This document shows, one piece after another, positions 1 to 25,796 of a stretch of DNA of 25,796 bases (position 1 is its first letter; each line of letters begins with the position of its first letter). Under the pieces are notes generated by a model. It searched no databases. It was not told where the DNA came from and saw only the letters and a program-made list of their open reading frames with translations. Origin of the DNA: a virus. Location: positions 1 through 25,796 of IMG/VR virus record IMGVR_UViG_3300041403_000211; one strand, 5' to 3'. Both the position numbers and the translations under genes were made by a program.

Positions 1-314
1 GCGTCTGCCTGCGGCGGCTGGTCATCGTCCTCTGTCGGCTGCCATACCTGCACAAGCGCCTGTGCGCGGCCAGCAGCGGCCATGCTGATGCTATACGGCT
101 CTACATCCCACTCAGGCCGCTCAAGCGCCCCTGTGGCCCGTTCTATGAAGCCCTCGCTGACCGGAAGGCTTGCCACGCTGTAGAGATTGCCGGAAGCGTC
201 CTGCCAAGCTGGTTCGCCGTAGGTCTGGCCGTCGGCCTCGCTTTCGCCCAAGGCCATCGCGTAGTGGTTTGCGTCGTCCCGATGCGCAGCCGGGCAGATG
301 ATTGTCAGTCGCAT
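1..314 (-). CDS. Hypothetical tail-region protein, 3' end outside window
   Basis: The reading frame opens with ATG at 314 and stays open to base 1, giving 104 visible residues that begin MRLTIICPAAHRDDANHYAM. A GGAG Shine-Dalgarno lies about nine bases upstream, inside the end of the LamG fibre gene, and the start follows that gene's TAA with one base between, so the two are probably translated in sequence. The visible part is soluble, has no signal peptide or membrane segment, and includes a WDVEPY stretch and an acidic DDD segment near the cut end. I recall similar proteins next to tail-fibre genes in Rhodobacterales phages but know no function. A fibre-linked accessory or assembly protein is only a guess from position. 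Confidence 0.7.
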   Translation of the reverse strand, partial: MRLTIICPAAHRDDANHYAMALGESEADGQTYGEPAWQDASGNLYSVASLPVSEGFIERATGALERPEWDVEPYSISMAAAGRAQALVQVWQPTEDDDQPPQAD

Positions 315-315
315 A

Positions 316-3099
316 TTATTTCTCCACTACCAGACCGCCAGTGGCGCTGATGGCCGTGCTGACTGATGTTGTCGTATTGCCAACGCGCCGAAGGCCGTCA
401 AAGATGCTCCGCCCCGCGCTCGTACCAACATGAAGGAGATCAGTATCCTCATCATAAGCCAAAGCAGTCACAGCATCAGATGCACCGTAGAGAGTGGCCT
501 GAGCATTGTCTTGGAACAGCACCTTCTCGTCGTTGTATATCTTGAGGATTTGGTCTGCTGTGGGTGCGGTGGCGGAGATGCGGATGAGGGCTAGTGCATC
601 TATAGACTGAATGTTGTCGTATCTAGTTCCGACCTTTAGTGTAGCACTGGCTGAAGTGTAATTCGCGGTGTTTGCCCCGGAACCATCAGCCTCGCCATCC
701 ACATACAGATATAAGACCCCAGACCGCCTAACAGCGGCAACAAAATGCCATCCTGTACCATTGCCGACCACAACGCTGCCGCTAACAACACCACTAAAAT
801 CCAAAGTGTTGTTGACGCGGAACGAATAGCGTTCAGTCCCGTCTGATTTGGCCCGGTCAAATATGTATTTTAGAGTGCCGCTCTCCTCTTTCACCCACCC
901 CATCACGCAGAAGTCACCCGTCCCGAAGTCGAGGTCCGAGTTATACGGCTGTTCGAGATAGTTGGCCGCAGAGAACCCCGAATACCCCACCAGCTCCGCA
1001 CCGTCAGCCACCGGGCTGCGCGTGATCGTGCCGTTGACGATCAGGCCGTTGTTGTTCACCGAGCGGTCTGCGTCGGCGAGTTTGACGGAGAGGTCGGTTA
1101 CTTGTGAGCCATCAGCACTGCTGGAAAGTTTAAGATAGGTTGGGTTTGACGATGCCACAAATGTGCGATGCTCAGCCCCATTAATGCTGCCAGCAAAAAT
1201 TTGGCTGCCGCCCGAAGTTGTCCCAATACGCAAGGTGACTGCCCCAGCAGTCTCGTTTGTAGTTATGGTGTAGGACCGTCCTACGGTTGTCGCAATCGAG
1301 ACTACAGCCTCTGCGATGTCTTCACCGACAACAGTAAAATCAACCGTTTCCGCATCGGGTGTGGCTATTGATGACGAACCATTGCTTGTATCTGTTGCCG
1401 TGGTAGCGTCTAGCAACTCACCAGACCCAACCAGATCGGTGTCGTCGGCATCGCTCAGGAAGGCACCCTTGATGTCTCCGCTCATCCAGCCGGTTGCGTA
1501 GGCGGAAGTGGTGTAGGAGACCAGCCCGTCGGTGTTATCATTGAAATCTAACTTGCATCGACTGAGCAGACTTCCGTCTGAAAAATCAGCGCTGCCGTTT
1601 CCATGCAAAGAAAGCCCACTTACAACCCAATCCGCTGTGCTTTCCTTGTCGCCGGGGACAAACGGAATACACACCCCCCGGGTTGGATAACCCCAGTTTA
1701 TGTTTCCGTTACCGCCGTCGGCGGGTCTGTTTTCGATCTCTCTTATATCGTCAGCTTTAAAGCCCCAAATGGCAGAAATACCGTAATTCACGTCGTAGCT
1801 GTGAGACGCGATTAGGTTCCCGCGGCTATCGAAGTCCACAAAATAAACTTCATAGCCCGCAGCGCCAGTTGAGGCCGCAAGGTTCGCAACAATCCCATCG
1901 TCTTTGACAATCGAAAGACCACCATCCGTCGCCACAGCGATGGTCGGCACGGGCAGACCAGTCGCAGGATCAATCGGCGCGTCAGGCAGGACGGTCATGG
2001 CTACGTCGTTGGCGACATTGCTTACCAAAACCCGGCGAGGAAGACCCCAGCTTGAAGATGGGTTTGCTGTGTTTCTTTCAGATATTGGGTAGTAAAGAGT
2101 GCCAGCAAACGCATCGTTACGTGTATTTGATTTTGTAAAAATCTCAGAAACAAAACTGACGGAAGCTGATCCTCCCCAAGCGGTATTGGCAGGACTACCA
2201 CCTTTTGACAAAACGATTTGTGCGTTTTTAGCCTGCACTGCTGTGATGTCTGTGTGGCTTTGGCTTGAACCGTCAACAAATAGTCCAGTCCCCGTGCCGG
2301 ATGGTCCAGTAAACACCATCCACATAGGAAGCGTAGCGTCGTCACCGTCGTAGATCGTAACCGTATTGCTCTCAGCCACAATCACAGCAACAGCGGGAAA
2401 CTCACGGCGGCTACCACGAGTGGCGGTGTTCAGGGTTTCATTATACCAAGATGAGGCTTGAGCCAAAGCACCTGTACGCCATGCACCACCGTCTGAATCC
2501 TTAGAAGTATCATACACGAATACATCTACCGCGTTGATTGCGATGAGCGTCAGGCGGTCAATCTCCGCGCCGTAGTTGACGCCCTCAACCTTGGACGCAA
2601 GGAACCTAATCAGGTTCACCTTTTCGGCAAACGTCAGCGCCCGGTCAATCACCACGAAGTTGGCCAACTCTTGCGCTGGCAGGGTATAGCTGCCGCTGAT
2701 TGTCTGGTCCTCAAGCAGGCGGACTTCGGAGCGGGTGACATATGCCACGGTCGCCTCGGCGCCGAGGTCAGGCAGCGTGACCGTCAGCGCGTCGTCAACC
2801 GGATCGTGCTGGATAAACGCGCCGTCCGCATCGACGATGTAGCTGGGTCGCGCGGCTGTGGTCGCCTGCGTGGCGTTCAGGCCGTTGCCTGACTTGTCAT
2901 TCACGCGGGCAATCGTCTGCCCCGATGCCGTGATAGGCGTTGTTCCTGCGGTGTCTTGAAACAGCACCGAGATGTCGCTGGTGTCATACCAAGCGCCATC
3001 CTCGCCGGACGTAAACAGGGATGCGGGGTTCAGAAACCGCCCGCGCGACGTGAAGATGCTGTTCGGCGTACCGGAAAGCAGGGAGAGTGTATTACGCAT
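316..3099 (-). CDS. LamG/concanavalin-like tail fibre or receptor-binding protein
   Basis: I start this 927-residue protein at ATG 3099, which overlaps the stop of the preceding gene; a TTG three codons earlier is less likely. The N-terminal ~170 residues carry the pattern DGAWYDTSD, VNDKSGNGLNATQ and RALTFAEKVNLIRFLA, seen in phage fibre and LamG-linked proteins. The middle is rich in Gly, Ser, Thr and Asp and looks beta-structured. The region around residues 690-860 matches a laminin-G/concanavalin jelly roll: DFGTGDFCVMGWVK, then WHFVAAVRRSGVLYLYVDGE and LKVGTRYD. Such domains bind glycans or cell-surface ligands, so I infer a host-recognition role at the tail tip. The C-terminus (ALAYDEDTDLLHVGTSAGRS) resembles a beta-propeller repeat. 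The LamG call is fairly secure; the receptor role is inferred. Confidence 0.8.
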   Translation of the reverse strand: MRNTLSLLSGTPNSIFTSRGRFLNPASLFTSGEDGAWYDTSDISVLFQDTAGTTPITASGQTIARVNDKSGNGLNATQATTAARPSYIVDADGAFIQHDPVDDALTVTLPDLGAEATVAYVTRSEVRLLEDQTISGSYTLPAQELANFVVIDRALTFAEKVNLIRFLASKVEGVNYGAEIDRLTLIAINAVDVFVYDTSKDSDGGAWRTGALAQASSWYNETLNTATRGSRREFPAVAVIVAESNTVTIYDGDDATLPMWMVFTGPSGTGTGLFVDGSSQSHTDITAVQAKNAQIVLSKGGSPANTAWGGSASVSFVSEIFTKSNTRNDAFAGTLYYPISERNTANPSSSWGLPRRVLVSNVANDVAMTVLPDAPIDPATGLPVPTIAVATDGGLSIVKDDGIVANLAASTGAAGYEVYFVDFDSRGNLIASHSYDVNYGISAIWGFKADDIREIENRPADGGNGNINWGYPTRGVCIPFVPGDKESTADWVVSGLSLHGNGSADFSDGSLLSRCKLDFNDNTDGLVSYTTSAYATGWMSGDIKGAFLSDADDTDLVGSGELLDATTATDTSNGSSSIATPDAETVDFTVVGEDIAEAVVSIATTVGRSYTITTNETAGAVTLRIGTTSGGSQIFAGSINGAEHRTFVASSNPTYLKLSSSADGSQVTDLSVKLADADRSVNNNGLIVNGTITRSPVADGAELVGYSGFSAANYLEQPYNSDLDFGTGDFCVMGWVKEESGTLKYIFDRAKSDGTERYSFRVNNTLDFSGVVSGSVVVGNGTGWHFVAAVRRSGVLYLYVDGEADGSGANTANYTSASATLKVGTRYDNIQSIDALALIRISATAPTADQILKIYNDEKVLFQDNAQATLYGASDAVTALAYDEDTDLLHVGTSAGRSIFDGLRRVGNTTTSVSTAISATGGLVVEK

Positions 3100-3373
3100 G
3101 GCTGACAAATACCCCCACGGCTTGCTCAGAATAAGCCCAGAGGCGCTTTGCGGCGATGCCGGGGAATAGGTCGCCCAGAACCACGTTCAACTCGCCTTGG
3201 CCGGGGTTTGCGCGAATAGCGCCCGTCTTGTCGGTCGGTGCTGTCGCGTCAGTCGTGCCTTTGAGCAGGATGTGATAGCCGCCCGTGTTCTGAAACGAGA
3301 TGCTGTTCACGTCAGCGTCAGTAAGCTGGGTCCATTGCCCCGGCGTCAGGGTGATTGTGGTGTTCTGGCTCAT
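3092..3373 (-). CDS. Small beta-rich virion protein
   Basis: This 93-residue protein begins MSQNTTITLTPGQWTQLTDA and has a GAGG Shine-Dalgarno eight bases before its ATG. It looks like a single compact beta-sandwich with no Cys, signal peptide or membrane helix. Similar small proteins with an early LTPGQWTQLTDADV-type segment occur among tail-tip genes of siphoviruses, where they may decorate the baseplate or link fibres. Here it lies between the BppU-like protein and the LamG fibre and overlaps the fibre gene start by eight bases, so stoichiometric co-translation is plausible. The structural role comes from position and composition; no catalytic motif is visible. Confidence 0.7.
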   Translation of the reverse strand: MSQNTTITLTPGQWTQLTDADVNSISFQNTGGYHILLKGTTDATAPTDKTGAIRANPGQGELNVVLGDLFPGIAAKRLWAYSEQAVGVFVSHA

Positions 3374-3399
3374 TGCGATGCCTCATTCATTTAGAGGGT

Positions 3400-3720
3400 T
3401 TAGGTAATGTCGTCAGTGATGACGATCTCGATGTAGCTTGAGTTTGGGAAGGTCTCGATTTTCCCGCTTTCATACGTCACTTCGAACTCGGCCTGAAACG
3501 TGCCAGCCGTCGCGGTGTCCGCTGCCACCCATCCGTATTCAACAGTCCCATCAGTAGCCGAGAGAATGACCGCAGGCTCGTCGATGATGACGGTGCCTTC
3601 AGCATTTCGCACATGAAAGCGAACGGTCGCGTTTGTTATATCGACCGGAGAGCCATCGCCGTCGAACATTTGCGCCTGAATGTTCGGGCTGGTGTCGTTC
3701 TGTTTTAAGTTGAATGTCAT
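3400..3720 (-). CDS. BppU N-terminal-like baseplate/fibre adaptor
   Basis: The 106-residue product begins MTFNLKQNDTSPNIQAQMFD, followed by DGSPVDITNATVRFHVRN and a Gly-Thr-Phe-Gln-Ala-Glu-Phe-Glu-Val strand. This is the pattern of the N-terminal Ig-like domain of lactococcal baseplate upper protein BppU. That domain attaches receptor-binding modules to the tail tip in Gram-positive phages and also occurs alone in many siphoviruses. No receptor domain is fused here, so it probably serves as an adaptor or decoration between the hub and the separate LamG fibre. The ATG at 3720 overlaps the end of a possible 21-codon ORF; no strong Shine-Dalgarno is present. The domain call rests on motif resemblance. 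Confidence 0.7.
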   Translation of the reverse strand: MTFNLKQNDTSPNIQAQMFDGDGSPVDITNATVRFHVRNAEGTVIIDEPAVILSATDGTVEYGWVAADTATAGTFQAEFEVTYESGKIETFPNSSYIEIVITDDIT

Positions 3721-3782
3721 TTTTCAACGGCCCTCTTTTGCCGGACTATAGCGGAAAAACTGTAGCGTGTCATCGCGTTCAT
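3717..3782 (-). CDS. Possible 21-residue micro-ORF between hub and BppU-like gene
   Basis: An ORF of 21 codons (MNAMTRYSFSAIVRQKRAVE plus a final Lys) fills the gap between the hub gene and the BppU-like gene. Its ATG overlaps the hub stop as ATGA, and its TGA overlaps the next start as ATGA. It has no Shine-Dalgarno of its own beyond possible reinitiation. It could be a real peptide or a translated spacer that carries ribosomes to the next gene, which itself lacks a good ribosome binding site. I recognise no family. Chance could also produce this, so confidence is low. Confidence 0.3.
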   Translation of the reverse strand: MNAMTRYSFSAIVRQKRAVEK

Positions 3783-6700
3783 CCACACAGATAAATGCAC
3801 GCGACCATCTTCACCTGTGTCGGTGAATCGAACGTCACGTCCTCACGAGCCTTGGCAACCGTATAGCTGCGCACGATGTCATCGGCCTGTTTCATGCCCT
3901 TGCCGGGGATGCTGGATGTGACGATCAGATCGCCTTTGGAGATGTCGCCGTTCTCTCCGCAGACGTTGATTGCGCCTTCGCCCACGGCGTTGATGTCCAC
4001 GAGGTCATAGTCATCGTGATATACAGACGGGTCAGCAATAAGAACCGGATCAACCTTAACTCCTACTGCTTGCGCGGCCTTTGTAGCGGGCCTGTTGATA
4101 AAGGCCGGTGGAAGAATCCATCCGCCTTTTCGTTTCTGCAAAACGCCGATAGCAGCGGCTTGGTTCGCGCTCGCAGAGATTGCAACTTCCCCAAAGCTGT
4201 CCGAGATCGTCGAAACTACAATGGAATGGTCAATGAGAATGTCGCCCGGAACGCAGGAAACAGTTTTCAAAAGCATTGCTATGTGCGTCCCGGTGAAAGG
4301 GCTAAAGCCATTGCCAGAGCCATCGAGGCCGCCATTCTCACTGCCTGCCGGGATAAAGAGACCGTATCCACCGTCATAGCCACTTAGTGCAATCTGGCAG
4401 AGACCCGGACCAGTTGCGCCGTCCGAGCGCGTTGAAACAGCATCAATGCAAGTAGAACCACCAGTTCCTCTGTTTTCGACATAGATGCCGTCGCCTGTGC
4501 CTGATGGAGACGTTGGGCTGAGGCCGTTGGCAATAACACGAAGTGCCGTTCCATTGAAGTTAATGGCGTCAATGCAGTATCTAGCGGATGCGTGACGGTA
4601 GACTTCAATCGCGTCGGTAGTCTCCGCAGAAGCACTCGCAGATGCCGTGCCGGGGTTAAGTATGACACCTACGGAAATCGGAGGAGATACGAGCGAATCA
4701 ATGATGTCAATGCCACCGCCCGTCATATCAACATCACCACGAACGGTCACATCATTGAACACCGCATCACCAGAATCTCTTGCAATAGCCCAGCCTTGTG
4801 TTCCGGGATTGGAGATGGAACCACCAGAAAAAGCACCGTTGAAGTTATCACTTGCGAGGTCAGTGGCAATCTGAGCCGCCCCGGACGGTGTACCGAAAGA
4901 GAACTCGGTATTCGGAACGGATGTCTGAGGATAGCTAAGGTCACCAGATACTGTGACGGTATAAGGTGCTGACCACTCAAGTAGGTCTAGACTACTGACT
5001 TCGACTTGAGGCTGAGTATGACGCCATCCCGTTGTTGCTGAGAACGTACCGCCAGTGAACTCTCCGGTGCTTTCGTTAAAAGTGACACTTGTTTCCGAGA
5101 TTGCCCCCGGACCCGGTGATTCATCAAGTTCGTTGTAATACACTCTCCCAGTATATGTCCGATCTCCATTAGCACCCGGAGTTCCAGCAGGGGCAGAGGT
5201 TGTTGTGGCACTTGCCTCGTTGGAATACGCACTCTCGTTCCCAGAGAAATCTACAGCAGTCACCCTGTAGTAGTATGTCGTACTGTCTGTCAGGCTAACA
5301 TCAGACCATCCTGCGCCAGCGGTATTGTCCTCCAGTAGAGCAGGGTCCGGCGTACCATCGCCAAATGGTATCGGAGAGGTGTCCTTATAGATGTTGTAAA
5401 GGAAGATGTCGTTAGCCGCTGAACTGTCCGTGTTTGTAGTTACAGCATTCCATCCCAGCTTAATAGTTCCATAACCAGCCGTAGCCGTAAGACCTGTGGG
5501 CGCATTGGGAATTGTACCGTCCTTGACCGAAGTCGTAAACGTAACAGACCGCCACTCTGATTTCTGGTCAAACGTGTTAAAGGCCCGCACTCGGATGTTG
5601 TAGATGATACCATCCAGAACAGGCTTGATGACGTACTGAGTGGTAGGCTCCCTGACTGTGATACCGGCGAACTTTACAGTGTTCCGCTCTGGTGAAGCCA
5701 ACAGTTGCGCTCTGAAGGCCTCCTCATCTAGGCCAGAACCACCGCCAGTGTTGTAGAAATCAAAACCGTCTTGGTCAGGTTGACGGAATAGAATCTCGAT
5801 ATAGCCCTTGTAGATAAACTGTTCACGGGTCGTTACCGCACTTGCTTCAGCTACAATTCCGCCATTTGCTGCGTAATTTATCGAATCGTTGACGGTCCAC
5901 TCAAGTTCATATCGGCTTGCGCTTGGCGAAGAATCCCAATCCACCAAGATGCCATTCACAAACGTACCGTCAGCCGCAATGACGCCATAAGCAGAAGCTG
6001 TAAGGTTTGATACAGGGTCAGGCGTGAGCGCCAATGTCGTATCATTACCAATGATGTCTTCTTCTTCAGCATCCCAATCAAACGCGGCCTCAGAAGTCTC
6101 CCTGAGCGTAAGAGTGACGCGCAGGTCTCCAGCATCGCCATTGGCTCCAAAGCGCCATCCGACAACTTCAAATTCCTTGGCGGTCCAGCCGTAGCGGTCA
6201 ATGGTCAAGGCGACAATCTCGCCGACCTCCACGTCAAACGCATTCAGGCCAAACTCGGCGCTGAATGTCATCTGCTCGCGCCCACGGAATAGCGTCATCT
6301 TGGCAAGACGCTGGGCGGTCGCGGCTGATGTGGTAAACGGCAGGTCTAGGTCTAGCGTTTGCTCAACCTCGCCGTCCTGCGTCTTGAATGCAGCCGACTC
6401 AATAGGCGGGTAATCAGCCGCGATATATCTCTGATTGGCGTCTGAGAATACACCCTGAACGCGGTTGAATTGGTCGCGCAAGTTTACGCGGGTTTGCAGG
6501 CTGATTTCTGAGCGAAGATCATCAAGCGTGAATGTCTTAGTCGGAGCGTTGTATTCACCAGGTTGCAGCTTCCATTTGCCCGCACCCCAGAACAGAGTGC
6601 CCGCGCATGACTTGACCATCTCTTGCAGTACATCGCCATAAGATTGGTCTGCCCTGACGACGCCGTTCATCGTGTAGCGGCTCTCAGTGCCGCCTGCATC

Positions 6701-7606
6701 AAGCGTGACAGCCTCATCGCAAGTATTCGCAGCGGCTTGGAATACCGTGTCATCGACTTCTGGATCGTTCAGGCCGTAGGCACTTGTCAGGAAGTCTCGG
6801 ATACACAGGGCGGCATTGTTGGAGTAGGCCGTTGTGGATGTGCGGGGGTCAAAGACCTTCTTGCCTCTAATCTTAGCAGTGATGACCGGAATGCCGTTCT
6901 GAAAGACCCCAGAGGCATAGCCAAACCGGACAAACAGATACGCGATGTTATTGCCGACGAATGATGCCTTAGTCGGCTGGTCTACGCCTCCGAAGTTCTG
7001 GCTGTCCTCATCGGATGATCCGGTGTCAAAGAATACGCTATCTAGGGTTTCAACACTTGAATTGGCAAACGTGTCGGTTATCGCCGTCTGGTCACCCAAG
7101 TGGTAGAAAATGCGGATTTCGTGTTCGTCTGGGTCATCTGACCAGTTGCGGTTCGTTACCCAACCAGCGCCAGAGCGACGGCTATTTGAGTAGGCGTCAT
7201 TGGAGAGGACGGCCACCTCATCATTGATGTAGATTTCCTCGACGCTTTCAATCTCATGCGCAGCGAGTGCGATGACCTGATATAGAACCGACCCACCTCG
7301 GGTCGTTTCCAGATAGGTGATTGTCCCTCCCTTGCGGGTTTCGCCATAGACAAACTCTTGAGGCCCAGCAGGGTCTCTGGCGTTGACCAGCAGGCTTTGC
7401 TTTGGGCTTGGCGGAATAGGCGTCAGGGCGCTGATGATGGCGTTGGTGGCAACAGTGATAGCCAAGTTTACAGCTGCAACGGCTGCTGTGTATGCGAATG
7501 TACCAGCCTCAACAGCGAAAAGAGCAACCGCAATTGCCTCAGCCCTTGGAGCATTGCTCCACGAGTTCCGATCCCGCAGGACGTTAAATGGTTCGCCTTG
7601 CTTCAT
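3779..7606 (-). CDS. Central tail hub / tip attachment protein, lambda J-like, with fused distal domains
   Basis: At 1275 residues this is the largest protein in the window and lies after the three tail-tip genes where lambda J and GTA gp15 homologues sit. The N-terminus has an Ala/Val-rich hydrophobic stretch (about 22-65) followed by PPSPKQSLLVNARDP and FVYGETRKGGTITYLE, typical of J-like hubs. Residues to about 520 form the hub. A first fibronectin-III-like segment starts near 530 (PDPVSNLTA), and a second spans about 700-800 (PNAPTGLTATAGYGTIKLGW to YYYRVTAVDFSGNESAYSNE). After about 870 the protein becomes Gly/Ser/Thr-rich, with short repeated turns near 1010-1080 (ARYCIDAINF, STCIDAVSTR) that suggest a beta-helix. 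The last ~70 residues (CGENGDISKGDLIVTSSIPG) resemble C-terminal assembly domains of fibre proteins, similar to peptidase G2-type modules. ATG 7606 overlaps the peptidase stop as ATGA. Hub identity is firm; distal domains are less so. Confidence 0.88.
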   Translation of the reverse strand: MKQGEPFNVLRDRNSWSNAPRAEAIAVALFAVEAGTFAYTAAVAAVNLAITVATNAIISALTPIPPSPKQSLLVNARDPAGPQEFVYGETRKGGTITYLETTRGGSVLYQVIALAAHEIESVEEIYINDEVAVLSNDAYSNSRRSGAGWVTNRNWSDDPDEHEIRIFYHLGDQTAITDTFANSSVETLDSVFFDTGSSDEDSQNFGGVDQPTKASFVGNNIAYLFVRFGYASGVFQNGIPVITAKIRGKKVFDPRTSTTAYSNNAALCIRDFLTSAYGLNDPEVDDTVFQAAANTCDEAVTLDAGGTESRYTMNGVVRADQSYGDVLQEMVKSCAGTLFWGAGKWKLQPGEYNAPTKTFTLDDLRSEISLQTRVNLRDQFNRVQGVFSDANQRYIAADYPPIESAAFKTQDGEVEQTLDLDLPFTTSAATAQRLAKMTLFRGREQMTFSAEFGLNAFDVEVGEIVALTIDRYGWTAKEFEVVGWRFGANGDAGDLRVTLTLRETSEAAFDWDAEEEDIIGNDTTLALTPDPVSNLTASAYGVIAADGTFVNGILVDWDSSPSASRYELEWTVNDSINYAANGGIVAEASAVTTREQFIYKGYIEILFRQPDQDGFDFYNTGGGSGLDEEAFRAQLLASPERNTVKFAGITVREPTTQYVIKPVLDGIIYNIRVRAFNTFDQKSEWRSVTFTTSVKDGTIPNAPTGLTATAGYGTIKLGWNAVTTNTDSSAANDIFLYNIYKDTSPIPFGDGTPDPALLEDNTAGAGWSDVSLTDSTTYYYRVTAVDFSGNESAYSNEASATTTSAPAGTPGANGDRTYTGRVYYNELDESPGPGAISETSVTFNESTGEFTGGTFSATTGWRHTQPQVEVSSLDLLEWSAPYTVTVSGDLSYPQTSVPNTEFSFGTPSGAAQIATDLASDNFNGAFSGGSISNPGTQGWAIARDSGDAVFNDVTVRGDVDMTGGGIDIIDSLVSPPISVGVILNPGTASASASAETTDAIEVYRHASARYCIDAINFNGTALRVIANGLSPTSPSGTGDGIYVENRGTGGSTCIDAVSTRSDGATGPGLCQIALSGYDGGYGLFIPAGSENGGLDGSGNGFSPFTGTHIAMLLKTVSCVPGDILIDHSIVVSTISDSFGEVAISASANQAAAIGVLQKRKGGWILPPAFINRPATKAAQAVGVKVDPVLIADPSVYHDDYDLVDINAVGEGAINVCGENGDISKGDLIVTSSIPGKGMKQADDIVRSYTVAKAREDVTFDSPTQVKMVACIYLCG

Positions 7607-8022
7607 GCCCTAATCCACGCTTTGTCGATGGTTTCAATTGGATGATACACGAGACCGTGCCTTGATACAAAGGCCGCTTTGATACCAACAGAGATGCCCA
7701 TCGCGCTTCCGATAGCCCAGCGCCTTGCCTTCTTTGTCGTCACCAAAGACCCGCGCGGTGGAATGCCCTCAATGCGATGAAGGCGCTTGTCCACGGCCTC
7801 TGTGAATGTCCGATAGCCAAACTCGGCCTGCAACTCTTGGCGTTTAAGAGGGAAGCCATCCCGCATATACCGCCCCAGCCAATCCTCGGCCCAGCCTTCG
7901 CCATACATCTCTCGGAACGCCTGATTGGTAAATATCAGGCAATCGTGTTCACCCCATTTGAACGGGATGTCGCGCACAGCCTTGAGATAGCCCGCCAGCT
8001 TATTTGGGTTGAAATCTGACAC
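7603..8022 (-). CDS. NlpC/P60-like tail peptidase (DUF6950-type)
   Basis: I choose the GTG at 8022, which has AGGA about six bases upstream. This gives 139 residues beginning (V)SDFNPNKLAGYL; an upstream TTG at 8052 lacks this support. The key segment is FKWGEHDCLIFTN: a WG-x-x-DC motif holds the likely catalytic Cys of NlpC/P60-type papain-like hydrolases, and SRHGLVYHP may supply the His. In GTAs and related siphoviruses a peptidase of this kind sits directly before the hub gene. It is thought to open peptidoglycan during DNA entry, which fits here. It overlaps the previous gene by 23 bases and the hub by ATGA. The fold assignment is from motif and position; lytic activity is inferred. Confidence 0.75.
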   Translation of the reverse strand: MSDFNPNKLAGYLKAVRDIPFKWGEHDCLIFTNQAFREMYGEGWAEDWLGRYMRDGFPLKRQELQAEFGYRTFTEAVDKRLHRIEGIPPRGSLVTTKKARRWAIGSAMGISVGIKAAFVSRHGLVYHPIETIDKAWIRA

Positions 8023-8545
8023 CTTTATCCTGAATCTGCGCCACGAAGTCAAAGAACGTGTCGGTAGGGTATCGGGTTTTATGGCTCAGGGATGTGTAGC
8101 GGCGGTTGGATGCCCGCTCCAACTCAACCAACTTACTGTCAACGGTCACGCTGATAGTTCCGCTGTCTGGCCCGTCCTCGATAATCATCTGGTTCAGCGA
8201 ACCAGAGAACACCTCCACGAAGTCAGAGACGCCGCGAACGCCCCAGAGAACGCGCACCTTGCGCCTCTGGTAAGGCTCTTGCAGGGCAAGCGAAACAACG
8301 CTGGATGGCATACCATTAAGCGTCAGAGTGATGTTCTTGGCAGAAAGGTCGGCAACTTCCTCAAGACCGCTGATTGCGACAAGATTGCCGCCGCCTGTGT
8401 AGGTGTTGCCGCCAATCGTGCGGTCGCCGTATCCAGTCCAAAGCCGCAAGGGTCCGCTGTCTAAGTCAATCTCAACTGCATAGAACGGCTCGACTTCCGG
8501 CTGGGCCAGGGCGGTCAAAATGTCTGTTGGTACAGTGCGAGACAT
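8000..8545 (-). CDS. Tail-tip protein (DUF2163-like position)
   Basis: The 181-residue protein begins MSRTVPTDILTALAQPEVEP at ATG 8545, which shares one base with the previous stop (TAATG); a longer frame upstream has no start support. The sequence VEIDLDSGPLRLWTGYGDRT, followed by NTYTGGGNLVAISGLEEVAD and paired beta strands ending in LVELERASNRRYT, is typical of a tail-tip protein. It occupies the place of GTA gp13/DUF2163 between the distal-tail-like protein and the peptidase. In that family the protein helps build the tip ring around the hub. No enzymatic motif is visible. The role comes from gene order and general resemblance, and I have not confirmed membership of a specific family. Confidence 0.7.
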   Translation of the reverse strand: MSRTVPTDILTALAQPEVEPFYAVEIDLDSGPLRLWTGYGDRTIGGNTYTGGGNLVAISGLEEVADLSAKNITLTLNGMPSSVVSLALQEPYQRRKVRVLWGVRGVSDFVEVFSGSLNQMIIEDGPDSGTISVTVDSKLVELERASNRRYTSLSHKTRYPTDTFFDFVAQIQDKGVRFQPK

Positions 8546-9129
8546 TAGATGGCCTCTCTGGCTGAGAAGGTGATGCCGTATGTGCTCGCCTCGGTAACAG
8601 ACCAAGCCTGCTCATTGCTCGACAGTCTGAAAAGGCCCCTGGCATTTCTCAATGTAGCCAGAACGTCTGTTCTGTTCTTGCGAAGTGCAGGCCATATTTC
8701 CAATGTGCCTGGGCCAGATTGGTCCTGCAAAACCTTGTGCAGGGTTGCATCAGATCCTGAGCCAAGTTGGATATAATCACCCGCCAGCAAGCTGCCCCCC
8801 ATTGTGACAGTGACACTTCCAGAACCAGCCGAGCCGGTGACCCTGACGGATACTGCCGAACCGCGCGGCGCTGTGCATGTCGGATTGCCGAGAAGAAAAG
8901 TCCCATACTGTCCGCGCAATGAAAGCAAGAATCCAAGCCACGTTTCGGCGTCTGCAATCCGCATTGCCGGAAGAGTAATATCGGCAAGCCACATCTGCCC
9001 AGAATAAGCATGGGCCTGCCCAGCAAACGTAAATGGCGAGGCACTATAGGCCACCGCATTGATTGCCCGCAACTCAATGCTGCGCACTCCCGTATGGCTT
9101 GGAAGCGTCAAGGGATATGAGATTGCCAT
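8545..9129 (-). CDS. Distal-tail-like structural protein
   Basis: This 194-residue protein (MAISYPLTLPSHTGVRSIEL) follows the tape measure gene with a TAATG overlap. The segments GQMWLADITLPAMRIADAET, WLGFLLSLRGQYGTFLLGNP, GDYIQLGSGSDATLHKVLQD and LEIWPALRKN form a recognisable pattern in siphovirus proteins placed between tape measure and tip proteins. It corresponds by position to GTA gp12/DUF2460 and to the distal tail protein that forms the first tip ring at the end of the tail tube. The protein is beta-rich with no Cys clusters or enzyme signature. The family name is uncertain, but a tail-tip structural role is well supported by order and sequence pattern. Confidence 0.78.
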   Translation of the reverse strand: MAISYPLTLPSHTGVRSIELRAINAVAYSASPFTFAGQAHAYSGQMWLADITLPAMRIADAETWLGFLLSLRGQYGTFLLGNPTCTAPRGSAVSVRVTGSAGSGSVTVTMGGSLLAGDYIQLGSGSDATLHKVLQDQSGPGTLEIWPALRKNRTDVLATLRNARGLFRLSSNEQAWSVTEASTYGITFSAREAI

Positions 9130-11030
9130 TATGCGAATGCCCTTCCGTATGAGCCGCCACGTCGCTTGGCGTCAAGAACAGCGCCCTTTGCGCTCTCTGC
9201 AATCTGCGGCATCAGCGACTTGATTTCAGAGCGAACGGTCTGCTGAACGCCTGTGCTAACGTTAATGGTCTGGTTTACGACAACGCCTCCGCTAGACATC
9301 ATGGCGTTGTTTGTTTGCGCTGGGCTGAGAATGCGTCCGTTTGTCGATGGCACGAACAGTTCGCGTCCGCTTTCGCCAGTCATATACGGTCGGCCTGCCT
9401 GCACAGAGCCACCCGATGCACGGCCAGTGATTGCCTTTGCGATTGTTCCGACAATGCCAGAACCCTCTCCCGTTGTGGCGTTGAAGCTGCCGACAAGGCG
9501 CTGAACAACAAGAACCCGGTAAAGTTCAAGGATGATTTGCTTTGCCATATCTCGGAAGGCATCTTCGGCTGTCTTTGTGCCGTCCACAATCGACATGAAT
9601 GCGCTTTCCATGCTGCTCTGAAGCGTGTCGGCAATCGCTTGCTGTTCCGCCTGAATGCGCTCCATCGCCTTCTTTTCGAGTTCGTATGCCTCGATGCGGG
9701 ACACTGCCCCGTCAATCGCGTCGTCGGTATATTTCTTGTCAGACCCCGCGATAGCCTCAAGCACCTGGCGACGTGCTTCAGATGCGCCTAGCAATTCTTG
9801 CTCTAAGACAATTCGCTTCATCAAATCGGCGAGGGGATCGCGCTCTGTGCCGCCACCACCGCCACCGCCACCTCTGCTTGCGCCGCTACCCGGACTCACT
9901 AATGGGACGCTTTTGCCGGGCGTTGGTGCCGGAGTAACAATGTCCTCAAGTTCAATGACGCGCCCGCCTGTCCTTCCACCGCGACCATTTTGCGGCCCAT
10001 AGGTAAGCGGTGCATCATTTGCGGGAACCTCGCCGCGCATCGTCCTCAGCCAGTCTGGAATGTCACCGTCAGGGAAAAATCGGTCAATGGTCAAGCCGCT
10101 TGTCTTGGCCCATTCAGCAATGCTGTCGTAAAAGCCTTGAGCCTCTGCGGCGAGCGAAGATATTTCGGCTACAAGGCCAGAAATATGGCTGGCAACAGAT
10201 ACGGCAGTTTCGCCAATGGCCGTAAGTCCACCAACCATGAGGGGTATAGCTTTGTCTGCAAAATCCTCAATTTCGCCCGCGTTGTCTAAGATTGCCTGTT
10301 GCAGCTTAGTCGTGAGCGTGGTGCTTAACTCATTCATCTTTTTGTCAAGACGCGCACCAGCCGCAACAGCATCATCTCCGAGAATGCGACCAGACCTTTC
10401 AGCCTCATCGCCAAGGCGGCGCATTTCGGTGCCGTTATTTGCTAAAAGCGGAACCAGCGCCGTGGCGTCAGAGGCAAGCGCCTCCATGTAGAACGTCATC
10501 TGTTGCTGAGAAACGCCAGCCGCCTCAAGGCTGCTCACATAAAGCTGCAATGCCTCTGGCCCTGATAGCTTGGCGAATTGCTCGGCTGTCACGCCGACAA
10601 GCGGAGCGATGTTCTCAAAGAAGTCAGCCATCGGGCCAGCGCCCGTGGCCATGAAGTCGCCGAATTTGTCGTTTACATCCTTGATGATGTCGGCGAACTT
10701 TTCCTGAGAAATACCGACAGTTCCCGAAGCCGCCGCCAGCTTTTGGAACTCGACAGCCGTCACGCCAGCGATGTTTGAGAGGTTCTGAATTTCCTTGGCT
10801 TGTTGCGCTGCACCGCGAACGGCCTGAACGCTAAAAGTCGCCGCAAGGATTGGAGCAAGACGCCTTGCGGCAGTCCCAAGCATATCAAAGCTGCGAGACG
10901 TTTGGCTTAGGCTGCGTTTGCTTTGACTCTCAAACCTACGCACATTGCGCTCTGCCCTTGATAGCTGTTTCTCAAGGTCTTGCGTTCGCGCTGAAACGAT
11001 GATGTTCAGTTGTTCTGCACTAAATGCCAT
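9129..11030 (-). CDS. Tail tape measure protein
   Basis: The 633-residue protein sits directly after the tail chaperone pair. Its N-terminus is a charged coiled coil (about 12-45: LEKQLSRAERNVRRFESQSK) followed by helical segments rich in Ala, Gln and Glu. A Gly/Ser linker with a run of eight Gly lies near residue 385, then another helical block (EAYELEKKAMERIQAEQQAI). The C-terminus (GRASGGSVQAGRPYMTGESG) carries the short Gly/Arg pattern typical of minor tail and tape measure proteins. Tape measure length sets tail length; at roughly 0.15 nm per residue this would be a short-to-medium tail near 95 nm, which is my estimate. Its start overlaps the frameshifted chaperone reading frame by 11 bases, a standard siphovirus arrangement. 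Confidence 0.92.
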   Translation of the reverse strand: MAFSAEQLNIIVSARTQDLEKQLSRAERNVRRFESQSKRSLSQTSRSFDMLGTAARRLAPILAATFSVQAVRGAAQQAKEIQNLSNIAGVTAVEFQKLAAASGTVGISQEKFADIIKDVNDKFGDFMATGAGPMADFFENIAPLVGVTAEQFAKLSGPEALQLYVSSLEAAGVSQQQMTFYMEALASDATALVPLLANNGTEMRRLGDEAERSGRILGDDAVAAGARLDKKMNELSTTLTTKLQQAILDNAGEIEDFADKAIPLMVGGLTAIGETAVSVASHISGLVAEISSLAAEAQGFYDSIAEWAKTSGLTIDRFFPDGDIPDWLRTMRGEVPANDAPLTYGPQNGRGGRTGGRVIELEDIVTPAPTPGKSVPLVSPGSGASRGGGGGGGGTERDPLADLMKRIVLEQELLGASEARRQVLEAIAGSDKKYTDDAIDGAVSRIEAYELEKKAMERIQAEQQAIADTLQSSMESAFMSIVDGTKTAEDAFRDMAKQIILELYRVLVVQRLVGSFNATTGEGSGIVGTIAKAITGRASGGSVQAGRPYMTGESGRELFVPSTNGRILSPAQTNNAMMSSGGVVVNQTINVSTGVQQTVRSEIKSLMPQIAESAKGAVLDAKRRGGSYGRAFA

Positions 11031-11582
11031 CGACGCGCCTCACAAGTTCGCGGTACTCGTCAGCGCTCATCGCGTCGGAGCCGGGTTTCTTGGGCGAGTG
11101 TGCATCACTCCACCCCTCGAACACAACAAACGTGTCCTTCGGCACCATATCACGGATTTCTTCCGGTTTTAAGCCTGCAACGATTCCGTTGCCAATTAGC
11201 CCTCTGACGTTAAGTCGCTTGGGCTTTCGTCCTCCGGTGTCTTTTTTTTTGTGTCCATAGCGTCAGGCATAAAGGCAATGCCAACAGCCGCTTGGGCAAT
11301 CGCATAGAGACGGTGCAGGTCTCCCGGCGTGCAGTTCTTGATTATCTCGTCAGCCTCGTGGTCTTTCTTTCCGCCCCCGACAAGTGCGAGCGCTAGAATG
11401 TCCCTGACCTCTTTGCTGCTGGGTTTCTTGCCGCCTGAGAAGAAACCATCCCACAATTCAAAGATGCCACGATGCTTATCTTCAAACCGCTCAATCTCAC
11501 GATTGCGCAGCAAGAAAACGTGAGAGGCATCGCCAAGATACTCGACGATGCCTCCCCGTGGTGCTTCAGCGGTAATTGTCAT
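11020..11582 (-). CDS. Tail chaperone long form made by -1 frameshift (gpGT-like)
   Basis: If ribosomes slip back one base at 11247-11241, the first 114 residues join to 73 residues of the -1 frame. These begin DTGGRKPKRLNVRGLIGNGI and continue with LKPEEIRDMVPKDTFVVFEG and SADEYRELVRRVDGI. The stop is TAG at 11022-11020, just inside the tape measure gene. The extension has no convincing start or ribosome binding site of its own. It contains a pattern I recognise from tail-assembly proteins that precede tape measure genes. The total of 187 residues copies the lambda gpG/gpGT scheme, in which a few percent of ribosomes shift and the long form recruits the tail tube protein to the tape measure complex. 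The frameshift is inferred from sequence alone; the slip site, reading frame and position all agree. Confidence 0.78.
11196..11582 (-). CDS. Tail assembly chaperone, zero-frame product (GTA gp10-like)
   Basis: The zero-frame product is 128 residues (MTITAEAPRGGIVEYLGDAS) and lies between the major tail protein and the tape measure, the place of lambda gpG. Its pattern (VFLLRNREIERFEDKHRGIF, then VRDILALALVGGGKKDHEAD) matches the GTA_gp10 family of tail chaperones found in gene transfer agents and related phages. The chaperone coats the tape measure during tail assembly and is not expected in the mature particle. Near residue 114 the frame contains KKK, encoded by nine A plus G, which forms a slippery site; the C-terminus after that (TPEDESPSDLTSEG) is short and disordered, as in gpG. 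Its start overlaps the major tail stop as TAATG. Confidence 0.85.
   Translation of the reverse strand: MTITAEAPRGGIVEYLGDASHVFLLRNREIERFEDKHRGIFELWDGFFSGGKKPSSKEVRDILALALVGGGKKDHEADEIIKNCTPGDLHRLYAIAQAAVGIAFMPDAMDTKKKTPEDESPSDLTSEG
11241..11250 (-). promoter_or_regulatory. Programmed -1 frameshift slippery site
   Basis: On the minus strand nine A are followed by G. In the frame of the chaperone gene this reads ACA AAA AAA AAG, so the last seven bases form A AAA AAG, the same heptamer used by E. coli dnaX. About 15 bases downstream, AGCCC (11225-11221) can pair with GGGCT (11202-11198), with a small GAC/GTC stem inside. This is a modest possible stimulator. I see no clear upstream Shine-Dalgarno-like enhancer. 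Confidence 0.78.
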
Positions 11583-12007
11583 TACGCAGCCGTGAAGGTC
11601 ACTGCCCCGGTACTTTCAAGCGAGATAGAGTAAGTTACGCCGCCCTCTGTTTCGCCGCCGAACTCAAGCGATGCAATGCGGAATGCGCCAGCATATGTGC
11701 CGAAGTCAGGCACGACAATCTGGAAGTTTGCTTTGTTGTCGCTCTGCATTGCCACGGTGTTCATCCGCGCCTCTGCGGTGCTGTCCTCAAAGAAACCGTC
11801 ACCAGAGACGGACAAGTTCTTCAAGCCAGCGAGGGTTTCTGTCCACAAAGCGCCCTCTGGCGCTGTGCAGTCAGGCGTTGTCACGTCGATTGATGTGTTG
11901 TTGATTGTAAGCGTCTTGCTGTTCAATCCGCATAGGTTTGCGAATGTTTCAGATGCTTCGCCGTCCCCGATCTTCACCAGCAGGGCGCGTCCAAGTTGTT
12001 TAGCCAT
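11582..12007 (-). CDS. Major tail (tube) protein, TP901-1/GTA gp9-like
   Basis: The 141-residue protein (MAKQLGRALLVKIGDGEASE) has the pattern of the phage major tail protein 2 / TP901-1 group: a short N-terminal strand with KIGDG, TFANLCGLNSKTLTINNTSI followed by DVTTPD, then GLKNLSVSGDGFF and an extended C-terminal beta sheet. It polymerises as hexameric rings into the tail tube through which DNA passes. Its place, after the tail terminator-like DUF3168 gene and before the chaperone gene, is as expected. A GGAGG Shine-Dalgarno lies about five bases upstream of the ATG, stronger than in neighbouring overlapped genes, which suits a highly made structural protein. Confidence 0.9.
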   Translation of the reverse strand: MAKQLGRALLVKIGDGEASETFANLCGLNSKTLTINNTSIDVTTPDCTAPEGALWTETLAGLKNLSVSGDGFFEDSTAEARMNTVAMQSDNKANFQIVVPDFGTYAGAFRIASLEFGGETEGGVTYSISLESTGAVTFTAA

Positions 12008-12045
12008 AGCGGCCTCCGTTCTAGCGCTTGCCCAGAGCGCGGGGT

Positions 12046-12465
12046 TTAGGCGGTTGCCTCAAGCATCGCTTGAAGCGCCACGACTGCCGTATATCCACGG
12101 CCTTCGCTATCTCTTGTGGCAGAATATGTCTCAAAAATCAATTCCACCAGATTATGCCCTGTCACCGTCACAGTTGCCTCTTGGCGGTGCAGCGCGGCCT
12201 TGATGGCCTCGGCAATGCTGACCGCCTCAACTCGCCCTGATGCGCTACGCGAATGGCATTCAAAGGTCACAGTGACCAGTGCGCCCTCAATCGTGTCGGT
12301 GTCAAACGCCTCTGGGTCAATCGCCAAGAAACGGACATACGGAAATGTCGGTTCCTGCGGAGGCTCGTCATAGATGCGCGTTCCGACAAGTGCAGTCACG
12401 CCGGAATTGGCAACCAGAGCCGCACGCAAGCCAGCCTGAAGCGCAAGAGCAAAGCCGTCAGCCAT
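12046..12465 (-). CDS. DUF3168 tail terminator/completion protein
   Basis: This 139-residue protein begins MADGFALALQAGLRAALVAN, followed by GVTALVGTRIYDEPPQ, FPYVRFLAIDPEAFDTDT and TFECHSRSASGRVEA with AEAIKAALH. This is the characteristic DUF3168 pattern. In GTAs the equivalent is gp8, and in siphoviruses the family caps the tail tube and joins it to the head connector. Its start overlaps the HK97 gp10-like gene by eight bases, and a 38-base gap with a good Shine-Dalgarno separates it from the major tail gene. Identification is firm at the family level; the terminator role is known for the family and not demonstrated here. Confidence 0.88.
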   Translation of the reverse strand: MADGFALALQAGLRAALVANSGVTALVGTRIYDEPPQEPTFPYVRFLAIDPEAFDTDTIEGALVTVTFECHSRSASGRVEAVSIAEAIKAALHRQEATVTVTGHNLVELIFETYSATRDSEGRGYTAVVALQAMLEATA

Positions 12466-12847
12466 TCAGCGCCTCCTTGATTGCCTTCTTGATTTGACGC
12501 TGAACCGCACGCTGATGGCGCGGGCCGACAACGGCCTTGACCTGCGCCCTGATGTGGTAGGCGACCGCCGCGTTGTTCCAACCATAGTTAATAGACGCCG
12601 CAGCAAGCCCATCGTCCGCATCGCCATCATAGAAGTTGATGAAGCCAAAGATTTCGCCACCGCTTCGCTTTTCAACGTGACCATTGAAGCCGCTCTTGAA
12701 GTCGCCAGTGAGAACAGGCGCAAGCGCCTTGCCCTTGTTGACGCCCGTTTTAACAGTGCGCTCTACGGACTTGTGCAGCTTCTCCTGCACTTCCTCCGGC
12801 AGATTATCTAGCTGACGAAGCAGGCGACGAACTCCCTCAATTCTCAT
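12458..12847 (-). CDS. HK97 gp10-like neck/tail component
   Basis: The 129-residue product begins MRIEGVRRLLRQLDNLPEEV and continues with a basic helix (VERTVKTGVNKGKALAPVLT) and GDFKSGFNG, then a beta region and a final GPRHQRAVQRQIKKAIKEAL. This is the HK97-gp10/putative tail-component pattern: an N-terminal helix pair, an AP-x-x-TG-x-L/F turn and a basic C-terminal helix. The family sits in the neck between head closure and tail terminator and helps join head to tail. It overlaps the head closure gene by four bases (ATGA) and DUF3168 by eight, so its translation is coupled on both sides. Confidence 0.85.
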   Translation of the reverse strand: MRIEGVRRLLRQLDNLPEEVQEKLHKSVERTVKTGVNKGKALAPVLTGDFKSGFNGHVEKRSGGEIFGFINFYDGDADDGLAAASINYGWNNAAVAYHIRAQVKAVVGPRHQRAVQRQIKKAIKEALNG

Positions 12848-13182
12848 GCCGCCACCCCGCGCTCTAGCCTGAACTCAAGCACAGTGTTCTTGCGGTCAAT
12901 TTGAACAAGACCTTTAATGGCCCACGTGACGCCACGAATAACAACGCGGTCAGCGGTCGTGACGCCCTGCGTAGCGCTGTCACTGCGAACGCGCATTGTT
13001 GCGGTGCCTGCGTTAAGCATAGCGCCGCCTTCGATAGCCTCTTTGCCCGTTGTCTCGCGCATATCCGCCCAGCGCGTGGCAAGTGAAGCCCATCCAGTGT
13101 AGACGTTGCCATAGGCGTCAACGCTGCCTTCCGAGAGGCGCTGAAACTCCGCACGCTCTCGATATTGGCCAGCCCTAACCAT
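12844..13182 (-). CDS. Head closure / head-tail adaptor protein (SPP1 gp16-like)
   Basis: This 112-residue protein (MVRAGQYRERAEFQRLSEGS) has the features of the phage head-tail joining family (PF05521): an N-terminal AGQYRERAEFQR strand, GNVYTGWASLATRWADMRET, a mid EGGAMLNAGTATMRVRSDS strand and a C-terminal GVTWAIKGLVQIDRKNTVLE. Members form the ring that closes the connector after DNA packaging and provides the surface for tail docking. Its start overlaps the connector gene by eight bases, and its stop overlaps the next gene as ATGA. An overlapping alternative-frame ORF of similar length in the same strand lacks family pattern and I treat it as a shadow. Confidence 0.87.
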   Translation of the reverse strand: MVRAGQYRERAEFQRLSEGSVDAYGNVYTGWASLATRWADMRETTGKEAIEGGAMLNAGTATMRVRSDSATQGVTTADRVVIRGVTWAIKGLVQIDRKNTVLEFRLERGVAA

Positions 13183-13780
13183 ACCAACAGTTCCGGTGGA
13201 TATTTAGCAGATGCTCAAAGCCAAACGGGATATTGGACAGTTCGTCCATCTGGGTATTTTCGCGATTATCGTACCAGTGACCAACCAGAAGCATCAGCGC
13301 GTGCCGAATTGTCTGAGGAACATCGGTTGTCGCCTCGCCGTAGCCGATTTCGTACTCAATGCGGATGGCGTCTGAACGCTGCTGCGTGACAGGCCAGTTA
13401 AAGCCCGTCTTTGGCCCAATGATTGTTGCGAACTCGGTCCCGGCGACTTGGTAATTCGACAGCGTGTCGGTCTGCAAGTTGCCGTCGGTGTCGTAATATT
13501 TGACCGCCGTCACGCCTGTTGTCGGCCCAAGGATAAGCGAAACCGTCTGGGGCGGCGTGCTGTTGACCCACTGGCCCCATTTCTGGGTAATCATCGCCTG
13601 TCCCAGAGCGCCCTTCACGTCCGTGTAGGCCACGGCCACGTCAATCAGGCGCGTCAGGATTGCATCGTCGTCATCAGCCTCAACGCGCAACTGGTCTTTG
13701 ACCTCCGCCAATGTGATTGGCGTGGTCGCAGGCGGGTCCAGAAGTTCTAGCGCGTGATGGCAGGCGAGCGGTGCGGACAT
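13175..13780 (-). CDS. Head-tail connector, phiE125 gp8 / gp6-like
   Basis: The 201-residue protein includes PITLAEVKDQLRVEADDDDA followed by ILTRLIDVAVAYTDVKG, the helical LAEVK-x-x-L-R-V signature of gp6/gp8-type connector proteins. A middle beta insertion (TVSLILGPTTGVTAVKYYD) and a C-terminal helix with IRHALMLLVGHWYDNRE are also typical. Proteins of this group form the ring below the portal that extends the DNA channel. The start has only three bases between it and the stop of the 62-residue gene upstream. The family assignment is strong on the two helical signatures and on position. Confidence 0.88.
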   Translation of the reverse strand: MSAPLACHHALELLDPPATTPITLAEVKDQLRVEADDDDAILTRLIDVAVAYTDVKGALGQAMITQKWGQWVNSTPPQTVSLILGPTTGVTAVKYYDTDGNLQTDTLSNYQVAGTEFATIIGPKTGFNWPVTQQRSDAIRIEYEIGYGEATTDVPQTIRHALMLLVGHWYDNRENTQMDELSNIPFGFEHLLNIHRNCWYG

Positions 13781-13783
13781 TGC

Positions 13784-13972
13784 TTATTCCTCAGGAACGG
13801 CCTTCTTAGTGCGGGTCTTGGAGACGGCACGCTCAATCTTTGCTTGGGTCACTGGCTCTGCAATGCCAGCCTCGATGAAGCGCTTTGCCTCGGCATCATT
13901 GCAGTCAATTTCGTCGCCCTGATTGTGCGAAAAATCAATCCCGGCCATCGAAGTGAGTAGACGAACTTTCAT
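13784..13972 (-). CDS. Small conserved head-region protein
   Basis: I start this 62-residue protein at ATG 13972, which has a near-perfect AAGGAGG Shine-Dalgarno six bases upstream; the longer frame would run antiparallel through structure and capsid sequence and is not supported. It begins MKVRLLTSMAGIDFSHNQGD and continues with NDAEAKRFIEAGIAEPV, ending in a basic tail (SKTRTKKAVPEE). Short proteins with this order (a beta strand, GDE, AEAKR and a helix) are common directly after the capsid gene in HK97-like phages. Their function is not settled; a minor head or connector role is plausible. The strong ribosome binding site suggests good expression. Confidence 0.82.
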   Translation of the reverse strand: MKVRLLTSMAGIDFSHNQGDEIDCNDAEAKRFIEAGIAEPVTQAKIERAVSKTRTKKAVPEE

Positions 13973-13984
13973 ATTTGCCTCCTT

Positions 13985-14029
13985 TCGGCTTAGTGAGGTG
14001 GCGAGATAACCCGCCACCCTAGAAGCCGA
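13985..14029 (-). promoter_or_regulatory. Two-part RNA hairpin just after the capsid stop
   Basis: One base after the capsid TAA, the minus-strand transcript can form an outer stem TCGGCTT/AAGCCGA (14029-14023 with 13991-13985). Nested inside it is a stem GGTGGCG/CGCCACC (14018-14012 with 14003-13997). There is no U tract, so it does not look like an intrinsic terminator. The next Shine-Dalgarno starts right after the outer stem. It could protect the capsid mRNA 3' end or limit readthrough into the following gene. Confidence 0.65.
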
Positions 14030-14030
14030 T

Positions 14031-15278
14031 TTATGATGCGGCTGTGATGAGGTGCTTGATTGCAGCGGTGTTGACCAGAACGCCATCGAAGCGGATGTAG
14101 CCGAGGATACCGTAATCCGGTGCGAAGCGCTCGCGTGCAACGTACAGCGACGGTGCGCCAACCTTGCGGACGTAGAACTTCGACATATCACCAAACAGGA
14201 TGACCTTCTTGGCTGCGGCAAGGCTGTCCATCGCTTGGTTTACAACGACGTTGTAGCCAAGGATGTTCTGCGGGATGCCAGCTTGATAGTTGCCCATCTG
14301 CCAGAGGTAGTTTCCGTCACCGTCCTTCAGCTTGCGGATCGCGGCCAGCGTGCTGTCGTTCATCATCATCGCTGTGCTAGGCGCGGTGCGATATGCCGGG
14401 TCAACCGAGTGAACGAGGTCGATGATTTCGTCGGCAGTCACGGCTGCTGTTGCCGCTGCGGTTTTACCCGCTGCCGAGTTTGTCACAATGCCCTCAACAT
14501 CCGAAGAACCCGAACCAGTGGTCAGCTTGCTGTTTGCGATGCGGCCAAGGCGCTCACCAACCAGTTCACCAAGCAGCGCTTCCATGTTCAGGATGCTGTC
14601 TGCGTTCAGCTCTGCGGACCAGCGAATCCACTCGGAATCAAACGCATATGCGCCAACCGACTTCTGCCCAAAGACAGCATCGGAACCACCGTCATCGGTC
14701 GGCTGAGTGCCTTCCGTGTGAGCGACAGCGACCTTCGCGGTGTCGTCGATGGTCGGGATGTTGAATGTGCGGCCATCGGTGCTGTTGATGAAGGTAAACA
14801 GTTCGTTGCCATACATCGGACCAGTTGCAATCATCGCCTTTTCGATGAAGGTCGCCAGTTCTGTCGGAACAGTGTAACCACCCGCTGTGGTCGTTCCGCC
14901 AGTCTGAACGCGATATTCCTTCAGGATGCTGCGAACTTCGTGGTCAACGTAGGCATCGCCACCGGCTGCAATCATCTCAGCGAATGCCGAGCGATAGTCC
15001 ATTGTGAAGCCTTCATCGACGGCAGGTGCAGAACCCGCTTCGCCCATCGGACGCTTCGAGTAGTCAACTTCCTTGCCAGCGCGAAGTGCCGCCTCGACCT
15101 TTTCAAGACGGTCAGCGCGTGCCGCCATCTTGTCGTGGTCTGCCATCATCGCATCGAACTCGCGTTCAATCTCAGCAGCGCGGTCTTCCGGTGTTTCGTC
15201 GGTGATTTCCGACAGCTTGGAGCGGGCCTCGGTGGCGATGTTCGCCATCTTCTCCCGCAGGGTCTTAATATCAGCCAT
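14031..15278 (-). CDS. Major capsid protein, HK97 fold
   Basis: The 415-residue protein has a charged, helical N-terminal region (about 1-70: MADIKTLREKMANIATEARS to VEAALRAGK) typical of the delta scaffolding domain removed by the prohead protease. The mature part starts around the EVDYSKRPMG-AVDEGFTMDYRSAF region. It holds the HK97-fold hallmarks GGYTVPTELATFIEKAMIAT, FNIPTIDDTAKVAV, a spine helix region, MMMNDSTLAAIRKLKDGDGN, NILGYNVVVNQAMDSLAAAK, ILFGDMSKFYVRKVGAPSLY and the C-terminal YGILGYIRFDGVLVN. It assembles the icosahedral shell. A GGAGG Shine-Dalgarno six bases before the ATG fits high expression. The exact cleavage site cannot be read from sequence. Confidence 0.95.
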   Translation of the reverse strand: MADIKTLREKMANIATEARSKLSEITDETPEDRAAEIEREFDAMMADHDKMAARADRLEKVEAALRAGKEVDYSKRPMGEAGSAPAVDEGFTMDYRSAFAEMIAAGGDAYVDHEVRSILKEYRVQTGGTTTAGGYTVPTELATFIEKAMIATGPMYGNELFTFINSTDGRTFNIPTIDDTAKVAVAHTEGTQPTDDGGSDAVFGQKSVGAYAFDSEWIRWSAELNADSILNMEALLGELVGERLGRIANSKLTTGSGSSDVEGIVTNSAAGKTAAATAAVTADEIIDLVHSVDPAYRTAPSTAMMMNDSTLAAIRKLKDGDGNYLWQMGNYQAGIPQNILGYNVVVNQAMDSLAAAKKVILFGDMSKFYVRKVGAPSLYVARERFAPDYGILGYIRFDGVLVNTAAIKHLITAAS

Positions 15279-15356
15279 CTTGGGCCTCCATCTAAGGGAA
15301 CTGGTCTGTCATCACGACGATCAGTCCAAGCGCTTGCCCAAGGCGCAGGACAGGGC

Positions 15357-15378
15357 AAAACAGCGGGAGAAACCGCTG
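15357..15378 (-). terminator. Weak hairpin with T run between protease and capsid genes
   Basis: Directly after the protease TAG, the minus strand reads CAGCGG, six-base loop TTTCTC, CCGCTG, then TTTT (stem 15378-15373 with 15366-15361). A six-pair stem and only four T make it a weak intrinsic terminator or a pause or mRNA-end structure. Since the capsid must be transcribed from upstream or from an unseen promoter in the 100-base gap, partial termination would be odd. I treat it mainly as a processing or attenuation candidate. Confidence 0.45.
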
Positions 15379-15948
15379 CTATTCGTTCAGCTTCGCCTTC
15401 ATGCGCATTCTGCGCTTGGCTTGGCTTTTCGGGTTGTTCTTGCGATGCGCCTCAAGCGACCGCAAGCCAATCTCTGTGCCATCATAGGCCGGGGTGGTCA
15501 CGATTGACACGTCATAAAGCTGCAAGTCCTCAATGGTGCGCTTTGGCATGTCGCCCGTGTCGTCCCAAGACTGACGGGTAGGGACGAAGGCAAACGACAT
15601 CTTGTCAAGGTCGCCTCGCTTCATTTTCGGAACAATCGACCGAACGTCTGGGTCTGTTGGGTCAAGATAGGCCTCAACGTACAGGCCACGCTCATCTTCG
15701 CTCAACTTCAGCGTCCCAGAACGGGTTCGGGCAAGCGGCAAGCCCTCGTGGTTAATTAGAAAAACGACATCATCCTGTCGCTCTAGTGCGCTGCGAAAGG
15801 CACCTGACGCAATCACCTCGGTGAACATTACACCAATCTTGGTTTCCTGCCCGAAGACCGAGGCATACCCAGAAACGCGAATGAGACCATCATCTTCCTC
15901 GCGCAATTCAAGAGGCTCTCTCAGCGCCCTGATTTCAGTTTCGGCCAT
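15379..15948 (-). CDS. Short prohead protease form from internal start
   Basis: In frame inside the long protease gene, ATG 15948 (codon 205 of the 393-residue form) is preceded by TTGGAGGACAAG, a near-ideal Shine-Dalgarno (GGAGG at 15958-15954) with five-base spacing. Initiation here would make a 189-residue protein beginning MAETEIRALREPLELREEDD that contains the complete protease with both catalytic motifs and the usual length of a stand-alone HK97 gp4 protease. It lacks the extra N-terminal domain. Whether both forms are made is inferred from the ribosome site only. The scheme is comparable to nested head genes such as lambda C/Nu3, though with the domains in a different order. Confidence 0.5.
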   Translation of the reverse strand: MAETEIRALREPLELREEDDGLIRVSGYASVFGQETKIGVMFTEVIASGAFRSALERQDDVVFLINHEGLPLARTRSGTLKLSEDERGLYVEAYLDPTDPDVRSIVPKMKRGDLDKMSFAFVPTRQSWDDTGDMPKRTIEDLQLYDVSIVTTPAYDGTEIGLRSLEAHRKNNPKSQAKRRMRMKAKLNE

Positions 15949-16560
15949 CTTGTCCTCCAAAATATGTGGCTGTGATACCACATCTTGGCGTTCTTCGTCT
16001 ACAGGAGCGGCAGGCTCGAACAATAATGGCTCAAAATCATTGCGATTTAGCCATTCCTCAGCCTGCTCAACAGTGAAAAGGTCCGCATCGAAGCGGATTG
16101 ATTGAACCAGAACCGTGTCGCCCTTGATGCCATAAACGAAGTCAACGCCATCGCCACCTTCGTCATTTCGGCGGCTGAAGCTGTCAAACTCTTGAGGATC
16201 TCGGATTCTTGCGGCGTGTTCGCCGGGATATGGCCGTTTTTCGGCGCGTTCATCATCTTCTGACGCTAGAACACGGTTCGCCCAAGACTGACCAGCATCA
16301 CCGCCCCAAAGCGCCCACGCGATGCGCCCATTGGACGGATAACCATCTTCGCCCGGTCGGAAGCCCTCTGCGTCCTTGTCCACTTCATGTCGCGCAAAAT
16401 ATGATTTCATGCGCCGAACCGTGTCCATGCTGAGGTCAACGCCGTTTGAAATGTCACGCGCACGGGCAATTCCGACCTCTGTGCCGCCTCGACCAAACTC
16501 ACGCCGCCAATCTAGGCCGCGCTGGGCTTCTTCGCGCATTGCCTCATTCGGTCGGGGCAT
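15379..16560 (-). CDS. Prohead protease (HK97/S78 family) with long N-terminal domain
   Basis: The 393-residue protein starts at ATG 16560, with GGAGG five bases upstream inside the portal gene end. The C-terminal ~190 residues are an HK97-type prohead protease: IRVSGYASVFGQ, the catalytic-His motif LINHEGLPLARTRSGTLKL (His271), LYVEAYLDPTDPDV and the catalytic-Ser motif DLDKMSFAFVPTRQSW (Ser322), then LYDVSIVTTPAYDGTEIGLRS. It matures the capsid by cutting its delta domain. The first ~95 residues form a separate conserved domain (EEAQRGLDWRREFGRGGTEV, then YFARHEVDKDAEGFRPGEDG and GRIAWALWGGDAGQSWANRV) of unknown role that I recall from other phage head proteins. A linker with FTVEQAEEWLNRNDFEPLLF joins the two. 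This roughly doubles the usual protease length. Confidence 0.9.
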   Translation of the reverse strand: MPRPNEAMREEAQRGLDWRREFGRGGTEVGIARARDISNGVDLSMDTVRRMKSYFARHEVDKDAEGFRPGEDGYPSNGRIAWALWGGDAGQSWANRVLASEDDERAEKRPYPGEHAARIRDPQEFDSFSRRNDEGGDGVDFVYGIKGDTVLVQSIRFDADLFTVEQAEEWLNRNDFEPLLFEPAAPVDEERQDVVSQPHILEDKMAETEIRALREPLELREEDDGLIRVSGYASVFGQETKIGVMFTEVIASGAFRSALERQDDVVFLINHEGLPLARTRSGTLKLSEDERGLYVEAYLDPTDPDVRSIVPKMKRGDLDKMSFAFVPTRQSWDDTGDMPKRTIEDLQLYDVSIVTTPAYDGTEIGLRSLEAHRKNNPKSQAKRRMRMKAKLNE

Positions 16561-17770
16561 CACCGCCTCCGGCCTGAGATGAAATTGGAACCGTTGCGCC
16601 CTGAATCATCAAGCTGCCGCCCTCTGGCATCGGACCCATGTTCTCAATATCGCGTACCTCATTCGGCGTGCGGATGCCGTTCTGAATGGATGTGGCGTGC
16701 GCTTCCATGCGGGTCTTGAAGTCGCCACGCAGAAGGCCATCGACGTTGAACTCGACATAGAAATCAGAGCCGCGCGGGAACAGCTTTAGGTTCATTTCCT
16801 GCTCGGTTTGTTCAATCCATCGCTTCAGCGTGTGCTTAACGAAGTGCAGGTCTTGCTGTTCTGTGTTGCTGTAGGTGCCATTCGTCAGGTCTTGCAGAAA
16901 TACCGGAGGCAGGCTGTAAATTCGCGCAATCTGCTCGATGCTGAACCGCTGCAACTCCAAAAGCTGCATCTGCTCTGGGTTAAAGCCGATGGTCTTCATC
17001 TCGTGACCGAGCGGAAGCGCCATCACCGGACGGCCTTCGCGGGCCAGCTTTGCGGTGGTCTTTGCTACGTCATCCGAGGCACGAGACGCCGCTGCACCGC
17101 TTTGGAATGGGCCTTGAAGAACAACAGGAGGAATGCCGCCGCTTTGGAACGCCTTGGAGCCATAGCGGCTGGCTGCGATAGCCATTCCGATAGCGTCCTT
17201 ATTCTGCCCGATAGGTCCACGAACATCCAACTGATTTGCTTTCACCATATAGGTGATGTCAATCACTTCGTTGGCGGCGTATTTATCGCCTTTGTAATTG
17301 TAAACGCGAACCCGTTTTCTGCCCTGAATGACGTGTTCAACGCGCGTATGACCGGGGTCTAGCGGCCAAAGATTGACGATTTCGCCAGTCCTGTTGCGCT
17401 CGATGTAAGTCACGCAGCGACCGCCCGTCAGAACCATGTCGAACATATACTTGCGCCACTCAAACGACGACATTTCGTCATTCGCGGTGTCGTGAAGGAT
17501 ACTGGCAAGTGAACCGTTGACCCGCTCTCGACCTGATTCTGTCTTGCGGTAGACGTGCAAGGGAAGGCCAGCAAGCGTGCCGCTCAGGAAGTTTACCGCC
17601 GACCAGATCGCCGGAACGCCCAGCGCCGTCTCGACACTAACCGTGACGCCAGCGCTCGACATGAAGTCGCCCCAGCCCATAACCTGCAAGAAATCTTCTG
17701 CGGATACGGGTGCCGTCGGGTCTTCAAGATTTCTGTTCTCCGGCTTGCGGAAGCGGTCAAAGATGCCCAT
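16544..17770 (-). CDS. Portal protein, HK97 family
   Basis: I start this 408-residue protein at ATG 17770 (MGIFDRFRKPENRNLEDPTA), the usual beginning of HK97-type portals. An upstream TTG would sit within the candidate promoter. The body has VSVETALGVPAIWSAVNFLS, GTLAGLPLHVYRK, SFEWRKYMFDMVLTGGRCVT, IERNRTGEIVNLWPLDPGHT, an FSIEQIARIYSLPPVFLQDL segment and SNTEQQDLHFVKHTLKRWIE, all typical. The dodecameric portal forms the DNA gate at the capsid vertex and docks the terminase. The ribosome site is weak (GGA about ten bases upstream). It is the first gene of the structural unit after an intrinsic terminator, and its end overlaps the protease gene start by 17 bases. Confidence 0.93.
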   Translation of the reverse strand: MGIFDRFRKPENRNLEDPTAPVSAEDFLQVMGWGDFMSSAGVTVSVETALGVPAIWSAVNFLSGTLAGLPLHVYRKTESGRERVNGSLASILHDTANDEMSSFEWRKYMFDMVLTGGRCVTYIERNRTGEIVNLWPLDPGHTRVEHVIQGRKRVRVYNYKGDKYAANEVIDITYMVKANQLDVRGPIGQNKDAIGMAIAASRYGSKAFQSGGIPPVVLQGPFQSGAAASRASDDVAKTTAKLAREGRPVMALPLGHEMKTIGFNPEQMQLLELQRFSIEQIARIYSLPPVFLQDLTNGTYSNTEQQDLHFVKHTLKRWIEQTEQEMNLKLFPRGSDFYVEFNVDGLLRGDFKTRMEAHATSIQNGIRTPNEVRDIENMGPMPEGGSLMIQGATVPISSQAGGGDAPTE

Positions 17771-17801
17771 CAGGTCAGGTCCACGCGCATGGTTTGCAAG
17801 C

Positions 17802-17829
17802 CATATACCACGAAACTGCAAAGTTGCAA
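17802..17829 (-). promoter_or_regulatory. Candidate promoter for the structural gene unit
   Basis: On the minus strand TTGCAA (17829-17824) is followed after 16 bases by TATATG (17807-17802), a plausible sigma-70-type -35/-10 pair, about 30 bases upstream of the portal ATG. It lies just downstream of the terL terminator, where a new promoter is needed. The -35 overlaps the TTTGCA repeat element, so a protein bound there could block or aid polymerase. This is a prediction from two short hexamers only. Confidence 0.45.
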
Positions 17830-17831
17830 AG
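17816..17831 (-). repeat. Shared 16-base TTTGCA repeat element, copy B (operator-like)
   Basis: On the minus strand this reads CTTTGCAACTTTGCAG, two direct copies of TTTGCA eight bases apart. The same 16 bases, with one mismatch, occur at 24825-24840 upstream of the other operon. A third, reverse-oriented TTTGCA is present at 17793-17798. Its position over the predicted -35 suggests an operator or activator site. Confidence 0.55.
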
Positions 17832-17847
17832 TGTAGGCGGTCTGCAC

Positions 17848-17873
17848 AAAAAAAGACCGCCCGAAAGCGGTCT
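17848..17873 (-). terminator. Intrinsic terminator after terminase large subunit
   Basis: Starting 43 bases after the terL stop, the minus strand forms AGACCGC, loop TTTCGG, GCGGTCT, continuing into a run of seven T in total (the stem's last T plus six). The seven-pair GC-rich stem (17873-17867 with 17860-17854) and the U tract make this a strong Rho-independent terminator for the packaging operon. Confidence 0.85.
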
Positions 17874-17916
17874 AGTTTGCGAAAGGGAGGTCAATGGATG
17901 CAGTATGCACGTTTAC

Positions 17917-19440
17917 TCATCCAGCCGCCAGAGAAAATGTCGGGTCATCCCAAGGCGAAATCTGAGGCGTGCCATCTTCGTGTGCCGCTGCGCCCAATGC
18001 CATCGCAAGAGCAACCAGTCCGTCAATCTTTCCAACCGACTTCATTTTGTTCAGCTTGCGATTGCCTGCTGGGTCGCGCTCTGCCACCGCGTTGGCCGCG
18101 CACATATTGAGGATTGGATTTCCGCCGTGCCGAAGCCGCCGCTCGGCCACCAGTCGCTCTAGCTTATCGACAGCCGGAGCCATGTCCTTGAATCCCTGAC
18201 CAAACGGGGCCATCGGCACCTGCGCGCCAATCGCGTCTAGTTCACGCTGGAAATCGTTAATCCGCCAGCGGTCATAAGCCATCAGTTGAATGTCGTATTG
18301 CTCGGCAGCTTCGGCAACCTGGCGAGCCACGATGGCGGGGACAATCACAGGACCGTCAATAAGCGTCAGAAATCCTTGGTCGGCCCAGAGGTCATAAGGA
18401 ACCTTCTCTGAGCGAGCGCGTTCTCGGATGCCATCGGCAGGCAGGAAGAACTGCGGAACAACGTGCCAGTTCTCTCCGTCGAAGAACGTCATCACGAAGG
18501 CGGTCAAGTCGCGGCTGGCGGATAAGTCCAGCCCAGCCCAGCATTGCATCCCTGAGAAAACCTCTGGCTCTGCGTTGTTGGCTTCCCATTCTGCCCTGTT
18601 CAGGAATGGACTTGTCGCCTCAATTCTCTGGTTCAGATACAACCATCGAAAGCTGTTTTCCTTGGCTGGCAATCGCGCAGCCTGTTTGGCGAAGTCCTCA
18701 ATGTCAGAGACCGAGCGAAACTCCCCAAGCGCCGGGTTTGCCGCTTTCCACGCCTCACGGTCCGTCACGTCGCAATCTTCAGGCGCGGTGTAGACGTGGC
18801 TCACAATGCGCGGGTCTTTGGCGCTCTTGGCGTCATCCAGCCAGATTGAAAACAAGTCGCCATCGGTCGCCGCCTGCGTTGAAATGGCAGTGAGCAGCGG
18901 GTCATCGTGTGCGCCTTGCGCGGTCTCAATGGCCTCAATGAAAGCATCCTGCGGGCCTCTGACTTGACCCACCTCGTCAAGGATTGCCAAGACAGGGCTG
19001 AGACCGTGCGCCGTTCCCGCCTCTGCCGAGATGGCCTTGTATTCGACGTTCATCAGCAGGCCAATAAGCGACTTCTGCGAAGGCACAATGCGGATGATTT
19101 TCGACAAGGCTGGCGAAAGTCTGACCATCTTTTCGGCCAACTTGAAAACTAGACTGGCTTGGTCGCGTGAACGCGCTCCGCTGATAATCTGGCTGTTCTG
19201 CCGTGCTTCCGGCCCGACAAGGTGAGCAAGCAAGATGCCAGCTATGAGAGCGCTCTTGCCGTTCTTTCGTGCCACCGACAGATAGGCTCTGCTGGTGCCT
19301 TTTTTGTTGTCGTAGATGTCCAGGATAAACTTGCGCTGAAACGCCATCAGCTTCATCGGCTTGCCGACGTGCTTGCCTTCTGGGACCAAAACGTATTGGG
19401 TGATGAAATCACAAACGCGCTCACCTCTTGTTTTTGTCAT
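17917..19440 (-). CDS. terL: Terminase large subunit
   Basis: The 507-residue protein starts at ATG 19440 (MTKTRGERVCDFITQYVLVP), which shares one base with the HNH gene stop and has GAGGTG about nine bases upstream inside that gene. The ATPase half shows an adenine-binding FQRKFILDIYD, a Walker A variant SVARKNGKSAL near 55-64, Walker B LAILDEV near 152-157 and the coupling motif LLTAISTQA. The nuclease half has GLDLSASRDLTAFV near 304, LMAYDRWRINDF and a terminal acidic KIDGLVALAMALG near 473. This is the motor that translocates and cuts DNA during head filling. Length and all motifs are complete, so the gene looks functional despite the inserted HNH gene just upstream. A strong terminator follows. 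Confidence 0.95.
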   Translation of the reverse strand: MTKTRGERVCDFITQYVLVPEGKHVGKPMKLMAFQRKFILDIYDNKKGTSRAYLSVARKNGKSALIAGILLAHLVGPEARQNSQIISGARSRDQASLVFKLAEKMVRLSPALSKIIRIVPSQKSLIGLLMNVEYKAISAEAGTAHGLSPVLAILDEVGQVRGPQDAFIEAIETAQGAHDDPLLTAISTQAATDGDLFSIWLDDAKSAKDPRIVSHVYTAPEDCDVTDREAWKAANPALGEFRSVSDIEDFAKQAARLPAKENSFRWLYLNQRIEATSPFLNRAEWEANNAEPEVFSGMQCWAGLDLSASRDLTAFVMTFFDGENWHVVPQFFLPADGIRERARSEKVPYDLWADQGFLTLIDGPVIVPAIVARQVAEAAEQYDIQLMAYDRWRINDFQRELDAIGAQVPMAPFGQGFKDMAPAVDKLERLVAERRLRHGGNPILNMCAANAVAERDPAGNRKLNKMKSVGKIDGLVALAMALGAAAHEDGTPQISPWDDPTFSLAAG

Positions 19441-20066
19441 CACAAAAGCACCTCACGCTTGTCTTTCTTTTTGTTGTTGTCTGCCGCCCACATCGGGCGA
19501 AGATTTGAAAGCTGGTTCAGCGCAACAACATCATCTTCAGTCTTTGCCGATGAAATCGGAATAATGTGGTCAATCTGCCACTCGCTCATATTCTTCCATG
19601 ACATGCCATCTTTGAATTGACGCTCAATGTGAGTCACAAATTCATCGACAGAATAGCCGAGGGATTCAAATGTCGGTGATTTCTTTATAGCGCCGATCTG
19701 GGAAAGTGCGTGCCTGTGAAGCCTAGAAAGTCTAGCCTGCATATTCCTAACCGGGCAATTCTTGCGCTTTTCTCTTTGGCGCGCGGCGTTTCTTTTAGCA
19801 CTTTCTTCCCTTTCCTTATCAGACAAAACCCTTCTGGCACTTGCTCGCTGAGCGGCCAGTTCGGACCTCAAGCATCCGCAAGATTTAGTTTTGTGCGGTT
19901 GTTGGGTCTTCACTTCTGAACCGCAATCACAAATTGCGAGCCAAATTGGCTTTTTATGCTTACTAATCCCGACCTCACGAACAAAAACAAGACGGCCATT
20001 CCTTGTGCCAGCCCTGTCAATGCGGCGATGCGATCTGCCTGTTTCTTTGTTGACGCCTTTTGCCAT
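19440..20066 (-). CDS. Free-standing HNH homing-type endonuclease
   Basis: I use ATG 20066 (MAKGVNKETGRSHRRIDRAG, 208 residues); an upstream TTG would add 15 residues. An N-terminal basic strand leads to a four-Cys knuckle, CDCG (Cys46, Cys48) and SCGC (Cys63, Cys65), as in many phage homing nucleases. A basic helix (about 80-125) follows, then the HNH core: FKDGMSWKNMSEWQIDHIIP with His167 and LNQLSNLRPMWAADNNKKKD with Asn188. Such enzymes cut DNA lacking their own gene and spread by repair. The location between methyltransferase and terL, the absence of a good ribosome binding site and the terL-like fragment upstream mark it as an inserted mobile gene. The last codons carry the terL ribosome site. 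Confidence 0.88.
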   Translation of the reverse strand: MAKGVNKETGRSHRRIDRAGTRNGRLVFVREVGISKHKKPIWLAICDCGSEVKTQQPHKTKSCGCLRSELAAQRASARRVLSDKEREESAKRNAARQREKRKNCPVRNMQARLSRLHRHALSQIGAIKKSPTFESLGYSVDEFVTHIERQFKDGMSWKNMSEWQIDHIIPISSAKTEDDVVALNQLSNLRPMWAADNNKKKDKREVLL

Positions 20067-20097
20067 ATATCGAAAATACAGCAGATTTTCCACTAAA

Positions 20098-20142
20098 GCA
20101 ATGGCACTCAATAAACTGGCAGACCTTCTCGCCGCGTGTCAT
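20098..20142 (-). pseudogene. Remnant of a terminase large subunit start, displaced by the HNH insertion
   Basis: Beginning at ATG 20142, which overlaps the methyltransferase stop as ATGA, the frame reads MTRGEKVCQFIECHC and then becomes unrelated sequence that stops at 20017. The intact terL starts MTKTRGERVCDFI. From Thr, TRGEKVCQFI and TRGERVCDFI agree at 8 of 10 positions, yet codons differ widely (ACA CGC GGC GAG against ACA AGA GGT GAG). This is the ATGA-coupled place where terL would start in an uninterrupted operon. I read it as the original terL 5' end, cut off when the HNH gene and a diverged terL start came in. A chance match is possible but unlikely given position. Confidence 0.65.
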
Positions 20143-21302
20143 GCGGCCTCGCGCTCTTGTTTAAGTTGATCGTGTTTCTGGCCTGTGGCCTCAAGCGTTG
20201 CCTGTTCGCCAGTGAAATCCTGCCAGCGTTTGATGATTACATCGCAATATTTGGGGTCAAACTCCATAATGAACGACTGTATCCCGTGCTTTTCGGCAGC
20301 AATCAGCGTTGATCCGCTTCCACCAAAAAAATCAGCGATGGTATGCGCCGATAGATTGAACCGCTTGATGATCCATTCCATCAGGGCCACGGGCTTTTGC
20401 GTCGGGTGAACTCGGTTTTTCTTTTCACTTGCCATTGTGAACTGGCGCACCACGCTGCGAAAGTTTGCCCAAGCAAGTTCACAATCAGTCTGGTCGCTGC
20501 TGCCGTTGTTTTTGTCCCATACAAGCCAGCATTCGCTGTCAGGAAGGGCGGAGCAATAATAGTTGGCACCCCACCAAATCTGCTTCGCGTCTGGATATAG
20601 GCCATAGATTAACGCAAATGCGTCCTTGGCCACATCAGGGTTATCATCGCCCATGATGTCAGTTCCGTAATTCTTCTTAAGAACTGATGACTTTGTTACC
20701 GCGTTCATGCCGTAGGGCGGATCGGTATGGATCAAGTCTGGCTTTGCGCCATCCATCAGCCGCTCCACCGCATCAATGCTGGTGCTGTCCCCACACATCA
20801 GCCGATGCCGCCCCAGCAGCCACACGTCGCCCTCAACCGTGACAGGTTGTTCTGGCGCTTCTGGCACCGCGTCCTCGTCGGTCAGCCCTTCGGTGCCTTC
20901 CTCGTGCTTCAACAGCGCCACCAACTCATCCTCGCTGAACCCCATCAACTCACCGAAGTCCGACGCCAAGTCCTCCAACTCAACCCGCAGCGCTTCGTCG
21001 TCCCATCCGGCATTCAAGGCCAGCTTGTTATCCGCGATCACCAGAGCGCGGCGCTTGCGCTCATCCAGCCCGGTGACAACCACCGCAGGCACCTGATCCA
21101 GCTTCAGCTTGCGCGCGGCCAGCAGCCGCCCATGCCCCGCAATCAGATTGTTTTTCTCATCGACCAGCACCGGGTTCGTAAAACCAAACTCGCGGATTGA
21201 CGCGGCAAGCTGTGCAACCTGTTCGTCGCTGTGCGTGCGGCTGTTCAAGGCGTATGGAATCAAATCCTCCACCTTCGCCACGGTGTGATTGTAGAAGTCC
21301 AT
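20139..21302 (-). CDS. ParB-N domain fused to N4/N6 DNA methyltransferase
   Basis: The 387-residue protein has two parts. Residues ~1-110 form a ParB/sulfiredoxin-like domain: LIPYALNSRTHSDEQVAQLA, FGFTNPVLVDEKNNLIAGHG and GRLLAARKL with the GHGR signature, then ERKRRALVIADNKLALNAGW. From ~150 a beta-class DNA methyltransferase follows, with catalytic motif IV TDPPYGM near 193, then HPTQKPVALMEWIIK and the AdoMet motif DFFGGSGST near 324 (order IV before I). It would methylate adenine N6 or cytosine N4 in a sequence I cannot predict; the ParB domain may help DNA binding. Phage DNA modification against host restriction is the usual role. It sits between terS and terL, sharing one base with terS (TGATG), so it is made with the packaging enzymes. 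Confidence 0.92.
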   Translation of the reverse strand: MDFYNHTVAKVEDLIPYALNSRTHSDEQVAQLAASIREFGFTNPVLVDEKNNLIAGHGRLLAARKLKLDQVPAVVVTGLDERKRRALVIADNKLALNAGWDDEALRVELEDLASDFGELMGFSEDELVALLKHEEGTEGLTDEDAVPEAPEQPVTVEGDVWLLGRHRLMCGDSTSIDAVERLMDGAKPDLIHTDPPYGMNAVTKSSVLKKNYGTDIMGDDNPDVAKDAFALIYGLYPDAKQIWWGANYYCSALPDSECWLVWDKNNGSSDQTDCELAWANFRSVVRQFTMASEKKNRVHPTQKPVALMEWIIKRFNLSAHTIADFFGGSGSTLIAAEKHGIQSFIMEFDPKYCDVIIKRWQDFTGEQATLEATGQKHDQLKQEREAA

Positions 21303-21781
21303 CAGTTTCTCCGCTCTGGCATGGCGATCAAATCGCTGCCCTCAAGAAAGTCCATAACCGTTCGCGCCTGGCCGCTCGCCTTTGCAGCGCCGTTAATCGT
21401 GCGCGGGTCGCTTGCCATCTGGTTCAGGCTCATCGAACGAATGACCGCAAGCTGACGCCGCTCAAGCGTATCAATCACTGCGATAAGCGGGTTCGGGACG
21501 AGCGTGCCACGCTTGTTCTGAATCAGAACGCCAGAGCGGTCTAGCGTCTCTTGGTGCTTGCGAATATCGGCCTCCATACGAACGACCTTTGCGAGCAGGA
21601 TGAGGTCCATGTCCCTCCAGTCCTCGCGCGCGCGTGCGCGTGTGAACTGTTCCCAGATAACAATTTCCTCATCACTGCGAAGAATAACACCATCAGGCAA
21701 CGGCACAGATTGAACCGCGCCCTGAAAGCCCTCGACGCTTGCTGTCACGCTATTCTTGTCGCTTCGCCTTTTCTGGCTCAT
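21302..21781 (-). CDS. terS: Terminase small subunit (P27-like)
   Basis: The 159-residue protein (MSQKRRSDKNSVTASVEGFQ) has a central helical block (WEQFTRARAREDWRDMDLIL, then LAKVVRMEADIRKHQETLDR) followed by GTLVPNPLIAVIDTLERRQL and VIRSMSLNQ. The VPNP-x-x-x-V plus helical repeat is the pattern of P27-type small terminase subunits, which recognise the packaging site and regulate the large subunit. The helical, charged character, length and place upstream of terL agree. The ATG overlaps a possible 34-residue ORF by ATGA and has GGGG about eight bases upstream. Sequence conservation in this family is low, so the call leans on the VPNP pattern and position. Confidence 0.82.
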   Translation of the reverse strand: MSQKRRSDKNSVTASVEGFQGAVQSVPLPDGVILRSDEEIVIWEQFTRARAREDWRDMDLILLAKVVRMEADIRKHQETLDRSGVLIQNKRGTLVPNPLIAVIDTLERRQLAVIRSMSLNQMASDPRTINGAAKASGQARTVMDFLEGSDLIAMPERRN

Positions 21782-21882
21782 CTATTTTCCCCGGTTTTTT
21801 CCGTAAACGCGATAAATGTCAGGTACGCGCGCCGGTGTTCTCCTGACCGCTCTAGGAATCGACCCACCCCCCGGTCATTCAT
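21778..21882 (-). CDS. Possible 34-residue ORF before terminase small subunit
   Basis: Between the virion-like gene and terS, an ORF of 34 codons (MNDRGVGRFLERSGEHRRAY, then LTFIAFTEKTGENR) starts at ATG 21882 inside the end of the upstream gene and ends in a TGA that overlaps the terS ATG as ATGA. It is basic in the first half. Only GAAGG, too close to the ATG, precedes it, so it would depend on reinitiation; a GTG at codon 6 is another possible start. It fits the operon's coupled style but has no family I recognise and could be chance in a 93-base gap. Confidence 0.35.
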   Translation of the reverse strand: MNDRGVGRFLERSGEHRRAYLTFIAFTEKTGENR

Positions 21883-22663
21883 CCTTCAACAGCAGTATAT
21901 CCATTTGCACAGTGATTTTTCCGGTCCCGTTGGATACCTTGCCGAGCAGGCCCACGTCGGTCAGTTCCTCAAAAGCCAGCGGCATTGTGAACGTGTCAAC
22001 CAAGGTGTTTTGAATGCCAATCCACTCTGCAATTCGCTTAACTGGCCTGTAAGGTGCGGCAGTTCCCAAAACACCAGAGCGCGACAGCATTAACACATCC
22101 ACCAGCTTCGCGCCCTCAACCGCAATGCTGATGCCTTCAACCAACCCAGTATAATTGCGCGGGATGGTGTAACTTCCTATGCTTGTGCTTGATGTCGGGA
22201 AGCCGTTGACCGGAATAGTTGCCCAGTCAGTTCCGCCCGCTGCATTTTCAATCACAATACTCCCAACATGGGAACCTGCTGATTGCGTTCCATATGTTCC
22301 GCTGTCCACAACTTCTGCACTGAACAGCCGGATGAATGTTGTTGACGTTGCGGCGGATGCAGACGCGCCAGCAGTCGCCAGCGTTTCGGATACAATATCA
22401 CCATCTGCATTTATGCCCGTGAGTCGCACAGAACGCGCACCAGCGCCTGCTGCGGCGTCCGAAGCATTACCACCAGCCTTGATGCGCAGTGCTGTTGCAG
22501 CGCCCGCCTGTGGAGTCCTGTAGACAAGATTGTCAGATATAGGAACGAAAGACGTTCCGACGTTGGCCAAGCCGTAACGATGCGTGACACTTGCGTTGAG
22601 GATATTTCCTCGCGCTACCTGCACGCCCCAACCAAGTTTGTTCTTAAATAGCTGGTCCATCAT
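21875..22663 (-). CDS. Beta-rich virion-like protein of unknown role
   Basis: This 262-residue protein begins MMDQLFKNKLGWGVQVARGN and has TALRIKAGGNASDAAAGAGA, VRLTGINADGDIVSETLATA followed by GASASAATSTTFIRLFSAEV, then IENAAGGTDWATIPV and a C-terminal strand-rich segment. I recall related proteins annotated as structural or hypothetical in marine phages, with the same RIKAGGN-x-x-D-x-AAGAGAR and AGASAS patterns. It has no enzyme motif, Cys or signal peptide. A capsid decoration or head accessory protein is plausible, but placement between the packaging HNH gene and terS, away from the structural unit, is unusual. The start overlaps the HNH stop as ATGATG, so the two are coupled. Confidence 0.7.
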   Translation of the reverse strand: MMDQLFKNKLGWGVQVARGNILNASVTHRYGLANVGTSFVPISDNLVYRTPQAGAATALRIKAGGNASDAAAGAGARSVRLTGINADGDIVSETLATAGASASAATSTTFIRLFSAEVVDSGTYGTQSAGSHVGSIVIENAAGGTDWATIPVNGFPTSSTSIGSYTIPRNYTGLVEGISIAVEGAKLVDVLMLSRSGVLGTAAPYRPVKRIAEWIGIQNTLVDTFTMPLAFEELTDVGLLGKVSNGTGKITVQMDILLLKDE

Positions 22664-23019
22664 TTTACTCCCGGATGCTCAGGGTCTATGGGCCAGCCGT
22701 CTGGTCCCACCTCGGTGTCGTAGCCTCTGGCCTCTGCGCTCTGTAGGTCGCTGTCGTGGTGGCGCTTACAAACGCTCTGAAGGTTATCTATGCTGAAGAA
22801 CAGTTCTGGGTCGCCCTTGTGCGGTTTGATATGATGCACGACGGCTGCGTTGTCGCCCGACCTACCTTTGCGCAGGAACACGCCGCAGCCTTTGTGTTGG
22901 CATCTGTATCCGTCTCTCAGCAACGCTTGGTCGCGTAGATAACGCCAATGCTTGGTGGCATACATCTTGCGGTACTCTGCCGCCTCTGGTGTTCGCCACT
23001 TGTCTAGCATTCTCGACAT
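22660..23019 (-). CDS. Packaging-associated HNH endonuclease
   Basis: The 119-residue protein is of the compact type found beside terminases in cos-packaging phages such as HK97 gp74. It has YRCQHKGC (Cys40, Cys45), the HNH core VVHHIKPHKGDPELFFSIDN (His62-His63, His67, Asn79) and LQSVCKRHHDSD (Cys84, His87-His88). The four-residue spacing of the Cys pairs gives a structural zinc site. Known family members work with the terminase for efficient DNA cutting at cos and head filling, so here it probably serves packaging and not homing. An N-terminal basic helix precedes the zinc site. Its start shares one base with the preceding stop (TAATG). It is distinct from the larger HNH gene at 19440-20066. 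Confidence 0.9.
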   Translation of the reverse strand: MSRMLDKWRTPEAAEYRKMYATKHWRYLRDQALLRDGYRCQHKGCGVFLRKGRSGDNAAVVHHIKPHKGDPELFFSIDNLQSVCKRHHDSDLQSAEARGYDTEVGPDGWPIDPEHPGVK

Positions 23020-23183
23020 TACTCGCTTTCCTTCAGCCTACGAAACGCCTCAATCCTTGCCGCCTCTGCATAGCCTTCCATTCGGATGGTCAGTGCAGCA
23101 TTCTGGTCGGAATAGCCCTGTTCCCGCAGTTCCTTGATGCGAGTGATGGCGTTCTGTATCTGATGTTCCTGCTCTGGCGTCAT
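23019..23183 (-). CDS. 54-residue helical protein
   Basis: A short ORF begins MTPEQEHQIQNAITRIKELR and continues EQGYSDQNAALTIRMEGYAE to AARIEAFRRLKESE. It is predicted to be mostly amphipathic helix with balanced charge. The start overlaps an upstream 41-codon ORF as ATGA and the stop overlaps the HNH start (TAATG), the same coupling as its neighbours. Composition looks like a genuine coding gene with wobble positions rich in G and C. I do not recognise a family; a small regulatory or packaging partner is a guess. Confidence 0.72.
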   Translation of the reverse strand: MTPEQEHQIQNAITRIKELREQGYSDQNAALTIRMEGYAEAARIEAFRRLKESE

Positions 23184-23305
23184 TGCTCGATTTTATCACG
23201 TTTGTTGCGCTTGGTCACCTCGGCAAGGTCAAGGTCGCCTGTGGGGACCGTGGCCCAAGCTGCGGATGATAGGGACAAACCATGACTTTGACCATGTGCG
23301 ACCAT
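23180..23305 (-). CDS. Possible 41-residue protein
   Basis: This ORF starts at ATG 23305 with GGAG five bases upstream and reads MVAHGQSHGLSLSSAAWATV followed by PTGDLDLAEVTKRNKRDKIE and Gln. Its TGA overlaps the 54-residue gene start as ATGA. The second half is charged and helical. A good ribosome site plus ATGA coupling support it, but the length is short and the protein has no known family. It would fill the only sizeable gap (148 bases) in this part of the operon. Confidence 0.45.
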   Translation of the reverse strand: MVAHGQSHGLSLSSAAWATVPTGDLDLAEVTKRNKRDKIEQ

Positions 23306-23331
23306 CCCGGCTCCGTCCGCTGACCTATGTG

Positions 23332-23667
23332 TTATCCCTGCGGCCACATCACAATGAAATGGAACGTCTCGCCATCTGGCACCTCTGCTGTTTCAGGTTC
23401 AACCGTCCAGCCTTCTGCGCATTGCACGCTCGCCGTCTCAGCATCTGCCACTGTGATGTTCAACAGGCATAGAACCTCGTCGCTTACGATTTCCCACGTT
23501 CCGTTGGCGCTTCGCTGCTGTGCCGTGTTGTGATACGTCAGAACGCCCATCGTTGGGCTTTCCATCCGCAGTTCTGCCTTATCGCCTTCGATGTTGGCGT
23601 TGGTCAGGTTGACAGGTTCGGCGTCTGCGCTGGTGGCAAGGATAGCTGCAAGTGCGAGGCGGGTCAT
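23332..23667 (-). CDS. Small exported protein of unknown function
   Basis: The 111-residue product begins MTRLALAAILATSADAEPVN: one Arg, a hydrophobic core and an A-x-A site predict signal peptidase I cleavage after residue 16. The mature part is acidic and beta-like, with two Cys (in EVLCLLNI and VQCAEGW) that could form a disulfide in the periplasm. It has no membrane helix beyond the signal. It overlaps the upstream gene as ATGA, so it is made in the same operon as packaging proteins. Exported phage proteins of this size may act in superinfection exclusion, envelope change or lysis timing, but nothing here shows which. The short signal peptide is the main evidence. Confidence 0.68.
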   Translation of the reverse strand: MTRLALAAILATSADAEPVNLTNANIEGDKAELRMESPTMGVLTYHNTAQQRSANGTWEIVSDEVLCLLNITVADAETASVQCAEGWTVEPETAEVPDGETFHFIVMWPQG

Positions 23668-23903
23668 TGGTCGTCACCTAAGGCATTGCGTAGAATATCC
23701 TTTGCCCGCGCATGTTCTGCGTTCGTGAACTTCGATGCCTCAAGGCAATCAAGCGCCGCGCTGATGTGAGCGCGTAGCTGCTCGACTTCCTGCTGCCACG
23801 TTGACGGATGCCCTGACAGGCAATTGAATTGGTCCGCCCTCACGGGCTTGGCAAATTCCATATCTTGCCACAACAGCGGCTTGCGTCCTTCGGGTAGGGT
23901 CAT
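23664..23903 (-). CDS. 79-residue hypothetical protein
   Basis: The protein reads MTLPEGRKPLLWQDMEFAKP, then VRADQFNCLSGHPSTWQQEV and two helices EQLRAHISAALDCLEASKFT and NAEHARAKDILRNALGDDQ. Two Cys are present but no zinc pattern is visible. It is coupled by ATGA overlaps at both ends. The helical second half suggests a small regulatory or binding protein. I do not recognise a family. Confidence 0.72.
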   Translation of the reverse strand: MTLPEGRKPLLWQDMEFAKPVRADQFNCLSGHPSTWQQEVEQLRAHISAALDCLEASKFTNAEHARAKDILRNALGDDQ

Positions 23904-24094
23904 TTCTTCACCTTTGGCTCTAAGTGGTTTGTCCTGACATATGCACCCATCTCACGGGCTTGCTTCCAAGCCTCGCCCTTGCTCACTGGCTGCTCCCACG
24001 GTGCCGCAGGCATAGTCACCAGCGCCACATAACCATAGTTGCCGCTGCTCTCGCCGGGGATGGCGCTACGGATGATGCGGGTTGTGGTGGTCAT
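23900..24094 (-). CDS. 64-residue hypothetical protein
   Basis: I use ATG 24094, which overlaps the winged-helix gene stop as ATGA and gives MTTTTRIIRSAIPGESSGNY; an upstream GTG at 24103 is less likely. The rest is GYVALVTMPAAPWEQPVSKG and EAWKQAREMGAYVRTNHLEP, ending in basic KVKK. The SKGEAWKQAREMGAYV stretch looks like a helix that could contact a partner. It has no Cys, signal peptide or known domain. Its stop overlaps the next gene as ATGA. Confidence 0.7.
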   Translation of the reverse strand: MTTTTRIIRSAIPGESSGNYGYVALVTMPAAPWEQPVSKGEAWKQAREMGAYVRTNHLEPKVKK

Positions 24095-24687
24095 ATTGCC
24101 CACACCCTTACCGTGGACCGTCTTCCGCTTTTGTATTCACGCCGTATTGGAAAGCGGTCTTTGTAACGGCTCATGTTCGTCAGCGCGCCTTCGATCTGCT
24201 TGATGCTTAGACCAAGCGCCTCGGCCAGTTCGGACTTGCTGCTACCGGGGTTGGCCTTGATTTGGTTGAAAACCTTTTCCGTTTGCGACTTTCGCTGTCG
24301 GTCTATGGTTTTTTCTGGAACCACTGTAAAGCGCCGCACTGGTCGGCCTGTAGCTGGGTTTTTACCCATTGTTGCCTTGATGGCATGTCGCCCATCCATC
24401 CTGCTCAGGAGGCCTGCGATTGACTTGCTCTGGCGATTGAAGTGGTCTGCTATTTCGTGAACCGACGCTCCTGGGTTTGCCTTGATGAAGTCATAAACCT
24501 TGTATTCGGCAATCGGCCCACGTGCGTCTTGGTGGCTTGGAGGGCGCTCCTTTTCGTGCCGCTTGCTGATTTCCTTGGCGTCTGCCTTCATTGCGGCGAT
24601 GAGGTCATCAAGGTTGGCGAATTGCGGCTTTGGTTTGCTCTCTGCGATGCGAGAGATGCGGGGCTTGGCGCTGTATGCTGTAATCAT
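24091..24687 (-). CDS. Double winged-helix DNA-binding protein
   Basis: The 198-residue protein starts at ATG 24687 (MITAYSAKPRISRIAESKPK), six bases after AAGGGAG; a TTG five codons upstream would overlap this ribosome site. After a basic N-terminal tail, two similar winged-helix domains follow: about 62-115 (YKVYDFIKANPGASVHEIAD, HFNRQSKSIAGLLSRMDGR) and about 135-195 (TEKVFNQIKANPGSSKSELA, EALGLSIKQIEGALTNMSRY). Both contain KANPG-[AS]-S, so the pair may come from an internal duplication. It is the first gene of the packaging operon and would be a good candidate for a transcription regulator, perhaps of its own promoter, or for an initiation protein. DNA binding is inferred from the domain pattern; target and role are not shown. 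Confidence 0.82.
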   Translation of the reverse strand: MITAYSAKPRISRIAESKPKPQFANLDDLIAAMKADAKEISKRHEKERPPSHQDARGPIAEYKVYDFIKANPGASVHEIADHFNRQSKSIAGLLSRMDGRHAIKATMGKNPATGRPVRRFTVVPEKTIDRQRKSQTEKVFNQIKANPGSSKSELAEALGLSIKQIEGALTNMSRYKDRFPIRREYKSGRRSTVRVWAI

Positions 24688-24716
24688 GGGTCTCCCTTCC
24701 AATCTCCCCTGTTTCG

Positions 24717-24770
24717 CGCACGGCCAACCGGAGGGAGGCCCGGTGTTCGGTAGCTAACCTAGGCCGTGCG
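24717..24770 (-). promoter_or_regulatory. Structured 5' leader of the winged-helix/packaging operon
   Basis: The leader can form a nine-pair stem CGCACGGCC/GGCCGTGCG (24770-24762 with 24725-24717), enclosing a smaller stem ACCGG/CCGGT (24744-24740 with 24731-24727) and a near-palindrome GGTTAGCTACC. It ends about 30 bases before the start codon of the winged-helix gene. There is no U tract, so it is not a standard terminator. A binding site for a regulator, or an mRNA-stabilising fold, is possible. No known riboswitch class was recognised. Confidence 0.55.
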
Positions 24771-24775
24771 TTCTG

Positions 24776-24803
24776 ATGCTATCATTCGCAAGTCAGAGTG
24801 CAA
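24776..24803 (-). promoter_or_regulatory. Candidate promoter for the packaging operon
   Basis: On the minus strand TTGCAC (24803-24798) is followed after 16 bases by TAGCAT (24781-24776), a sigma-70-type pair. A second option uses TTGCAG (24830-24825) and, after 16 bases, TAAGAT (24808-24803). Both lie between the ssb stop and the structured leader. TTTGCA repeats sit over or upstream of the -35 boxes. Either pair is only moderate, and the real start must be mapped. Confidence 0.4.
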
Positions 24804-24813
24804 TCTTAAAAAC

Positions 24814-24840
24814 TGCAAACTGACCTGCAAACTTGCAAAG
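24814..24840 (-). repeat. TTTGCA triple repeat, with shared 16-base element copy A (operator-like)
   Basis: Three direct copies of TTTGCA occur on the minus strand at 24839-24834, 24831-24826 and 24819-24814, starting three bases after the ssb stop in transcription order. The first two form CTTTGCAAGTTTGCAG (24840-24825), which matches the element before the portal gene at 15 of 16 bases. This suggests one DNA-binding protein acting on both units. Confidence 0.55.
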
Positions 24841-24842
24841 CC

Positions 24843-25226
24843 TCAAAAGGGAATGAAATCGTCGACTTCTCGTTGCGCAGGCTGTTGCGGCACTTGGTGG
24901 CTGTCCTGACGCTGCTCTCCTTGGCTGTTGCCTCCCATAAACGTCAGGTCGTTGACGCTGATGCCAAGATACGCCTTGCCATTGTGTTCTCGCGCCGTAG
25001 GACGCCCGGTCAGCACCACCTTCGTTCCCTTGGTGATATATCGTTCAAGGCTCTCGGCTCGCTTGCCCCAGATACTGCAATCGAACCATGTGCTGTCGCG
25101 CTTGTTGCCGTTTTTGTCCTTGCCGTTGTCCACTGCTACGGAGAATCCGAGAACGGCGTCGCCGTTGCCTGTGCGGCGAAGTTCAGCATCTTTGCCTACG
25201 TTGCCCGCGATTGTTAGTTGTTGCAT
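24843..25226 (-). CDS. ssb: Single-stranded DNA-binding protein
   Basis: I start at ATG 25226 (MQQLTIAGNVGKDAELRRTG), which has AGGGAT about eight bases upstream and overlaps the previous stop as TGATG; the longer frame would add 25 unsupported residues. The 127-residue protein has the OB-fold pattern of bacterial SSB: LTIAGNVGKDAELRRT, VLGFSVAVDNGKD, STWFDCSIWGKRAESLERYI and GTKVVLTGRPTAREHNGKAY. A Gln-rich linker follows, and the acidic tip DDFIPF resembles the DDDIPF tail by which SSB recruits partner proteins. It protects single-stranded DNA during phage replication and recombination. It is probably the last gene of the upstream early unit, since a 140-base gap with promoter-like sequence follows. 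Confidence 0.95.
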   Translation of the reverse strand: MQQLTIAGNVGKDAELRRTGNGDAVLGFSVAVDNGKDKNGNKRDSTWFDCSIWGKRAESLERYITKGTKVVLTGRPTAREHNGKAYLGISVNDLTFMGGNSQGEQRQDSHQVPQQPAQREVDDFIPF

Positions 25227-25585
25227 CAAAAATATCCCTGTGAATGACTTTCTGTAGCGCGTCCGCAAAACCCGTTTACCAACGGAACCTTGCGTATCCA
25301 TCGCTGCCCCCGCGCTTTAGGCAACTTGTCTTGCGCCGACCTGTGATAGCCCTTTGCCGTTTCCGGCCCGTCCTTTTCCCAGCCCTCACCATCCGGCATT
25401 GGCGGCGCTTTGCCGTTGTCGGGGCGCAAGCCGTCAGGCGTTTCCGTCAGGTTGTCTGTTTCGATGTATTCGTGAGAACGGCCAACTCTGGCCCATGCCA
25501 TGCACTCCTCGCCAATGCACGGCCAAAAGTCGTTCCACGGGCATTTGTAATTTTCAGCATCGTTTTTATTGATTATCGGCATCAT
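25226..25585 (-). CDS. Cys-rich conserved phage protein (CxxxxCMAW type)
   Basis: The 119-residue protein (MMPIINKNDAENYKCPWNDF) has KCPWNDFWPCIGEECMAWAR with Cys15, Cys23 and Cys28, plus a later Cys in NGFCGR, which together could bind a metal ion. The C-x-G-x-x-CMAW motif recurs in small phage proteins encoded near replication or recombination genes; their activity is not known to me. The middle is Pro/Gly/Asp-rich and probably flexible. Its ATG overlaps the GapR-like stop as ATGATG and its stop overlaps ssb, so it is co-translated with both, suggesting a nucleic-acid-related role. Confidence 0.75.
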   Translation of the reverse strand: MMPIINKNDAENYKCPWNDFWPCIGEECMAWARVGRSHEYIETDNLTETPDGLRPDNGKAPPMPDGEGWEKDGPETAKGYHRSAQDKLPKARGQRWIRKVPLVNGFCGRATESHSQGYF

Positions 25586-25796
25586 GCGTTCCCTTCGATG
25601 GCGGCTTCGTACAGTTCGAGGATGGCTTCCTCTTCGGTCAGTTCGTCGCGATTGCGCTTGCGTCGCGCCACCACCTTTCGCAGAACGGCGATGTCATAGC
25701 CCCGACCCTTGGCCTCGGCGTAAACTTCCTTTTGCGCCTCTGCGGCCTCTTGCTTTTCGGCCTCAAGCGTTTCGATACGCTCCACGAATTGCCGCA
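25582..25796 (-). CDS. GapR/DUF2312-like nucleoid protein, 5' end outside window
   Basis: The visible 71 residues read RQFVERIETLEAEKQEAAEA, QKEVYAEAKGRGYDIAVLRK and VVARRKRNRDELTEEEAILE, ending LYEAAIEGNA. This matches the GapR (DUF2312) family: a long N-terminal helix, F/Y-AEAKG-x-G-[FY]-D, a basic K/R cluster and EEEAIL-x-x-Y. In Caulobacter, GapR clamps overtwisted AT-rich DNA ahead of polymerases and helps topoisomerases. The GTG at 25785 is not the true start: the three preceding codons (RQF) continue the family pattern to the window edge. A phage copy may aid replication or mimic the host protein; this is inference. Confidence 0.88.
   Translation of the reverse strand, partial: RQFVERIETLEAEKQEAAEAQKEVYAEAKGRGYDIAVLRKVVARRKRNRDELTEEEAILELYEAAIEGNA

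Follow-up and report, generated by a model that had tools for sequence, protein, structure and literature searches.

A Probable Intron-Less HNH Endonuclease Cassette With a Replacement Gene Start at the 5′ End of a Phage Terminase Large Subunit Gene

Gene Organization at the terL Locus

The window, by which we mean the whole stretch of DNA analyzed, is a 25.8-kb virus record, and all of the features described here lie on its minus strand. The terminase small subunit gene terS (21302–21781; PF05119, phrog_5601) is followed by a ParB-N/DNA methyltransferase gene (20139–21302; PF01555 and PF02195, phrog_498), the upstream partner at what was probably the ancestral terL junction. The methyltransferase TGA (20141–20139) overlaps an ATG (20142–20140) to form an ATGA (20139–20142), and the frame opened by this ATG reads MTRGEKVCQFIECHC (20098–20142), then departs from terL and ends at a stop codon at 20019–20017. 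Next come an AT-rich spacer of 31 nt (20067–20097; 29% GC), which from its composition and its absence from HNH-free relatives is probably the left end of a cassette, and an HNH endonuclease gene of low GC content (19440–20066), whose stop codon overlaps the start of terL. The terL gene as a whole spans 17917–19440. Its ATG at 19440 opens a start reading MTKTRGERVCDFI (longer N-terminus, MTKTRGERVCDFITQYVLVPEGK), and 8 nt ahead of it, within HNH codons, is a GAGGTG (19454–19449) that likely serves as its ribosome-binding site. Within terL, codons 1–19 (MTKTRGERVCDFITQYVLV; 19384–19440) form an AT-rich, foreign replacement head, codons P20-E21-G22 (19375–19383) a right breakpoint zone, and positions 17917–19383 the native body, with TerL_ATPase and TerL_nuclease domains. 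The overlapping methyltransferase stop and ATG, the terL-like frame behind it, the intact downstream terL and the ribosome site in the last HNH codons are all present as a first-pass annotation of this DNA had described them.

A second HNH gene, encoding 119 aa, lies upstream of terS (22660–23019, minus strand; PF01844 just below the cutoff), where a packaging HNH gene of the HK97 gp74 type would sit.

The HNH protein of the terL locus probably starts at the ATG at 20066 (208 aa) rather than at the alternative TTG at 20111, because its homologues start there. It matches nuclease families in PHROG (phrog_1035 and phrog_374), including an “endonuclease VII” PHROG, and had no Pfam match at E 0.001; a homologue at locus L095 matches HNH_4. 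Twelve homologues conserve D166-H167, N184, N188, N197, and N198 in the D-H…N…N arrangement of HNH nucleases, and the catalytic residues of the nuclease domain appear to be intact. It is common in the family for the C-terminal coding sequence (..KKxxRxSLL) to run up to or into the terL start. Used as a single query, the protein found no match in viral contigs, and its relatives were recovered with an alignment. A PDB sequence search likewise gave no match, and an AlphaFold prediction from 12 sequences left most of the HNH domain with pLDDT below 50. HNH-A and HNH-B were not found in 385 alphaproteobacterial genomes, in a search that had no positive control.

A Putative Native terL Start Behind the Methyltransferase Gene

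For 12–15 codons, the frame that opens at the methyltransferase stop reproduces the beginning of a terL gene (MTRGEKVCQFIE..C). Its residues TRGEKVCQFI agree with TRGERVCDFI of the present start at eight of ten positions, and the DNA of the two starts is 45% identical over 42 nt, in agreement with the earlier remark that the residues match while the codons differ. Scored against a profile of 106 terL heads, this relic reached 41.0 bits vs. 35.7 bits for the real terL head of the same phage. A six-frame scan of the window and 438 loci, 5.7 million positions in all, gave just one further strong hit outside terL, a stranded head at locus L199. Because its score exceeds that of the real start and its only comparable non-terL hit is itself a stranded head, the upstream fragment is, by this measure, a real terL head far beyond chance.

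We compared 80 viral terL relatives, most of them 75–88% identical in amino acid sequence to the body of the window terL and one at 92% over a partial sequence; none of the 80 carries the HNH gene. HNH-free relatives begin exactly as the relic does, their full pattern being MTRGEKVC(Q/A)FIE..C.VPEG, and in 19 distinct loci (21 including two re-fetched contigs), none with the HNH gene, terL overlaps the methyltransferase stop through the same ATGAC as in the window (e.g., GAGGCCGCATGACACGCGG in L041, L046, and L050). The first-pass annotation had predicted just such starts close to MTRGEKVC, coupled to the methyltransferase by ATGA. No HNH-free terL was found to have the present downstream start, the closest being that of L040 (79% nucleotide identity). 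At three loci, L047 and L055 (1427–3500) and L061 (2274–3948), a different gene takes the place of the methyltransferase gene, its match to the window gene being confined to the ParB-like N-terminal part; between it and terL lie ORFs that, judged by eye, look like glycosyltransferase and cytidylyltransferase genes.

The best local matches of the relic to HNH-free terL starts are 82–94% identical in nucleotide sequence. From these alignments, homology of the DNA to that of relatives is certain for codons 1–12 and plausible for codons 13–15, which refines the earlier estimate of about 15 surviving codons. Over 42 nt, mean identity to the relatives is 69% for the relic and 52% for the present start, and the relic is the closer of the two in 67 of 77 comparisons. 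These identities point to the relic as the native terL start of this phage.

A Foreign Head and a Breakpoint in terL

Nucleotide identity of the window terL to its nearest HNH-free relatives is 53% in codons 4–19, rises to 80% in the 16 codons that begin with E21, and is 76% across the body. Per-codon identity sets the edge at V19|P20-E21-G22, and the breakpoint along terL that the first-pass annotation had told us to look for thus lies at codons 20–22. Ranked against 143 HNH-free control loci, the window has the largest step in identity at codon 20, and locus L195 likewise exceeds all of the controls; the control loci are related to each other, and the comparison is therefore a ranking and not a probability. 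GC content is 43% in head codons 1–20, 47.5% in the HNH gene, and 57% in terL, with 55–57% in the neighbors of the HNH gene. A test of codon usage and codon identity within the window terL was weak, since 33 of 460 terL windows were equally low. Among 188 terL heads, the closest to that of the window belongs to L040 (79%), followed in second and third place by those of L195 and L191 (73%), two loci that carry the closest HNH found (62–63% amino acid identity) and whose terL bodies rank about 150th of 188. No donor of the head closer than these 73–79% was found. Taken by its identity profile and composition, the present terL head is foreign, with a sharp edge. The cassette had earlier been proposed to have replaced the methyltransferase–terL junction; the insertion stands, but because the old junction survives intact, its place is better put inside terL codons ∼12–19.

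At L040, which has no HNH gene and whose terL head resembles the foreign head of the window, another small AT-rich ORF (MIGETFNFFEGIGG…; 486–710) lies between terS and terL. We considered L040 as a possible scar of HNH loss, but its inserted ORF has no similarity to the HNH gene.

Transfer of the HNH Gene Together With a terL Head

Loci L191 and L195 were recovered in separate metagenome records. From the terS stop to the terL codons VPEGDLIG they agree at 746 of 747 bases (99.9%), within flanks that are ∼88% identical (87.5% on the left, 88.7% on the right). The chance of a near-identical stretch of 747 bp at this flank divergence is ∼5e-39. The block consists of the spacer, the HNH gene and the terL head, and is thus a transferred tract with co-converted flank. 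The L191 and L195 heads are 65% identical to that of HNH-free L188, and L195 is identical to L188 from codons P-E-G-D-L-I onward. From the block contents and the comparison with L188, the moving unit is the HNH gene plus a terL head, with a right edge that matches the edge in the window. The pairing of an HNH gene with a diverged terL 5′ end, suggested as a cassette in the first-pass annotation, is therefore found as a near-identical unit in diverged surroundings.

Of 189 loci, 18 distinct ones, the window included, have a member of the HNH family immediately 5′ of terL, next to diverse terL bodies, and wherever a gene neighborhood could be read the full-length members occupied this position. 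The presence of the family at this conserved, essential gene is sporadic, as it is absent from close relatives. The L083/L087 group, L095, L135, and L171 have the HNH gene and a head without excess divergence; in the L083/L087 group the gene fits cleanly into the interval from terS to terL, for which L155 provides a close empty counterpart, and a comparison of L182 with L155 also has it simply between these two genes. At L089 (5621), L097 (447), and L135 (1352), the terL frame abuts the HNH stop without an ATG, GTG, or TTG, the junction codons being CTA, CTG, or GTA.

Parallel Cases With a Second HNH Family

A similar arrangement occurs at L044, where the terS stop (510) is followed by a relic, MTTRGEKVC(K), at about 511–539, an HNH gene of 300 aa (581–1483), and a terL starting at about 1476. 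This terL bears a long foreign head, and beyond codon 100 its body is 95% identical to that of HNH-free L016. At L199 (468–1624), a stranded MAKPLTRGDRVIAFIER is accompanied by an HNH gene of 337 aa, in which there is a weak NUMOD3 motif, and by a terL with a long head; this contig is short and looks chimeric at its far 3′ end (response-regulator-like frame, 3473–4021). The HNH family of L044 and L199 has matches among phage genes that carry a homing endonuclease annotation, MobD- and MobE-like ones among them, and is unrelated to the family in the window. Across the loci compared, other phages show independent recurrences of the arrangement, one of them involving an endonuclease of the window's kind and two or more involving an unrelated one.

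Two further loci, L037 (at 458) and L045 (at 534), keep the native upstream DNA and the VTRGEK/VTRGER codons and have no endonuclease; their native first codons run on, without a change of frame, into a long foreign head. The heads of L037 and L044 are 98% identical, their bodies 78%, and the L037 body is 95% identical to that of L015. Both loci look like scars left after endonuclease loss, or like products of head transfer alone. The right edge in L044, L199, L037, and L045 is more distal, at around codons 55–65 or past them.

Model and Alternative Explanations

We consider it likely that an intron-less HNH homing endonuclease cassette with a replacement head entered the 5′ end of this terL. 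In the ancestral phage, terL would have been coupled directly to the methyltransferase gene by ATGA, and a mobile cassette made up of the HNH gene and a foreign terL 5′ segment of ∼19 codons would have entered within the first 20 terL codons. An in-frame join of the cassette head to the native body, at the conserved codons V-P-E-G, would have kept terL whole, and the cassette would have supplied its own start and ribosome site for terL, leaving the old head as a stranded relic. The likely driver would be homing: we infer that the HNH protein cuts at a site in the conserved head of an HNH-free terL and that repair from a cassette-bearing allele copies the HNH gene and the head, while the recoded new head and the broken old head would protect the carrier. 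What the sequences themselves establish is the history of the DNA, namely the relic, the breakpoint, the movement of the cassette as a unit, and its independent recurrence. The left junction differs between cases, lying inside codons 12–15 in the window, where the native head is stranded, and at the terS stop in L191 and L195, where none is left.

The main rival, which we think rather unlikely, is passive modular exchange, whereby ordinary phage recombination at the V-P-E-G codons swapped the 5′ neighborhood of terL and brought the HNH gene along as a passenger. L040 keeps it alive: because the most window-like head (79% nucleotide identity) sits there behind a non-HNH ORF, heads can move or persist without an HNH gene, a point against homing, and the terL heads of several HNH-free loci (L141, L028) also look exchanged. 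However, the block transferred in L191 and L195 is exactly the HNH gene plus head, two unrelated HNH families occur at the same place with stranded heads, and a simple swap would normally remove the old head instead of stranding it. It is a good deal less probable that the HNH protein is a domesticated packaging factor like HK97 gp74 and not a mobile element. HNH genes upstream of terminases act in cos cleavage in HK97 (PMC10448857), but the HNH gene at issue here lies between the methyltransferase gene and terL and not at the cos-side position upstream of terS. Nearly all close relatives lack it, and the separate HNH gene at 22660–23019 holds the gp74 position.

The remaining explanations seem very improbable. 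An assembly artefact joining two phages might be suspected in a virus contig that comes without a coverage figure; the reading frame is intact throughout, however, and the HNH gene and head next to terL recur in several independent contigs, L087 and L088 among them, whose record numbers look like isolate genomes. Slightly less credible is a history in which this phage duplicated its own terL start in tandem, the copies diverged, and the HNH gene was inserted later. It would account for two terL-like starts 700 bp apart, but not readily for copies 45% identical in nucleotide sequence, of which the upstream one matches the relatives and the downstream one HNH-bearing L191 and L195, a mosaic that disfavors duplication. 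Least credible of all is a group I or other self-splicing intron with the relic as first exon, even though HNH genes are often intron-borne and the terL of ICP1 has a short N-terminal exon (PMC10448857). Neither the window region nor L199 has an Rfam match, the gap from relic to HNH gene is just 31 nt, and the overlap of the HNH stop with the terL start leaves no non-coding space 3′ of the HNH gene. Moreover, the downstream copy of terL is a whole gene that has a start and a ribosome site of its own, and splicing would duplicate the terL head.

Beyond the window, we find the case evenly balanced for a general class of phage elements, in which intron-less homing endonucleases of unrelated families insert at the terL 5′ end with a recoded 5′ segment. 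Stranded heads would then be their footprint, long-headed terL genes such as those of L037 and L045 their scars, and some of the variety among terL N-termini a trace of past homing. On the homing cassette reading, bringing along a replacement gene start lets a selfish endonuclease into an essential phage gene with no intron or intein involved. Sequence data contain all three kinds of allele, uninvaded, occupied, and scar-like, which makes the cycle directly testable, and often-chimeric terL starts would bear on gene-start annotation and terminase phylogenies.

Comparison With Known Systems

In the open-licence literature we found no description of a 5′-end version, in phages, of the terminus replacement known from fungal mitochondrial mORFs. 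The region upstream of terminases is a reported hot spot for HEG-like genes, and the available portion of PMC10448857 on these terminase-locus nucleases does not describe stranded heads, replacement heads, or scars. The window HNH protein resembles F-CphI and other enzymes with an Endo VII motif (PMC6083498) in its “endonuclease VII” PHROG match and its C-terminal nuclease motif; because it has DHIIP and not DHDH and lacks a CXXC pair flanking the motif, we do not claim membership in that group. Like the seg and mob genes of T4-like phages (PMC2988022), the element is intergenic, intron-less, next to a conserved essential gene, and spread with co-converted flanks. Free-standing homing endonucleases of T4-like phages cut hundreds or thousands of bp away and usually leave the target gene unbroken (PMC2988022), whereas the insertion here falls inside the likely target, among its first ∼20 codons, and leaves a stranded fragment behind.

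The nearest parallel is the fungal mitochondrial mORF. mORFs replace the 3′ ends of genes (atp6 in Allomyces; atp6, atp9, cox2, and nad3 in Glomus), and the native and foreign termini of Glomus atp6 are 63.5% identical in nucleotide sequence and differ mainly in codons (PMC3630166). As in those cases, an intron-less endonuclease ORF lies in an essential gene, a foreign terminus restores the terL frame, and the native terminus is stranded. Unlike mORFs, which act at the 3′ end with LAGLIDADG or GIY-YIG enzymes, the present case involves an HNH enzyme and the 5′ end of a phage gene, and because it is the 5′ end that is replaced, the cassette must also supply a start codon and a ribosome site.
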